Source: Caldinitratiruptor microaerophilus
GTDB lineage: Bacteria; Bacillota; Sulfobacillia; Symbiobacteriales; ZC4RG38
Reading direction: 5' to 3'
DNA: 64,000 nt
Assembly: GCF_025999835.1 (NCBI RefSeq)
Contig: NZ_AP025628.1
Coordinates: 2,294,001-2,358,000, forward strand
In this document: piece by piece, positions 1 through 64,000 of the stretch
How positions within the stretch are numbered: position 1 is the stretch's first letter
Layout: each line of letters begins with the position of its first letter
Notes under the pieces: model-generated
Told to the model about the DNA's origin: nothing
Databases searched by the model: none
The model's input: the letters and a program-made list of their open reading frames with translations, nothing else
Translations under genes and position numbers: made by a program

Positions 1-2
1 AT

Positions 3-23
3 CACCCCCACCCCGTGGGGGTG
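3..23 (+). terminator. hairpin, probable terminator
   Basis: The arms at 3-11 and 15-23 form a perfect 9-bp stem with a 3-nt loop, followed by TTATT. It would end transcription coming from a gene left of the window. Confidence 0.5.
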
Positions 24-240
24 TTATTCAACGAGAGATGGTACCCCCTTGCGGGGTCACTGTCAAGTCGGCGGGAGCCTTCTGCGACGGGGGCCTTCAA
101 CGGCCCGGCGGTGGCACTCCCCTGCGCTCGACACGCCATCGCCAGGGAAGCGAACAGTACCATCGGATCGCGGGCCACGATGGGCTGCCGGTGCATTCCT
201 AAGTAGGGCGAGGCGGGTGAGGGCCAGGTCCGGAGAAGTG
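24..240. other. intergenic, no convincing gene
   Basis: Open frames here lack recognisable protein content and a credible ribosome binding site. The only structure seen is a palindrome at 43-57, ACCCC-N5-GGGGT, which resembles a CsoR-type half-site pair or a small hairpin. No gene in the window starts beside it, so its role is open. Confidence 0.4.
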
Positions 241-271
241 GCGCAGGCGGCCCCATTCGGGCCGCCTGCGC
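241..271 (-). terminator. strong hairpin after twin-CX3C genes
   Basis: A perfect 13-bp GC stem (241-253 with 259-271) and a 5-nt loop begin one base past the stop codon at 273-275. It has no T-run, so it may be a U-tract-less terminator or an RNA-stabilising 3' hairpin. Confidence 0.6.
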
Positions 272-272
272 T

Positions 273-479
273 TCAAGCCAGTGCCGCCGCGGCCGTCGCC
301 GCCTGTAGCTGCTGCAACGACCACTGGCACTCCTCGATGCAGAGCCGCAGGTGGTGCGCACCCTCGCTCAGCATCTTCTTCGCCTGCGGATTCACATCCG
401 CGGCAGCCATGTTGCGGAGCTGGGCTTCGACCTGCTGGCACTGCTGGATGCAGGCCTGAATGTCCTGATGGACCGGCAT
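273..479 (-). CDS. small twin-CX3C helical protein B
   Basis: This 68-residue protein has no known name that I can assign. ATG 479 is used because a GGAGG-like site lies just upstream and the next gene ends at 499. It is predicted mostly helical. It carries two CX3C motifs, CIQQC at residues 10-14 and CIEEC at 47-51, with a His pair at 42-43. The neighbouring gene has the same cysteine and histidine positions, so the two are tandem paralogs. The Ala-rich tail (about 59-68) is not shared. Helical CX3C hairpins occur in cysteine-rich copper-binding four-helix proteins. A metal or thiol buffering role is therefore possible, and the copper genes further along fit this, but it remains an inference. 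A small coat-type structural protein is an alternative. Confidence 0.75.
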   Translation of the reverse strand: MPVHQDIQACIQQCQQVEAQLRNMAAADVNPQAKKMLSEGAHHLRLCIEECQWSLQQLQAATAAAALA

Positions 480-498
480 GCGCGCACCTCCTCGCGGC

Positions 499-675
499 TC
501 ACGCCATCTGCATGACCTGCTCACAACCCCGGACGCACTGCTCGATGTGGTGCGCGCCCTGGGTGAGCATGTCCCGTACGGCGGAGTCCGGCACGTTGTT
601 GGCGGCGGCGCGGAGCGTGTTGGCGGCCTGCACGCACTGCTGGATGCAGTTCTGGACCTGTTGCTTGTTCGCCAC
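499..675 (-). CDS. small twin-CX3C helical protein A
   Basis: This 58-residue protein starts at GTG 675 behind an AAGG-containing site and ends at TGA 499-501. Cysteines sit at 10, 14, 47 and 51 as CIQQC and CVRGC, with HH at 42-43. The positions are identical to the downstream paralog, which begins only 19 bases after this stop, so the two are probably one operon. The two CX3C helices are separated by about 32 residues with a Pro at 29 that could form the turn of a hairpin. There is no signal peptide or membrane segment, so it is probably cytoplasmic. The molecular role is unknown. Four cysteines plus two histidines would suit binding of Cu(I) or Zn(II), or a disulfide-linked hairpin. Confidence 0.72.
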   Translation of the reverse strand: MANKQQVQNCIQQCVQAANTLRAAANNVPDSAVRDMLTQGAHHIEQCVRGCEQVMQMA

Positions 676-824
676 GGACCTTCACTCCCGTCTGCTCCGT
701 CGTTCGCGCCCTGGACAGGGGGAAGTTTCGCGTCCCCTACCCACCACAGGTATGGTCCCCACCGGTCCCCACGAGCTTGCGCCGCATCGAGCGGAAGAAC
801 GTGGGAACCGGCGGCTGGCGAACG

Positions 825-1352
825 TCAAACGGCCTGCAGCTTACCGGCGCCGGACTGGTCGAGCATCCTGCGCAGGCGGCGGAGCGCGACGTGGAGCCGG
901 GACTTGACGGTTCCGAGGGGGATCCCCAGCGTGCGGCCGATGGCGTCAAGCGACATGTCGTTGAGAAAACGGAGCACCACGACGACGCGATAGTGTTCGT
1001 CCAGACGACGGACCGCATCCCAGACCTCCCCCGGCGGGTCCGGCAACGACCGGCCGGGTTCGGGCCTCAGCTTCTCCGGCCGCCCGACGGGGACAAGGCG
1101 CCAGCGACGTCTCAGAATCTGCAGGGAACTGTTCACGACGATGCGCCGCATCCAGGGCACAAACGTCGCCTTCCCGCCCCGCAGGCGGCGATAGGCGAAA
1201 AACGCGTGGACCACGCTCTCCTGAAGGGCATCGCGGGCGTCCGCCTCGTTGCCGAGGAGCGCCAGCGCGAGCCGGTAGAGCTTGCCCTGCTCCGGCGCAA
1301 GCAACGTAAAGAATTCATTTTCCTCCGGCCGCATCCGGTCCGCCACGGGCAC
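825..1352 (-). CDS. ECF-type RNA polymerase sigma factor
   Basis: A 175-residue sigma-70 family protein of ECF size. Region 2 lies at about residues 20-85 (features include YRLALALLGN, DARDALQE and FVPWMRRI). Region 4, with its helix-turn-helix, is at about 108-168 (LDEHYRVVVVLRF, then SLDAIGRTLGIPLGTVKSRL). GTG 1352 follows a GGGAGG site at good spacing. No anti-sigma factor gene is adjacent, which is unusual because most ECF factors are paired with one. It is divergent from the tlpA-type gene, and an inverted repeat of TTCTTCACA lies between them. That suggests autoregulation and control of the neighbour. The sigma-factor family is clear; the signal it responds to is unknown. Confidence 0.88.
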   Translation of the reverse strand: MPVADRMRPEENEFFTLLAPEQGKLYRLALALLGNEADARDALQESVVHAFFAYRRLRGGKATFVPWMRRIVVNSSLQILRRRWRLVPVGRPEKLRPEPGRSLPDPPGEVWDAVRRLDEHYRVVVVLRFLNDMSLDAIGRTLGIPLGTVKSRLHVALRRLRRMLDQSGAGKLQAV

Positions 1353-1393
1353 ACCCCCCGTCCTCCCGGATCACGGTCAGGATAGCACCTGAC

Positions 1394-1433
1394 TGTGAAG
1401 AACCGATGGAGGCGCTGCGGCGAGTTCTTCACA
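1394..1433. promoter_or_regulatory. inverted repeat in divergent sigma/tlpA promoter
   Basis: Perfect 10-bp arms, TGTGAAGAAC at 1394-1403 and GTTCTTCACA at 1424-1433, are separated by 20 bases. Each arm presents TTCTTCACA toward one of the two divergent genes, as expected for a shared operator or paired -35-like elements. Confidence 0.45.
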
Positions 1434-1459
1434 TTTTCTACACAGAAGCACCTTAGAAT
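1428..1459 (+). promoter_or_regulatory. TTCACA-N4-CTACACA-N9-TAGAAT motif, copy 1
   Basis: This 32-base element upstream of the TlpA-type gene recurs without gaps at 9348-9379. About 22 of 32 positions are identical, including all three conserved blocks. TAGAAT resembles a -10 box but ends only 15 bases before the annotated ATG. It may therefore be a promoter for a very short leader, or an operator. Confidence 0.45.
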
Positions 1460-1473
1460 CGGGGGCCGGAGGG

Positions 1474-2007
1474 ATGAACTTGAACCGGTACCTCTCCTAC
1501 GCGATGGTGGCGCTCGTCGCCGTGCTCCTGCTCGGGGGCAGCCTGCGGCCGGCCGGTGCCCGCGCGGGGGAGCGACCGGAGGTCGGGTACCGCGCCCCGG
1601 ACTTCCAGGTCCTTGACCTGGAAGGGCGGCCGGTACGGCTCTCCGACTATCGGGGGGACGTGGTCTTCCTGAACTTCTGGGCCAGCTGGTGCCCCCCGTG
1701 CAAGGCCGAGATGCCCGAGATCCGGCGGCTGCACGAGGAAGGGTTGCCCGACCTGACCATCCTGGGGGTAGACCTCACCAACACGGAGGCGTCCCCCGAG
1801 GCGGTCGCCCGCTTCATGGCCGCGGGAGGCTACCGCTGGCGGGTCCCCCTCGACACGGATGGGGCAGTGGCCCGGGCATACAACGTCATCTCGATCCCGA
1901 CCAGCTTCTTCATCGACGCCCGCGGCATCATCCGCAGCAAAGTCATCGGCCCGATGACCTATCCGGCCATGAAGGCAGAGTACGAACGGACCCTTGCCTG
2001 GAGGTGA
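1474..2007 (+). CDS. TlpA/ResA-type membrane-anchored thioredoxin
   Basis: A 177-residue thiol-disulfide oxidoreductase exposed outside the membrane. Residues 8-24 form a signal anchor. A TlpA-type redoxin domain follows (APDFQVLDLEG at about 41-51), with active-site WCPPC at about 71-75 and the cis-Pro loop IPTSFF near 140. Such proteins reduce disulfides in cytochrome c or copper-protein assembly. The GGAGG ends only one base before ATG 1474, whereas TTG 1480 has ideal 7-base spacing, so the true start may be TTG 1480. It is followed after 6 bases by the Lgt-like gene, probably one transcript. The motif at 1428-1459 suggests co-regulation with the DUF2933/M23 genes. Confidence 0.9.
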   Translation: MNLNRYLSYAMVALVAVLLLGGSLRPAGARAGERPEVGYRAPDFQVLDLEGRPVRLSDYRGDVVFLNFWASWCPPCKAEMPEIRRLHEEGLPDLTILGVDLTNTEASPEAVARFMAAGGYRWRVPLDTDGAVARAYNVISIPTSFFIDARGIIRSKVIGPMTYPAMKAEYERTLAWR

Positions 2008-2013
2008 AGCGGG

Positions 2014-2715
2014 GTGCCTGATGTCCTCGTTCTTGGACCTTTCAACATTCCCACGTACGGCGTGAGCCTGATCGTGGGCGTGCTGGTCTTCTCCGCCCTG
2101 GTGCCCCGCCTCGCCTCCACGTTCAGCCTGGGCCGTGCCATCGCGGAGGAGGTCGCCTCCCGGGCGGTCCTGGGGCTCATCGTCGGTGCCAAGCTGGCGG
2201 ACGTCCTCCGCTCCCCCGCCACCTTCCTGGCACGCCCCCGGCTCCTGCTCGCTCTGCCCAGGGGCCCCGAGCCGCTGATCGGGGCACTCCTGGGCATGGT
2301 CTTGTTCACGCTGCCCGTCTGGTGGCCAGCAAGGCGCCACGCCGTGGGTCTCCTCGATATCGTGGCCGTGCCCCTGCTCACCATGGGAGCCGTCGTCTCG
2401 GCGGGCAGCGGCGGGCCGCGCGCGGTGCCACTCGGTCTCGGGTTCGCGCTGGCCGCCGCCGCCACGTATGCCTTGCGGACCCGCGGGCGCTTTCCTGGCC
2501 ACGTTGCCCTGGCGGCGGTGGTCTTCGGTTCTCTTGCGGTGGCCGCGGGGGACCTCCTCGGTCCCGCGCCCGTCTCCCCGTTCGGCGTGAGCGGTACCCA
2601 GCTCGCCGCCGGTGCGGCGGGAGGCGGAGCCTATGTTGCAGCGTTGTGGCTGGAGCGGCGCGTGGGACGCGCGCCGCTCCAGCCGCAGACTCCCCACCCG
2701 ACCGCTGGCGGTTAG
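2014..2715 (+). CDS. Lgt-like multi-pass membrane protein
   Basis: A 233-residue integral membrane protein with about seven hydrophobic segments. The N-terminus (GPFNIPTYGVSLIVGVL at about 8-24, then LGLIVGAKLADVL near 53-65) resembles prolipoprotein diacylglyceryl transferase. It is short, and the conserved catalytic His/Arg and sugar-binding signature of real Lgt are not evident. I therefore call it Lgt-like rather than lgt. GTG 2014 overlaps the end of a GGAGGTGA site inside the tlpA stop region, so translation is likely coupled. Pairing with a TlpA-type thioredoxin suggests a membrane partner, possibly handling electrons or substrate for it. That role is an inference. The stop overlaps the convergent small gene by 4 bases. 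Confidence 0.75.
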   Translation: MPDVLVLGPFNIPTYGVSLIVGVLVFSALVPRLASTFSLGRAIAEEVASRAVLGLIVGAKLADVLRSPATFLARPRLLLALPRGPEPLIGALLGMVLFTLPVWWPARRHAVGLLDIVAVPLLTMGAVVSAGSGGPRAVPLGLGFALAAAATYALRTRGRFPGHVALAAVVFGSLAVAAGDLLGPAPVSPFGVSGTQLAAGAAGGGAYVAALWLERRVGRAPLQPQTPHPTAGG

Positions 2716-2987
2716 GAAGATCCGGGGTGCCGGGGTCTCAAGACCACCTGACCGGGCCGGACCCCGGCTGGGGCCGGCCGTAACTCATCTTCCGCATACC
2801 AGCGGTGGGGCCGTCCGTCGCCGAAGTCCAGGACGTAGAAGGGCCGGTCCCACACGACCCGGAGCACGCGGGCCGCCCGGCCCGCGTGCTCCGGCATGTG
2901 CGCCACCCGCGGCACGACCACGTCGCCGGGAGCGAAGCGGGGCATCACCATCCGCCGGGGCCACGTGGGCTGCATGAGCCACCACAC
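2712..2987 (-). CDS. small conserved-looking protein, DUF1541-like core
   Basis: A protein of about 91 residues. The start is uncertain: GTG 2987 sits 9 bases after GGGAGG, while ATG 2951 and ATG 2945 have weaker sites. The core reads FAPGDVVVPRVAHMPEHAG, then VLDFGDG and HRWYAEDEL. That order of G-D-V, H-M-P, D and H-[KR]-W..E-D-E-L resembles the DUF1541 domain of YdhK-type proteins, a small beta domain, although only loosely. No signal peptide is clear. It lies downstream of fdhE on the same strand and converges on the Lgt-like gene. Function is unknown. Coding status is supported by the motif-like composition, not by an identified homolog. Confidence 0.5.
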   Translation of the reverse strand: MWWLMQPTWPRRMVMPRFAPGDVVVPRVAHMPEHAGRAARVLRVVWDRPFYVLDFGDGRPHRWYAEDELRPAPAGVRPGQVVLRPRHPGSS

Positions 2988-3097
2988 TCGACACAACCTC
3001 CCGTCCGGTCCTCCCATTGCGAGGTTATGTCAACGTGGCTCGCCGTGCCCTGTCAGGTGAATCCAGATCGCCCTCGCAAGTTCTCTGAGTCGGTCCG

Positions 3098-3937
3098 TCA
3101 GTGCCTGGGGGACGGGGCGGCTGGATCGACGGGCTCAGCACCCGGCAAGAACCCCATGTGTTCGGCAAGGAGGTCGAGGTACAGCGTCTGGACGTCCCAC
3201 AGCGTCGGGTCGTCTACCATCTCTTCCCGGATCACCTTCAGGTAGCGGCGGCATCTCTTGCAGACGTGCAGTTCGGCTTGCGCATCGCCTTCCACGGTCA
3301 CGATGTCGCCGGGTTCCTCCTCCGGACAGAACGGGCACACGAAGCGCGGCAGGCGCCAGTTCGTGGCGCACCGCCGGCAAATCAAGAGGCGCGGCCCCGG
3401 CACCCCGGCCTGCCTTTTCATGATCCGCCCGAGTCCGGGGAGGCTACCGCATACGGGGCAGATCCGCCGGGACCAGAGAACCCCGGTCTCGAGTTCGGGT
3501 ACGCGCTTGGTCACGGTTCGGGCGTAGGCCCGGAGGTATGCCCTGCGGGCGTGCTCCACGAGGAACCCCGCCCGCCCCTTCAATCCGCATTCGCCCCGTA
3601 GCACCCAGCGTCCCATGTCCTCCGGGGCCAGGCGGGCCATCTCGGTTTCCGCGCGGGTCAGGTCGGCGGAAACCGCCTCCGCGTCACCGCCAGGGAAGTG
3701 GGGAGCGGCGGCGGCCGCCATCACGCGCACCAGACCGAAGAACGCATCGGGCCGGAGGGCGGGCGGCCAGACGTCCCCGATCGACCGACCCTCCGCGAGG
3801 TGGACCCGGAGCGCCGATGGGTCTGGCTCCGGGTTCAAGCCCCACCAGCCATCCGGAGGTGGAAGGGCGGCCAGGGCCCGGTGCAGGGCCAGGGCGCCCG
3901 CAGGCGGCTCGACCGGAGGCCAGACCGGCTCACGCAC
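3098..3937 (-). CDS. fdhE: formate dehydrogenase accessory protein FdhE
   Basis: A 279-residue cytoplasmic maturation factor for respiratory formate dehydrogenase. In the family it acts on the Fe-S/catalytic subunit before Tat export. The C-terminal half has the diagnostic rubredoxin-like CxxC series: CPVC near 168, CRRC near 197, CPFC near 212 and CKRC near 236. These four pairs bind iron in known FdhE proteins. GTG 3937 overlaps the end of fdnI by 8 bases, so it is the last gene of the fdnGHI-fdhE operon. Length and gene order match classical fdhE loci. Confidence 0.9.
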   Translation of the reverse strand: MREPVWPPVEPPAGALALHRALAALPPPDGWWGLNPEPDPSALRVHLAEGRSIGDVWPPALRPDAFFGLVRVMAAAAAPHFPGGDAEAVSADLTRAETEMARLAPEDMGRWVLRGECGLKGRAGFLVEHARRAYLRAYARTVTKRVPELETGVLWSRRICPVCGSLPGLGRIMKRQAGVPGPRLLICRRCATNWRLPRFVCPFCPEEEPGDIVTVEGDAQAELHVCKRCRRYLKVIREEMVDDPTLWDVQTLYLDLLAEHMGFLPGAEPVDPAAPSPRH

Positions 3938-4604
3938 CGGACTTCCCTCCTGCCGCGCCGGCCTTCTCCGTCCGGCCCAGCTCCTCCAGCCACTTGGCGT
4001 GGTGGGTCTCCAGGTAGCGGCGATCGACCCAGCCCGAGGTCATCGCCGAGAGGGCCACCCGTGTCTCGCGGTGGAAGGCCGCCAGGAACACGTGGCCGAT
4101 CACATACGCCAGCAGACCCATGGCGGTCAGGCCATGGAGCGGGTACATCCAGCGAACCAGGCCCACCGGAAAGAGGTTGGGGAAGAGCATGATCAGCCCG
4201 CTCCCCAGGAGCACCAGTCCACCCGCGATGAGGACGGCGGACCAGGCTTTCTGCCCGGCGTTGTACTTGCCCTGCGGTGGCAACCGGGAGCCGGAAACGA
4301 GCCCGAAGAAGTAGGCGAGGAAGTACCTGCGCCAGGCCCGGTCGTCGGCATCCCACCGAAGGACGTGGGCCGTCCAAGTTCGGAACCCGCCCACCACCGC
4401 CAGGGCCAGGATGGCCGTGAAGGCCGCACCAGCCCAGTGGTGCACCACCCGTGCGCCGTACATTCCCCCGAAGAGCGGTGCAAGCCACCCGAACCAGCCG
4501 TAGGCGTAAAGGGGCACGCCCGTGAGGACCAGGATGAAGAATGTGACGGCAAGAGCCCAGTGGGCTCCCCGTTCGATCGGCGAGAACTTGCGCACGCGTT
4601 CCAC
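3930..4604 (-). CDS. fdnI: formate dehydrogenase cytochrome b subunit
   Basis: A 224-residue membrane cytochrome b of the FdnI/FdoI type, which carries electrons from the Fe-S subunit to the quinone pool. Four transmembrane helices are visible (about 16-36, 53-74, 120-142 and 154-175). Candidate heme b histidines lie in ERGAHWAL, VVHHWAG, PLHGL and VIGHVF, the usual four positions. It starts 3 bases after fdnH and overlaps fdhE. The cytoplasmic tail (about 185-224) is charged and Ala/Gly-rich. Confidence 0.92.
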   Translation of the reverse strand: MERVRKFSPIERGAHWALAVTFFILVLTGVPLYAYGWFGWLAPLFGGMYGARVVHHWAGAAFTAILALAVVGGFRTWTAHVLRWDADDRAWRRYFLAYFFGLVSGSRLPPQGKYNAGQKAWSAVLIAGGLVLLGSGLIMLFPNLFPVGLVRWMYPLHGLTAMGLLAYVIGHVFLAAFHRETRVALSAMTSGWVDRRYLETHHAKWLEELGRTEKAGAAGGKSGA

Positions 4605-4607
4605 GAC

Positions 4608-5414
4608 CTACACCTCGTTTCGCTTGCCGTCGTCACCGCTGCCGTTCATGCGCCGCTGGATGACGAACGCGACGACCGATGCCGCCAGCGAGGCGCCGAC
4701 TGCGACCCCGCCGACGGGCTTGGTTACCGACTGCCACACGGTCACGGAGGCGGGAACCCGCGGGTTGGCAGGGAGGCCGTACGCCTCGGGCGGACCGGGA
4801 AGCAGGTAGACGACCCGGGTCCCGCCCACCCCGGGCGGATCGTAGATCTGGGCGTCCGGAAACTCGTCCCTCACCGCCTCCAGCCGGGCCTTCGCTTCCG
4901 CCAGGACCTGTTCCCGCTCGCCGAAGACCAGGGCCCCGGTTGGGCAGGTCTTGACGCAGATCGGCTCCATCCCGTTGGTGATGCGGTCGTAGCAGAGGAT
5001 GCACTTGGAGACCTTGCGCTCGGCGGCACTGTACTTGGGCACCCCAAAGGGACAGGCACTCTCACAGTAGCGGCAACCGATGCACACGTCCTGGTCGAGG
5101 TTCACTGCTCCGGACTCCGTGCGCTCGAGAGCATCCACCGGGCACACCGCGACGCAGGGCGGTTCCCCGCAGTGCAGGCACTGGTGCTTGCGGAAGAACC
5201 AGGTCGGTGGCTGGCCGTCGTCACGGGCTACCTCGTAGAACTGGACGTTGACCCAGCGGTTGTAGCCCAGGGAGCCGCCGGCATGCTGGTAGCTGCCTTC
5301 GAAGCGGGCTCCTTGCCACTCGCCCGGGAGATCGTACCACTCCTTGCACGCGACCACGCAGCCCCGGCAGCCCACGCAGCGGGTGACGTCCACGAGCTTC
5401 GTGACCTCCGCCAC
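4608..5414 (-). CDS. fdnH: formate dehydrogenase iron-sulfur subunit
   Basis: A 268-residue electron-transfer subunit of the FdnH/FdoH type. It contains four cysteine clusters for [4Fe-4S] centres: CVGCRGCVVAC at about 13-23, CLHCGEPPCVAVCP, CIGCRYCESACP, and CILC with CVKTCP. A single C-terminal transmembrane helix (about 235-256, after SVTKPVGG) anchors it to the periplasmic or extracytoplasmic face, as in E. coli FdnH. There is no signal peptide, because it is exported with FdnG. It lies 3 bases after fdnG and 3 before fdnI, so it is part of a tight operon. Confidence 0.95.
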   Translation of the reverse strand: MAEVTKLVDVTRCVGCRGCVVACKEWYDLPGEWQGARFEGSYQHAGGSLGYNRWVNVQFYEVARDDGQPPTWFFRKHQCLHCGEPPCVAVCPVDALERTESGAVNLDQDVCIGCRYCESACPFGVPKYSAAERKVSKCILCYDRITNGMEPICVKTCPTGALVFGEREQVLAEAKARLEAVRDEFPDAQIYDPPGVGGTRVVYLLPGPPEAYGLPANPRVPASVTVWQSVTKPVGGVAVGASLAASVVAFVIQRRMNGSGDDGKRNEV

Positions 5415-5417
5415 CGC

Positions 5418-8405
5418 TCACACCCCCTCCGCCTTCTGGACGTCACAGAGGAAGACCTTGTATTCCGGGATCATGGTGTTGGCGTCCCCGATGTGGGGGG
5501 TCAACACGTTGGCGATGTCCCCGGTCACAAGTCCCAGAAAGCCCCAGTGCCACGGGATCCCGATCTGTTGCACCTGCTTGCCGCCGAGTTGAAGCGGCTG
5601 AACACGCGGGGTGACGAGTGCGCGGGCCCGGATCTGGCCCCGGGCGGTGCGCACGACCACCCAGTCGCCCGGCCGGATCCCTCTGGCCTCTGCCAGCGAT
5701 GGGCTCATCTCCACAAAGGGCTCGGGTACCATCTCGACGAGCCGCGTCTGCCGGCGGGTCACAGCCCCGGAGTGCTGATGCTCCGTGAGCCGCCACGTCG
5801 AGGCCACGATCGGGAAGCGCTCGGGGTCGCCGCGGTCGTTGCCCTCGCCAGTCCAGACGCGCACGGCAGGGTTGAGCGGTACCGGGTTCAGGGCGTTCTC
5901 GACGGGACTTTCGAAGGGCTCGTAGTGCTCGGGGAACGGTCCATCCACCATGCCGGAGGCGAAGAGGAGGCCCACACCTTCGGGCAGCATGATGAAGGGA
6001 CTGCGGCCACCCGGGTCCTCTGGCGACCGGGTGGGAGGGAAATCGGGTACGTCATACCCAACCCACTGCTTCTTGCCGCCGTCCCACCAGATCACGGCCT
6101 TGTCCGGCGCCCATGGCTGCCCCTCCGGGTCGGCACTGGCTCGGTTGTAGAGCACGCGGCGGTTTGCCGGCCAGGCGAACCCCCAGCCGGGGTAGTTCCC
6201 CAATTCACCCGGGTCCTCCAGCTTCCGGGAAGCCGCACGGTTCCCCTTGGTCCCGTAGTACCCGGTGTAGATCCAGCAACCGGCGGCGGTGGAGCCGTCG
6301 TCCGCAAGGGCGGCGAAGGAGTCCAACTGCGTCCGGTCCCCCGTCCGGTACCCGTTAAGCTCCGCCGCCACCTTCTCGACGTCCGGCGCGTCGGCCGGGC
6401 CGTAATCCCAGTGCAAGTCCCGGATCGGCGCGTCCTCCGGGCGTGTGCTGCTGGCGTAAGCGGCCTTCAGGCGCAACGCCAGGTTGTGGACGATCCACAG
6501 GTCCGACCGGGCGTCGCCCGGGGGAGCCGTGGCCTGCCAGCGCCACTGTAGCAGCCTTCCGGAGTTGGTGACGGAGCCTGCTTTTTCGAGGAAATGCGCC
6601 GCCGGGAGCAGGAAGACCTCGGTCTGGATCGTCTTGGGGTCCACGCCGGGCCGCTTCCAGAAGCCGGCGGTCTCGTTCTCGAAGATGTCCACCGTCACGA
6701 GCCAGTCCAGCTTCTCCAGCGCCCGGGCCTCCTTGCCGGCGTTGGGGCCCGAGCAAACCGGATTCTGCCCGAAGTTGAAGAGGCCGCGGATCTTGCCGGC
6801 GTACATGTCCTCGAACAAGGCGATGTGCGAGTAGTTCTTTCCGGCCCTCAGCTTGGGCAGGTAATCGTAGGCGAAGTCGTTCTCCGGTGTTGCCTTGTCG
6901 CCCCAGTAGGCCTTGAGGAGGCTGACGAGGAACTTGGGCCGGTTTGTCCAGTATCCGGCCTTGGGGGTCGAAGCGTTGTAGGCCGCCAGGTTCGGGTGCG
7001 CGGCCTCGTCCGGAGTGGGCAGGTAGCCGGGCAGGTTGTTGAAGAGGAGGGACACGTCCGTCGAACCCTGCACGTTCGAGAGGCCGCGCAGCGCGTTAAC
7101 GCCGCCCCCCGGACGCCCGATGTTCCCCAGCAGCATCTGCAGAATGGCGTAGGCGCGCACGTTCTGCGACCCCACCGTGTGCTGGGTCCCGCCCATGGCG
7201 TAGAGGATCGTGCCCGTCTTGTCGGGCGCGGCCGTCGAGAGGAACAGGTCCGCGATCTGCAGGAAACGCTCCCTCGGCATGCCGGTGACCCGCGCGACGG
7301 TGTCCGGGTCGTAGCGGCTGTAGTGCGCTTTCATGAGCTGGAACACTGTGCGGGGGTGCTGGAGCGTCGGGTCCTGTAGGATCTTCCCCTCGGTATCTGT
7401 CTGGTACTTCCAGGTCGACTTGTCGTACCGGCGCTTCTCGGGATCGTAGCCAGTGAAGAGGCCCTCCCGGAAACCGAAACTTTCGTCGACCAGGTACGAG
7501 GCGTTCGTATAGTTGACGACGTACTCCCGGTGGAAGCGCCCGGTCTCCAGGGCCAGGTTGATGAGTCCGCCGATGAAAGCGATGTCAGTCCCCGGCCGGA
7601 GTGGGGCATAGAGGTCCGCCAGGGCCGAGGTGCGGGTGAAACGGGGATCCACGCTGATGATCTTGGCCCCGCGGCGCTCACGTGCCTCGAGAATCCAGTT
7701 GAACCCCACCGGGTGGTTTTCCGCCGGGTTGGCACCGATGATAAGTGCCACGTCGGTGTTCCGCATGTCCACCCAGTGGTTCGTCATCGCACCACGACCG
7801 AACGAGTTCGCCAGACCGGCGACTGTGGAGGAGTGTCATATCCTCGCCTGGTGTTCGATGTAGACCACGCCCAGGGCGCGCATCAGCTTCCCGATCAAGT
7901 AGCACTCTTCGTTGTTCACGATCGCGCTACCCAGGCTAGCGATGGCCTCTGTCCGGGAGACGGTCGTGCCGGCTTCGTTCCTGTACTCGAACGTGGCATC
8001 CCGTGTTTCCTTCACCCGCTGGACGATCCGATCCAGGGCCCATTCCCACGTCTTCTCTTCCCACTCTGTTGCTCCCGGCGCCCGGTAGAGCACGCGGGTG
8101 AGCCGTTCCGGGTTCGTTGCCATCTCCCGCAGGGCCATCCCCTTGGCGCACAAGCGGCCCTGGTTGATCGGGTTGTCGGGGTCGCCTTCGACGGTGACGA
8201 GCTTCCCGTCCCGGACGTAGGCCGTCACGCCGCAGCCGACCGCGCAAAAGTAACAGACGGACTGCACGGGCGTTGTGGAGGCCGTCTTCAACGTGCGAAC
8301 ACGGGCCCGGGCCGACCGTACGTCGAAGCCCAGCTCGAGCAGCCAGGCCAGCGCCGTGCCCGCTCCGGTCGTCTGCAAGAAGCGCCTGCGGCTCATCATG
8401 GTCAT
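5418..8405 (-). CDS. fdnG: selenocysteine formate dehydrogenase, catalytic subunit
   Basis: A 995-residue molybdopterin formate dehydrogenase alpha subunit, read through an in-frame TGA at 7836-7838 as selenocysteine (residue 190). The context is Q-A-R-I-Sec-H-S-S-T-V-A, then FGRGAMTNHW, the same as the FdnG active site. A Tat signal (MSRRRFLQTTGAG) and a [4Fe-4S] set (CYFCAVGC with CAKG downstream) precede it. The molybdopterin-binding and C-terminal oxidoreductase domains fill the rest. ATG 8405 is chosen because GGGAGG lies 7 bases upstream; ATG 8411 would sit next to it with no useful spacing. It oxidises formate to CO2 outside the membrane and passes electrons to FdnH. A plain ORF caller splits it into two pieces. 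Confidence 0.95.
7800..7838 (-). promoter_or_regulatory. bacterial SECIS element of fdnG
   Basis: After the TGA (7838-7836), 18 bases lead to a GGTCT apical loop (7817-7813) closed by CGCC/GGCG. E. coli fdhF has the same 18-base distance to its GGUCU loop, the SelB contact. This supports Sec insertion rather than termination. Confidence 0.8.
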
Positions 8406-8485
8406 GTGCATCCCTCCCGGGAATTGATGTAATTGACCGTGCGTGCGACGAAATCGAAAGGCTGATACTATACATGGTAGAGGAA

Positions 8486-8504
8486 TACTGACCGTGTCAC
8501 AGTA
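8486..8504. promoter_or_regulatory. TACTG-N9-CAGTA inverted repeat
   Basis: A 19-bp dyad with 5-bp arms lies in the space between divergent fdnG and the Crp/Fnr gene. Size and position suit a Crp/Fnr-family operator, but the sequence is not a classical FNR or CRP box. A TATAGT hexamer on the minus strand at about 8467-8472 could be a -10 for fdnG. Confidence 0.35.
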
Positions 8505-8548
8505 ACTGGAGTCACCGTGAGACCTCAAGGAATATGGAGGTTGGGACA

Positions 8549-9310
8549 GTGGCACGGCAGGAACCCAGCGAGTTAGCCACTGTAATCGACCTGAGTATCT
8601 TCGAACCTTTCGAGCGCGAGCAGTTGTCCCACCAGGCCTACGTCGTGAACCTGGCAGAGGGCAGCCACCTGTTTGCCGAGGCCGACGAAGTCAACGCCAT
8701 CTTTCTCGTCATCCAGGGGACCGTCTACTGTTACCGTTCTTCCCTCGCAGGGCGGGAGGTACGAGAGCGAGTGGCGGGTCCCGGCGAACTCGTATGCCCC
8801 TTGGCAATCGTGGATGGCCGGCCCGCCCCGGCCTCCGTGCGTGCGCGCTGCGATTCGCAGTGCGTGGCCATCCCCGCCGACGTTGCCCGCCAGAGCGTCG
8901 AGAGGGCCACTCCTTTCGGGCGTGCCATCGTCAAAGAGCTCTGCCGTTGCTGCCGGCGCATGTCTCGCCAGCTGACGCTGCTTTCCCTCGAGGGTACAGA
9001 GCAGCGGGTGGCCTGGGTCCTGTCCGAACTGTGCGAGAACCCGGGGAATGCCACAGAGGTGGCGGCAACGGTGACTCGGGCGGGGCCCGTGGAGCTGCGG
9101 TTGACACACGGGGACCTGGCCGCGCTCGTCGGAACGTCCCGGGAGGTGGTCTCCCGCGCCCTGTCGCATCTGCGTGGCTTGGGCCTCGTCCAGACCGGTC
9201 GCCGGCGCATCGCCGTCCCTGATGTTCTTCGACTGGTGCGGTTCACCCGGGGTTCGGCTGAGCCGGAGCCGGGCAACGTCACACCAGGGTGCGGGACAAG
9301 GCGCCGATGA
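8549..9310 (+). CDS. Crp/Fnr-family transcription regulator
   Basis: A regulator of about 253 residues with an N-terminal cyclic-nucleotide-type beta-roll (about 20-125), a long dimer helix, and a C-terminal winged helix (LTHGDLAALVGTSREVVSRAL at about 191-211). GTG 8549 has GGAGG 8 bases upstream; ATG 8534 is possible but badly spaced. It lacks the N-terminal three-cysteine cluster of FNR. Several other cysteines (CDSQC and CRCC, plus CPLA) could sense redox state or bind an Fe-S centre. Its divergence from fdnG suggests that it controls formate dehydrogenase. Confidence 0.88.
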   Translation: MARQEPSELATVIDLSIFEPFEREQLSHQAYVVNLAEGSHLFAEADEVNAIFLVIQGTVYCYRSSLAGREVRERVAGPGELVCPLAIVDGRPAPASVRARCDSQCVAIPADVARQSVERATPFGRAIVKELCRCCRRMSRQLTLLSLEGTEQRVAWVLSELCENPGNATEVAATVTRAGPVELRLTHGDLAALVGTSREVVSRALSHLRGLGLVQTGRRRIAVPDVLRLVRFTRGSAEPEPGNVTPGCGTRRR

Positions 9311-9347
9311 TGCCGCCGGTACGAAATCGCAATACCTCCACTACCCC

Positions 9348-9379
9348 TTCACAAAAACTACACACCTGCCACCTAGAAT
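9348..9379 (+). promoter_or_regulatory. TTCACA-N4-CTACACA-N9-TAGAAT motif, copy 2
   Basis: Same spaced motif as at 1428-1459, here 93 bases before the DUF2933-like gene. The TAGAAT block could act as a -10 box. The two copies define a candidate two-operon regulon that may depend on the nearby ECF sigma factor. Confidence 0.45.
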
Positions 9380-9471
9380 GGCTCGCAGGGGCTGACGCAT
9401 CCCCATCTCCCGTCGAGGTTGGCGGCGCGCCCGCCCCCATCCGCCGAACATGGTCGCTGGAGGTGGCAGGC

Positions 9472-9774
9472 GTGGTTCCCGAGCACCCGGTAACAGGGAA
9501 CGGTCATCACCACGAGGCTCGCCATGGCCACGCGAGTCCGGCACGGAACCGGCGGGCGCCCTGGCGATCCTGGGCGCTCTGGGCGGGCGGCGCCGCGGCT
9601 ATTGTCACTCTCTTCTGGCTTCTGTCCGGCAACGGTCGGTCGAGCCTTCTGTACCTGGGGCTGCTCCTTCTCTGCCCGCTCATGCACCTGTTCATGGGGC
9701 ACGGCGGCCATGGACACGGAGGTCACGGGAACGGGGGCACGGCAGCCCGGCGCGACGAGGACGGGCCCGCATGA
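9472..9774 (+). CDS. DUF2933-like single-pass membrane protein
   Basis: A small protein of 100 residues. GTG 9472 is chosen because GGAGG lies 8 bases upstream. The N-terminus is His-rich (GNGHHHEARHGH at about 10-21). Two hydrophobic stretches follow, and the second carries LLLLCPLMHLFM, the signature of DUF2933 proteins, which commonly sit near copper and heavy-metal genes. A Gly/His tail (GHGGHGHGGHG) follows. The histidines and the CPLMH motif could bind a metal ion at the membrane surface. Its stop overlaps the start of the LysM/M23 gene (ATGA), so the two are translationally coupled. Confidence 0.78.
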   Translation: MVPEHPVTGNGHHHEARHGHASPARNRRAPWRSWALWAGGAAAIVTLFWLLSGNGRSSLLYLGLLLLCPLMHLFMGHGGHGHGGHGNGGTAARRDEDGPA

Positions 9775-10985
9775 TGCAGTGGCGGACGCCAAACCCGTGG
9801 GCAGCCCGCCGGGTCCGGCGGCCCGTGCGGAGGCGGTTCGTGCTCCTCGTGGCTGCTGCCGCGCTCACCAGCCTTGCCATCTGGGGCGGGGTGGCCGTGG
9901 GCGGCGGAAAAGGGGAGGACAGCGAGCCGGTCACCGCCAATCCGGTTGCCGACCGGGGCGCGGTAGCCGCTTCTGCGTCCCGTGAACCGGCCAGGGCGGG
10001 CAATCCTGCATCAGCCGGCGTGGTCGCGACGGAAACGGAGCAGGCGCACGGCGCAGGCATGAACCCACCCTTGCGGCCGCGCTTCCCCGAACCGGCGCGT
10101 AGCAGCCTTCTCGCTGAACGCATGCCGGCGCGAAACCCCCCTCCGGAGGAGCCGCCGCCCAAGATCCGCACCTACCGGGTACAGCCCGGAGACACGCTGA
10201 GCGAGATCGCCGCCCGGTTCGGTGTCCGGTCGGAAACCATCCTGTGGGCCAACACCCTCTCGAGCCCGGATCGCCTGCAGGTCGGCCAGGAACTGCGCGT
10301 CCCCGCCCGGGACGGGGTGCTGCACCGGGTCGCAGAGGGCGACACGATGTGGGACCTCGCCCGCCGGTACGGGGTCAGCACGAACGACATCGTCGAGGCC
10401 AACCCGGACGTGGAACCGGGTGCCGTGGGCGTGGGCGAATGGCTCCTGATCCCCGGCGCACGGCCGCTTCCCCCGCCGGGGCCCCAGGCGCCGGCCACCC
10501 CGCGTCCGGCCCGGGCCCCGCGTCCGGGCGGCAGCCAGCCCGGGCCGGGTGAGCCGGCAGGATCGACTGCGCCCCAGGCACAGGGACAGGACGCAGCGGG
10601 CAAGTTCGGCCTGTGGCCCCTCCGGGGCCGCATCACCAGCGGCTTCGGGTGGCGGATCAATCCCGTGACGCGCCGGCGGTCCTTCCATGACGGCGTGGAC
10701 ATCGCGGTGCCCGTCGGAACGCCGGTCCGGGCCGTCGCCGCCGGCACGGTCGTGTACTCCGGCTGGCTGGGCGGGTGGGGCCGCACGGTCAAGATCGACC
10801 ACGGAAACGGCATCGTGACGCGCTACTCACACCTGCAAGCCATTCTCGTGCAGCCCGGAGTCCGCGTCGACGCCGGCCAGGAGATCGCCCTGAGCGGCAG
10901 CACCGGGGTGTCGACCGGACCACACCTGGATTTCGGCGTCTACCGAGGCGAGGAGCCGCTCAACCCCTTCGCCTGGCTGCCCTGA
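9771..10985 (+). CDS. LysM-containing M23-family cell-wall peptidase homolog
   Basis: A 404-residue envelope protein. A basic N-terminus and one membrane segment (about 22-43) anchor it. After a low-complexity spacer come two LysM domains (TYRVQPGDTLSEIAARFGV at about 134-177 and HRVAEGDTMWDLARRYGV at about 184-227) that bind peptidoglycan. A Pro-rich linker and a C-terminal M23 domain (about 280-404) follow. The first zinc motif HDGVD is present, but the second motif reads PHLDFGV instead of the usual HLHFEV. The third zinc ligand is thus Asp, and activity may be altered or lost. It starts inside the preceding stop. A cell-wall remodelling or scaffolding role is likely. Confidence 0.9.
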   Translation: MMQWRTPNPWAARRVRRPVRRRFVLLVAAAALTSLAIWGGVAVGGGKGEDSEPVTANPVADRGAVAASASREPARAGNPASAGVVATETEQAHGAGMNPPLRPRFPEPARSSLLAERMPARNPPPEEPPPKIRTYRVQPGDTLSEIAARFGVRSETILWANTLSSPDRLQVGQELRVPARDGVLHRVAEGDTMWDLARRYGVSTNDIVEANPDVEPGAVGVGEWLLIPGARPLPPPGPQAPATPRPARAPRPGGSQPGPGEPAGSTAPQAQGQDAAGKFGLWPLRGRITSGFGWRINPVTRRRSFHDGVDIAVPVGTPVRAVAAGTVVYSGWLGGWGRTVKIDHGNGIVTRYSHLQAILVQPGVRVDAGQEIALSGSTGVSTGPHLDFGVYRGEEPLNPFAWLP

Positions 10986-11064
10986 GCTCACGAAACACAG
11001 GCACCCGGGAGGTCGCGACCCCGTCCGGGATCGAGGCTCCAGGGTGCCGTTCGCGTATGAGCTC
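10984..11064. terminator. nested inverted repeats, bidirectional terminator
   Basis: Outer arms GAGCTCA (10984-10990) and TGAGCTC (11058-11064) enclose inner arms GGCACCC (11000-11006) and GGGTGCC (11042-11048), with CGAA/TTCG between them. It lies between convergent genes and could serve both strands. Confidence 0.5.
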
Positions 11065-11065
11065 A

Positions 11066-11614
11066 TCATGCTTCTCCGATTTCCAGCGTCCCTCGTTGCC
11101 CGAGCTGGGCGTGCCCGGGGATGTCGCAGAAGAATTCGTACGTACCGGGTTCGTCGGCGTTCAGTTCCACGGTGCGACTGCCTCCGGGGGCGATGTCCAC
11201 CAGGCGCACGCCCAGGTCCGGGATCGCAAAGTTGTGCGGAACGGTCCCGTCGTTCCGGACCGTGAGCACCAACCGCCTCCCCGCTTGCACCCGGACCGTC
11301 GCCGGCTCGATCTTCCATTCGACGATCCTCGCCGTGACCTCGGCCCTCTCGGCGCCAGGGCTCGCAGGCGCGGCCGGAACCGAATCGGCGCTGGCCGGAG
11401 CCCAAGGGCCGTACCTGCCCCACATGGCGCCGCGCATCCCCCTCATCCAGCCGAAGCCCGGCGGCCCGCCGCGCCCCCAGCCGCCCATGAAGCCCCACCG
11501 GCCGTATCCGGGCCCCCAGCCCGTAGCCCCGGCCACGCCGCTGAGAGCGACCGCCCCGGCCGCCCCGAGGGCCGCCAGCGCGACCAACACGACCCACCAC
11601 GGTCCACGTCGCAT
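11066..11614 (-). CDS. exported blue-copper (cupredoxin) protein
   Basis: A 182-residue secreted or anchored protein. ATG 11614 is preceded by AGGGGG at 7 bases. A signal or anchor segment (about 6-26) is followed by a Gly/Trp/Met-rich region (about 32-75) that may bind copper through methionines. The C-terminal cupredoxin domain (about 85-182) has PHNF for the first His ligand, then FFCDIPGH for Cys and the second His. At the axial position the usual Met is Gln (AQLGQRG), as in stellacyanins, which would give a low-potential site. The upstream CCCCATGGGG palindrome suggests copper-dependent control. Confidence 0.85.
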   Translation of the reverse strand: MRRGPWWVVLVALAALGAAGAVALSGVAGATGWGPGYGRWGFMGGWGRGGPPGFGWMRGMRGAMWGRYGPWAPASADSVPAAPASPGAERAEVTARIVEWKIEPATVRVQAGRRLVLTVRNDGTVPHNFAIPDLGVRLVDIAPGGSRTVELNADEPGTYEFFCDIPGHAQLGQRGTLEIGEA

Positions 11615-11669
11615 CACACATCCCCCTGTTCGGCTGCGTCTCGCTGTTGTCTGTCCTGCTCCCTCAGGA

Positions 11670-11684
11670 TACCCCATGGGGTGT
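11670..11684. promoter_or_regulatory. candidate CsoR-type copper box 1
   Basis: TACCCCATGGGGTGT contains a perfect CCCCATGGGG palindrome flanked by TA/TG. It resembles TACCC...GGGTA boxes bound by Cu(I)-sensing CsoR repressors. It is 55 bases upstream of the cupredoxin start. No csoR gene is in the window. Confidence 0.45.
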
Positions 11685-11986
11685 GCGAACGATGTGGACG
11701 GCATTTGTTGATTTCATGAACACGCGCCGCCTGGGCCCTCGGACAACCCGCCGGGCCACTGGTGGGCCGGTGAAGGTCAAGGGGGAATCGACCGGTCGAC
11801 GTCCAATTCCTTAGAAGTGTTGTGGGCGCCCGGGTGGCCCTCGCCCTCCTGCCGGCGGCCGGCCGGCCCAGACACCGGTCACCCTTCCGGCCACGGGCCC
11901 CGCCCAGCCAGGCCCGGCCGCCTACCCGGAGCGGCCGGGCCCGGTGCTGCCGAGAGCGTCGGGAAGACCCGCACGGAGGGATGGAC
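11685..11986. other. intergenic region before membrane protein
   Basis: No gene is seen. It holds an 11-bp perfect GC hairpin (11911-11921 with 11931-11941) about 35 bases before the next ribosome binding site. The hairpin could be a leader attenuator or a terminator of weak upstream transcription. Confidence 0.4.
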
Positions 11987-12820
11987 ATGCACCTCGGCCC
12001 ATACGCCGGCGCCACCTACGCCCTGATCACACACTGGGCGGTGGGCATCGCGCTGACGGTGGCAGTGGCCGACACCGAGGTCGGCCTGATCCGCGACCAC
12101 CCCCTGTACGGGCGCCGGCTGTCCGGCCGGGTCGTCCCCCCGCTGGCGACCACGGGGCTTCTCAGCCCTTTCCTTCTGAACGGGCACTTGCACAGCCTGC
12201 CGCCGCGCTGGGTGCTCGTCTCCATGGCGCTGATGCTGCCCTTCGCCTGGCTCAGCTGGCGGTGGGCGAAGACGTGGGTCGGCTGGTCGCCGGCGCTGCG
12301 CCGCCGCCGCCTCGGCGTGTGGGCGGTGGGCGCCGGGCTGGCGGCGGTGGCGCTCTCGAACCTGCTGGCCCTGCGCGACCTCCAGCCGGCCTGGCGGATG
12401 GTCATCCCGATGTCCATCTTCGCCGGGACGGTGGCCCTCCCGGGCGCCCTGACGAACCTCTCGCTCATGGCCCTCACGGCCGGCCTCCCCGCCGAGGTCC
12501 CCGGGGGCCCGGCCCGGGGGGTGGCCGAGGTCGGGGGCTTCGGCGTGCTCGTGAACCTGCTGGCGCTGGGGGACGCCGGACTCGCCTGGCTCCAGTCCGG
12601 CGGCTCCTGGCCGGCGCCCGCCGGGGCGTTCCTCCTCGCCTGGGCGGCGGGCGCCCTCGCCATCCCCGGGAGCATCCTGCTCGCGCGCCTGTGGTGGCGG
12701 ACGATGCCGGATGCGATCTTCATGCCGGCGGCCCTCGTGTCCGCGGTGGTCGGACAGTGGTTCGGGTTGGCGCTGATCTTCCGCTTCCCCGGACTCGTCC
12801 CGCCGATCCGGTGGTCCTGA
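11987..12820 (+). CDS. multi-pass membrane protein, unknown function
   Basis: An integral membrane protein of about 277 residues with roughly eight transmembrane segments, including a hydrophobic N-terminus after MHLGPYAGATY. ATG 11987 is preferred over ATG 11981 because GGAGG at 11975-11979 gives 7-base spacing. Notable residues are THW at about 14-16, NGHLHS near 66-71 and several Arg-rich loops (for example ALRRRRLG). I do not recognise a family. Its position between cupredoxin and CopA genes, and the His motif HLH, suggest a copper or heme related role, but this is unproven. It converges on copA with 7 bases between stops. Confidence 0.7.
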   Translation: MHLGPYAGATYALITHWAVGIALTVAVADTEVGLIRDHPLYGRRLSGRVVPPLATTGLLSPFLLNGHLHSLPPRWVLVSMALMLPFAWLSWRWAKTWVGWSPALRRRRLGVWAVGAGLAAVALSNLLALRDLQPAWRMVIPMSIFAGTVALPGALTNLSLMALTAGLPAEVPGGPARGVAEVGGFGVLVNLLALGDAGLAWLQSGGSWPAPAGAFLLAWAAGALAIPGSILLARLWWRTMPDAIFMPAALVSAVVGQWFGLALIFRFPGLVPPIRWS

Positions 12821-12827
12821 GCCCCGT

Positions 12828-15101
12828 TCAGTGGCCCGGCAGAGCCCCGGAGAGCCGAAGGCCCCGCAGCCGGCCGGCGTTGAGGACCACGGAAACCGAA
12901 CTCAGCGCCATCGCAGCGCCGGCGACGATCGGGCTCAGGAGCCCGGCGGCGGCGACCGGGATGCCGATGACGTTGTAGACGAAGGCGAAGAACAGGTTCT
13001 GCCGGACGTTGCGCATGGTGGCGCGGGACAGGGCGATCGCCCGGGGGACGCCGAGGAGGTCGCCGCTCATGAGCGTGATGTCGGCGGCCGCCATCGCCAC
13101 GTCCGTGCCGGTGCCGATCGCGATGCCCACATCGGCCTGGGCCAGGGCGGGCGCGTCGTTGATGCCGTCGCCCACCATGGCGACGATCTTGCCCTCGCCC
13201 TGGAGCTTGCGGATGGTTTCCGCCTTGTCCCCGGGCAGGACCTCCGCCAGCACGCGCCGGATGCCCAGCCGGCGGGCGACGGCCTCCGCCGTGCGGCGGT
13301 TGTCGCCGGTGAGCATGACCACCTCGAGCCCCATGTGCTGGAGCCGCTGCACGGCTTCGGCGGAGGTCTCCTTCACGGTGTCCGCGACGGCGATGAGGCC
13401 CGACACCCGGCCGTCGACGGCCACGTAGAAGGGCGTCTTGCCCTCGTCCGCCAGCGCCTCCGCCCGGGCCGGCAGGTCGCCGGGGTCGAGCTCCAGTTCG
13501 TCCATGAGCCGGCGGTTGCCGATGGCCACCGCCCGGCCGCTCACACGCGCCGAGACGCCGTGCCCGGGGATCGCCGTGAACCCTTCGGCGGATGGCACTT
13601 CCAGCCCCCGGTCGCGAGCGCCCCGGACCACGGCCTGGGCAAGAGGGTGCTCCGAGGGTGCCTCGGCCCCGGCGGCCAGGCGCAGCAGTTCGTCGGGATC
13701 AACCCCCGGCGCGGGCGCCACATCGGTCAGGGAGGGTTCCCCCCGCGTGAGCGTCCCTGTCTTGTCCAGGACGATGGCCTGAAGGCGCTGGGCCATCTCG
13801 AGCGCCGTGCCGCTGCGGATGAGGATGCCGGCCTCCGCCCCCTTGCCGGTGCCGATCATGATGGACGTGGGCGTGGCCAGCCCCAGCGCGCACGGACACG
13901 CGATGATGAGCACGGCGACGAAGTTGATGAGCGCCCGGTTGATGGACGGCTCAGGCCCGTACAGGTACCACAGGATGAACGAGACGCCGGCCACCCAGAA
14001 CACGGCGGGGACGAAGTACCCGGTGACGCGGTCGACCAGGCGCTGGATGGGCGCCTTGGACCCCTGCGCCTCTTCGACCATGCGGATGATCTGCTGCAGG
14101 ACCGTGTCCTTGCCCACCCGGGTGGCGCGGACCTTCAGGCTGCCTGTGGTGTTCACGGTGGCGCCGATCACGGTGTCCCCCGGGGCCTTGTCGACGGGAA
14201 GGCTCTCGCCGGTGAGCATCGACTCGTCGACCGCCGAGCGCCCTTCCACGACCTCGCCGTCGGTGGGAATCTTCTCACCGGGGCGGACCACCATGACATC
14301 GCCAGGCACGATGTCCTGAATGGGGATCTCGATCTCCCGCCCCTCCCGGATGACGCGGGCGGTGCGGGCCTGGAGGCCCATGAGCTTGCGGATGGCCTCG
14401 GAGGTGGATCCCTTCGCGATGGCCTCGAGGAGACGCCCAAGGATGATGAGCGTCGTGATGACCGCCGTGGCCTCGAAGTAGAGCTGCGGCTCCACGCCGG
14501 CCGCCCGGAACCAGCCGGGGAAGAGGAGCGCTGCGAGGCTGTACAGGTACGCGGCCAGCGTGCCCACGGCGATCAGGGCGTTCATGTCCGCCGTGCGCAC
14601 CCGGAACGCGTGCCAGGCGCCGACCAGGAAACTGCTGCCGGCCCAGAACAGGATCGGCGTGGTCAGGACGGCCTGGAGCCAGGGGTTACGGAGCACCGGG
14701 ACGTGAAATCCGAAGTACTCACTCATGGCACCGACGACGACCGGCAGCGTGAGCACGGCGCCCACGGCCGTCCGGCGTCTGAGGTCGGCGATCTCGGCCC
14801 TGCGGGCTTCCTGCTCCCGGTCGAGCTCGCCGGCCGCGCCCTCGATCTCCCGGGGCTCGCCGGGACGGTAGGGACCCGCCTCGGCCACGGCCTCCGCCAC
14901 CTTCGCCGGGCTGGTCACGGCCGGCACGAACTCCACGGCCAGCTCACTTTTCGCCGCGTTCACGGCCACGTTGACCACGCCAGGGACGGCCTCGGCGACC
15001 GCCTCCACTCGATGGGCGCAGGAGGCACAGCGGAGGCCCTGCAGGGGGATCCGGGCGTGACGGGTCTCGGGTCCGCGGGGAGCGGCGCGCTCAGTGGGCA
15101 T
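12828..15101 (-). CDS. copA: Cu(I)-exporting P1B-type ATPase CopA
   Basis: A 757-residue heavy-metal ATPase that pumps Cu(I) out of the cytoplasm. One N-terminal metal-binding domain carries GLRCASC (about 22-28). Transmembrane helices, the TGES actuator motif, the CPC metal site in [12 protein letters not shown], the phosphorylation motif DKTGTLT, SEHPLAQ and [12 protein letters not shown] are all present. The [10 protein letters not shown] and final-helix pattern are those of copper pumps rather than zinc pumps. ATG 15101 overlaps the upstream cupredoxin stop by 11 bases and has GGAGGGGG before it. It is the last gene of a YHS-cupredoxin-copA operon, probably copper-induced through the box at 15708-15722. 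Confidence 0.95.
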
Positions 15102-15489
15102 GGCTACCACCCCCTCCGCCCGCTTCGACCACGAGGGTGCCGCGGTACATCCCCATCCCACAGGTGAACGTGAACGTACCGTCACGGTCCGGGGTGAACT
15201 CGACGGTGGTCACCTCGCCCACCGGTAGCACCCGAGAGACGTTGAAATCCGGAAAGATCACCCGCTCGGCGCAGCTGGACGTGTCCAGGCGCCGGAACCG
15301 CAGGCGGACCGGAACCCCCTGGCGCACCACGATCCGTGGCGGGGAGTACCCGCCCTGGACCGTCACGTCGATCTCCTGCACTCCTCCCGGCTGGCTCCGG
15401 GCCCGGGCGCCGGCACGCGGGCCAAAGAAGAACCAGGCGAGAAACAGCGTGTAGATCGTGATCCAGATGGTCGCCCAGACGGCCTTCAT
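15091..15489 (-). CDS. membrane-anchored cupredoxin of copA operon
   Basis: A 132-residue protein with an N-terminal transmembrane anchor (about 4-23) and an extracytoplasmic cupredoxin-like domain. Typical features are [12 protein letters not shown] near 72-83 and [10 protein letters not shown] near 107-116, as in the cupredoxins that accompany CopA pumps. The usual type 1 histidines are not obvious, and the likely ligands are the two cysteines and nearby methionines, which would suit Cu(I). The tail is GGGGSHAH. It lies 3 bases downstream of the YHS gene and overlaps copA, so it probably receives or buffers copper at the membrane outer face. Confidence 0.82.
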
Positions 15490-15492
15490 TCG

Positions 15493-15681
15493 CTATGCGC
15501 GGTGACCGTGGCCGCGCTGGCCGTGGCCACCTTCCTCCTTCCCCAGGTACTTGCCGGGATTCTGCTCGAACTTGGTCTTGCACATCGGGGAACAGAAGTA
15601 GTACGTCTGTCCCTGGTGTTCGCTGGTCGCCGCCGCCTTCGCCGGCTCGACCTCCATGCCGCAGACGGGGTCCTTGGCCAT
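15493..15681 (-). CDS. YHS-domain metal-binding protein
   Basis: A 62-residue protein built around a YHS domain: DPVCGMEVEP at about 4-13, then TYYFCSPMCKTKF near 26-38. The three cysteines are the conserved metal-binding positions seen in YHS proteins and fused to some copper ATPases. The C-terminal tail is His/Gly-rich (GGHGQRGHGHR). ATG 15681 has GGAGGTGA upstream. As first gene of the cupredoxin-copA operon it probably acts as a cytoplasmic copper carrier or chaperone. The copper role is inferred from context. Confidence 0.85.
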   Translation of the reverse strand: MAKDPVCGMEVEPAKAAATSEHQGQTYYFCSPMCKTKFEQNPGKYLGKEEGGHGQRGHGHRA

Positions 15682-15707
15682 GTGCCGTTCACCTCCAGCT
15701 CATAGGA

Positions 15708-15722
15708 TGCCCCCGTAGGGCA
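15708..15722. promoter_or_regulatory. candidate CsoR-type copper box 2
   Basis: TGCCCCCGTAGGGCA is a TGCCC-N5-GGGCA palindrome whose core CCCCCGTAGGG matches, as I recall it, the B. subtilis copZA CsoR operator on its reverse strand. It is 27 bases upstream of the YHS start, a good position for repression. Confidence 0.55.
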
Positions 15723-15779
15723 CCTGAACAGGATGGTTCCCTGCTTTCCCCGGGTTTTCCTCCCAGACACCCATGGACC

Positions 15780-15989
15780 TCATGGCCGTTCTTCGTCCGG
15801 GCCTGGTACAGTTCCGGCGGTCATCAGGCCACCGTTCTCGGGCGCGTCGTAGTCCCGGAGCCACCGCACCTGGCCACTGGCATCGACCAGGACAAAGGGA
15901 TGACCCGGTTCGTTCCCAACAGCCCAGCGCATCACACCGTACGGATGAGCCACCTGGTGTCCCTCGTCGGACCGGAACGGGGCGGTGAT
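15780..15989 (-). pseudogene. C-terminal remnant of a redoxin/peroxiredoxin-like gene
   Basis: The 69 codons that follow directly, and in frame, after the stop of the CopD-propeller gene read like the C-terminus of a redoxin. They contain FRSDEGHQVA, PYGVMRWAV, GHPFVLVDASGQVRW and DYDAPENGGLM, with no start codon or ribosome binding site and no active-site region. After GGLM the expected ending is replaced. This looks like a decayed, 5'-truncated gene left by a rearrangement. Expression as a short protein from GTG or ATG (VMRW) is possible but unlikely. The similarity call rests on motif reading only. Confidence 0.6.
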
Positions 15990-18365
15990 CTACCGCATGC
16001 GTACGGCGAGAGGCAGGATGGCGGCGCTCGCAACCGCCAGCACCGCCCACAGGCCGGCCCAACCAGGCCCCCAGCGGCGTCGTACGCCCCGGAACACGGG
16101 AAACACCGCCGCCCCCCACGCGCCCGCCCACACGACCGCGGCCACCGGTCCGAGGGGTCGGGGGCCGGCCTGCGGCGGTTCGGGGAGACCCCGGAACAGT
16201 CCCATGCCCTGGGTGGCAACGAGGACAGCCCCTTCCCTGAGGACCGCGACGTCCCGCACGGACGCGTTCGTGAGCCCGATGGACCGCCAGGTGCGGCCGT
16301 CGTCATCGGTGAAAGCGACACCGTGGTACATGGTGCCGGCATACCAACTACCGGGAACGTTCCCTGGCGCGAGGGCCATCATGGCTGTTTCCGGCAGTCC
16401 GGCGTTCCGCAACTGCCAGGTTCGCCCCCCGTCGGGGGATACCGCGATGCCCCCCACCATCGCTGCCATCCAGACCTCACCCGGACGGTACGGGTTGCGG
16501 AGGACCGCCTGGATATCGAGCAGTTCTACCCCACCTGCGGCAGGTCGAATGCGGTGAAAGGTCCGGCCCCCGTCCGGGGTTTCCTGGAAGGATTCATGCC
16601 GCGGCACCCAGAGGTGCTGCGGATCCCGAGGGTCTGCAAACAGGCGGCTGATCGGATCGGGCTCCGGGTGGTCGGGAACCACCTGGCGCTCCACGTGCCA
16701 TCCGGCCGGACCCGGGCGGAACCGGTACAGGGCTCCGGGGTCGAGAGCATACCCGGTCGCGTCGCCCCCCGCCAGGCCGAAGACGGCACCCTCCTGATCG
16801 GGCAGGTTGACGCGTACCCACCCGGACTCGCCGGCAACCGAAGGCTCTCGTTGCTCGTAGAGCCCTCGCGCGGTGGCAGCGACCAGGCGGCCGCCGACCC
16901 GCGCGACCGCATAGACCGGAGCAGGAAGTCCGGACATCTCACTCCAGGTGCGGCCGTCGGAACTGAACCGGAGGCCGTCGCGCCCTGCGGCCCAGAGACC
17001 CCCCGACGGGTCGGCGTAAAGGTCGAAGACATCCGCGCGGAGGACGCGTTCCCACGTGAAGCCGAGCCCCTTCAACCCTTGAGGTGGCTGTTTCTCCCGC
17101 TGCGGCTCCGCCTGGAACGTGGCCCGTGTCCAGACCTTCGGCCCGCCAGGGGCCAGGCGGTACACCCGAACCTCCCATGTCCCGGGCATGGTCAGGACCG
17201 GGCCACCGCCCTCCAGCCCTCCGGCGCCATCGGACCGTAGAGCAAAACCGCGGGCAGGCATGGTCATGTCCTGCATCACGAAGCGGGCCCGGAACTCCGT
17301 CTCCTCCGGCCCCCGGCCCCTGGGCCGTGCCGGGCGCGGCGCCCCGGAGAACCGCTCGCGGGGTGGGTAGACGCGCAAGAAGACCCGGCCCGGCCCCGCC
17401 GGCCAGAGTTCCAGCTTCCATGGGCCGTCCGGGGTGGAGACGGTCTGTTCCTGCTTCGTGAAGAGCTGGCCCAGCTGGCCGGGCGGCAGCGATGCCATCA
17501 CCCCGCCCAGGGTCACCACAGCTCCCACGAACGCGCTCTCCCATGCTACCCGTCGGGCGAGTACGATGCCATTCCGTCCCGCCCGGACGTCGAACTGGTT
17601 CCGCGCCGCAAGAATGAGCGCTGCGGCCAGTGCGCTCAGCTTGAAGAGCAGGACCTGGCCGTAGGGTGTCGCGCGAAGGCCGGCAACGCCCGCGATCCGG
17701 AGCACAGCCTGAATTAGCCCACTGGCGATGAGCACCGCGACGGCTGCCGCGGCCAGCCGGGAGAAGCGCCGGGCCACGTCCTCCGGAGCCCCGACCCGGA
17801 GCGCGGTGGAAAGGCCGAGAAGACCGCCAAACCAGACGCCTGCGGCCAGGAGGTGCAGGGAATCTGCCACGACCGGCAAGACCGGCGCAACGTCCGCGAC
17901 GGCGTGTCCCGACAGGACATGTGCCATGAGAAGGCTCGCCGCCACCACCACCGCCAGGCCCCAACGGCCTTGCCCCCACTGCTCCGCACCGGCCGCTGCC
18001 CCCGGCGACGCCCGCAGGCCGAGCGTCACCGCCAGAACGGCCGCTCCGGCGAGACCCTGGCGAAGAAGCCACTGCCGGCCAAAGCCAGCGGTCGTGATCA
18101 ACGCCTGGCTCACAGGCCCGAGAAGGGCCGTGCCGAGAACCTGGAGCTGCACCAGGAGCCAGAGCAGCCCTGCCGCCAGCACCAGGAGGGAGAGCCCGAG
18201 CAAGGCGGTCCCGGCCCGATTCCGCCCCCCGGCGGATCCGGCGGGATGTGCCGCCGCTGGTCCCGGCCGGCCGGCCAGGACCCCTTCGAACAGCACCAGG
18301 CCAAAGAGACCCGAGGCCCCGAGGAGGCTGAGCCCTCGTGCCAGACCGAGCGCCCACGTTTCCAC
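15990..18365 (-). CDS. CopD-type membrane protein fused to beta-propeller
   Basis: A 791-residue fusion. The first 300 residues or so are a CopD/PcoD copper-import-like membrane domain with about eight helices, including LSGHAVADV and ADSLHLLAAGVWFGGL. A hydrophilic domain (about 320-450) with QDMTMPARGFAL and a Pro-rich loop follows. Then comes a BNR/YCF48-like propeller (about 450-730) with repeats such as SSDGRTW, TPDGGRTF, SPDGGRTW and TDDDGRTW. A final transmembrane hairpin (about 738-788) ends the protein. CopD and CopC work together on copper uptake or periplasmic copper. The propeller is an unusual addition and might hold a partner protein. It is followed in frame by the redoxin remnant. 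Confidence 0.85.
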   Translation of the reverse strand: METWALGLARGLSLLGASGLFGLVLFEGVLAGRPGPAAAHPAGSAGGRNRAGTALLGLSLLVLAAGLLWLLVQLQVLGTALLGPVSQALITTAGFGRQWLLRQGLAGAAVLAVTLGLRASPGAAAGAEQWGQGRWGLAVVVAASLLMAHVLSGHAVADVAPVLPVVADSLHLLAAGVWFGGLLGLSTALRVGAPEDVARRFSRLAAAAVAVLIASGLIQAVLRIAGVAGLRATPYGQVLLFKLSALAAALILAARNQFDVRAGRNGIVLARRVAWESAFVGAVVTLGGVMASLPPGQLGQLFTKQEQTVSTPDGPWKLELWPAGPGRVFLRVYPPRERFSGAPRPARPRGRGPEETEFRARFVMQDMTMPARGFALRSDGAGGLEGGGPVLTMPGTWEVRVYRLAPGGPKVWTRATFQAEPQREKQPPQGLKGLGFTWERVLRADVFDLYADPSGGLWAAGRDGLRFSSDGRTWSEMSGLPAPVYAVARVGGRLVAATARGLYEQREPSVAGESGWVRVNLPDQEGAVFGLAGGDATGYALDPGALYRFRPGPAGWHVERQVVPDHPEPDPISRLFADPRDPQHLWVPRHESFQETPDGGRTFHRIRPAAGGVELLDIQAVLRNPYRPGEVWMAAMVGGIAVSPDGGRTWQLRNAGLPETAMMALAPGNVPGSWYAGTMYHGVAFTDDDGRTWRSIGLTNASVRDVAVLREGAVLVATQGMGLFRGLPEPPQAGPRPLGPVAAVVWAGAWGAAVFPVFRGVRRRWGPGWAGLWAVLAVASAAILPLAVRMR

Positions 18366-18379
18366 CGGAACCCTCCGAA

Positions 18380-19105
18380 TCAGTGCCGGCGCACCACGAA
18401 GGCCACAGCGGCCAGTCCCAGGACCACCACGCCCGCCGCGACCATCGCGCCGCGCGTCAGGTTCGGTGTGCGAGCCGCCTCCCGCTCCAGGGGACGGGTC
18501 ACGCGTTCACCGGTTGCCGGCGTACCTCCCGTGGCCACCTGTCCGGTCCGAGCGGACGGCCGCGCGTCGGACGCCCCGGTTGCCGCCTGCCCACTCGCCT
18601 CCGCGGCCGGCTGGCTGGCCTGCGCGGTGGACCCCGCCGCCGGCACCGGCCCCACACCTGCATCGGGATTCGTACCGGCTCTTGGGGCCAAGACCGTGAA
18701 CCGCCAGGAACCCTTGACCGCATGCCCGTCTGCCGACACCACCGCCCAGCGGACGGTGTACTGACCCGGTGGCAGGTCGCCCACCGACACCTCGATCTGG
18801 GGACCCTGACTCGCCGATCCCTCAGCGACTCGCTTCCCCTGTTGGTCCACGACCTCCAGGCGGCTCGCACCGGCCTGGAGCGACTCGTTGAAAACGGCTC
18901 GCACTGTCCCGGGGCCGCCCTCGACCTGGGCTCCGTCGGCCGGTGTGGCCGCGACGAGCGCGGAGTGCGCCTCGACCCCGAACGCGGTCACGGAAGCCAG
19001 GACGGCAGTGAAGAGCGCAACGGCAACGAGGGTCGAGACCAGCCTGGGGCGGGGTCCCAGCACCGAGCACTTCGCCAACATCGGGTCGCCGTCCCTTCGC
19101 ATCAT
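18380..19105 (-). CDS. copC: CopC-domain copper-binding protein with C-terminal anchor
   Basis: About 241 residues. ATG 19105 overlaps the preceding stop (ATGA); ATG 19081 with AAGGGA upstream is another possible start. A signal peptide ends before EAHSALV, which would leave the His that begins mature CopC proteins. The CopC fold follows (TPADGA, FNESLQAG, SADGHAVKGSWRF); the DGH supplies the second copper site. A long Ala/Thr/Gly-rich linker (about 135-210) leads to a C-terminal helix and RRH. It is upstream of the CopD fusion and probably hands Cu(II) to it at the outer face of the membrane. Confidence 0.9.
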   Translation of the reverse strand: MMRRDGDPMLAKCSVLGPRPRLVSTLVAVALFTAVLASVTAFGVEAHSALVAATPADGAQVEGGPGTVRAVFNESLQAGASRLEVVDQQGKRVAEGSASQGPQIEVSVGDLPPGQYTVRWAVVSADGHAVKGSWRFTVLAPRAGTNPDAGVGPVPAAGSTAQASQPAAEASGQAATGASDARPSARTGQVATGGTPATGERVTRPLEREAARTPNLTRGAMVAAGVVVLGLAAVAFVVRRH

Positions 19106-19416
19106 CGAATCTCGAACGTGAGGCTCTTTTCCAGTCCGATGGGCCGGTGCTCCATGTCCGTGATCCACACGCGCACGACGTGCCGGCCCGGCGGTAGATT
19201 CCGGAACGTGTAAGAGGGGCTGTATTGCATGACTTCGGGGCCGCCGTCCAGGCTCAGATGGGAATGGCTGTCCTTACCCAGGCTTAGACCGGTCACCTTC
19301 ACCGTCACGGTCGCCTGGCTCCCGCGTACGTCGACCGCCGCGTCAAGGGTCGCCTGCGGTCGGCGCCCACACCCGACAAGGAGCGCCAGGAGAGCCAGAG
19401 CGATCGCTACACGCAT
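19102..19416 (-). CDS. small lipoprotein with Ig-like fold
   Basis: A 104-residue lipoprotein. The signal peptide runs to the lipobox LVGC (Cys at about 16). The mature part (about 17-104) is beta-rich: TVTVKVTGLSLG, then SHSHLSLDGGPEVM, the PPGRHVVRVWITD loop, and SLTFEIR. This resembles the small FixH/YtkA-like or CopC-like domains found in copper operons. The HSH plus Met-rich region could bind copper. ATG 19416 is chosen as the start of the lipoprotein signal; the ribosome binding site is weak. It overlaps copC by 4 bases, so the lipoprotein, copC and copD fusion form one operon. Confidence 0.72.
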   Translation of the reverse strand: MRVAIALALLALLVGCGRRPQATLDAAVDVRGSQATVTVKVTGLSLGKDSHSHLSLDGGPEVMQYSPSYTFRNLPPGRHVVRVWITDMEHRPIGLEKSLTFEIR

Positions 19417-19697
19417 CGGTATTCCCGGGGTGGACGACCGCCTGCTGCACTTCTGCTGCACGGACACCACCTCAGCAGAACAGGGCCAGACAGCGCCCGA
19501 CGGCACCCGGAGCACGGGGTCTTGCATGCACCCCAAGCCGCCGAATCGATCGCTCTCGGTCAGAAACATTCGCTGAACAGAAGTGTAGCCACCGGCCCGA
19601 CGGGCGTTAATAGGCCGATCGACTCATTTCCCCGCGCCGGGCGAACCATGCGCTGCTCGGTCACCGCCCTCACTACTTCCCGCTCGCGGTGGTGTGT
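19417..19697. other. intergenic, no gene recognised
   Basis: The open frames here lack motifs and a good start. The promoter of the lipoprotein-copC-copD operon should lie here; no clear -35/-10 pair or operator was identified. Confidence 0.3.
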
Positions 19698-20339
19698 TCA
19701 ACCGGCGGGAGGCATGCGCGCCGGCGTCGCCGGGCCCACCGCCCTCTTATACCCGGACGCAGTTGGCTGTGAAGACGAACCACGCCCCGTGAGCGCCCGC
19801 CGGCTCAAAACCGGCCTCCCGACACAACCTGTCCAGGGTTCGTCGCGACTGGTAGTGCGGATCGAGCGCGATCTCCGTGAACGACAGCACGCCTCCCGGT
19901 CGCAGGACCCTCTGCAGCTCGCGTAGGGCAGCGCCCCGGTCAGGGATCTCGCCCAGCACCGTGACAGCCAGGCGGGACAGCGCAGCGACCGGCGCCGCGC
20001 CACCGCTCGCCACCCGAGCGACGACACGAGCAGGCCGATTGCGCCGGTGACAAGAACAGCCCAAACCGGCATGCGACGACTCCCTTCCGTACCTTGTCGT
20101 GACTGCCGCAACTGCCGCCAGAGGGGCCACAGTGCGATCGCCACGAACACCACCGAGCTGGCGGCGAGAAGCGGAACCCGGTACCGATCGATTCCGACCA
20201 GCGGGACGAACCCTCCGGCCGCCAGAATGATCAGGATCGGAATCAGGTGATCGGGGCAGACCAGCGCCGCGATCCAGGCCACCGGGTCCTGGCGGAGGCG
20301 CCCGAGTAGCTCGCGGATCTGGCGCAGCTCTTCCAGCAC
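19698..20339 (-). CDS. small membrane protein, chimeric C-terminus
   Basis: The first 110 residues or so look real: start GTG 20339 after GGAGG, an amphipathic N-terminus, then three hydrophobic segments (about 20-43, 54-73 and 91-110) with VCPDHLIPIL. After about residue 113 the frame runs antisense-like through a methyltransferase remnant that is read in another frame, giving Arg/Ser-rich junk. The ORF is thus a membrane protein joined to foreign sequence. The gene follows the CadA-type ATPase by 40 bases and may have been a metal-transport accessory protein. The true C-terminus is probably lost. Confidence 0.55.
   Translation of the reverse strand: MLEELRQIRELLGRLRQDPVAWIAALVCPDHLIPILIILAAGGFVPLVGIDRYRVPLLAASSVVFVAIALWPLWRQLRQSRQGTEGSRRMPVWAVLVTGAIGLLVSSLGWRAVARRRSLRCPAWLSRCWARSLTGALPYASCRGSCDREACCRSRRSRSIRTTSRDEPWTGCVGRPVLSRRALTGRGSSSQPTASGYKRAVGPATPARMPPAG
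19747..19980 (-). pseudogene. C-terminal remnant of a SAM-dependent methyltransferase
   Basis: In a frame different from the membrane protein, this stretch encodes VTVLGEIPDRGAALREL, then RVLRPGGVLSFTEI, DPHYQSRRTLDRLC, EAGFEPAG and FTAN. These are the motifs after motif II of class I methyltransferases, ending at a stop. The SAM-binding first half is absent. It is a 5'-truncated gene, and the deletion joined it to the upstream membrane gene. Confidence 0.7.
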
Positions 20340-20378
20340 ATCATCTCCCTCCGCGTACGGCAGCAGACGGCCTGGCGT

Positions 20379-22625
20379 TCATGCCGGCCCGGCGGGGGCC
20401 GCGGCACCGGCGAGCCGGTCTTTCCGCAGGTTGCCCTCGGACCCACCCCGGCCGCTCACCCGCAGGATGCGGGTCGCGTTCAGAATCGCGAGCAGCGACA
20501 CCCCCACGTCCGCGAACACCGCCTCCCACATGTTCGCCACCCCGGCGGCCCCGAGCCGGACGAACACAGCCTTCACCCCGAGCGCGAAAGCGACGTTCTG
20601 CAGGATGACCCGCCGGGTGGCCCGGGCAAGGGTGACGGCATCGGCCAGGCGCAAGGGTGAGTCGTCCATGATGACCACGTCGGCCGCTTCGATCGCCGCA
20701 TCGGAGCCCAGTCCGCCCATGGCGACGCCGACGTCGGCACGGGTCAGCACCGGCGCGTCGTTGATGCCGTCGCCGACGAACGCGAGGGCACCGCGCCGGC
20801 GACCCCCGCGCTCCCGGCGCTCCCTGTCGATGCGCTCCACGGCCGCCACCTTCTCCTCCGGCAGGAGGTTGGCGTACACCTCGTCCAGGCCCAGTGACTG
20901 CGCCACGCGGCCGGCCACCGTGCGGTCGTCCCCGGTCAGCATCACCTGCCGGCGCACGCCCAGCCCCCGAAGCGCACGAATGGCCTCGGCGGCGTCGGGC
21001 TTCGGCTCGTCCGCGATGACGATGCGGCCCGCCGGTCGCCCGTCCACGGCCAGGTGGACGATCGTTCCCACCCGATCCGTGCCTTCGTACGGCACGCCCT
21101 CGCGGCGCATCAGCCGTTCGTTGCCGGCCAGGACCAGCCGGCCGCCGACCCGGGCCCGCACCCCGTGCCCGGCGACTTCCTCGTAGTCCGAGACGGCCGT
21201 CGTGTTCACCGGACGCCCGTAGGCCTCCAGAATCGGGGCGGCGATGGGGTGGTTCGAGAACGTCTCCGCGTGCGCCGCCAGTTCCAGCACCTGGTCCCGG
21301 GAGTACCCGCCGAAGGAGGTGACCTCCACGACCCGGAACACCCCCCGGGTCAACGTCCCCGTCTTGTCCCACACCACGGTGTCCAGCTTCGCCAGGGCGT
21401 CGAGGTAGTTGCCCCCCTTGACCAGTACCCCGCGCCGCGAAGCGCCGCCGATCCCGCCGAAGTAGCCGAGCGGGATCGAGACCACCAGGGCGCAGGGGCA
21501 CGAGATGACCAGGAGTACCAGCGCCCGGCGGAGCCAGTCGCCGAACTGCGCCCCCGGGACCACGAGCGGTGGGATCACGGCCAGGGCCAGCGCTCCCAGC
21601 ACCACTGCGGGCGTGTAGTATCGGGAGAACGTCGTGATGAAGCGCTCCGTCGGGGCCTTGCGCGCGGCCGCCTCTTCCACCAGCGCAAGGATCTTTGCTA
21701 CGGAGGACTCCGCAAACGGCCGGGTCACCCGCACGACCAGCAGGCCACGTGTGTTGACCATCCCGGCCAGCACGTTGTCGCCGATCCCGACCGGGCGCGG
21801 CACCGATTCCCCGGTGAGGGCCGAGGTGTCGACGAAGGACGATCCCTCGACGATCTCGCCGTCCAGGGGAATCCGTTCACCCGGCCGGACCACGATCTCC
21901 TCTCCCGCCCCCACGGTCTCGGGGGACACCCGCCGGGTCTCACCGCCGCGCCGGACGTTCGCATAGTCCGGCCGGATCTCCATGAGTGCGCGGATCGAAC
22001 GCCGGGAGCGGGCGACTGCCAGAGCCTGGAAAAACTCGCCGACCGAGAAGAACAGCATGACCGCCACGGCCTCCGGCAGCTCATGGATGGCAATGGCGCC
22101 GAGGGTAGCGATGGTCATGAGGAAGTTCTCGTCGAAGAGCTGTCCACGTCGTGCGTTCACGACCGCGGCCCGGATCACCCGCCGCCCGGCCAAAAGGTAC
22201 GCCATGAGGAGCGTCGCGTATTCCGCCACGGCGTAGGGGGTCGCGTGCAGCACCCGGTTGAAGGCGATACCCACGGCGAACAGGAGACCGGATGCGACAA
22301 GCTCGACAAGCCGCCGTCCGCGGACAACCTCATCCTCTTCCTGGCCGCGGGCGCGGACCTGCTCGGGATGGTGCGTGGGGGTAGCCGCCTCCGCGTCCGC
22401 CTCGCTGCGGGTGTGGCCGCGGACGATGGCTACGCCGGGCTCCACCCGGTCGATGATGGACTGCGCCCTTTCCACCTGATCCGGGGGTAACAGAATCCGG
22501 CCCGTCGCAAAGCTGACACTCACGTCCTCAACGCCCTCCCGGCGGAGGGCGTCCTCGATCCGAGCCACACAGCTGGCGCAGTCCAGTCCCTCGAGCACGT
22601 AAGTCTCCAGTTTCTCACGCGCCAC
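20379..22625 (-). CDS. cadA: Zn/Cd/Pb-type P1B-ATPase
   Basis: A 748-residue heavy-metal pump. The N-terminal domain has GLDCASC (about 13-19) and a short His pair near 85. Membrane helices, the actuator TGES, the CPC site in SCPCALVVSIPLGYF and the phosphorylation motif DKTGTLT follow, then FSNHPIA and [12 protein letters not shown]. The CPCALVVSIP pattern with downstream GG/K marks the ZntA/CadA branch rather than CopA. GTG 22625 follows directly after the regulator's stop codon, so the two form one operon. It exports Zn(II), Cd(II), Pb(II) or Co(II); the exact ion cannot be read from sequence. Confidence 0.92.
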   Translation of the reverse strand: MAREKLETYVLEGLDCASCVARIEDALRREGVEDVSVSFATGRILLPPDQVERAQSIIDRVEPGVAIVRGHTRSEADAEAATPTHHPEQVRARGQEEDEVVRGRRLVELVASGLLFAVGIAFNRVLHATPYAVAEYATLLMAYLLAGRRVIRAAVVNARRGQLFDENFLMTIATLGAIAIHELPEAVAVMLFFSVGEFFQALAVARSRRSIRALMEIRPDYANVRRGGETRRVSPETVGAGEEIVVRPGERIPLDGEIVEGSSFVDTSALTGESVPRPVGIGDNVLAGMVNTRGLLVVRVTRPFAESSVAKILALVEEAAARKAPTERFITTFSRYYTPAVVLGALALAVIPPLVVPGAQFGDWLRRALVLLVISCPCALVVSIPLGYFGGIGGASRRGVLVKGGNYLDALAKLDTVVWDKTGTLTRGVFRVVEVTSFGGYSRDQVLELAAHAETFSNHPIAAPILEAYGRPVNTTAVSDYEEVAGHGVRARVGGRLVLAGNERLMRREGVPYEGTDRVGTIVHLAVDGRPAGRIVIADEPKPDAAEAIRALRGLGVRRQVMLTGDDRTVAGRVAQSLGLDEVYANLLPEEKVAAVERIDRERRERGGRRRGALAFVGDGINDAPVLTRADVGVAMGGLGSDAAIEAADVVIMDDSPLRLADAVTLARATRRVILQNVAFALGVKAVFVRLGAAGVANMWEAVFADVGVSLLAILNATRILRVSGRGGSEGNLRKDRLAGAAAPAGPA

Positions 22626-22994
22626 TCAGCGTTCCTCCTCGTAGTGGTCCTGTGCGACCTGGATCAGGCGCAGCACATGCTCGTCCGCCAGCGTGTAGTA
22701 GACGTGTTTGCCGTCCCGCCGGTACCTGACGAGCCGCATGATCTTCAGGAGACGCAGGTGGTGGGAGATCGCGGGCAGCGTCAGGTCGAGGATCTCGGCC
22801 AGGGTGTGAACGCAAAGCTCCTCCTGTGCCAGGAGGTACAGGATCTTCGCACGCGTCTCGTCTGCCAGGACGCGAAACAGTTCGGAGAGCCCCGCTACCT
22901 CGAGGATGCGTTCACGGAGCTGCTGCACGCGATCGCCCCGGGGCTCCGGATCCCCGCACACGTCGCGAGTACGGCCTTCCTCCAGAGTGCTCAT
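22626..22994 (-). CDS. ArsR/SmtB-family metal-sensing repressor
   Basis: A 122-residue winged-helix repressor that releases DNA when metal binds. The HTH is TLAEILDLTLPAISHHLRLL (about 64-83) with a wing GKHVYY. It keeps the ELCV cysteine (about 60) that forms the alpha3N site in CadC, and DVCG near 13. The C-terminal helix DEHVLRLIQVAQDHYEE has the Asp, His, His and Glu order of the alpha5 zinc site in SmtB. It may therefore sense Zn(II) through alpha5 and a softer metal through cysteines. It is cotranscribed with the cadA-type pump, which it most likely represses. Confidence 0.92.
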   Translation of the reverse strand: MSTLEEGRTRDVCGDPEPRGDRVQQLRERILEVAGLSELFRVLADETRAKILYLLAQEELCVHTLAEILDLTLPAISHHLRLLKIMRLVRYRRDGKHVYYTLADEHVLRLIQVAQDHYEEER

Positions 22995-23474
22995 CCCACC
23001 GACCCCACAAACGGTTCTACAGTTGTTTAATCGTACTCTAGCCTACCAGACTCCCGTCGTCAACCCAGGGGCGAAGATGCCGGAACCCAGCAATCGCCCT
23101 ACCCGAGAACGCTCGGTTTGCCGGTTGCAGATTGAGCCGCATAGCCTGGCATCCCAGGCTTGGACCGTCTGGTCGCGGGACATGCGAGTCCGGAGCGTTG
23201 CGATCTCGAACCGCGCCGCAAGTGCCGGGTGGGGAAGTGTTCCGTTCGGAGGAGGCCGGGAAGGGGGACCAGGCACGGTTGCGGTCGAAACGCAACTTCT
23301 GGGTTTTGATTTTTCCCTAGCGGAAGTTGGCGTGCAAGACTCGCGCTGCGGTGCCGCAAGGCGCTACGGGGCGTCTTCCTGCTACCCGCCGGGCCGTTTG
23401 ACGGGCACGGGTGCAGCCCTGTACGGTGGTCGCAGTACCCTCAGCGGTATCGAGAGACGGGAGGGACCTCTCAC
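22995..23474. other. 480-base gene-free region
   Basis: No credible gene was found on either strand. It should hold the ArsR-regulated promoter (an AT-richer patch at about 23022-23045) and the promoter of the rhodanese gene, but no clean 12-2-12 ArsR dyad was seen. Confidence 0.4.
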
Positions 23475-23819
23475 GTGGCTGGCCCGGTGACTGGCGCCTG
23501 TACCCAAGTGACTGCCCAGGAGCTGCGCCGCTTGCTGGCACAGCGGCACGACATGCAGCTCATCGACGTGCGGGAGCCCGTCGAGTTCGCCCAGCAGCAC
23601 ATCCCCGGGGCCATGCTGCTCCCCCTGGGGCAGCTCCCGGCCCGGATGCGCGAGATCGACCCGACTCGCCTGGCCATCCTGGTCTGCCGGAGCGGCAACC
23701 GCAGCGCCATCGCCTGCCAGTTCCTGCGGGCCCGGGGCTATCACAAGGTGGTCAACTTTGCCGGTGGTATGCTCTCCTGGAACGAGATCGGCGGCCCGAC
23801 CGCCACCGGCCTGGAGTGA
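23475..23819 (+). CDS. single-domain rhodanese
   Basis: A 114-residue cytoplasmic rhodanese. It has the family landmarks LIDVREPVEF near 29-38, HIPGAMLLPL, the catalytic loop CRSGNRS near 72-78 with the persulfide Cys, and FAGGMLSW near 94-101. It can move sulfane sulfur, and such proteins often serve in persulfide or metal-thiol stress. GTG 23475 is preceded by GGGAGGG. Its neighbours are metal pumps and a multicopper oxidase, which fits a redox or copper-sulfur link. A second, membrane-linked rhodanese lies at 26249-26719. Confidence 0.9.
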   Translation: MAGPVTGACTQVTAQELRRLLAQRHDMQLIDVREPVEFAQQHIPGAMLLPLGQLPARMREIDPTRLAILVCRSGNRSAIACQFLRARGYHKVVNFAGGMLSWNEIGGPTATGLE

Positions 23820-23924
23820 CGGCGGGACAGCGGATGCGCGAAACCTCCACAACCTCTCCAACACGCCGCCACAAGTCTGCGCTATGTTTCACGTGCAGAA
23901 GACGGGTCCGGGAGGGGATGGCAC

Positions 23925-24413
23925 GTGGAGCGCAGGACGCTGAGGTGGACGGTGGTCGGTGGCCTCGTCCTGGCCGGAGCCATCGCGGCCGGCTGCGCGG
24001 CGCCCCGGGCTTCCGGCACGGCGCAAGCGGCGGGCACGTCCCCACCCCGGGTCACAGCGCCCCTCAGCCAGGCCAACGAGGGAGGCAACGTGACCGTGAA
24101 GGTCACGTGGGCAAACCCCGGCGCCACCGGGGAAGGACCACGGTTCGAGGTCGAGCTCGACACGCACTCCGTGAACCTGGATGAGTACAGGCTCGAGGAT
24201 CTCGCCGTACTCCGGGCCGGCGGGCGGGAAGTGAAGCCGGAGTCCTGGTCGGAGTCCGGAGGCGGCGGCCATCACCGGGGCGGCATCCTCCGGTTCCCCG
24301 CCCGGGTGGACGGTGCACCGGTGCTGCGGCCAGGCATCGGGACCGTCGAACTGGTGATCCGCGACATCGCCGGCGTGCCGGAACGGGTGTTCAAGTGGGA
24401 GGTGCGGCCATGA
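23925..24413 (+). CDS. beta-rich lipoprotein
   Basis: A 162-residue lipoprotein with lipobox AAGC (Cys at about 24) after a typical signal. The mature part contains GNVTVKVTWANPGATG, THSVNLDEYRLEDL and VELVIRDIAGV, which point to an Ig-like or CopC-like sandwich. A HH pair in GGGHHRGG (about 115-122) and SHS-type residues suggest metal contact. GTG 23925 has a GGGAGGGG site upstream. Its stop overlaps the next membrane gene (ATGA), and the multicopper oxidase lies further down, so it probably belongs to a copper oxidation unit. Confidence 0.75.
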   Translation: MERRTLRWTVVGGLVLAGAIAAGCAAPRASGTAQAAGTSPPRVTAPLSQANEGGNVTVKVTWANPGATGEGPRFEVELDTHSVNLDEYRLEDLAVLRAGGREVKPESWSESGGGGHHRGGILRFPARVDGAPVLRPGIGTVELVIRDIAGVPERVFKWEVRP

Positions 24414-24940
24414 GCGCGCAGGTCGGGGGCGCGGCGGGCGCGCAGGCGATGGCCTGCTGTTCCGCGGGCGCTACGTCGGGTCGGGACCCGTGGCGGGTCT
24501 GGGGTCTGCCCACCCTGGCAGGCCTCCTCGCTGCCGCAGGCCTGGTGGGGCTCTATCTCGGGATCGTCACCCTGGCCCAGGGGTGGGCGCACGCGGTGGA
24601 ACTGCTCCTCGGGGACTGGTACCTGGTGGCGCTCATCGTCGCCGGGTTCGGCGTGCAGGTGGGCCTCTTCACCTACGTCCGTACGGGAATGCATGCCCGA
24701 CACGTGGACCGCTCCGCAACCGCCCTCGCCGGTGCAGGGACGGGCACTTCCACCGTGTCCATGCTCGCCTGCTGCGCCCACCACGTGACGGACGTCCTGC
24801 CCCTGGTCGGGCTCTCCGGCGCTGCCGTGTTCCTCAACACGTACCGGACGCCCCTGATGCTGCTGGGGGTGGCGACGAACGTCGTGGGCATCGTCGTGAT
24901 GCTGCGCCTCATCCGCCGCTTGAAGCACGGGGCAGCGTGA
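24410..24940 (+). CDS. four-helix membrane protein with CC motifs
   Basis: A 176-residue integral membrane protein with four hydrophobic segments. It has an N-terminal MACCS (about 14-18) and an intramembrane ACCAHHVTDVLPLVGLSG near 120-137. Paired cysteines with histidines inside a transmembrane helix are a plausible metal path, reminiscent of mercury or copper import proteins, but I do not recognise a named family. ATG 24410 overlaps the lipoprotein stop. Placement between a lipoprotein and a multicopper oxidase suggests Cu or other soft metal handling. Confidence 0.75.
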   Translation: MSAQVGGAAGAQAMACCSAGATSGRDPWRVWGLPTLAGLLAAAGLVGLYLGIVTLAQGWAHAVELLLGDWYLVALIVAGFGVQVGLFTYVRTGMHARHVDRSATALAGAGTGTSTVSMLACCAHHVTDVLPLVGLSGAAVFLNTYRTPLMLLGVATNVVGIVVMLRLIRRLKHGAA

Positions 24941-24955
24941 ACCCGCGGCGTGTCC

Positions 24956-24998
24956 GCCCCGGGCCCGGGCCTCTCTGGTACAGGCCTGAGCCCGGGGC
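24956..24998 (+). terminator. hairpin between membrane gene and oxidase
   Basis: GCCCCGGGC (24956-24964) pairs with GCCCGGGGC (24990-24998), with an inner GGCCT/AGGCC stem. It is not followed by a T-run. It could end the upstream operon or be a leader element of the oxidase gene. Confidence 0.45.
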
Positions 24999-25092
24999 AT
25001 CATACTTCCTTCGAAATGTCTTCATCATACTTTCACATCCTCAAAGTACACTGTGGCCCGAAGCTCGTAGTGCCTTGAGGAGGAAGGTGCGG

Positions 25093-26244
25093 ATGGGCGC
25101 TCCGTCTTCGACTCGCCGTTGGACCGCCCTCGTCCTCGGCGCCCTTGCACTGCTGACTGCCGGGTACGGTGTGGTACAGGCCGTAACGACGCGGCCGGAG
25201 AGCGCACCGGCGGATACCCCGCTCACGGTCCGCGCACTGCGCAGCCTGCCCCCCCTTCAGGAAGCCACCGAGATCAAGCCGACGGGCAACGTCCGGGAGT
25301 TCACGCTCACGATCGAGCGGGGCAAGTGGGAACTGGTGAAGGGCACGACCGTGGACGCCATCACCGTCAACGGCACGGTGCCCGGCCCGACGATCCGGGT
25401 CACGGAGGGCGACACCGTTCGGATCACGGTGAAGAACAGGCTCGACGAGGTCACCTCGATCCACTGGCACGGCCTGCACGTCCCGTACGACCAGGACGGG
25501 GTGGCACCCGGCAACCAGCTCCCGATCCCGCCGGGCGGCGAGTACACGTACGAGTTCACCGCCAACCACGCCGGGACGTTCATGTACCACTCCCACAGCC
25601 TGGCGAACGAGATCGAGCAGATCGACCGGGGCCTGTACGGGGCGTTCATCATCGACCCGCAAAACCCCCGGAACGAGCCCAGGTACGACGTCGACCGCAC
25701 CCTGATGCTCAGCGGCTGGATCGTGGGCATGCCGGACATGGATGACGCGGCGGACATGACGATGAGCTACAACTACTGGACCATCAACGGCAAGTCGTTC
25801 CCGGACACCGAGCCGATCCGGGTTAAGAAGGGCGACCGGGTCCGCCTGCGGCTCATCAACATCAGCAACCTGGCGCACCCGATGCACCTGCACGGGCACG
25901 ACTTCCGGATCATCGCCGTCGACGGCCACCCGCTCCCTCAGCCTCAGATCGTGAACACGCTCGACGTCGAACCGGGCAAGACGTACGAGATCGACTTCAT
26001 CGCCGACAACCCGGGCTTCTGGGTCTTCCACTGCCACGAGCTCCATCACACGATGAACGGCGAGACGGCGCCGGGCGGCCTCATCCAGGTGATCCAGTAC
26101 GAGGGGTTCCAACCGGTGGGCCTGGACCAGCCGGCAGCGCCCCCGGCCCAGGGAAGCACCGGCGCGGGCGTGCAGCCGAGGAGCAGCGATGGGATGCAGA
26201 ACGCGCCCATGCCCGACATGAAGGGCATGGACATGGGGAGCTGA
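25093..26244 (+). CDS. two-domain multicopper oxidase
   Basis: A 383-residue exported oxidase with an N-terminal signal anchor (about 13-30). It has two cupredoxin domains only: the first (about 75-185) with HWHG and HSHS, the second (about 240-355) with HPMHLHGHDF and HCHELHHTM. Together these are all ligands for type 1, 2 and 3 copper. The length is that of small laccases and short Cu(I) oxidases rather than the 500-residue three-domain enzymes. The C-terminal tail is Met-rich (MQNAPMPDMKGMDMGS), suggesting Cu(I) binding. ATG 25093 has GGAGG 9 bases upstream. A cuprous oxidase role in copper tolerance is likely. Confidence 0.92.
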   Translation: MGAPSSTRRWTALVLGALALLTAGYGVVQAVTTRPESAPADTPLTVRALRSLPPLQEATEIKPTGNVREFTLTIERGKWELVKGTTVDAITVNGTVPGPTIRVTEGDTVRITVKNRLDEVTSIHWHGLHVPYDQDGVAPGNQLPIPPGGEYTYEFTANHAGTFMYHSHSLANEIEQIDRGLYGAFIIDPQNPRNEPRYDVDRTLMLSGWIVGMPDMDDAADMTMSYNYWTINGKSFPDTEPIRVKKGDRVRLRLINISNLAHPMHLHGHDFRIIAVDGHPLPQPQIVNTLDVEPGKTYEIDFIADNPGFWVFHCHELHHTMNGETAPGGLIQVIQYEGFQPVGLDQPAAPPAQGSTGAGVQPRSSDGMQNAPMPDMKGMDMGS

Positions 26245-26248
26245 ACGT

Positions 26249-26719
26249 ATGAACCGGCGGTCCCGGTCGCTGGTCGTCGGAGCCGTCCTGGTCGCGGTGC
26301 TGGCGGCGGGGGTGTGGTGGAGGGCCCGCGGGCCGGGCGCACCGAACACGCCGGGCGCCGCGCCTTCGCCGGCCCCTGCCGCGCTCGAAAACCTGAGCCC
26401 CGCCGAACTCGAGGCGAGGCTCCGGTCGAAGGACTTCCTGCTGGTCAACGTGCACGTACCCTATGAGGGCCGCATCCCGGGCACGGACCTGGAGATCCCG
26501 TATGACCAGCTGGAGCAGCAGGCCTCTCGCCTTCCACAGGACCGCAGTGCCCCGATCGTTCTCTACTGCATGAGCGGGCGGATGAGCGAGATCGCCGGGC
26601 AGACCCTCATCCGGATGGGGTACCGGAACGTGTCCCACCTGGCGGGCGGGATGCTGGCCTGGAACAGGGCAGGCCTGCCGCTCGAGGACTGGGCGAGAAA
26701 GTCGGCGGCGGCGCCCTAG
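26249..26719 (+). CDS. membrane-anchored rhodanese
   Basis: A 156-residue protein with an N-terminal transmembrane helix (about 8-24), a Pro/Ala linker and an extracytoplasmic rhodanese domain (about 45-150). The landmarks are LLVNVHVPYEG, the catalytic loop CMSGRMS near 111-117 and LAGGMLAWN. It begins 4 bases after the oxidase stop, so it is cotranscribed. A sulfurtransferase on the same side as the oxidase could remove or supply sulfide that competes for copper. That role is inferred. Its TAG stop and that of the convergent gene share the palindrome CTAG. Confidence 0.88.
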   Translation: MNRRSRSLVVGAVLVAVLAAGVWWRARGPGAPNTPGAAPSPAPAALENLSPAELEARLRSKDFLLVNVHVPYEGRIPGTDLEIPYDQLEQQASRLPQDRSAPIVLYCMSGRMSEIAGQTLIRMGYRNVSHLAGGMLAWNRAGLPLEDWARKSAAAP

Positions 26720-28104
26720 GACCCCGGCCGCACCCCGGCCTTCTCCGCGGCGGCCGGGGGCACGGGCGCCGCGCCGTCCCGGCCCGCTGCCGGCAGCCGG
26801 CGGGCGAGGATCTCCGCGAGGGTCGGCCGGCCGATCTCCTGCAGCTCGTACGTCACCCGGACGATCGGCTTGTCGGCCCGGATCACCCGGCCAAGGTCGA
26901 TCGGTGTCCCGCTGACGACGACATCGCAGGGCGTGGCCTGGATGGTCGCCTCGAGCTCCCGCAGCTGCCGCTCGCCGTACCCCATCGCCGGGAGCACGTC
27001 GGTGGTCTGGGGGTAGCGGCGGAACGTCTCGGCGATGCTCCCCACCGCGTGGGGCCGGGGATCGACGATCTCCGCCGCCCCGAACCGGCGCGCCGCCACG
27101 TAGCCGGCGCCGTAGGCCATGCCGCCGTGGGTGAGGGTGGGCCCGTCCTCGATCACCAGGACCCGCCGCCCCCGGATCTGTTCCGGATCGGACACGGTGA
27201 TGGGCGAGGCGGCGTCGACCACCTCGGCCCGGGGGTTGAGCTCACGGACGCTCTGCCGCACCGCCTCGACCGACTCGGGGGCCGCGGAGTCGATCTTGTT
27301 GATCACCACCACGTCCGCCATGCGCAGGTTCGTCTCGCCGGGGTGGAAGGTGCGCTCGTGGCCGGCGCGCAGGGGGTCGGCCACCGTGATGAGGACGTCC
27401 GGCCGGATGAACGGGAAGTCGTTGTTCCCGCCGTCCCAGACGATCACGTCGGCCTCCGCCTCGGCCTGGCGCAGGATCTCGGCGTAGTCGACCCCCGAGT
27501 AGATCACCGCGCCCATGGCGATGTGGGGCTCGTACTCCTCCCGCTCCTCGATGGTGCAGCGGTGCCGGTCGAGGTCCTCGTACGCGGCGAACCGCTGGAC
27601 GGCCTGGGAGGCGATGTCGCCGTACGGCATCGGGTGCCGGATCGCGACCACCCGGCGCCCCTGGGCGCGCAGGGCCCGGACGACCGCCCGGGTCGTCTGG
27701 CTCTTCCCGGCGCCGGTGCGCACCGCGCAGACGGCGACCACGGGGCGAGCCGATCGCAGCATGGTCGTGCCGGGGCCCATGAGGCGGAAGTCGGCGCCGG
27801 CCGCCATCGCCGCCGAGGCGCGGTGCATCACGTACTCGTGGGAGACGTCCGAGTACGCGAAGACGACCTGGTCGACCCGCAGGTCCCGGATGAGCCGCTC
27901 CATGTCCGCCTCGTCGTAGATCGGGATCCCGTCCGGGTACAGGGCACCCGCCAGCCGGGCCGGGTACGAGCGCCCGGCGATGTCCGGGATCTGCGTGGCC
28001 GTGAACCCCACGACCTCGTACGCGGGGTTGTCCCGGAAGTAGACGTTGAAGTTGTGGAAGTCCCGGCCGGCTGCGCCGAGGATCAGGACACGCGTCCTCG
28101 CCAC
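26716..28104 (-). CDS. cyclic 2,3-diphosphoglycerate synthetase-like GTPase
   Basis: A 462-residue P-loop protein. The N-terminal part (VLILGAAGRDFHNFNVYFRDN at about 6-26) is Rossmann-like. The P-loop is RTGAGKSQTTR (about 129-139), with IRHPMPYGDI, WDGGNNDFPF and VVINKID downstream. These match bacterial homologs of the archaeal cyclic 2,3-diphosphoglycerate synthetase. In bacteria the gene is often next to carbamoyltransferase and carbamate kinase genes, as here, and the true substrate there is uncertain. It is followed on the minus strand only by the convergent rhodanese. The C-terminal 45 residues are Ala/Pro-rich. Confidence 0.85.
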   Translation of the reverse strand: MARTRVLILGAAGRDFHNFNVYFRDNPAYEVVGFTATQIPDIAGRSYPARLAGALYPDGIPIYDEADMERLIRDLRVDQVVFAYSDVSHEYVMHRASAAMAAGADFRLMGPGTTMLRSARPVVAVCAVRTGAGKSQTTRAVVRALRAQGRRVVAIRHPMPYGDIASQAVQRFAAYEDLDRHRCTIEEREEYEPHIAMGAVIYSGVDYAEILRQAEAEADVIVWDGGNNDFPFIRPDVLITVADPLRAGHERTFHPGETNLRMADVVVINKIDSAAPESVEAVRQSVRELNPRAEVVDAASPITVSDPEQIRGRRVLVIEDGPTLTHGGMAYGAGYVAARRFGAAEIVDPRPHAVGSIAETFRRYPQTTDVLPAMGYGERQLRELEATIQATPCDVVVSGTPIDLGRVIRADKPIVRVTYELQEIGRPTLAEILARRLPAAGRDGAAPVPPAAAEKAGVRPGS

Positions 28105-28141
28105 GGAACCTCCCCCTCCGGCTGCGCTGGGGGCGCAGATC

Positions 28142-29080
28142 TCACGCGATGACCAGCGCCATGATGGCCTTCTGGACGTGCAGGCGGTTCTCCGCCTCGT
28201 CCCAGACCACGCTCCACGGGCCGTCGATGACCTCGTCCACGACCTCCTCGCCCCGGTGCGCGGGCAGGCAGTGCATGAAGAGGGCGTCGGGCTTCGCCCG
28301 GGCCATCAGGGCTGGCGTGACCCGGAACGCCTGCATGCGGCGGGCCCGCTCCTCCGCCTGCGCCTCCTCGCCCATCGACGCCCAGACGTCGGTGTAGACG
28401 ACGTCGGCCCCGGCCACGGCCGCCTCGGGGTCGCCCGGGAAGAGCTCGACGCTGCCGCCGCTCCGGGCGGCGTCGGCCTTCGCCCGCTCCACCACCACGG
28501 GATCGGGCGGGTATTCCGGCGGGTAGGCCACGGTCACCCGCATGCCGAACTTCGCGCCGCCCTCCAGGAGCGAGTGCGCCATGTTGTTGCCGGCCCCGAC
28601 GTAGGCCAGGTGGATGCCGTCGAGCCGGCCCCGCTTCTCGCGGATCGTCATCAGGTCCCCCATGACCTGGCAGGGGTGCTGCCAGTCCGTGAGTCCGTTG
28701 ATCACCGGGATGTCGGCGTACCTCGCCAGCTCCTCCACGTCAGCATGAGCAAATGTACGGATCATGATGCCGTCCAGGTAGCGGGAGAGCGTCCGGGCGG
28801 TGTCGGCCAGCGTCTCGCCCCGGCGCAGCTGCATGTCGGCGCCAGAGAGGTAGATCGGCTGCGCGCCGAGCTGGTAGACGCCGACCTCGAAGGAGACCCG
28901 GGTGCGGGTGGACGGCTTGGTGAAGATGAGCCCCACGGAGCGGCCCTCGAGCGGCCGGTCCCGGAGGCCGGCCTTCTGGCGCAGCTTGAGGAGGTCGGCG
29001 GTGTCCAGGACCTGGGTCAGCTCTTCCCGCGTCCAGTCGTGGATGGTGAGAAAGTCCCGTCCCTTCAGCGAGACGGCCAT
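28142..29080 (-). CDS. argF: ornithine carbamoyltransferase
   Basis: A 312-residue enzyme that transfers carbamoyl between carbamoyl phosphate and ornithine. It has the carbamoyl-phosphate loop STRTR (about 57-61), HPCQ (about 134-137), DVWASMG for amino acid binding and HCLP near 268-271. Length and motifs match OTC; putrescine or other carbamoyltransferases of the same family are less likely but possible. It is followed by the GTPase gene after 37 bases and lies 21 bases downstream of carbamate kinase. That neighbour suggests a catabolic (carbamoyl phosphate to ATP) role rather than only arginine synthesis. Confidence 0.93.
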   Translation of the reverse strand: MAVSLKGRDFLTIHDWTREELTQVLDTADLLKLRQKAGLRDRPLEGRSVGLIFTKPSTRTRVSFEVGVYQLGAQPIYLSGADMQLRRGETLADTARTLSRYLDGIMIRTFAHADVEELARYADIPVINGLTDWQHPCQVMGDLMTIREKRGRLDGIHLAYVGAGNNMAHSLLEGGAKFGMRVTVAYPPEYPPDPVVVERAKADAARSGGSVELFPGDPEAAVAGADVVYTDVWASMGEEAQAEERARRMQAFRVTPALMARAKPDALFMHCLPAHRGEEVVDEVIDGPWSVVWDEAENRLHVQKAIMALVIA

Positions 29081-29101
29081 CGTGTCCCCTCCTTCGCTCG
29101 G

Positions 29102-30046
29102 TCACTCTTCTTCTGGTACCACCACGGTCCCGGCAACCCCTTCCGCCGCCCGGGCAGCGTCGTCCAGGTGACCGATGACCGCCTCGCGCCCCGTGCGCTC
29201 CACGAAGCGGCAGGCCGCCTCGACCTTGGGGCCCATCGACCCGGGCGGGAAGTGTCCCTCGGCCTGAAAACGTCGGAGACGGCTGACCGGCACCCGGTCG
29301 AGGCGCTCCTCGTCGGGGCGGCCGTAGCGGATGGCCACCCGCTCCACGTCCGTGAGGATCACCAGCCGGTCCGCACCCAGGTCGGCGGCCAGGAGCGCGG
29401 AGGCCAGGTCCTTGTCGATGACTGCCTCGCAGCCCTCGAGCCGCCCCTGGCGCTCGCACACCGGCACACCGCCGCCTCCGGCGCACACCACGACCGCGCC
29501 GGCTTCCACCAGCGCCCGCACGGCGTCCAGTTCCAGGATGCGCAGGGGTTCGGGGGAGGGAACGATCCGCCGCCAGCCCCGGCCCGCGTCCTCCCGCATG
29601 AGCCAGTTCCGCTCCACCATGAACCCGCGGGCCCGCTCCGGGCTGAAGAAGGGGCCTACCGGCTTCGTCGGGTTCCTGAAGGCCGGGTCGGTCTCGCTGA
29701 CGAGGACCTGGGTCACCACGGTGACCACCGGCACATCGCTGCCAGCCGCCCGCAGCGCCCCCCAGAGGCGGCTCTGGATCAGGTAACCGATGAGCCCCTG
29801 GGTCTCGGCCCCGCACACGTCCAGCGGCATGGGCGGCACCAGGCGCACCGCCTCTTCCTGCTGGATGAGGAGGTTCCCGACCTGAGGGCCGTTGCCGTGG
29901 GTGAGCACGAGGCGGTGCCCACCCAGGACGAGGGCCGCCAGGGCCGGGGCCACCTCGTCCAGGTGGCGAGCCTGCTCGGCCGCCGTGCCTCGCTCGCCGG
30001 CACGGAGGAGCGCGTTCCCGCCCAGGGCGACCACGAGAAGGGCCAT
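29102..30046 (-). CDS. arcC: carbamate kinase
   Basis: A 314-residue amino-acid-kinase family enzyme making ATP from carbamoyl phosphate and ADP. The start motif LVVALGGNALL, the loop THGNGPQVGNLL, CAGGGGVPV, AVIDKDLASALLA and GSMGPKVEAA are all present. The start is ATG 30046 or ATG 30052; AAAGGA precedes both. It is the first gene of an arcC-argF-GTPase cluster. No arginine deiminase gene is present, so the carbamoyl phosphate source may be ureido compounds from purine or pyrimidine degradation. Confidence 0.93.
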   Translation of the reverse strand: MALLVVALGGNALLRAGERGTAAEQARHLDEVAPALAALVLGGHRLVLTHGNGPQVGNLLIQQEEAVRLVPPMPLDVCGAETQGLIGYLIQSRLWGALRAAGSDVPVVTVVTQVLVSETDPAFRNPTKPVGPFFSPERARGFMVERNWLMREDAGRGWRRIVPSPEPLRILELDAVRALVEAGAVVVCAGGGGVPVCERQGRLEGCEAVIDKDLASALLAADLGADRLVILTDVERVAIRYGRPDEERLDRVPVSRLRRFQAEGHFPPGSMGPKVEAACRFVERTGREAVIGHLDDAARAAEGVAGTVVVPEEE

Positions 30047-30230
30047 GCCCATACCGTCCTTTCCCTGCCCCCAGGGTACGGGCATCGGGTTTCCCCGCGC
30101 CATAGATATTCATTCCTGCATACCCGGGTTCCTGCTCCCTCCTTGCCCCACGTTGCCCTGTACCCGCCGCGCGGACGCCCCCGGCGGCGGTCCGGCCGGG
30201 GGGTCAAGGCAACGGGAGCAGGGCCCCGGG

Positions 30231-31130
30231 CTACCCGCCGCCCGGCGCGAGCAGCCGGCCGAGGTCCGCCGCGGCGAGCCGCGCCGCGTCCGCCCGGGTC
30301 TTCACCAGCACGCCGGCCGTGTCCCGGATCCACTCGGGGGTGAGGCGGGAGACGCCCAGGGTCTGCAGGCTCCGGACCCAGTCCAGGGTCTCGGCCACCC
30401 CCGGGGGCTTCTCCAGGTCCATCCGGCGGACCTGCTGGACCACCCGCGTGACCGCCTCCGCCAGGTCGGGGTCGACTTCCGGGGCCCGGGCGCGGACGAT
30501 GGCCAGCTCCTTCTCGAGGTCCGGATACTCGAGCCAGAGATACAGGCAGCGGCGGCGCAGCGCGTCGCTCAGGTCCCGCGTGCGGTTGGAGGTCAGGATG
30601 ACGTACGGCCGGGTGGTCGCGCGGATCGTGCCGAGCTCGGGGATGGTCACCTGGAAGTCGGACAGCAGCTCGAGGAGGAGGGCCTCGAACTCCTCGTCGG
30701 CGCGGTCCACCTCGTCGATGAGAAGGACCGGCGGCCGCGGCTGCCGGATCGCCCGCAGGAGCGGCCGCTCGAGCAGGAACGGCTCGCTGAAGATGAGGGC
30801 CTCCTTCTCCTCGGCGGTCCGGCCCGAGTTCTCCTCGATCCGCAGGCGCAGGACCTGCTTGGGGAAGTTCCACTCGTACAGGGCGGCCGATGCATCCAGG
30901 CCCTCGTAGCACTGGAGGCGGATGAGCTCCGTCCCCAGCGCCGCCGCCAGGACCTTGGCCAGCTCCGTCTTGCCGACCCCGGCCTGTCCCTCGATGAGGA
31001 GCGGGCGCTCGAGGTTCAGGGCGAGGCTGACCGCCAGGGCGACCGGCCGTCCGGCGACGTAACGCTGCCCGGCCAGCAGGGCTTCAATCTCTTCCGGTGT
31101 ACGAATCGTCCTCTCCTCCTCCTCGCTCAC
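30231..31130 (-). CDS. MoxR-family AAA+ ATPase (CoxD-like)
   Basis: A 299-residue AAA+ chaperone-like ATPase. Walker A is EGQAGVGKTE (about 47-56) and Walker B is LLIDEVDRAD near 135-144, with sensor LTSNRTRDLSDALRRRC. Conserved YEGLD near 74-78 is typical of the CoxD/MoxR-type enzymes that activate molybdenum hydroxylases. It overlaps the upstream VWA gene by 4 bases. The trio MoxR, VWA and CoxG matches accessory genes of aerobic CO dehydrogenase and related enzymes, although no catalytic subunits are present in the window. Confidence 0.9.
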   Translation of the reverse strand: MSEEEERTIRTPEEIEALLAGQRYVAGRPVALAVSLALNLERPLLIEGQAGVGKTELAKVLAAALGTELIRLQCYEGLDASAALYEWNFPKQVLRLRIEENSGRTAEEKEALIFSEPFLLERPLLRAIRQPRPPVLLIDEVDRADEEFEALLLELLSDFQVTIPELGTIRATTRPYVILTSNRTRDLSDALRRRCLYLWLEYPDLEKELAIVRARAPEVDPDLAEAVTRVVQQVRRMDLEKPPGVAETLDWVRSLQTLGVSRLTPEWIRDTAGVLVKTRADAARLAAADLGRLLAPGGG

Positions 31131-32263
31131 CCCAGGTGGGCCGGCAGGGCGAGCAGGCTCTCGAGGCTATGGGCCGGCGCCAGGACGTCGACGAACGGCA
31201 GGGCCGCGCGCATCCCCCGCTGCAGGGGTTCGTACGCGGGGTCGCCCGCCAGCGGGTTCAGCCAGACGATGCGCCCTGCGCTCCCCCGCAGCCTGCGCAT
31301 GGCATCCTCTACCCGCTCCGTCTCACCGGTGTCCAGGCCGTCCGACAGCACCAGCAAGGCGGTCCGGCGGTCGACCAGGAGCGGCGCGTGCTCCCGGACG
31401 AAGCACTCGAGGCTCGCCCCGAGCCGGGTGCCGCCGGCCCAGTCGGGCGCCGCCGCAGCCACCGCCTCCAGTTCTCGGGCGCGCAGCTCCCGGGTCACCC
31501 GGACGAGCTCGGTGCTGAAGACGAACGTCTCCGTCGCCGGCAACTGGGCGGTCAGGGCGGCCAGGAACACCAGGAGGAAGCGGCTGTACGGCTGCATGGA
31601 GCCGCTGACGTCCAGGAGGGCCACGAGGCGGGCCTTCTGGCGGCGCCGGCGGCGCCGCAGCTCGAGCACTTCCCCCCCGGTGCGCAGGGCCCGCCGCAGG
31701 GTGCGCGCCGGGTCGATCGCCCCGCGCCAGTGGCGCCGCAGCCGGCGCGCCACCCGGCGCGCCAGGCGCCGGGCGAGCTCCCGGGCGAGGCGGGCCACCT
31801 CCGGCGACTCGTGCGGCTCGAGCTTGGCGAGATCCTTCCGGAGGAGAAGCACCCGGGCGGTATATCCCGGAATCCCCTGCCCCTCCTCGAGCCCGCCGTC
31901 GCCGTCCCCAGGCCCCTCCTCCCCGTCCGGACCCCCGGCCTCCCGCAGGACGCCCTCCGGGCTCCCCGTACGCCGCAGGCGGATGCGGATCCCGGCCCCG
32001 TCCGGAACGTCGGAGGCGGTCCGGTCGCCCCCCAACCAGAAGTGGACGAAGGCCGCGTGGAAGAGGGGGAAGTCCTCGACCTTGCGGCACAGGACCGTCC
32101 GCAGGGTGAGGTAGAACGCGTCCCGATCCGCCGGCCGCACGAAGGCCAGGCCGCGGGCCGCCGCGGCCACATCGCCGGGCCCCACGTCGATCCCGAGCTC
32201 CCGCAGCAGCCGGCCGAACGACGCCAACCGCTCCACCGCGCTCCGTCCCTCCCCGCCGGACAC
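31127..32263 (-). CDS. VWA-domain CoxE-like protein
   Basis: A 378-residue protein. The C-terminal half is a VWA domain with the MIDAS motif LLDVSGSMQPYS (about 207-218) followed by a conserved TRLGASL and LSDGLD. The N-terminal half is helical with a basic region (about 160-200, rich in Arg) and a low-complexity acidic loop near 100-130. This arrangement is that of CoxE, partner of the MoxR/CoxD ATPase in inserting the metal cluster of CO dehydrogenase or related molybdoenzymes. Its stop overlaps the ATPase start, so they are translationally coupled. Confidence 0.88.
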   Translation of the reverse strand: MSGGEGRSAVERLASFGRLLRELGIDVGPGDVAAAARGLAFVRPADRDAFYLTLRTVLCRKVEDFPLFHAAFVHFWLGGDRTASDVPDGAGIRIRLRRTGSPEGVLREAGGPDGEEGPGDGDGGLEEGQGIPGYTARVLLLRKDLAKLEPHESPEVARLARELARRLARRVARRLRRHWRGAIDPARTLRRALRTGGEVLELRRRRRRQKARLVALLDVSGSMQPYSRFLLVFLAALTAQLPATETFVFSTELVRVTRELRARELEAVAAAAPDWAGGTRLGASLECFVREHAPLLVDRRTALLVLSDGLDTGETERVEDAMRRLRGSAGRIVWLNPLAGDPAYEPLQRGMRAALPFVDVLAPAHSLESLLALPAHLG

Positions 32264-32387
32264 TCCTTCATTGGATTACGGCATCGGCAGGAAAAACCTT
32301 TCCTTTCGGTCGAAGTGCGCGATCGTACACGGGTGCCAGGGACTTCCCGATCGACCGTCGAATTCGCACGCCCGGAGGTGTCTCTCC

Positions 32388-32825
32388 GTGCGAATCGAAG
32401 GCAGCGCGTTCTTCGCCGCGCCCCGCGAGCGTGTCTACACGGTGTTCACGGACCCCGACGTCCTGGCTCGGGCGACGCCCGGTGTGCAGAGCCTGAGCCG
32501 CGCCGGAGAGGACCGTTACGAGGCGGTCATGAAGATGGGGGTCGCGGGCATCACCGGCACGTACAACGGATCCCTGACGCTCACCGCCAAGCGCCCTCCG
32601 GAGCACTACGAACTCGGGATCTCGGGTCAGGGCGCTCCCGGTTTCGTGCAGGGCACCGGCGTCTTCGACTTCGAGGAGGAAGGGGACGGTACCCGGGTCC
32701 GCTACGTCTGGGATGTCCAGGTGGGCGGCCTCGTGGCCGGGGTCGGCCAGCGCGTGCTGGGCGGGGTGGCCCGGATGATCATCGACCAGTTCATGAAGGC
32801 AATGGAAAAGGAGATCGCGGGCTGA
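32388..32825 (+). CDS. CoxG-family SRPBCC protein
   Basis: A 145-residue protein of the CO dehydrogenase subunit G (CoxG) family, a START-like hydrophobic-cavity fold. It begins RIEGSAFFAAPRERVYTVFTDPDVLA, has the central ITGTYNGSLTL and ends with a long helix (MIIDQFMKAMEKEIAG). In CO oxidisers CoxG helps bind the enzyme to the membrane or carries a lipid-like molecule. GTG 32388 with GGAGGTG upstream is used. It is divergent from the VWA/MoxR genes, and together they suggest a nearby or distant molybdenum hydroxylase. Confidence 0.9.
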   Translation: MRIEGSAFFAAPRERVYTVFTDPDVLARATPGVQSLSRAGEDRYEAVMKMGVAGITGTYNGSLTLTAKRPPEHYELGISGQGAPGFVQGTGVFDFEEEGDGTRVRYVWDVQVGGLVAGVGQRVLGGVARMIIDQFMKAMEKEIAG

Positions 32826-32892
32826 GCCGCCCCGGCCCACGGTCTCCTCGGTTCCGTGTGCCCCTCAGGGTTCGGCAGGCGACACCTCGCCC

Positions 32893-33339
32893 TCAGTGGT
32901 GCGAGCCGTGCGCATGGCGGTGGCCGTGATCGCCGTGGTGATGGTCATGCTCGTGGTCATGGTCATGGCCATGACCGTGCCCGTGGCTGTGCAGGAGGAT
33001 CACGGGTACCGCCGTCACGGCCCGCGCCGCGAGGGCCTCCGCGTTCGCCCGCACTTCGTCCCAGGTCGTGCCCGAGTCCAGAAGGATGAAGCGCATCGCG
33101 TGACGCTGTGCCAGGCCGTGGGAGGTCGCGCAGAAGGTGCCCGGAACGGAGCACACGGCCTCTGCACCCTGCTTGTGCAGGAACTCCACCACGGCCGCCC
33201 GGCGTGCGCGCTGGAAGTTCGCCGCGGGGTTGTCGAAGCGCTGCTCCGCCCCCGTCTCGGTATCGTAAACGACCACCGTGGGCCCGTCAGGGAGGGGCAC
33301 AATCCGGCCGCTACCGTCGAGAACCGCTCCGATGCGCAC
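32893..33339 (-). CDS. NifX-like protein with His-rich tail
   Basis: A 148-residue protein. GTG 33339 has AAGGTGG 8 bases before it. Residues 1-115 resemble a NifX/NafY-type fold: MRIGAVLDGSGRIVPL, VVVYDTETGAEQRFDNPA, GAEAVCSVPGTFC with two cysteines, and GTTWDEVRANAEALA. From about 120 to the end it is a metal-binding tail of alternating His, Gly and Asp. Related small proteins bind iron-molybdenum-type cofactors. The tail suggests nickel, zinc or copper storage. It lies between the CoxG gene and a hydrolase, so a role in cofactor delivery to a metalloenzyme is a reasonable guess. Confidence 0.65.
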   Translation of the reverse strand: MRIGAVLDGSGRIVPLPDGPTVVVYDTETGAEQRFDNPAANFQRARRAAVVEFLHKQGAEAVCSVPGTFCATSHGLAQRHAMRFILLDSGTTWDEVRANAEALAARAVTAVPVILLHSHGHGHGHDHDHEHDHHHGDHGHRHAHGSHH

Positions 33340-33409
33340 GCTGGTAACCACCTTTCGGCCAGTGTCGGTGCGTTGACGGCCCCAGTATACCCCTGCCTGG
33401 TAGGGCAAA

Positions 33410-34219
33410 TCAACCGTAGCCCAGCTCCAGGAGGAACTCCAGGATCACGCGGTTCACCATGGGGGCCGCCTCCAGTAGGGGGAAATGCCCCGCGCCCGGG
33501 ATGAGGCGCAACTCCGCCCCGGGAATGAGCTCTGCGAGCCGGCGGGCGTTCTCGACGGGGAGGAGCCGGTCCCGGTCGCCGTGGACGATGAGGACGGGCA
33601 CCTCCAGCGCCGCGCCACGGCCCCTGAGCCCGCGCCATCGCCGGGTGGCCTCGTGCTGCCGCACGTAGACGTGCACCGGGGTCGGTTTCTGCAGACGCAG
33701 CCGGATGAGTTCCTCGAACTCGTCCGGGTGGGCGTCGAAGTAGCCAGGTGCCACCGCGTACGGGAACTGCCGGCGCAGGTTCTCCTCCGGCGTCTGGCTC
33801 GTGTGGATCCGCATGGCGGCCTGGACCTCGGGGTCCGGCTCGACCTGGTCCGGACCGCCCGGCCCCGTGCTCACCAGGACCAGGCTCGCGACCTGGTCGG
33901 GGTGGCGCAGGGCCAGCTCCTGGGCGATGTAACCCCCCATGGAGAAGCCCAGGACGTGGGCCGGTTCAGCCCCCAGCGCGCGCAGCACGGCCGCCGCCTC
34001 GTCCGCCATGCCCTCGATCGTGTAGGGCTCGTCCGGCTTGTCGCTGTCGCCCACCCCGCGGTTGTCGATGGCGATCGTCCGGAAGTACCGGCTCAGCGCA
34101 GGTACCTGACGCAGCCAGCACCAGTGCCACAGGCCGAGCCCCGGGATCAGGGCCAGCGCGTCCCCCTGCCCGTGCTCCTCGTAGTACAGGGCGATCCCGT
34201 TCACCTGGACCTTTGGCAT
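33410..34219 (-). CDS. alpha/beta-hydrolase
   Basis: A 269-residue esterase or hydrolase of the alpha/beta fold with a nucleophile elbow GFSMGG (Ser at about 94), oxyanion region GLGLWHWCW, acid Asp in VHGDRDRLL and His in GAGHFP. It has no signal peptide and is probably cytoplasmic. The cap region (about 120-190) gives no clear substrate hint. It is near the JAMM gene and downstream of it, with 31 bases between them. Confidence 0.9.
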   Translation of the reverse strand: MPKVQVNGIALYYEEHGQGDALALIPGLGLWHWCWLRQVPALSRYFRTIAIDNRGVGDSDKPDEPYTIEGMADEAAAVLRALGAEPAHVLGFSMGGYIAQELALRHPDQVASLVLVSTGPGGPDQVEPDPEVQAAMRIHTSQTPEENLRRQFPYAVAPGYFDAHPDEFEELIRLRLQKPTPVHVYVRQHEATRRWRGLRGRGAALEVPVLIVHGDRDRLLPVENARRLAELIPGAELRLIPGAGHFPLLEAAPMVNRVILEFLLELGYG

Positions 34220-34250
34220 CGACTCACCTGCTCAGGACCCGGCCGGCTCG

Positions 34251-34709
34251 TCACTCAACCCGCACCGGGTGTTCAGTGACCTGGCCGCCCCGGATCCAGA
34301 AGCCCCGCACCTCGGGGCGGTCGCGGTCGGCCAGGGACCAGATGAGGTAGAGCGCCTCCGGGTAGTTGGCCTGCCGCACGTCGGCCGCCGAGGGCCGGGC
34401 TCTCGACTGGGGGTGCGAGTGGCAGATCGCCAGGAGTTCCCAGCCGCGGGCCTCCATCTTCCGGAAGGCGGCGATGAGGTCGCGGGGATCGGCCTCGTAG
34501 GCCATCAGCGGATCCGGGTGCACGTTGCGACACGGAAACCATGCAAGCACCCGCCCCGCCGCGCCCGCCAGGAGACCGCAACCCTCCTGCGGATAGGCTC
34601 CCCGCATGTGCGCCGTGATCGCCTTCTCCAGATCAGCGGGCAGAACCAGGGGCCCGCGCGGGAAGGGCTCCGCCACGCCTCCTGCCCCCTTCGGTCCGCC
34701 GGCGGTCAC
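34251..34709 (-). CDS. JAMM/MPN+ metalloprotease
   Basis: A 152-residue protein with the MPN+ metal motif: Glu in PQEGCGLLAG (about 40-49), HSHP in CHSHPQSRARPSAAD near 96-110 with the following Ser and Asp. This is the zinc set of JAMM proteases such as Mec, which cut ubiquitin-like or cysteine-biosynthesis carrier proteins in bacteria. GTG 34709 overlaps the homoserine dehydrogenase stop (GTGA), so the two are cotranscribed. A link to threonine, methionine or cysteine biosynthesis is plausible, although no ThiS-like carrier is in the window. Confidence 0.87.
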   Translation of the reverse strand: MTAGGPKGAGGVAEPFPRGPLVLPADLEKAITAHMRGAYPQEGCGLLAGAAGRVLAWFPCRNVHPDPLMAYEADPRDLIAAFRKMEARGWELLAICHSHPQSRARPSAADVRQANYPEALYLIWSLADRDRPEVRGFWIRGGQVTEHPVRVE

Positions 34710-36034
34710 CCCTCGATGCGGATCCGGCTCTCTACCGCCCGCACCTCCGGCAACCGGCGCAGCGTCGCCAGAGCCTCTTCCATCCGGCGCTCGACCACCT
34801 CATGCGTCACGAGGGCGATCTCCGCCGTCCCCGTGGCCTCGTCCGGGGTCTGCAGGATGTGGGCGATGCTCACCCCGTTCTGCCCGAGGACCCCGGCCAC
34901 GCGGGCCAGAACGCCCGGCTGGTCGACCACGGTAAGGCGCAGGTACGTGCGCGTCACGACTTCCGCCATCGGCCGCACGGGCTTGTCGTGATAGCAAGTG
35001 CACTGCAGCACGGTCCCGGGCCAGTAAGGGGCTGCCTCGGGCCGCTGACCGCCCAGCAGACGCCGCAGCGCCAGGGAGCGCGCGGCGCCGATCACGTCCC
35101 CGAGCACGGAACTGGCGGTTGGCATGTCGCCCGCCCCCCGGCCGTAGAACATCGTCTCCCCCACCGCGTCCCCGGTGACGAAGATGGCGTTCAGGCTGCC
35201 GCTCACCGCAGCCAGCGGGTGATGCAGGGGGATGAACGCCGGGTGCACCCGCGCCTCGATCGCCCCGTCGCGCTCCCGGGCGATGGCGAGCAGCTTCACG
35301 GTCCAGCCTAGCCGGCGCCCGTGCTCGATGTCCCGCGGCCCGATGCTGCCGATCCCCTCGGTGTACACGTCCGCCGGGGTGATGCGGCTCAGGAAGCCGA
35401 TGGACGCCAGGATGGCCAGCTTGCGCGCCGCGTCGATCCCGTCCACGTCGTTCCGCGGGTCGGGCTCCGCGTAGCCCAGTCGCTGGGCCTCCCGGAGCGC
35501 ATCGTCGAAGGACATCCCCTCCCGTGTCATCCGGGTGAGGATGTAGTTCGTCGTGCCGTTCACGATGCCGAGCACCGACTGGATGCGGTTCGCCCCGAGG
35601 CTTTCCTTCAGGGGCCGGATGATCGGGATGCCGCCCCCGACCGAGGCCTCGAACCACACCTCCGCGCCGCCGGCCCGGGCCGCTTCGAAGACGTCGGCCC
35701 CGTACTCGGCCATCACGTCCTTGTTGGCGGTGACCACGAACTGACCGGCCCGGAGCGCGCGCAGGATGTAGTCCCGAGCCGGCTCCGTGCCGCCGAGCAC
35801 TTCCACCACCATGTCGATGTCCGGCGCGCCGGCGACCTCCGCCGGGTCGGTCGTGAGCTCCGGGCGGGCCCCGCCCAGGTCGCGCGCCTTACGGGGGTCA
35901 CGAACCAGGGCCCGCACCACCTGCACGGGTGCACCCGCCTTCTCCTCAATGACGTCCCGGTTCCTCTCCAGGAGCCGCACGACGCCGCTGCCCACGGTGC
36001 CAAGTCCGAGAAGACCAATGCGAACGGGTTTCAT
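34706..36034 (-). CDS. hom: homoserine dehydrogenase
   Basis: A 442-residue enzyme that reduces aspartate semialdehyde to homoserine for threonine and methionine synthesis. It has the NAD(P) motif GLGTVGSG (about 9-16), VTANKDVMAEYG, ASVGGGIPIIRP and the family-wide GIVNGTTNYILT motif. A C-terminal ACT domain (about 365-440) begins with RLTVVDQPGVLARVAGVLG and probably binds threonine for feedback. ATG 36034 has GGAGGT before it. Longer reading frames upstream are only open by chance. Confidence 0.95.
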   Translation of the reverse strand: MKPVRIGLLGLGTVGSGVVRLLERNRDVIEEKAGAPVQVVRALVRDPRKARDLGGARPELTTDPAEVAGAPDIDMVVEVLGGTEPARDYILRALRAGQFVVTANKDVMAEYGADVFEAARAGGAEVWFEASVGGGIPIIRPLKESLGANRIQSVLGIVNGTTNYILTRMTREGMSFDDALREAQRLGYAEPDPRNDVDGIDAARKLAILASIGFLSRITPADVYTEGIGSIGPRDIEHGRRLGWTVKLLAIARERDGAIEARVHPAFIPLHHPLAAVSGSLNAIFVTGDAVGETMFYGRGAGDMPTASSVLGDVIGAARSLALRRLLGGQRPEAAPYWPGTVLQCTCYHDKPVRPMAEVVTRTYLRLTVVDQPGVLARVAGVLGQNGVSIAHILQTPDEATGTAEIALVTHEVVERRMEEALATLRRLPEVRAVESRIRIEG

Positions 36035-36149
36035 GCCTACCTCCGTGTGCGTTGGATTCCGGTGCGTTGGTCGGAACCGGTTCCGCCGTACCCGGACGGC
36101 CCACCTCGGCGCTGACGGATCGCACCCGGACCAGCGCCTTCGGGGCCCC

Positions 36150-36555
36150 GTTGCGCCGCCCGGGCGCTCGACGGGATCCTTTCCGCCGCCGACATCCCGG
36201 CATCCCAGGCGTGCGAGGCCGACATCACCGAGGGCCGGGAGCGGGCGCGCCGGATGGCCCAGATGGGCGCCGCCATGAACCCGGGCTTCACCTGGGCTTC
36301 CCGGCCAGCCCCATGCTGGGACGGCTGCGGGCCCCTCTGGGTCACCAGGCCGCCTTCCTCGTACCGGCTGCCCTGGCGGTGCTGAACACGATTGTAACCT
36401 ACTTCTCTCTCCCGGAGCCACCCACCATGGCCCGGCAACAGGCCGCCACGGCCGGCGGGCGCCGGGTCCTCCCCCTGGCGCTGCGGGGGCCGCACGCGCT
36501 CTTCTTCCTGCTCGCCGCCGGCACGACCCTGCTCCCGCCGACTGACCGGCCCTAG
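36150..36555 (+). pseudogene. MFS transporter remnant
   Basis: Two frames together encode an internal piece of a tetracycline-efflux-like MFS protein. The first frame gives RALDGILSAADIPASQ, then EADITEGRERARRM and MGAAMNPGF. After a frameshift near 36285 the second gives LGFPASPMLGR, PLGHQAAFLV and PAALAVLNTIVTYF. Both ends are missing, and the stretch stops at 36553-36555. The text matches the loop and helices around the middle of such transporters. It is non-functional. Confidence 0.65.
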
Positions 36556-37499
36556 GACCGGGTCACCGTCACGGTCTGTTCCGTCCGGTTGCCGGCCAGG
36601 TCGACCGCCACCACCTGCACCCGGTTAGGCCCTGCCTGAAGCGCGACACTGGCCGAGAAACGGCCGTCCGGGTCGAGCGGGACCTCCTCGCCCCCGACCC
36701 AGACCCGGAAGCCTCCGGCCACCCGGCCCTGGAGGGTCAGAGTGTCCTCCCGCGTCCGCGCCGGCGGTTGCTCGATCCACTCGATGACAGGCGGCTCGGA
36801 GTCGTGCACCCGCTGGTACGTCGTGCGGCCGGTCGCATCCCGAACATGGGCAAGGGCGTAGTCCGTCAGAAGGAATACCGGTCCCCTCACCGCCGGCGCG
36901 CCCTGCAGAGCCTCCACCGGCAGCCCGGGCGGAATGCCGCCGGCCTTGCGGAGCGCCTCGACGTAGTTCTGCGGCCAGGACAACTGTGCGACCGGGCTGA
37001 GCCCCAGCGCCCGGGCCAGGGCGGTGGCGACCTCCCCGTACGTGGGCGGAGCGGCAGGGTTGAACCGCCCGTCCGGGTAGCCGGCGAGGATTCCGGCACG
37101 CCAGGCCGCCGCCACGTACGGTTCCGCCCAGTGCCCGATCACGTCTGGCGGAAGGGTGACGTTCGGGGGCCCCTGCGCCGGCGCGCCGGTCACATCCGTC
37201 GACGGCGCAGGGTCTGCGGCCGTCGCTGCCCCGGGTTCCGCCGCCGGCGGCGGGCTCCTCCACCCGCTCCCCACCACGAGCAGCTTGGCCAGCTCGGCGC
37301 GCGTGATGAGTTCCTGCAGGCGCAGGTCCCCACCATCGCCGCGACTGCCGGTGACGATGCCGTACGCCTGCAGGCGCCGTATGGCCAGCCCCTCCAACCC
37401 TCCGGCCCCCGCCCGACGTACGCCGATACCTCCGCTTACGACAAGCCCGGCGAGCGCCAGGGCGACCGCGTGCCGGGTCCCACTTCCGACCCTCCGCAC
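36552..37499 (-). CDS. S-layer homology domain protein
   Basis: A 315-residue exported protein with a signal peptide (about 9-32). A degraded SLH-like unit lies at about 33-80. A clear SLH unit (IGHWAEPYVAAAWRAGILAGYPDGRFNP at about 120-150, then EVATALARALG) follows a Pro/Ala spacer. The C-terminus (about 235-315) is an Ig-like domain with DLAGNRTEQTVTVTRS. SLH domains tie proteins to pyruvylated cell-wall polymer, so this protein probably sits at the surface. GTG 37499 is used as start. It lies just downstream of the rRNA operon. Confidence 0.8.
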   Translation of the reverse strand: MRRVGSGTRHAVALALAGLVVSGGIGVRRAGAGGLEGLAIRRLQAYGIVTGSRGDGGDLRLQELITRAELAKLLVVGSGWRSPPPAAEPGAATAADPAPSTDVTGAPAQGPPNVTLPPDVIGHWAEPYVAAAWRAGILAGYPDGRFNPAAPPTYGEVATALARALGLSPVAQLSWPQNYVEALRKAGGIPPGLPVEALQGAPAVRGPVFLLTDYALAHVRDATGRTTYQRVHDSEPPVIEWIEQPPARTREDTLTLQGRVAGGFRVWVGGEEVPLDPDGRFSASVALQAGPNRVQVVAVDLAGNRTEQTVTVTRS

Positions 37500-37574
37500 C
37501 CCGGGTCAGCCCCCTCTGACCGTGTCTTCCCCGGCTGTGCCTTCCTCAGGAGGACGACTGTTGGTATTCGACTC

Positions 37575-37619
37575 GCCTCCCGCAAACCCTGCGGGAGGCG
37601 ACCCGGTTGCCGGGTCGCC
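37575..37619 (-). terminator. two overlapping GC hairpins after rRNA operon
   Basis: The stem GCCTCCCGCA/TGCGGGAGGC (37575-37599) and the stem GGCGACCCGG/CCGGGTCGCC (37597-37619) are each 10 bp, perfect, and share 3 bases. They could act as backup terminators or as mutually exclusive structures. Confidence 0.5.
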
Positions 37620-37643
37620 GGTTGTCATACCCGACGGGACAGC

Positions 37644-37684
37644 CGGGAAAACGCAAGACGGCAGGCGGCACATGCCACCTGCCG
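37644..37684 (-). terminator. terminator of rRNA-tRNA operon
   Basis: The hairpin at 37660-37683 (arms of about 11 bp with one G-U) follows the tRNA and on the minus strand is followed by GTCTTGCGTTTT. Confidence 0.65.
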
Positions 37685-37693
37685 TTCTCGTCC

Positions 37694-37778
37694 TGGTGTC
37701 GGAGGTGGGACTTGAACCCACACGGCTTGCGCCATACGCCCCTCAAACGTACGCGTCTGCCAGTTCCGCCACTCCGAC
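37694..37778 (-). tRNA. tRNA-Leu (GAG)
   Basis: An 85-nt class II tRNA with a GTCGGAG/CTCCGAC acceptor stem, a variable arm, a TTCAAGT T-loop and an encoded CCA (37694-37696). The anticodon loop TTGAGGG gives GAG for Leu codons CTC/CTT. It lies 63 bases downstream of 5S and is probably cotranscribed. Confidence 0.93.
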
Positions 37779-37841
37779 GACCGCCCCCGGCCTTCCGGCC
37801 GGGGGTTGCCGGTCCCGCCGAAGGGGACCGGCTGAAACAGG

Positions 37842-37959
37842 TTCGGGCGCCGACCTACTCTCCCGGGGGCTAGGGCCCCCAGTACCCTCGGCCCTGGCGG
37901 GCTTAACGACCGGGTTCGGAATGGAGCCGGGTGTGGCCCCGCCGGTATGGGCACCCGAA
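37842..37959 (-). rRNA. rrf: 5S ribosomal RNA
   Basis: About 118 nt; the terminal stem TTCGGGTGCC/GGCGCCCGAA is visible, with the typical CCGAAC loop and GAGAGTAGG. Ends are estimated. Confidence 0.92.
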
Positions 37960-38017
37960 ATCGTGCACAGAGGCGTTGGGTCTGCGACCCAGGTGGAACC
38001 GCACGCCGCCTTTGGCC

Positions 38018-40995
<2,978 letters not shown>

Positions 40996-41094
40996 GTTCG
41001 CCTCAGGCGTCTTGCGGTTCCGCCTGTGTCGCAGTCCCTTCCCTCTGTGCACTTGTCAAGGTGCAGGACCGGCCGCCCCCCGCCCGGGGGACCG

Positions 41095-41124
41095 CCCGGT
41101 CCCTGGGAACTGACCAGTGTGGGC
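41095..41124 (-). repeat. 16S processing stem, 3' arm
   Basis: This 30-base stretch in the 16S-23S spacer is an inverted copy (27 of 30 bases identical) of the leader at 42836-42865. The two flank 16S rRNA and would pair in the precursor, giving an RNase III processing stalk. No tRNA was found in the spacer (40996-41215). Confidence 0.7.
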
Positions 41125-41213
41125 TTCCGGAACCCTGCGGCGCCGGCGGCCGCTCCCGCAGCCCCGGCCTCAGCCGCCTCCCCGGCGACCGACCGACCTG
41201 GGAGAAAACTCCC

Positions 41214-42759
<1,546 letters not shown>

Positions 42760-42835
42760 AAAGCTTCCGCTTTCCCCCGGAAAGCCGATCCCGTCGTCCG
42801 GAATCCTCCCGGTTTCCGTCCGCAGGCTCCTTCCT

Positions 42836-42865
42836 GCCCACACTGTTCAGTTCTCAAGGACCGGG
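42836..42865 (-). repeat. 16S processing stem, 5' arm
   Basis: Inverted partner of 41095-41124. On the minus strand it reads CCGGTCCTTGAGAACTGA followed by ACAGTGTGGGC. Confidence 0.7.
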
Positions 42866-42905
42866 CCGCCGGCCTCCCGGCCGGCCGCATCGGCGACAGG
42901 ATTAT

Positions 42906-42934
42906 GTGATACGACCGCGGACCTCCCCGGTCAA
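42906..42934 (-). promoter_or_regulatory. rRNA operon promoter
   Basis: On the minus strand TTGACC (42934-42929) and TATCAC (42911-42906) are separated by 17 bases, a good sigma-A-like -35/-10 pair about 147 bases upstream of 16S. Confidence 0.55.
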
Positions 42935-43204
42935 CCGTCACTTTCTGGTTGCCCGGCCAGCGGTCCGGCGGTGCCGTCCCTCTCGCCACAGCCTATTTTA
43001 GGCGCCGTCCCGGTCGAAGGCAACGGGGTTCTGCGCGTCGGACAACACTTCCTCTTCGTGCAGACCGCACCGGCTCCACCGGCAGCGATCCGGCCCGGCG
43101 CCTCGCGGCGACCGAACCACGTCGACCCATGAAGGTTCCTGCCACCGCATGCGCCGAATCTGGTAGACTGCAGTCAGAGTCTTACCTCGGAGCAGGGGAT
43201 CGCC

Positions 43205-43972
43205 ATGAAAAGCCGCGACGTCCGGCTGCAGTTCGGCAGAGCGGCCGAAGCCTACGCCACGAGTTCCGTGCACGCCCGGGGGGCGGACCTGGATCCGATC
43301 GTGGACTACGCACGGCCCCGTCCCACCGACGTGGTCCTCGACGTCTCCACGGGAGCCGGTCACACCGCAATGACTCTGGCGCCACACGTGGCCCGGGTCG
43401 TCGCCGTCGATCTCACACCCGAGATGCTGGCGGTTGCCGGACGCCTAGCGGCCGGGCGCGGCCTCCGCAACATCGAGTTCCGGGAGGCGGACGTCCGCCG
43501 GCTTCCCTTTCCGGATGGGCTCTTCGACATCGTGACCTGCCGGACCGCGGCGCACCATTACCCTGACCTGGCCCAGGCGGTGCGCGAGATGGCCCGCGTC
43601 CTCCGGGCCGGCGGTCGCCTCGTGATCTCGGACACCATTTCGCCTGCGGACGAGGTCGCAGACCGCTTCATCAACGCGGTGGAAACACTTCGAGACCCGA
43701 CCCACGTGCGGGACTGGAGCGTGGCGGAGTGGGAATCGGCGCTGGCTGCCGCGGGGCTCACCATTCAGGCAGCCCAGGAGATACCCCTGGAGCTCGACTT
43801 CGAGGACTGGGTCCGCCGCTCCGACACACCGCCCGAGCTCCGGGAGGTGCTCGCCAGCATGCTGCAGTCGGCCCCCGCCCGGCTGCGGACGCTGTTCCAA
43901 GTGAAAACGGCCCCGCTCAGGTTCTCCCTGCGCAAGGCCGTCTTCCTCGCCACACGCCCCGCGGATGCCTGA
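43205..43972 (+). CDS. class I SAM-dependent methyltransferase
   Basis: A 255-residue methyltransferase of the UbiE/MenG-like group. SAM motif I is VLDVSTGAGHTA (about 44-55), followed by VVAVDLTPEML, then ADVRRLPFPDGLFDIVTCR and the post-II motif RVLRAGGRLVISDT. The C-terminal part (about 180-255) resembles the YcgJ/menaquinone-like subgroup. The substrate is unknown. The start is ATG 43205 with GGAGCAGG upstream. It is divergent from the rRNA operon and converges on the ferredoxin-domain gene with 15 bases between them. Confidence 0.87.
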   Translation: MKSRDVRLQFGRAAEAYATSSVHARGADLDPIVDYARPRPTDVVLDVSTGAGHTAMTLAPHVARVVAVDLTPEMLAVAGRLAAGRGLRNIEFREADVRRLPFPDGLFDIVTCRTAAHHYPDLAQAVREMARVLRAGGRLVISDTISPADEVADRFINAVETLRDPTHVRDWSVAEWESALAAAGLTIQAAQEIPLELDFEDWVRRSDTPPELREVLASMLQSAPARLRTLFQVKTAPLRFSLRKAVFLATRPADA

Positions 43973-43987
43973 AACCCGGCATCCGCT

Positions 43988-44698
43988 TCAGTTCTGCTCG
44001 AACTCCACCGGTCCCTTGGCGCTGATCTGGCACGAGAGCCGGTAACCCTGTTTGATCTTGTCGCCGAGCATGTTGTGTTCCGCCTCGTTCGGCGGGGGCA
44101 GGTTCTCCATGCCCTTGATGACGCGGATCTGGCACTCGTCGCAGACGCCCGCCTTGCAGTTGAACTTCATCGGCAGGCCCTTGTCCAGCACCCCGTCGAG
44201 CAGGGTCTCAGACTCCGGGATCTCCAGGTGGTGGGTCTGCCCCTTGAGGGTAACCGTGATCGGGATCAGCCGCTTGGGCTCGGCCGGCTTCTCCTCCTGG
44301 GCCTGATCCTCGCCCGGGATGGCGGGCCGGGTCAGGGTGACGTAGCTCCGCTGGCGCCAGACCTCCGCCTCGAACTCCCGCGTGACGCGCACCCAGGAGT
44401 CCTTGACGAGGTGCCGCCATGCGTCGACGGGATTCGTCGCTCCGGGCGCCCGGATGGTATCCGGCACCTCCGCCCGCATGTGGCCGATGAAAAGCCACAC
44501 GCCCTCGGCGTCCTTGACAGGCTGCGGTTCCTCCATGTCGACCCGAAGGCCCCGTACGCCAACGCCCAGTTCGTACAGATGCCCCAGGAATGTACGGAAA
44601 ACGTGGATTGCTTTCTCCGTGGCCTCCTCGGGGCTACCCGCCCGGACGGACAGGTAAATGATCGAACGGAGCACGGTGAGCTCCGCCACGGCCACCAC
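43988..44698 (-). CDS. plant-type 2Fe-2S protein with unknown N-terminal domain
   Basis: A 236-residue protein. GTG 44698 has AAAGGAG 9 bases upstream. The C-terminal 95 residues are a plant/vertebrate-type ferredoxin: FNCKAGVCDECQIRV holds Cx4Cx2C (about 179-187), and RLSCQISAK has the last Cys. The N-terminal domain (about 1-130), with SIIYLSVRAGSPEEATEKAIHVF, LGVGVRGLRVDMEEPQ and WVRVTREFEAEVW, is not one I recognise. It may be a partner-binding module. The protein could carry electrons for a monooxygenase or a biosynthetic enzyme, but no partner is evident. Confidence 0.8.
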   Translation of the reverse strand: MVAVAELTVLRSIIYLSVRAGSPEEATEKAIHVFRTFLGHLYELGVGVRGLRVDMEEPQPVKDAEGVWLFIGHMRAEVPDTIRAPGATNPVDAWRHLVKDSWVRVTREFEAEVWRQRSYVTLTRPAIPGEDQAQEEKPAEPKRLIPITVTLKGQTHHLEIPESETLLDGVLDKGLPMKFNCKAGVCDECQIRVIKGMENLPPPNEAEHNMLGDKIKQGYRLSCQISAKGPVEFEQN

Positions 44699-44787
44699 CG
44701 GGTCACGCTCCTTTATCTACGGGCCCCACACGTATACTTGTCTGTAACATGCCCGAGCCCCATTATAGCCGAAGCCTGGCGGCCTGC

Positions 44788-45660
44788 TCAACGAACAGCC
44801 TGCAGTCCGTCGATCTTGACAGGAACGCACCGATACTCGGGCCGCCGGCTGAGCCGCGGCGTGACGCTGCCGCGCTCGCGAATCTCGGCCAGGAGCCCGA
44901 GATCGACGTCACCGATCACCACCAGATGCTGGTTCCACTCGCCCTCCGCCACGACGCCGTCGCGGGGGAACGGGACGTCGCAGGGTGACAGGATGGCGGC
45001 CCTCCCGTACCCCTGCTCCAGAAAACGCACGTGGGCTCCCCCGACGAGGGGCGCCAGAACGACGAACACCTGGTTCTCCACCGCCCGGGCGTGACAGCTG
45101 TACCGGACGCGCCAGTACCCCGATCGGTCGTCGGTGGCAGCAGGGCAGAGGAGGATGTCCGCGCCGGCTTCGGCGGCCGCGCGGGCAGCCTCCGGGAACT
45201 CGATGTCGTAGCACACCAGCACCGCGAGCCGGCCCAGGGGCGTGTCAAAGACGTGCACCGCCTCCCCGGCTGCCAGCTCCCAGGGGTCGACCTCGCACGG
45301 GGTGAGGTGGAGCTTCGACTGGGTGTGCACGCCGCCCGCCGGGTCGAACAGGTGGGCCGTGTTGGTCGTGCGCTCCCCCTGAGGGGTGAGGTGCGTGCCG
45401 GCCAGGATCCACGTCCCGGTCTCACGGGCCAGGGAGGAGAAGAGGTCGACGTACGGGCCCGTCCACCGGTGCCAGGCGGCCATCCCCTCCCCGCTGCCGG
45501 GTATGGTCAGGAGGGCACCCGTGAGATACTCGGGAAACACCACCAGCTGGCTGTCGTAATCCCGGGCGAGGGTCACGTCCGTCCGGACCTGCCGGGCGAA
45601 CTCTTCAAAGTCGTTCAGCGGGCGGTGGGCGAACTGCACAGCTGCGATCCGGACACGCAC
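44788..45660 (-). CDS. nitrilase-family carbon-nitrogen hydrolase
   Basis: A 290-residue hydrolase with the Glu-Lys-Cys triad: FPEYLTGALLT (Glu at about 44), SKLHLTPCE (Lys near 115) and VCYDIEFPE (Cys near 149). It lacks a signal peptide. The substrate (amide or nitrile) cannot be read. It starts 3 bases after the GNAT gene upstream, so they form a two-gene unit. The same two domains are fused as one protein in a known branch of the nitrilase superfamily. Confidence 0.92.
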   Translation of the reverse strand: MRVRIAAVQFAHRPLNDFEEFARQVRTDVTLARDYDSQLVVFPEYLTGALLTIPGSGEGMAAWHRWTGPYVDLFSSLARETGTWILAGTHLTPQGERTTNTAHLFDPAGGVHTQSKLHLTPCEVDPWELAAGEAVHVFDTPLGRLAVLVCYDIEFPEAARAAAEAGADILLCPAATDDRSGYWRVRYSCHARAVENQVFVVLAPLVGGAHVRFLEQGYGRAAILSPCDVPFPRDGVVAEGEWNQHLVVIGDVDLGLLAEIRERGSVTPRLSRRPEYRCVPVKIDGLQAVR

Positions 45661-45663
45661 GGC

Positions 45664-46299
45664 CTACTCATCCTCCCGATCCGGGTTCCGCCACTCGAGC
45701 AGCAGGGCGCAGTTCCCGGACTCGACGTCGGGGATGTAGTCATGGATCACCCGGACGGGCCGCAGCCCGGCGCGCAGCTGCGGCGTGATCACCGGGTCGG
45801 CCAGCTCCCCCGCCACGACCTTGGCGGCGTACTCGTCGGGGGTCAGCTCGCCCGCGTACCGGTGGTACCCCGGCATACGGCCGGCAGCCAGAAAGCGGAC
45901 CAGGCCGAGGCGCCTGACCAGGTCGAACCGGGCTTGGTACAGCCGCCGGGCGATCCCCTGCCCGCGGAAGGCCGGGCGCACCGCGATGTCGACCCCGTAG
46001 AGCGAGTTGCCCCGGGGAGTGTGGGTCCGGATGTAGCCGTCACCGGTGATCTCGGCCCACGAGTGGTCCGGGTCGTCGTAACGGAAGTCGACGATGAGGT
46101 TGGTGCAGGAACCGGCGAGGACGCTGCCCACCGCGGCGCACAGCTGCCCTTCCGGAAAGATGCGGATGTGGCTCTCCAGATGGTCCGGGGTCCAGAGCTG
46201 CTCCTGCGGGTACGGGGGCGGGAAGCACTCCCGCTGGATCTCGATCAGTTCGGGGATGTCCGCCGCAGTGTACGGGCGAATCACGACGCTCTCGACCAA
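45664..46299 (-). CDS. GNAT-family acetyltransferase
   Basis: An acetyltransferase of about 211 residues. TTG 46299 is preferred: AAGGAGG lies 11 bases upstream, whereas ATG 46320 overlaps that site. The protein then begins MVESVVIRPYTAADIPELI. The acetyl-CoA loop is PAFRGQGIARRLYQAR (about 106-121), preceded by the VDIAVRP strand. It is linked to the downstream nitrilase gene; GNAT-nitrilase fusions exist in the nitrilase superfamily, so the pair may act together on one amide substrate. The ion or molecule acetylated is unknown. Confidence 0.88.
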   Translation of the reverse strand: MVESVVIRPYTAADIPELIEIQRECFPPPYPQEQLWTPDHLESHIRIFPEGQLCAAVGSVLAGSCTNLIVDFRYDDPDHSWAEITGDGYIRTHTPRGNSLYGVDIAVRPAFRGQGIARRLYQARFDLVRRLGLVRFLAAGRMPGYHRYAGELTPDEYAAKVVAGELADPVITPQLRAGLRPVRVIHDYIPDVESGNCALLLEWRNPDREDE

Positions 46300-46451
46300 G
46301 CCGGGCGCTCCCTCCTTCATGGACGACACAGTACCACAGCAGGAGTGTGCGCTCAACAGTGGGCTCACGGCAAGAAACAAACAGCCGGCCCGGGCGACTC
46401 GCAAGGCCCGGCTGGCAGGAAGCCCGGGCCCCGCGTCGAAGCTGTGGCTCC

Positions 46452-47201
46452 ATGGAAGACCTGGCTCAGAGGGCTCGTGCTCTGGAGGAGCTGGCCGAAG
46501 AGGTCATCGCCTGCCGGCGGTGTACCCGCCTCCGGTCGTACTGCGAGGCGGTCGCCGCCCGGAAGGTGCGGCGGTTTCTAGCGGAAACCTACTGGGGGCG
46601 GCCGGTGCCGGGCTTTGGCGACCCGGCGGCACGGCTGCTCCTCTTTGGTCTGGCCCCGGCGGCACACGGGGCCAACCGCACAGGCCGCATGTTCACCGGG
46701 GACGACTCCGGAAACTGGGTCTACGAGGCCCTGCACCGTTTCGGGTTCGCCAGCCGGCCCACCGCCGTCTCCCGCGACGACGGCCTGCGGCTATGGGGCG
46801 CGTACATCGCCGCTTCCGCCCGTTGCGCCCCGCCGGACAACCGCCCGACCCGGGAAGAGATCGAGAACTGCCGGCCGTTCTTCGAGCGGGAACTGGACCT
46901 GCTGCGGCAGGTCGAGGTGGTGGTCGTGCTCGGCCACATCGCCTTCGAGACGTACCTGCGCGTGCTGCGGGATCGCGGGGTCCCGACGGATGGGGTACGG
47001 TTCGCGCACGGGGCACTCTACCGGCTCCCGCCGCCGGCACCGCCTCACCTCCTGTGCAGCTACCATCCCAGCCGGCAGAACACCCAGACCCGCCGGCTCA
47101 CCCGCGAAATGTGGCATGCGGTGTTCCGGACAGCCCGGGCGCTCCTGGACGGAGAACCCCAACCGAATGCAGTGGGAGGGCTGGGTGACCGTGGAACTTG
47201 A
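46452..47201 (+). CDS. family 5 uracil-DNA glycosylase
   Basis: A 249-residue DNA repair enzyme. The motif GLAPAAHGANRTGRMFTGDDSG (about 66-87) is the family 5 (UDGb) signature, as is CSYHPSRQNTQTRR near 212-225. CRRC near 21-24 and further cysteines (CAPPD, ENCRPF) would hold the [4Fe-4S] cluster. Such enzymes remove uracil and related lesions, most useful at high temperature where cytosine deaminates faster. ATG 46452 is used; no strong ribosome binding site is present. Its end overlaps the DinB-like gene by 17 bases. Confidence 0.93.
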   Translation: MEDLAQRARALEELAEEVIACRRCTRLRSYCEAVAARKVRRFLAETYWGRPVPGFGDPAARLLLFGLAPAAHGANRTGRMFTGDDSGNWVYEALHRFGFASRPTAVSRDDGLRLWGAYIAASARCAPPDNRPTREEIENCRPFFERELDLLRQVEVVVVLGHIAFETYLRVLRDRGVPTDGVRFAHGALYRLPPPAPPHLLCSYHPSRQNTQTRRLTREMWHAVFRTARALLDGEPQPNAVGGLGDRGT

Positions 47202-47694
47202 CTGGATCCGGACCCTCTACGAGTACAACGAGTGGGCCAACCGGCGCGTGCTGTCCGTGGCGCGGCTCCTGGACCCCGAGGCGTTCACCCGCGACCTGGG
47301 TAGCAGTTACCGGTCGGTGCAGGGAACCCTGCGCCACATCATGGACATCGAGGCGCTGTGGCTCAGCCGCTGGAAGGTGGCAGAGTTCCCGGGCTGGACC
47401 CGGGCCGCCGACGTGCCCGACGTGACCACGCTCGAGGCCCGCTGGGAAGGGGTTGCCCGTCGCCTGCAGGCCTTCGTGGCCGGCCTGACCCCTGCCGACC
47501 TCGGGAGGATCGTGGCATACACGGACACGCGCGGAATGGCGTTCGAGCACCCGCTGTGGGTCCAGCTGATCAACCTCGTCAACCACGGCACCCATCACCG
47601 CGGCCAGCTCGCGACCCTTTTCCGCCAGCTCGGCGTCGAGCCGCTGCAGAACGACCTCGTCTACTTCCATGCCGAACGCGCGGCCGGCAGGTGA
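47185..47694 (+). CDS. DinB/YfiT-like putative metal-dependent enzyme
   Basis: A 169-residue four-helix protein of the DinB superfamily. GTG 47185 has GGGAGGG upstream; GTG 47191 is also possible. Three metal-binding His positions are visible: RHIMDIE near 53-59, then NHGTHHRGQLA near 134-144. These proteins often act as thiol-dependent transferases with bacillithiol or similar cofactors, or are damage induced. It overlaps the uracil-DNA glycosylase gene, which fits a stress or repair link. The product is not further defined. Confidence 0.88.
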   Translation: MTVELDWIRTLYEYNEWANRRVLSVARLLDPEAFTRDLGSSYRSVQGTLRHIMDIEALWLSRWKVAEFPGWTRAADVPDVTTLEARWEGVARRLQAFVAGLTPADLGRIVAYTDTRGMAFEHPLWVQLINLVNHGTHHRGQLATLFRQLGVEPLQNDLVYFHAERAAGR

Positions 47695-47712
47695 GCCTGC
47701 CCGCCGGCGACC

Positions 47713-49269
47713 CTAGCCCTCCATGCGGAACGCCAGGCGCACAGCCCCGAACCGGCGACCCTTGACGAACACCGGGACGGCCAGGTCGTGAATCACCTCG
47801 CCGGTGTCCCGGGCATAGGTCTGCAAGATGAACGGAGCACTGTTCTCCAGGGCGTCCGGGTCCACGCCGTGCGCCAGGAACTGCTCCCGGGTGGCCCGAC
47901 GTGGGACCTGCATCCCACGGGGAATCCCGACGCGCGCCCCCCGCAACTCGACGGGGTTGTCGAAGATCCGCTTGATCCGGTTGCCGGGCCCGTCCCGGGC
48001 CGGGTCGCCGGTCCAGTCCTGGCAGTGGCGGCTCAGGTGCGCGTAGTGGTAGCCGTTGATGTCCGGCACCACGACGTTGACGATCCGGGGGTCACTGGCC
48101 GCGGCGCGGTCGATCAGCTCGCGGATGGGCAGGTCGACCAGGTGATCCCAGCTCGTGATGTACTTGGGTGGCTGGAACCCCTCCGGTGGGACCCGCCGGA
48201 CGTCAAAGAGCCGGGCAAGCTTCTGGATCAGAGGCCCCTTCACCTCGGTGTAGCGCCAGTCGAGCAGCTGCTCCAGGCGCACCCGGCCGCTGTCGACCAG
48301 GTCGCTGAGGATACGCTCCGCCTCCGCCGCCACCTGCCGGGCCCGGTCCAGCATCTGCTCCAGGATGCCACCGTACCGGTGCTGGCCGAGCAGCAGGAAG
48401 ATCTCCTCGGTGGCCCCGTGAACGCTCTCCGATCCGAAGGCAGCCTCCGCCTTGGCCACGGTGTCGCGGGCCTGCTCGCGCAGGCTCTCGAGGTGGTGAC
48501 CCGCACGGGTCACGGCCTGGAGAAGCTGCTCGTTCGTCGCGGCGATCTCGGCCACCTGCGCAGCCGCGTCGTGGATGAGGCCGGCGATCTCCGCGATCGC
48601 GGCCGCCCCCTCCTCCCCCTGCCGGGCGGCCGCCTCTGCCTGGCTCCTGCTGCTGGCGACCAGGGTTCCCACCCGCCCCGCGCTCTCCCGCACCCGGGCG
48701 ACCAGAGCGGTGATCTGACCGGCCTGGCGGGCGGCGTCCTCCGCCAGCTTGCGGACCTCCTGGGCCACGACGGCGAAGCCGCGGCCGTGCTCGGCGGCAC
48801 GGGCGGCTTCGATGGCGGCGTTGAGCGCCAGCAGCTTCGTCTGCGAGGCGATGCGCTCGATCACCCGGACGAACTCCTCGATGTGGGCCGAAGCATCCAG
48901 AAGCTCCGCCACGACGGCCTCGGTCCGCCCCACCACCTCGAGGGTCGCTGCCGTCGCCTCCCGGATGCCCCGCATGGCCGCAGCCCCGGTCTGGGCGGCC
49001 GCGGAAGCCTGTTCGGTGCCGGCCGCGACCCGCTGCGCGGCGTCGGCACCGCTGCCGGCCGCCGCCCGGACCTGCTGCAGCAGGGCCGCTGCCTCCTGGG
49101 TGTGCGCCTCCTGTTCTCTCGCCTGCTTGAGGACCTCCCACAGGTTGCGGGCGCCGGCGATGGCCAGACGGGCCGCGGCGGCCTCGAGGCGCCGGTGGAC
49201 CTCGGCGAGTTCCGGCTCCAGTTCTGGCAAGGCGGTCGACCCCTGTGACGGGCGAACCCCGACGACCAT
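47713..49269 (-). CDS. cytoplasmic methyl-accepting chemotaxis-like transducer
   Basis: A 518-residue protein. ATG 49269 follows GGGGGG by 5 bases. There is no transmembrane segment. The N-terminal half is a coiled-coil signalling domain (about 40-290) with the CheA/CheW hairpin tip [22 protein letters not shown]. The C-terminal domain (about 320-518) resembles a sensing module found in soluble transducers: [29 protein letters not shown] and [15 protein letters not shown]. It may sense a cytoplasmic ligand and signal to a chemotaxis-like kinase. No flagellar genes are in the window. Confidence 0.85.
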
Positions 49270-49389
49270 CGTGTCCCCCCAGTTGACCGTCGATTGTTTT
49301 GCTCCTTTATTCTTGTCGTGATCCGAATATCCTGCACACATAAACTTCGCGCAATCCGGGCCTGCGACACGCACCTGCCCTGGCGCGAC

Positions 49390-49423
49390 GCGAGCGGCAT
49401 GTCCACGTGGACATGCCGCTCGC
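49390..49423. terminator. 34-bp perfect palindrome after nrdJ
   Basis: The arms 49390-49406 and 49407-49423 are exact reverse complements with no central spacer. It lies between the 3' end of nrdJ and the chemotaxis gene (both minus strand). Likely a terminator or protein-binding dyad. No T-run follows. Confidence 0.5.
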
Positions 49424-49476
49424 CGGGTAACCTGCCGGACTGCGCGCCGCCGGTCAGGCCGGACCCGCCGCGTGCG

Positions 49477-52400
49477 CTAGCACTTGCTGTAGCCGCAGTT
49501 GTAGCACGTCTGGCAGCCCTCGCCCCACACCAGCGTGAAGGCGCCGCACTCGGGGCACGGGTTCACGTTGTCGGCGCCGCCCTTCGGCGCCCGTTGGCCG
49601 GCCGGCGCATCGGTCCCGGCGGCGATCTCGATGGCCGCCGGGGCCACCGCGGCGTGCCCGTTGGCCGCCGGCCTGTCTGCTGCCTCCTGGGAGTCCTTCC
49701 AGGCCAGGAACCGCTGGAGCCCCCGGGCCACGGCGCTCGCCAGGGACGTGATGCGGTTGGGCCCGAACCCGGATGAGGTCGAGCCGCCGATGTTCTTGAG
49801 CTTGTCGATGACGATCTCCATCCGCTCCCGCCACGGCACGTCGGAACGGAGGCGGAGAAGGGTGGAGATGAGCATGCCGATGGCCACGGCGTCGGCCATG
49901 AGGTCGGACCCGACCGCCCCCACGCTGACGATGACCTCGAAGGGCTCGCCGTCCTCGCGCATGTGGACGTCGAGGGTCATGTTGCCGAAGTGCGTCGGGA
50001 TCTTGAACATCTTGCCCGTCGCCTCGCTGGGCCGGGGCGAGAGGGCCGGACCCTTCGCCGCCGGCGCCTGGGTGGGTGCGGCACCGGCGGAGCCGGGCGG
50101 CTCGACCACGGCCGCGCCCCCGGGCAGCGCCCCCGCCGCCACTGCGGGCGCCGTGGCGCCGGCAGCCTGAGCCGTAGCCGTCACGCTCGTCGGAGCCGAG
50201 ACGGCGCCAACGGCGACCGGTTCCTTCTTCTCGTCCTTCTTGCCCACCGTCAGCACCTGCCCCTGTCGGGCGCCGTCGCGGTAGACCGTGATCCCCTTGA
50301 GGCCGAGCTTCCAGGCCAGCTCGTAGGCCTCCCGGACGTCGTCCGCCGTCGCGTCGTGGGGGAAGTTGATGGTCTTGGAGCAGGCGGCATCGATCGGCTG
50401 CTCGGCGACATCGAGGTCGTCCTCGCCCTGGAAGGCGGCCTGCATCCGCACGTGCCAGTAGGGCGTGATGTCGTGGGCCGTGGCGAAGAGCCGCTGCCAG
50501 CGCTCGGGGACGCCGTCGACCCCCCGCGGCGACCCGTGCTCGGCGATGCGTTCCATCAGCTCGTCGGAGTACCAGCCTTCGCGCTTGGCGATCTCGGCGA
50601 ACTGCCCGTCGACGTCGAGCATCAGGGCCCCGGCCTGGTTGCGGGTGAAGACGATGGCAAACTTCGGCTCGATGCCCCCGGAGCACGGCATGTCGTCCCG
50701 GGCGGCGAAGAGCGAGATCGTGCCCGTCGGGGCGACGGTCGTCAGGGTGGCGTTGCGGACCTTCAGCCCGGCCTTGTGCCACTTGCTCCCCTCCCAGTCC
50801 GGATAGGGGCCGCGCCTTTCGGCCAGCTCCATGGACTGGCGGAGCGCCTCCTGCTTGATGAAGCTCATCACCCGGCGGCCCATCTGGCACGCCTCTTCGC
50901 TGTCGTAGGGAAGGCCCAGCTGCACCAGCATCTCGGCCCAGCCCATCACCCCCAGGCCGATCCGGCGGTCCCGCCGCGACTTCTCGGCGATCTGCTCCAG
51001 GGGGTACCGGTTCGCGTCGATCACGTTGTCCAGGAAGTGGGTCGCCCGGTGGACCACGCTCGCCAGTCGCTTCCAGTCGACGTCGGCCTTGTCGGTGTAG
51101 GGATTCCGAACGAAGTTGGCGAGGTTGACCGAGCCGAGGTTGCACGAGCCGTACGGCGGCAGAGGCTGCTCCCCGCAGTTGTGGCAAACCACGCCACCGG
51201 CTATCAGGCTGTGGGTCGCGGGCTCCTGGATGTCGTAGACGTCGACGGTCTCCCCCGGCTCCACGGACAGCACCCGGGTCACGAAGTGCGTGTTCTTGCG
51301 TGACTTGCGGGCGATCTGCCGGAGCTTCGCCCCCTTCTGAGGCGAAAGGCTGATGCCAATCTCTTCCTGGAACCGAAGGAGGTCGTCGCCGTTTACGATC
51401 AGTTCGTAGTAGCCGCGGGAGGTGTACTGGCGCTCCTCGCCGCCGCGGGTCACGTAGGAGAACCCGGTCTGACCTCGCTTGCCGCGGGCGAAGATCCGGG
51501 AGAAGATCCCGAAGTTCAGGAGGAGGAGCTGGACGTCCTGGAGCAGCTGCCGGGAGGCCGAGGAAAGCCGGAGATCGCGATGGTTGTCGTCGGTGTGGGA
51601 AACCGTCCCGTCGGCGGAGAAGAGGGCATCCAGGAAGGCCACCACAGTGGACCGGCTCGCGGTGAAGATGGCGTCAGGCACCCGCTTCTCATGGGCGCGT
51701 ACACGCTTCATGCCCCACGCCTCGAGCCGGTCGACCAACTCCTTGCGCTTGAAGAACAGGTTGAAGGTGCCGTTGCCACGGCGCAGCGCCCGGCGAACAC
51801 CCCCGCCGTGGCGGGCGATGATGTCCTCGAAGTACGGGATCAGGTGGGCGTCTTCCTCGCCGAAGACGAGGCCTGCCTGCCCGTCCTGGGTGATCCAGCC
51901 GTCGCCCGTCATCCAGCCCAGGAGATGGCCCAGTTCAGGCCCGATCTCGTCCCCGGCAGCCCACGCGCCGGGGCCGGACTGCACGAGGACGACGTCGTCG
52001 GGCCTCAGTTGTCCGGCTTCCTTCCATCCTTCGGCCGTCAGGATGCGGTGATCGGCTGTGACCTTGAGCTCCAATCCGCAAGTGAATGATATCCGTAGCG
52101 TGGGTTTGACCCCGGTTCGGATGACCCGCGCCGGCCGCATGGTCACGCCGGGCACCCGGTAGGTGCGGCCTCCCACGACCACGGCTTCGTTCCAGACGCG
52201 GTCGTCAGTCGCAACCTGAATCCAGCCCCCCTGCGCCCGGCGGTACAAGTCCTCGATGCGTTCGAGACCGCGCTCGGTGGCGATCCGTGTGTCGGGATGG
52301 AAGCAGGGGTTCGTTGCCTCGATGACCTCTACATGGTTGTTCGGATTCCGCCGGTTGATCCGGTCGATGAACACCAGGCCCGGCTCGCCGGTCGCCCAGG

Positions 52401-54543
52401 CGGACTGGATGAGCTCGTCCCAGACCTGCCGGGCCCGAAGCTTCTTCACGACCTCGCCGTTGCGCGGGTTGACGAGTTCATACTCCTCGTCCCGCTCCAG
52501 CGCCTCCATGAAGCGGTCGGTGATGGCGACGGAGATGTTGAAGTTCGTGACCTGCGTGAGGTCGTCCTTGCAGTGGATGAATTCGAGGATGTCGGGGTGG
52601 TCGACCCGCAGGATGCCCATGTTGGCCCCGCGGCGGGTCCCGCCCTGCTTCACCGCCTCCGTGCTGGCGTTGTAGACCTTGAGGAACGAGACCGGGCCGC
52701 TCGCCACGCCCTGGCTCGACCGGACCACGTCCCCGGCCGGGCGCAGCCGGGAGAAGGCGAAGCCGGTGTTGTGGACGACCGTGAACTTGCCCGGGCCGCC
52801 GCCCGCGAGGTAGTTGTTGTAACCCTCGACCGTGAAGTCGTAGAACGGCTTCGGTTCCTGCGCCCGCTCCACGCGCTCCACCACGGTCCAACCTTCGGCC
52901 AGCCGCTCAAGCTGGTCGAGCCGCTCTGCATGGGTGGGGGGTACCAGGGGGCGCAGCGCCCTCACCAGCCGGCGGAGTTTATCCTCGCCGATCCCGTGGC
53001 CCCACTTCGCGCGGTGGAGCCAGATGCGCTCTCCGGCGACCTGGACGGGTAGCCTGTGGATCGAGGTGTCTCTCGTCTCGACCCCGGCCGCTAGGAGGAG
53101 GCCCTCCAGCACCTCGAAGGGCAGCGGGATGCGGAGATGGGTGTTGTGCTGCGCCTGCTCCCGCAGGGCGGCGAGCCGCTCCCGCTTGAGCGGGTCGTGC
53201 ACCCACTCCGCCACCAGGTCCACCAGGTCGGGCACCCGCCTTGCGTCCGCCAGGTGAATGCGATACTCGACCCGCCGGCCTTTCTTCCCGGGAGCCTTCG
53301 GATACATCGACGGGTTGAACCCGAGCGCGCTGAGGAGCGAGACCAACCGGCGCGCCAGTTGAGGGCACACCGTGGTGAACTCGACCCGCCGCCGCCTGAC
53401 GCTCACGTGACCGTCGGAGTCGATCAGACCACCGAGGAAGGCCCCGACCACGGAGAGCGGCGATTTGGCCACCCATTCCGGCAGCGTGAGGTCCTCCTTG
53501 GGGCCGGGCGTCACCTGCGACAGGCGAGCGAACCTCGGCACGAAGTCCTGGTTCGTCGTGGTGAGCCGCCACAGGCCGCGGCCATCCTGGTCGGGCGTGA
53601 CCTCCACGCCGTGCGCGGCCAGCACCTGTGCGGCGAACCGGATGCTCTCCGGGCGCCCGTCGAACAGCCGGAGGCGGAGCGCCTCGTACCGGGTCTTCCG
53701 GTTCCGGAACCGGTCCAAGCTGCCATCCCCGAGGAAGAAGCCGACCAGCCAGGCCAGCGGCTCGTCGAGCCGGAGTCCCTCTACCTCCAACGGCTCCTTG
53801 AATGGCCAGGCGGCTCGGACCGAGCCGTTCGACGTCAGGAGGATGTCCCCGGGACGGAGCTCGTCCGCACGGCGCTCTTCAATCCCCCTTGCTGTGAACA
53901 CCAGGAACGGGTGCCAGCTGCTGGTGGTGATCTCCGTGCCGTCGCGGCACCGTACCGTGTACTGATACTCGGCCGGAACGTCCCACTGCCACAAGTGCGT
54001 GACCTGTCTCGTTTCGAACCGCCCCGTGGCCGGGTCGACCGCGAAGGTGCGGATGCCCAGGTCGGTCACGTCCATGACCCGATGTCCTGGCCGCTGCTCC
54101 TCCGGGACACCAAGGGCCCGTACCCGCTCGTACAGCGTGCGGATTTGCTCGACCCCGCAGAACGTCGTGTACACGTGCGCGTCCCCGGCCACGCAGCCGC
54201 CGCCCGTCTGGTGGATGAGGGCGGCCTGCTTCATCGTCTCGTAGATCTCGCCCAGGGAATCGCCGACGGGCAACACGAAGCACGCGGAGAGCTGGCCCAG
54301 CTCGGTCCCGGCGCCCGTGAACGTGGGGCTGTTCGGCATGAAGTCCTGGCTGTCGATCAGGTTGTAGAAGTCCTCTTCCGTCTTCCGGACGTCTTCCGGG
54401 CTGGCGCCGTAATTCGCGTCGACCGCGGCGACCACGCGCGCCACGCGGCGCACCATCTCGTCCGGCGTTTCCTGCGTGCCGTCCGGCTTCCGCCGCAGGT
54501 AGCGCTTGGCCATCACGGTCCTGGCGATGTGCGTCAGTCTCAC
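49477..54543 (-). CDS. nrdJ: B12-dependent (class II) ribonucleotide reductase with two inteins
   Basis: A 1688-residue precursor of adenosylcobalamin-dependent ribonucleoside reductase; the mature host is about 836 residues after two inteins are removed. The host parts show FMPNSPTFTGAG, QTGGG|TGFAFSRLRP, NP|CGEQPLPPYGSCNLG and the TSCPD-like domain (FGNMTLDVHM). The C-terminal Zn-ribbon (CPECG...CQTCYNCGYSKC) carries the reducing cysteines. GTG 54543 has GGGAGG 7 bases upstream. It converts ribonucleotides to deoxyribonucleotides without oxygen. It lies downstream of nrdR, and the whole unit has NrdR boxes upstream. Confidence 0.95.
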   Translation of the reverse strand: MRLTHIARTVMAKRYLRRKPDGTQETPDEMVRRVARVVAAVDANYGASPEDVRKTEEDFYNLIDSQDFMPNSPTFTGAGTELGQLSACFVLPVGDSLGEIYETMKQAALIHQTGGGCVAGDAHVYTTFCGVEQIRTLYERVRALGVPEEQRPGHRVMDVTDLGIRTFAVDPATGRFETRQVTHLWQWDVPAEYQYTVRCRDGTEITTSSWHPFLVFTARGIEERRADELRPGDILLTSNGSVRAAWPFKEPLEVEGLRLDEPLAWLVGFFLGDGSLDRFRNRKTRYEALRLRLFDGRPESIRFAAQVLAAHGVEVTPDQDGRGLWRLTTTNQDFVPRFARLSQVTPGPKEDLTLPEWVAKSPLSVVGAFLGGLIDSDGHVSVRRRRVEFTTVCPQLARRLVSLLSALGFNPSMYPKAPGKKGRRVEYRIHLADARRVPDLVDLVAEWVHDPLKRERLAALREQAQHNTHLRIPLPFEVLEGLLLAAGVETRDTSIHRLPVQVAGERIWLHRAKWGHGIGEDKLRRLVRALRPLVPPTHAERLDQLERLAEGWTVVERVERAQEPKPFYDFTVEGYNNYLAGGGPGKFTVVHNTGFAFSRLRPAGDVVRSSQGVASGPVSFLKVYNASTEAVKQGGTRRGANMGILRVDHPDILEFIHCKDDLTQVTNFNISVAITDRFMEALERDEEYELVNPRNGEVVKKLRARQVWDELIQSAWATGEPGLVFIDRINRRNPNNHVEVIEATNPCFHPDTRIATERGLERIEDLYRRAQGGWIQVATDDRVWNEAVVVGGRTYRVPGVTMRPARVIRTGVKPTLRISFTCGLELKVTADHRILTAEGWKEAGQLRPDDVVLVQSGPGAWAAGDEIGPELGHLLGWMTGDGWITQDGQAGLVFGEEDAHLIPYFEDIIARHGGGVRRALRRGNGTFNLFFKRKELVDRLEAWGMKRVRAHEKRVPDAIFTASRSTVVAFLDALFSADGTVSHTDDNHRDLRLSSASRQLLQDVQLLLLNFGIFSRIFARGKRGQTGFSYVTRGGEERQYTSRGYYELIVNGDDLLRFQEEIGISLSPQKGAKLRQIARKSRKNTHFVTRVLSVEPGETVDVYDIQEPATHSLIAGGVVCHNCGEQPLPPYGSCNLGSVNLANFVRNPYTDKADVDWKRLASVVHRATHFLDNVIDANRYPLEQIAEKSRRDRRIGLGVMGWAEMLVQLGLPYDSEEACQMGRRVMSFIKQEALRQSMELAERRGPYPDWEGSKWHKAGLKVRNATLTTVAPTGTISLFAARDDMPCSGGIEPKFAIVFTRNQAGALMLDVDGQFAEIAKREGWYSDELMERIAEHGSPRGVDGVPERWQRLFATAHDITPYWHVRMQAAFQGEDDLDVAEQPIDAACSKTINFPHDATADDVREAYELAWKLGLKGITVYRDGARQGQVLTVGKKDEKKEPVAVGAVSAPTSVTATAQAAGATAPAVAAGALPGGAAVVEPPGSAGAAPTQAPAAKGPALSPRPSEATGKMFKIPTHFGNMTLDVHMREDGEPFEVIVSVGAVGSDLMADAVAIGMLISTLLRLRSDVPWRERMEIVIDKLKNIGGSTSSGFGPNRITSLASAVARGLQRFLAWKDSQEAADRPAANGHAAVAPAAIEIAAGTDAPAGQRAPKGGADNVNPCPECGAFTLVWGEGCQTCYNCGYSKC
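51178..52305 (-). other. intein 2 of NrdJ, LAGLIDADG type
   Basis: 376 residues (about 747-1122 of the precursor). The first residue is Cys (CFHPDTRIAT), the end is VVCHN and the +1 extein residue is Cys. DOD endonuclease motifs are LGHLLGWMTGDGW and VVAFLDALFSADG. The insertion is inside NP|CGE, so the +1 Cys is the catalytic thiyl-radical Cys of the reductase. Confidence 0.93.
52768..54195 (-). other. intein 1 of NrdJ, LAGLIDADG type
   Basis: 476 residues (about 117-592 of the precursor). It begins CVAGDAHVYTTF and ends TVVHN; the +1 residue is Thr. Endonuclease motifs are LAWLVGFFLGDGSL and VVGAFLGGLIDSDG. The insertion is in the QTGGG|TGFAFS loop. Confidence 0.93.
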
Positions 54544-54594
54544 GCTCTGACCTCCCATGGGGTGGAGGGCGGGGCCACGCACGAGCCCGCCCGG

Positions 54595-55047
54595 CTACCT
54601 GGAACCCAGAAGCTTCTCGAGCTGCTCACGGAACTCGTGAACGTCCTTGAACTCCCGGTACACGGAGGCGAACCGGACGTACGCGACACCGTCCAGGGCG
54701 CGGAGGCGCTCCATCACGAGCTCGCCGATGAGCTTCGACGGCACCTCCCGCTCCAGGGTGCTACGCACCTCCTTCTCGACCTCGGCCACCAGGCGCTCCA
54801 CGTCCTCCATGCGGACCGGGCGCTTCTCGCAGGCGCGCAGAACGCCGCTGAGGATCTTGTTGCGGTCGAACGCCTCCCGGCGGCCGTCCTTCTTGATGAC
54901 GACCAGCGGCGCCTCCTCGGCCCGCTCCATCGTCGTGAAGCGCCGGCCGCAGGCCAGGCACTCGCGCCGGCGCCGGATCGCGGCTCCCTCGTCCACGTGC
55001 CGGGACTCGAGCACCTTGGTCTCGCCGCCGCAATACGGGCACTTCAA
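54595..55047 (-). CDS. nrdR: transcriptional repressor NrdR
   Basis: A 150-residue regulator of ribonucleotide reductase genes. The N-terminal zinc ribbon is CPYCGG (about 3-8) with CLACGRRF near 31-38, followed by the ATP-cone domain ([19 protein letters not shown]). It binds nucleotides and represses at NrdR boxes. TTG 55047 is preferred as start because it gives the usual 150-residue length beginning LKCPYC, and AGGGGG lies 9 bases upstream. It is followed by nrdJ after 51 bases, so it is probably cotranscribed and autoregulated. Confidence 0.95.
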
Positions 55048-55158
55048 GCCGTACAGCCCCCCTGCGGCCCGCCCCCCTTCGGGCCGCCCACGTGTGGCCC
55101 CGTCCCGTCCGGCTCCAGCCCGCCGGGCCCGGGCAGGCCGTATCCCGACGGAGACGGG

Positions 55159-55174
55159 ACCCCACATCTAGTGG
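55159..55174 (-). promoter_or_regulatory. NrdR box 1
   Basis: ACCCCACATCTAGTGG agrees at about 12 of 16 positions with the ACACTATATCTAGTGT consensus as I recall it. Confidence 0.6.
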
Positions 55175-55191
55175 TACACAGCCCAAGTTTA

Positions 55192-55207
55192 GCACTACAT
55201 GTAGGAG
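55192..55207 (-). promoter_or_regulatory. NrdR box 2
   Basis: GCACTACATGTAGGAG has the CACTA..AT.TAG core (about 10 of 16). The start-to-start distance to box 1 is 33 bp, about three helical turns, as usual for NrdR box pairs. Confidence 0.6.
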
Positions 55208-55359
55208 AGGTCAGCCGTGCTCCGAGCCGTTTGGTCGCACCTGTACCGGCCACGCGGCCCGAGGCTCACGCGCACGCGTTCGCACGCCCCTGGACGGGCT
55301 TTCCAGGGGCGCGAGCCGGAGAGCGGCCGGCCCCGCGGGCCGGTGCCCGCAGCCGGTGC

Positions 55360-56133
55360 TCACTCCCGGGGAACCTCGACCCCCAGCTCCCGGGCGACCT
55401 CCGCCAGTACCTCGCCGGCCTTGGCCGGCACGAGCCAGCGGGCCAGGTGGTCGAAGGGCGTGGGCATCAGGTTGATGATCGCCACCTCGCCCCCGTGGTC
55501 GGCGACGAGGCGCGGCAGCAGGTTCACCGGCCCCACCTGCAGCGAGGAGCCGACGACGAGGCACAGGTCCGCCTCCTCGGCCGCAGCGAAGGCCGCATGC
55601 ACCGCGTCGTGGGGCAATACCTCCTCGAACAGCACGATGTTCGGGCGGATGACCCCGCCGCATGGGCAGCGGGGGATGTCCGCCGCGTCCTCCACGTCCA
55701 CGTCGACCGCCTCGATCGGGTACGGCGCCCCGCACCGGTGGCAGCGCGCGGAGCGGAGGCTCCCGTGCACCTCGATCACCGTCTTGTGGCCCGCCGCCTG
55801 GTGCAGGCCGTCGACGTTCTGCGTCACGAGCCAGTGGATGTAGCCTGCCCGCTCCAGCGCCGCGAGCGCGCGGTGGGCCGGCCCGGGCCGCGCCCCCCGC
55901 AGGGTGGCGAGGCGGTGCCGGTAGAACTGGTAGAACTCGACCGGGTTGTACTCGAGCGCAGTGAGCGAGGCGACCTGCCTCGGGTCGCGGCTGCGCCAGA
56001 TGCCGGACGGGCCGCGCCAGTCCGGCAGGCCCGCCTCCGTGCTCGCACCGGCGCCCGTCAGGACCAGGGTGCGGGGCCGGCGGCGAAGGGCCTCGGCAAG
56101 GGAACGTGCCGCCTCCGTGGACGGGTCCTGCAT
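55360..56133 (-). CDS. Sir2-family NAD-dependent protein deacylase
   Basis: A 257-residue sirtuin. It has GAGASTEAGLPDWRGPSG (about 26-43), TQNVDGLHQAAGH near 106-118 and the catalytic His in VHGSLRSARC. The zinc ribbon pairs are CHRC and CPCG. VVGSSLQVGPVNLLP lies near 188-202. It removes acyl groups from Lys residues using NAD. ATG 56133 has GGGAGTGG before it. Longer reading frames upstream are open by chance. It stands alone between nrdR and an HTH gene. Confidence 0.93.
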   Translation of the reverse strand: MQDPSTEAARSLAEALRRRPRTLVLTGAGASTEAGLPDWRGPSGIWRSRDPRQVASLTALEYNPVEFYQFYRHRLATLRGARPGPAHRALAALERAGYIHWLVTQNVDGLHQAAGHKTVIEVHGSLRSARCHRCGAPYPIEAVDVDVEDAADIPRCPCGGVIRPNIVLFEEVLPHDAVHAAFAAAEEADLCLVVGSSLQVGPVNLLPRLVADHGGEVAIINLMPTPFDHLARWLVPAKAGEVLAEVARELGVEVPRE

Positions 56134-56174
56134 GAAAACCACTCCCGGGCGAGACTTCGCCTGGAAGCCGGCCC

Positions 56175-56672
56175 CTACCTGCCACCGGGCACACCGGGGT
56201 CGGGCCGCCGGCCCGGGTCGCCGCCCAGCCAGGCGCCGGCCCCCGCGTCCAGAACGTCGATGCTGACCCCTCGCGGGGACGGCGCGGGTTCCTGGCCCAC
56301 CAGGAGGTATTCCACCCGGATTCCGAACAGAGCGCTGTACAGGCGGATCAGGTACGGGGACACCGGGTACTCCCCTCGGGCCATCTCGAACAGGTCTTTC
56401 TCCCCGTGCTCGATGTAGCGCAGCCAGCGGGCCCACTGCCCGGCCGGAAGGGCCTGGCGAAGAACGTCGTTCAGGAACTGCAGGCGGGCGTGCATCCCGC
56501 CTTCCAGCAGGCGGACGCGGTCCTTGTACGAGATCGCCCCGAAGCGGCACCAGAACGCCTTGCGCAGGCGGCAGAGGCTGACCTCGTCCAGGCCCGTGCG
56601 GCTGAGGAGATCCCCGTCGATCTCCGTCCGATGGTAACCGGCCTTGCGGCGGCGCATCGCAGCCGGCAGCAC
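56175..56672 (-). CDS. HTH-containing protein of unknown function
   Basis: A 165-residue protein. GTG 56672 has GGAGGGGG 7 bases upstream, which supports translation. The middle contains a helix-turn-helix-like run: EHGEKDLFEMARGEYPVSPYLI, then LYSALFGIRVEYLLVGQE (about 89-128), similar to XRE-type DNA-binding domains. An N-terminal Arg/Lys-rich region (RRRKAGYHRTE) precedes it. A proline/glycine tail (about 131-165) ends it. It may be a regulator. The targets are unknown. Confidence 0.65.
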   Translation of the reverse strand: MLPAAMRRRKAGYHRTEIDGDLLSRTGLDEVSLCRLRKAFWCRFGAISYKDRVRLLEGGMHARLQFLNDVLRQALPAGQWARWLRYIEHGEKDLFEMARGEYPVSPYLIRLYSALFGIRVEYLLVGQEPAPSPRGVSIDVLDAGAGAWLGGDPGRRPDPGVPGGR

Positions 56673-56761
56673 GCGGATACCCCCTCCGTCCTGCCGGTCG
56701 GCCCGGCAGTGCGCTCACACCAATGAGTACGAACAGGGGGTGGCGGCGGTTCGGCTGCCCC

Positions 56762-57829
56762 TCAGACTCCCTCCCCACCCCGGGGGTCACGCTCCCGGAG
56801 GATCTCCTGGTACTCGTCCGGATGGACGATGCCGCGCCGCGCCAGGTCCTGAACCGAAGCCTCCATCGTCCGCATGCCGAGGCGCCCGCCGGTCTGGATC
56901 ACCGACAGCAGCTGGTGCGTCTTGCCCTCCCGGATGAGGCTCCGCACGGCCGGCGTGGCCACGAGGACCTCGCACGCCGCGATCCGGCCTGGGCGGTCCG
57001 CGCGCCGCAGAAGCCGCTGGCAGACCACCCCCTGGAGGACCCCGGCGAGCTGAACCCGCACCTGTGCCTGGTGCTGGGCGGGGAACACATCGATGATGCG
57101 GTCCACCGTGGCCGGGGCGCTTGCCGTGTGCAGGGTCGACAGCACCAGGTGTCCTGTCTCCGCCGCCTCCAGGGCGATCCGCATCGTGTCCAGATCGCGC
57201 ATCTCTCCGACGAGGATCACGTCCGGATCCTGCCGGAGGGCGGCCCTGAGGCCGCTGGCGAAGGAACGCGTGTCCGAGCCGACCTCGCGCTGGTTGATGA
57301 TCGACAGCCGGTGGCGATGGAGGTACTCGATCGGGTCCTCCAGCGTCACCACGTGCGCCCTTCGGGTGCGGTTGATGAAGTCGATCATCGCGGCAAGGGT
57401 GGTCGACTTGCCGCTGCCGCTGGGGCCCGCCACCAGCACGAGGCCGTTCGGCCGGGAAGCCAGGTCCGCAAGGACCTGCGCCACCCCGGGCTGCAGGCTC
57501 AGCTCCTCCAGCGGCGTCACGGTGTAGGGGATCAGCCGCATCGCGATCGCAGGCGTGCCCCGTTGCCGGTAGACGTTGACCCGGAAGCGGCCGGTCCCCG
57601 GGAGCGAGTAGGAGAAGTCCACCTCGCCGTGGCGGCGGAACGCCGCCTGCCGTTCCGGGGGCACGAGCGCCTCCGCCACGGACTCGAGGTCGTCCGGGCG
57701 CAGCACTGCGGCGTCGACGGGTTCCAGCACGCCGTTCACGCGCAGCACCGGCGGCTGCTCGACGCAGAGGTGCACGTCCGATGCCCCCCGCGCCACAGCC
57801 AGGCGGAGCAGCTCGTCCACGACCAGCAT
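56762..57829 (-). CDS. pilT: PilT-type twitching ATPase
   Basis: A 355-residue secretion-type hexameric ATPase. N-terminal domain (DELLRLAVARGASDVHLC), Walker A GPSGSGKSTT (about 134-143), Asp box VTLEDPIEYLHRH, Walker B RQDPDVILVGEMRD and the His box STLHTASA are those of PilT retraction ATPases. It powers pilus retraction or DNA uptake in a type IV pilus. No other pilus genes are adjacent. Upstream genes on the same strand are the SfsA gene and a Pro-rich protein. Confidence 0.93.
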   Translation of the reverse strand: MLVVDELLRLAVARGASDVHLCVEQPPVLRVNGVLEPVDAAVLRPDDLESVAEALVPPERQAAFRRHGEVDFSYSLPGTGRFRVNVYRQRGTPAIAMRLIPYTVTPLEELSLQPGVAQVLADLASRPNGLVLVAGPSGSGKSTTLAAMIDFINRTRRAHVVTLEDPIEYLHRHRLSIINQREVGSDTRSFASGLRAALRQDPDVILVGEMRDLDTMRIALEAAETGHLVLSTLHTASAPATVDRIIDVFPAQHQAQVRVQLAGVLQGVVCQRLLRRADRPGRIAACEVLVATPAVRSLIREGKTHQLLSVIQTGGRLGMRTMEASVQDLARRGIVHPDEYQEILRERDPRGGEGV

Positions 57830-57875
57830 GTGCGTGGCCCCCTTCTCCTCCGGGAACCTGTCGCCGGCCCCGGGG

Positions 57876-58628
57876 TCACGAGAGGTCCACCGGGACCGGC
57901 TCGTCCGTCAGGACCTCGACCCGCGGCGGGTCGACCCGGCAGCGGTACGCATACACCTCGACGCCCTGCGCCGCCGCCCGCCGCAGGGCCTGGCCGAACG
58001 GCGGGTCCTGCCGGTCGTGCGGCCGGAAACAGCGCGCGTCGGGACGCTGCACCAGGAAGAGAACCGCCGCCCGCAGCCCCTCGGCCCGCGCCCGGGCAAG
58101 CTCGTCCAGGTGGCGGGCGCCCCGCAGGGTGGGCGCGTCGGGGAAGAGCGCCACGCCGTCCTGCACGAGCGTGACGGACTTCACCTCCAGGAGACAGGGC
58201 GGGAGACCCCGCTCGTCCCCGTTCAGGAGGAAGTCGATCCTCCCTGCGCCGTACGGGTACTCCGGTCTCACCCGGGTGTACGCGGCCAGAGGCGGCAGCC
58301 GCCGCTCCTGCAGCAGCCGACCGAGGATCCGCGTCGGCACCTGGGTGTCGATGCTCACCCAGACGTCGCGATCCCTCGCGAACACGATCCGGCCCTGGGT
58401 CTTCCCGCCGGGCCGCCGGGCGGCCTGCACAAGCACCTCGTTTCCGGGGAACAGGAGCTCTGCCAGCCGCCCGGACGACGGAACGTGTACGTACCACTCG
58501 CCGTCAGGCACGTGCACCAGCGCGCCGAAGCGGTGCAGGCGCCGGACCAGAGTTGCACCCACCAGGCTCACGCGGGCTGTCCGCCCGCTTTCCAGCGGCT
58601 CCGCACAGCCTTGCCCCTTCCCGTTCAC
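57876..58628 (-). CDS. sfsA: SfsA family protein
   Basis: A 250-residue protein of the sugar fermentation stimulation family. The N-terminal OB-like domain has VHVPSSGRLAELLFPGNEV, and the C-terminal nuclease-like domain carries YGAGRIDFLL, LLEVKSVTL and FPDAPTLRGARH. The Asp-Glu-Lys set resembles a restriction-endonuclease-like active site. It was first described as a regulator of sugar genes in E. coli, but its biochemical role is unclear. ATG 58628 is used. It is followed by pilT on the same strand after 46 bases. Confidence 0.93.
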   Translation of the reverse strand: MNGKGQGCAEPLESGRTARVSLVGATLVRRLHRFGALVHVPDGEWYVHVPSSGRLAELLFPGNEVLVQAARRPGGKTQGRIVFARDRDVWVSIDTQVPTRILGRLLQERRLPPLAAYTRVRPEYPYGAGRIDFLLNGDERGLPPCLLEVKSVTLVQDGVALFPDAPTLRGARHLDELARARAEGLRAAVLFLVQRPDARCFRPHDRQDPPFGQALRRAAAQGVEVYAYRCRVDPPRVEVLTDEPVPVDLS

Positions 58629-58685
58629 CGGCGTCCCGAGGAGCCCTTCGCCTGGACGTCCCTCGGGTCCTGCAGCAGCGGGGCC

Positions 58686-59249
58686 TCAACGGAACGTGAT
58701 CGACCCCGACCGCCCGTCGGGGCTGTCCCGCCGCAGCGGCCCGGCCGTCGCGCCCTCGGTCGCCGCAGGGACCGCGGCCGGAGCGGTGGGTCCCGGCACG
58801 GCTGACCCGGCGACCACTGCGCGACCGCCGGCAGGGGGAGCGGGCATCCCCACCGCGGCAACCGGCCCCCCTGCGCCGGGTGCCGCGGGCGCAGCCGGCA
58901 CCGGCCAGGGCAGGGCCGCGGGCCCCGGCGGTATCCCCCAGAAGGGCGCCCACCACCCTCCCCAGACGGCCGGCGGCCACGCCGGGACCGGTGACCCCCA
59001 ACAGGACCCAGGCGCAGGAAGGGAAAGCCCCCAGGCGCCAGGCCCCGGTGGCGACCACGGCGGCACCCAGGCGCAGGCCCTTCCCCCCGTTCCCACGTGC
59101 TGTGCCAGAGTGGCCAGAAGGCCGCGGGTCGCCAGGTCTCGCACGAGTTCGACGAGGGCGAGCGTCTCCTCGCTCACCGGCTCGGGGCGCCTGCGGCCGC
59201 CCACCGGCTCCGTCAGCCCCGCGGCGAGCGGCGAGAGGCCATTGTGCAC
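58686..59249 (-). CDS. hypothetical Pro/Gly/Ala/Trp-rich protein
   Basis: A protein of 187 residues with a plausible start: GTG 59249 is preceded by GAGGGGG with 7-base spacing. The first 55 residues look ordered (LVELVRDLATRGLLATLAQHV). The rest is low complexity, mainly Pro, Gly, Ala and Trp, with repeats of PPGP, WGG and PAAP, without cysteines other than one pair. I do not recognise a family. It might be a surface or spore-like matrix protein. The start signal is the main reason to keep it. Confidence 0.45.
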   Translation of the reverse strand: MHNGLSPLAAGLTEPVGGRRRPEPVSEETLALVELVRDLATRGLLATLAQHVGTGGRACAWVPPWSPPGPGAWGLSLPAPGSCWGSPVPAWPPAVWGGWWAPFWGIPPGPAALPWPVPAAPAAPGAGGPVAAVGMPAPPAGGRAVVAGSAVPGPTAPAAVPAATEGATAGPLRRDSPDGRSGSITFR

Positions 59250-59320
59250 GGGCCCACCCCCTCGCTCAGGGATATGGGCCCGTGCGGCCGGACTATGCCG
59301 GTGATGGGAGGCGCCGGCGA

Positions 59321-60550
59321 CTAGGCCTCGGTCACCCGGGGCAGGGACGACCCGCCGCCCCGGAACGCGAACCGGAGGAGAATCGGCGTGATGAGGGTGG
59401 TCACGAGGGTCATGACCACCATGACGGAGTAGATCGGCTGGCTGATGACCCCGGACTCCAGCCCGATTCCGGCCACGATCAGGGCCACCTCGCCGCGGCT
59501 CACCATGCCGATGCCCACCCGCATCGACTCGCTCCAGTCGAATCCGAACGGCCGGACCCCGGCACCGGCGCCGATGATCTTGGTCAGGATCGACGCCAGC
59601 ACGATCCAGGTCATGAAGCCGACGCCGCTCTGGGCGATCGCCTGGGGGAGATTGGCCTCTAACCCGATGCTCACGAAGAAGATGGGGACGAAGAAGCCGT
59701 AGGCGAGCACCGACAGCTTCTCCTCGACCTCATGCTTGAGGTCGTGGTCCAGTGTCATCATCACGCCCAGGGTGTACGAGCCGGTGATGGCCGCCACCTG
59801 GCCGAACTCCTCCGCCGCCACGGCGAAGAGCAGTCCCAGGACGATGGCGAGCGCGAACCGGGGCTCCGTACCGGGCCAGTTCCGCGCCCACCGCAGGAGG
59901 GGAGGCACGATCCACTTCCCGACGGCGATCGCTCCGGCGAAGAAGAGGACCATCAGGAGCAGGATGAGCCAGATGGGCTTGCCGGCCTCGCCCCCCGCTG
60001 CAGCACCGTGGAGGGCCACCACCAGGGACAGGACGATGATCCCCATGACGTCGTCGATCACCGCCGCCCCCAGGATGGTCGTTCCCTCCCTGGAGCGGAG
60101 CTGGCCCAGTTCGAGCAGGGTCTGGGCCGAGATGCTGACGGAGGTGGCGGTGAGAATCGTACCGATGAAGACGCTCTCGTATCCCGGGTACCCGTACGCC
60201 AGGGAGATGCCCGTCCCGGCCAGGAGCGGTAGCAGCACCCCGCCCGTGGCGCCCACGAGGGCCGCGGCGCCGACCTTCCGCATCTCGCCCAGGTCGGTCT
60301 CGAGACCGGCCAGGAACATGAGGAAGATGACGCCCAGCTCGGCCAGGTCCTTGACCAGCCGGTGCAGGTACTCGCCCTCGGTGAAGATGGGCCACTCGAG
60401 CAGGTTGAAGAGCGTCGGGCCCATGAGCAGTCCGATGAGCAGCTCCCCGAAAACGGCAGGCTGCCCAAGGCGCTTGGACAGCGCCCCGGCAGCCTTCGCG
60501 ACCGTGATGATGACGGCCAGGACAACGGCGACCTGGAGAAAGGGCTTCAT
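59321..60550 (-). CDS. CPA2-family cation:proton antiporter
   Basis: A 409-residue membrane antiporter of the KefB/NapA-like group with about 12 helices. Landmarks are QPAVFGELLIGLLMGP (about 30-45), LFLAGLETDLGE-like FLMFLAGLETDLGE, SVSISAQTLLELG and the ion-coupling AAVIDDVMGI (Asp pair near 166-167), followed by VAAITGSYTLG and MVSRGEVALIV. It exchanges Na+ or K+ for H+. There is no RCK domain, so it is not the full Kef regulator type. It stands alone before the nuo genes. Confidence 0.93.
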   Translation of the reverse strand: MKPFLQVAVVLAVIITVAKAAGALSKRLGQPAVFGELLIGLLMGPTLFNLLEWPIFTEGEYLHRLVKDLAELGVIFLMFLAGLETDLGEMRKVGAAALVGATGGVLLPLLAGTGISLAYGYPGYESVFIGTILTATSVSISAQTLLELGQLRSREGTTILGAAVIDDVMGIIVLSLVVALHGAAAGGEAGKPIWLILLLMVLFFAGAIAVGKWIVPPLLRWARNWPGTEPRFALAIVLGLLFAVAAEEFGQVAAITGSYTLGVMMTLDHDLKHEVEEKLSVLAYGFFVPIFFVSIGLEANLPQAIAQSGVGFMTWIVLASILTKIIGAGAGVRPFGFDWSESMRVGIGMVSRGEVALIVAGIGLESGVISQPIYSVMVVMTLVTTLITPILLRFAFRGGGSSLPRVTEA

Positions 60551-60686
60551 TCAGTCGGAGCCCCGCGCCGCGGCGAGGCCTGCACCTCCCCGTCGTGGTG
60601 CTGGGTGCCTGAAAGGAACCGAGCACCAGTATACCACGAGGAACCGAAGCCGTCCCAGGCCAGCAGGAACGGTCAGCAGGAACGGA

Positions 60687-62156
60687 TCACGGGAAGAAAA
60701 GCGCCACCGTGCTGCGGGCGTAGTCGATGAACGGCGCCGAGGACAGGCCGACGAGGAGCACCCCGAGCACAGACAGGGCGATGACCGCGGCGGGGCCGGC
60801 GCCGGCATGCAGCGCGGGCTTCTCGGTCGGGCTCAGGAACATGTTCCGCACCACGCCGTAGTAGTAGCCGATCGACACGGCGCTGTTCACCGCCATGATG
60901 ACGGCGAGCCACAGGTACCCGGCGTCGACGGCGGCGGTGAACAGGAAGAACTTCCCGAAGAAGCCCACCGTGGGCGGCACGCCGATGAGGGACACCAGCA
61001 GGAACACCATCGACCAGGCGTAGATGGGCGCCCGCTGGCCAAGGCCCTTGAAGTCCTCCAGGTCGGTCCCGGTGCCGGCGTTCTCCATGGCGACCATCAC
61101 CGCCCACACGCCGAGGTTCGTGAGGGCGTACCCGAGCACGTAGAACAGGACTGCGCCCGTACCCGCCTCGGGCACGTGAGCCGCCGCGACGACGCCCGTC
61201 AGGATGTACCCGGCGTGGGAGATGGACGAGTACGCCATCATCCGCTTGAAGTTCGTCTGCCACAGGGCGGTGAGGTTCCCGATGAACATCGACGCCGCCG
61301 CCAGGATCGCCCAGAGCATGCTCCACTCCGGAGCGAGCGCCCGGTCGCCGAGGCCGACCAGGAACACCCGCAGGATGGCCGCAAATGCGGCCGCCTTCGG
61401 GCCGATCGAGAAGAAGCCCGTGACCGGCGTGGGAGCGCCTTCGTAGGCGTCAGGGGCCCACAGGTGGAACGGGGCGGCGGCCACCTTGAAGCCGAACCCG
61501 GCCACCACGAAGACCAGCGCCGCGATGCTGAGCCCGCGGCTCGTGCCGCCGAGCGCGGCCGCCATGTCGGGCAGGTAGGTGGTGCCGGTCAGGCCGTACA
61601 GCAGCGAGATGCCGTACAGGAGCACCGCCGAGGCCAGGGCCCCGTTCAGGAAGTACTTCAGGGCCGCCTCGTGGCTGCGGGTGTCGCGGCGCAGGAGTCC
61701 GGCCAGGATGTACGAGGCCTGGCTGGCGAGCTCGAGCCCCAGGTAGATGAGCACGATGTCACGGGAGCCGGCCATGAAGACCATGCCCAGGGTGGCGAAC
61801 AGGACCAGCTCGTAGAACTCCACCTGCACCTTGGGCATGCGGGCCGCGACCCAGTCCATGGAAAGCAGGATGATCATCCCGGCCACGAGGAGGAAGACGG
61901 CCTTCATGAAGTAGGTGAAGGTGTCTGCCGCCACCATGCGGCCGAAGTAGTCCCCCGGCTCGACGACCCCGGGCCGGCTGGTGAACCACAGGGTCGCCAT
62001 GGCCAGGGCCACGCCCAGGAGGCTCACCCACCCCAGGCCCTGCTTCTCCCGGGCGTACAGGTCCCAGACCAGGACGACCAGGGTGAAGGCGAGGAGGACG
62101 AGCTCGGGCAGGACCACGAGAAAGTTGGCGTTCACCGAGCTCAGGTCGATCGGCAT
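60687..62156 (-). CDS. nuoN: NADH-quinone oxidoreductase subunit N
   Basis: A 489-residue proton-pumping membrane subunit of complex I, with about 14 helices. Conserved parts include FYELVLFATLGMVFMAGS, LASQASYILAGLLRRD, FKVAAAPFHLWAPDAYEGAPTPVTGF and YSSISHAGYI. Lys and Glu residues in these helices make the proton path. The gene starts 3 bases after nuoM on the minus strand. It is the last nuo gene here, in the usual L-M-N order. Confidence 0.97.
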   Translation of the reverse strand: MPIDLSSVNANFLVVLPELVLLAFTLVVLVWDLYAREKQGLGWVSLLGVALAMATLWFTSRPGVVEPGDYFGRMVAADTFTYFMKAVFLLVAGMIILLSMDWVAARMPKVQVEFYELVLFATLGMVFMAGSRDIVLIYLGLELASQASYILAGLLRRDTRSHEAALKYFLNGALASAVLLYGISLLYGLTGTTYLPDMAAALGGTSRGLSIAALVFVVAGFGFKVAAAPFHLWAPDAYEGAPTPVTGFFSIGPKAAAFAAILRVFLVGLGDRALAPEWSMLWAILAAASMFIGNLTALWQTNFKRMMAYSSISHAGYILTGVVAAAHVPEAGTGAVLFYVLGYALTNLGVWAVMVAMENAGTGTDLEDFKGLGQRAPIYAWSMVFLLVSLIGVPPTVGFFGKFFLFTAAVDAGYLWLAVIMAVNSAVSIGYYYGVVRNMFLSPTEKPALHAGAGPAAVIALSVLGVLLVGLSSAPFIDYARSTVALFFP

Positions 62157-62159
62157 CCG

Positions 62160-63626
62160 TCACGCGCCTCCCAGGAGCCGCACCAGCGACTGGATCACGG
62201 GGTCCAGCACCCGGAAGATCGGGGTCGGGTACACGCCGAGCAGGACGATCAGCACGGCCAGCGGGGCGAACACGATCCGCTCCTTGAGGGTGATGTCGGG
62301 CAGCGACTCGTACTTCTTCTCGCCCATGAGCACCTGGCGCATCATGATGAGGTGGAACGCGGCGATGATCACCATGCCCGCGCCGGCCGCCAGCACCCAC
62401 AGACCGAAGGTCTTGAACGAGCCGGTGAGCGTGTAGAACTCAGCGATGAACCCGGCCAGGCCCGGCAGGCCGAGGTTGGCGAAGGCGGTGAACGCAGCGA
62501 CGAAGGACACCGCCGGCACCGTCAGGTACATGCCGCTCAGGCGGGCCAGCTCACGCGTGTGGGTCCGCTCGTAGTACATGCCGACGACGAAGAAGAAGAG
62601 GGGCGAGATGAGGCCGTGGGCGATGGTCTCGTAGTACCCGCCCGCCAGGGCCTCCGGCGTCCCGGCGGCCAGGCCGAGGATGAAGAAGCCCATGTGCGCC
62701 ACGGAGCTGTAGGCAACCATCTTCTTGAAGTCCTTCTGGGCCATGGCCGCCAGCGCCCCGTACACGATGCCGACGATCCCGATCACGGCCAGGAGCGTGG
62801 TGTAGCGCACCGCCACCTGCGGCAGGAACGGGTGGCTGATCCGGACCATCGCGTACGTGCCCATCTTCAGGAGGATGCCGGCAAGCAGCATGGAGATCGG
62901 GGTCGGCGCCTCGACGTGGGCGTCCGGAAGCCACGTGTGGAACGGGAACGCGGGCACCTTCACCATGAACCCGACCAGGAGGGCGAAGAAGGCGAACACC
63001 GTCAGGCCGCTCACCGGCAGGTTCCGGGTCTGCTCGGCGAGCCGGAGCAGGTCGAAGGTCTTCTCGGGCACGTTCAGGTAGAGGGCGATCGTGCCCACCA
63101 GCATGATGACCGAAGCGATGAACGTGTAGAGGAAGAACTTGATCGCCGCGTACTCCCGCCGCGGGCCGCCCCAGATGCCGATGAGGAAGTACATCGGCAG
63201 GAGGACGACCTCCCAGAACACGTAGAACAGGACGAAGTCCAGGGCGGCGAAGACGCCGTTCACGCCGGTCTCGAGGATCAGCAGCAGGACGAAGTAGTCC
63301 TTCACGCGGTGCTCGATGTACCCGAAGCTGGCGATCACCGCCAGGGGGAAGAGCAGCGCGGACAGCACGAGCATCGTCAGGCCCCAGCCGTCGACGCCCA
63401 GATGGTACTGGATGCCGAGGCTCGGGATCCACCGGTAGATCTCCTCGAACTGGATCGCGTCGGTGCCGAGCTGGAACCGGGGGATCAGGCTGATCGCCAG
63501 CGCCAGCGGCACCAGCGTCCCGACCAGGGCGATCCCCTTGATGGCCTTGTCCTGTTCACGCGGCACCAAGAGGGTCACGAGCGCCGCCAGGAGCGGGAAG
63601 AAGACGATGATGGTGAGCGCACCCAT
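62160..63626 (-). CDS. nuoM: NADH-quinone oxidoreductase subunit M
   Basis: A 488-residue antiporter-like subunit of complex I. Typical stretches are DGWGLTMLVLSALLFPL, VFYVFWEVVLLPMYFLIGIWGG, KVPAFPFHTWLPDAHVEAPTPISM, KMVAYSSVAHMGF and GLPGLAGFIAEF. The predicted 14 helices and the Lys/Glu residues match NuoM. It is part of the terminal nuoL-M-N block, with 9 bases from nuoL. Confidence 0.97.
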   Translation of the reverse strand: MGALTIIVFFPLLAALVTLLVPREQDKAIKGIALVGTLVPLALAISLIPRFQLGTDAIQFEEIYRWIPSLGIQYHLGVDGWGLTMLVLSALLFPLAVIASFGYIEHRVKDYFVLLLILETGVNGVFAALDFVLFYVFWEVVLLPMYFLIGIWGGPRREYAAIKFFLYTFIASVIMLVGTIALYLNVPEKTFDLLRLAEQTRNLPVSGLTVFAFFALLVGFMVKVPAFPFHTWLPDAHVEAPTPISMLLAGILLKMGTYAMVRISHPFLPQVAVRYTTLLAVIGIVGIVYGALAAMAQKDFKKMVAYSSVAHMGFFILGLAAGTPEALAGGYYETIAHGLISPLFFFVVGMYYERTHTRELARLSGMYLTVPAVSFVAAFTAFANLGLPGLAGFIAEFYTLTGSFKTFGLWVLAAGAGMVIIAAFHLIMMRQVLMGEKKYESLPDITLKERIVFAPLAVLIVLLGVYPTPIFRVLDPVIQSLVRLLGGA

Positions 63627-63635
63627 GGCCGTCCG

Positions 63636-64000
63636 TTAGCCTCCTACACCCGAGAATGTCCACCAGGCAGCGATGGCACCGATGATCACCACGAGGGCGA
63701 AGGTCGTCATGTAGGCCTGGACCTGGCCGGTGGCCAGACGCCGGAACTGCCGGCCCGCGAGCATGGCGGCGTACCCGGCACCGTTCACCAGGCCGTCGAC
63801 GAACACCCGGTCGAACCAGCCGCCCACATCCGACAGGGCCACGCCGACGTCGCCGACCAGGTTGACGATGCCGTCCACGACCACCCGGTCGAACCAGCCG
63901 ACCAGCCGGCCCAGGGCCAGCGTGCCCCGGACGGCCGTGGCGTGGTAGAGCTCGTCGACGTAGTACTTGTTCTTCAGAACGGCGTACAGCGGGCGGAGCG
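63636..64000 (-). CDS. nuoL: NADH-quinone oxidoreductase subunit L (3' part)
   Basis: The final 120 residues or so of NuoL; the gene continues beyond 64000. It reads KNKYYVDELYHATAV, then a stretch in which WFDRVVVDGIVN and WFDRVFVDGLVN are repeated 26 residues apart, followed by a last membrane helix (YMTTFALVVIIGAIAAWW). This is the lateral helix and final TM region of NuoL. The internal repeat looks like a small tandem duplication. Confidence 0.95.
   Translation of the reverse strand, partial: LRPLYAVLKNKYYVDELYHATAVRGTLALGRLVGWFDRVVVDGIVNLVGDVGVALSDVGGWFDRVFVDGLVNGAGYAAMLAGRQFRRLATGQVQAYMTTFALVVIIGAIAAWWTFSGVGG

Follow-up and report, generated by a model that had tools for sequence, protein, structure and literature searches.

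The window analysed here, a 64,000-nucleotide stretch of the Caldinitratiruptor microaerophilus genome, carries on its minus strand an fdnG-like gene for the alpha subunit of formate dehydrogenase-N (FDH-N; 5418..8405). Read from 8405 to 5418, the gene forms a single frame of 995 residues that ends in TGA and contains one internal TGA (7838-7836, residue 190), and the coordinates that the earlier note had given for a gene split by its own UGA were exact. The read-through protein matches TIGR01553 with 1299.8 bits against a cut-off of 814.2, covering positions 2-1009 of the 1009 in the profile, and formate dehydrogenases of solved structure, among them 1h0h and 1kqf, match it end to end. Residue 190 (7836..7838, minus strand) falls on the selenocysteine (X) of the D. 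gigas formate dehydrogenase 1h0h, which bears out the earlier placement of the UGA at the FdnG selenocysteine position, and most homologues likewise carry TGA there. The family calls for selenocysteine or cysteine followed by histidine at the metal-ligand position, as in Sec190-His191 here. The position-190 column and H191 are invariant in the homologue alignment, as are the [4Fe-4S] cysteines C51, C54, C58, and C86 near the N-terminus and R6 and R7 of the N-terminal twin-arginine export motif SRRRFLQ (8373..8393, minus strand), which was read from the translation.

Three further minus-strand genes follow. An FdnH-like iron-sulfur beta subunit (4608..5414; TIGR01582, 244.7 bits, below the cut-off of 334.7) begins 3 bases past the end of fdnG and is followed by an FdnI-like cytochrome b gamma subunit (3930..4604; TIGR01583, 104.9 bits, below 115.85) and an FdhE-like accessory protein (3098..3937; TIGR01562, 46.9 bits, confined to residues 154-263 and below 187.65). 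These families are the best NCBIfam matches of the three genes, though all fall under the curated cut-offs, indicating that the partner subunits have diverged; the adjacent beta and gamma genes, as judged from their best matches TIGR01582 and TIGR01583, are arranged as in the formate dehydrogenase-N complex. At residue 990 of fdnG (5436-5438, minus strand), arginine is encoded by AGG in 50 of 65 homologues, against 8.2 expected. This AGG is probably the Shine-Dalgarno sequence of the next gene, and it gives the codon ranking described below a useful positive control. Upstream and divergent lies a Crp/Fnr-family regulator gene (8534..9310, plus strand; NCBIfam FtrB and CRP, E 1.6e-22 to 1.9e-12, below cut-offs), which may possibly control the operon.

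Elsewhere in the genome, a second UGA-type FDH-N (L039) is 53% identical to the fdnG-like protein, and an FdhA-type formate dehydrogenase (L196:4829-6883, plus strand; genome about C1:336.8-338.9 kb) contains no internal stop, has cysteine at the active site, and follows genes resembling NADH-dehydrogenase subunits. The genome therefore holds two selenocysteine and at least one cysteine formate dehydrogenase. Among 105 FDH-N homologues readable at the selenocysteine position, the codon is TGA in 98, TGT in four, and TGC in three, cysteine being the sole alternative seen. The record titles of the homologues name Bacillota, Chloroflexi, Nitrospirae, Acidobacteria, Spirochaetes, and others; the UGA is kept across phyla at this position. 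Two homologues (L038 and G324:C41) have two in-frame TGA codons in their FDH-N gene, of which the second may be an error.

A SECIS hairpin (7805..7824, minus strand), identified by folding, covariation, and synonymous conservation, lies just downstream of the UGA. Its stem pairs bases +14..+18 with +24..+28 (7822-7818 with 7812-7808) and may continue for two more pairs beyond a bulge; its sequence is UCGCC-GGUCU-GGCGA, with the apical loop GGUCU at 7817-7813. The loop starts at base +19 after the UGA, leaving 18 bases between the two, so the hairpin is present as the earlier note had described it. E. coli fdhF has the same spacing and loop. The bacterial SECIS (bSECIS) model specifies a loop of 3-9 nt with G in the first two loop positions, a spacing of 16-37 nt, an upper stem of 4-16 bp, and an energy of at most -7.5 (PMC13188914); the present hairpin, with a loop of 5 nt beginning GG, a spacing of 18 nt, a stem of 5 bp, and -11.4 kcal/mol, falls within every one of these bounds. 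A scan of the window with Rfam at gathering thresholds gave no SECIS match, and in folding energy the hairpin was no more stable than dinucleotide shuffles (z 0.18 to 0.55). Folding energy was accordingly dropped as proof of a SECIS element, and the case is a comparative one. In 37 distinct homologues, selected among the sequences that carry GGTCTG in the loop (59 distinct strings), the upper four stem pairs gave a covariation of 0.480, compared with 0.109 for shuffled versions and no more than 0.063 for slid ones, and pairing was retained in 95.9% of cells. In these sequences the third pair out from the loop occurs as G-C or C-G, and the fourth as C-G, G-C, or U-A. For the loop glycine, 84 of 87 homologues use GGU, where the codon usage of the genes themselves predicts 17.3; for the leucine next to it, 82 of 98 use CUG, where 34.2 are expected. 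The covariation of the stem and the synonymous conservation of GGU-CUG make the hairpin non-random.

The genome (3.6 Mb) also contains the selenocysteine machinery, as the earlier note had predicted in naming SelA, SelB, SelC, and SelD. The genes selA (595 bits, C1:2014515-2015888), selB (376 bits, C1:251794-253665), a first selD adjoining selA (377 bits, C1:2013538-2014461), and a second selD (362 bits, C1:1648211-1649131) all score above curated cut-offs, and a tRNA-Sec with anticodon UCA lies at C1:2027628-2027722. The absence of SelB and tRNA-Sec genes, which would have spoken against selenocysteine decoding, is not what the genome displays, since both selB and tRNA-Sec(UCA) are present. 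Each selD has an in-frame UGA of its own (U-G-C-K and U-A-C-K), and a LysR-type regulator gene appears upstream of the second. An extra tRNA-Cys(GCA) with a tRNA-Sec-like fold and a long variable arm was observed at C1:347405-347495; it resembles the selC* tRNA-Cys (PMC7609411), matches RF01852 with 58.3 bits, and has a T (U73) discriminator followed by CCA. Read by eye, its sequence could form 7 bp plus an A.C and a 5-bp T stem, set beside the 8/4 acceptor and T stems and bulged A51a of selC*. A normal tRNA-Cys is also present in the genome (C1:1129358).

We are therefore highly confident that the fdnG-like gene is intact and that its internal UGA is read as selenocysteine by the machinery of the same genome, a kind of decoding found in many bacteria. 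The TGA might instead be a nonsense mutation or a sequencing error in a TGT or TGC cysteine codon of a pseudogene, and cysteine homologues do exist (7/105). However, the UGA is retained at exactly the same codon across phyla, the remaining frame is unbroken, the SECIS stem covaries, and the selenocysteine machinery is at hand, which leaves a decayed or misread gene extremely improbable. Decoding of the UGA as cysteine with the aid of the extra tRNA-Cys is just as improbable: selC* tRNA-Cys species elsewhere do carry UCA anticodons (PMC7609411), and the tRNA found here has the tRNA-Sec-like shape and long variable arm, but its GCA anticodon does not read UGA, and ordinary tRNA-Sec(UCA), SelA, and SelB are all present.

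Only marginally less remote is a gene of two products, in which a 189-residue fragment ending at the UGA, or a protein restarted at the ATG at 7787 within a 789-residue ORF, has a function of its own. Recoding of E. coli fdhF in vivo is put at 30-40% (PMC4513850), so that a truncated product probably forms here as well. Nevertheless, the family fold needs both halves of the protein, and the ATG contained in AUA-UGA opens frames that range from 2 to 155 codons across homologues and so does not mark a conserved gene.

Selenocysteine decoding of a single full-length enzyme is thus the reading we retain, and it makes the fdnG-like gene a known sort of selenoprotein gene, ordinary and well understood. 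SelB, bound to the SECIS hairpin that follows the codon, would deliver Sec-tRNA(Sec) at the UGA (7838-7836), and translation would therefore run on to 995 residues; both the insertion of selenocysteine and the full-length product are predicted from the sequence. The operon fdnGHI, with its fdhE-like gene, would then encode a formate dehydrogenase that is exported and bound to the membrane and has a selenoprotein as its catalytic subunit, the selenium atom being expected as a ligand of the active-site Mo or W. The twin-arginine motif points to export by the Tat pathway, and together with the FdnGHI-type operon it makes export of the complex most likely, the active site then facing outward from the cytoplasmic membrane and electrons passing to quinone. 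By analogy with the E. coli FdnGHI family, the enzyme may oxidize formate and reduce a membrane quinone. Taken as a whole, a selenocysteine formate dehydrogenase operon whose UGA is decoded through SelB and a SECIS hairpin is an almost certain reading of the locus.

The codon directly before the UGA, AUA for Ile189 (7839..7841, minus strand), is under synonymous constraint in homologues and is the sole AUA among the 37 isoleucine codons of the fdnG-like gene. When 611 conserved columns across the whole gene were ranked by synonymous constraint, with z-scores that ignore the relatedness of the homologues, this codon came first (isoleucine as AUA in 63 of 73 where 7.6 are expected, z 22.7) and outranked the SECIS loop codon (z 18.8). 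In a set enlarged by further genomes and cleared of duplicates, AUA was found in 59 of 71 distinct genes (7.2 expected), and among genes of at least 60% GC in 19 of 21 (0.17 expected). Where leucine precedes the UGA, CUC prevails in FDH-N (31/43 against 9.3 expected) and in the FdhA family (TIGR01591; 18/25 against 2.8 expected), CUG being absent from the latter (0/25 against 7.6 expected). The small sample of cysteine homologues has no such bias: isoleucine is AUA in 0 of 3, all three using AUC, and leucine is CUC in 2 of 7 and 1 of 5. No AUA dominance was seen in 30 other conserved isoleucine columns of these genes, and the pre-UGA isoleucine codon is shared between divergent pairs at 72%, against 37-59% in 21 other isoleucine columns; shared descent alone was rejected on these two controls. 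An overlapping gene starting at the ATG within AUA-UGA was rejected on its variable frame length, and pairing of the A before the UGA with a downstream partner was rejected because a mutual-information scan gave no compensatory pattern and the mean pairing probability was 0.33. In both selD genes of this genome the UGA is preceded by GGC, so the preference is established for formate dehydrogenase families only. We favour, with moderate confidence, the view that in UGA-type formate dehydrogenases the recoding signal reaches upstream as far as the P-site codon and that AUA (isoleucine) and CUC (leucine) are selected, probably because the peptidyl-tRNA or the mRNA context favours selenocysteine insertion over release by RF2. 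No description of this constraint was found in the literature searched, mostly open papers, and it may already be known.

The chief use of the gene lies in correct annotation, as two apparent fragments are one enzyme; some annotation pipelines do handle known selenoprotein families. What might interest specialists is the upstream codon constraint, the rest being a gene of a well-known kind. The comparison that led to it has a wider use: no codon in the gene is under stronger synonymous constraint than the one preceding the UGA, and bacterial SECIS models at present consider only the downstream side. If functional, this constraint would help both to predict selenoproteins and to design recoding reporters.

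Compared with E. coli FdnG/FdoG and the Desulfovibrio selenocysteine enzymes (TIGR01553; 1kqf, 1h0h, 6sdr), the present enzyme shares end-to-end homology, the aligned selenocysteine, the twin-arginine motif, and the beta and gamma genes that follow. In contrast to them, its sequence has diverged, with beta and gamma subunits below curated cut-offs, and the residue before selenocysteine is isoleucine from AUA. Both SelD proteins carry an in-frame UGA, like the selenocysteine-containing SelD with the UxxK motif (PMC13188914), but here the genome has two UGA-type copies. The hairpin agrees with the bSECIS consensus of the E. coli fdhF type (PMC13188914) in its position just 3' of the UGA, the GG at the start of its loop, the spacing of 18 nt, and its covarying stem. 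It differs in that a C-G pair closes a loop of five bases, and, unlike in the bSECIS model (PMC13188914), the homologues are also constrained synonymously upstream of the UGA.
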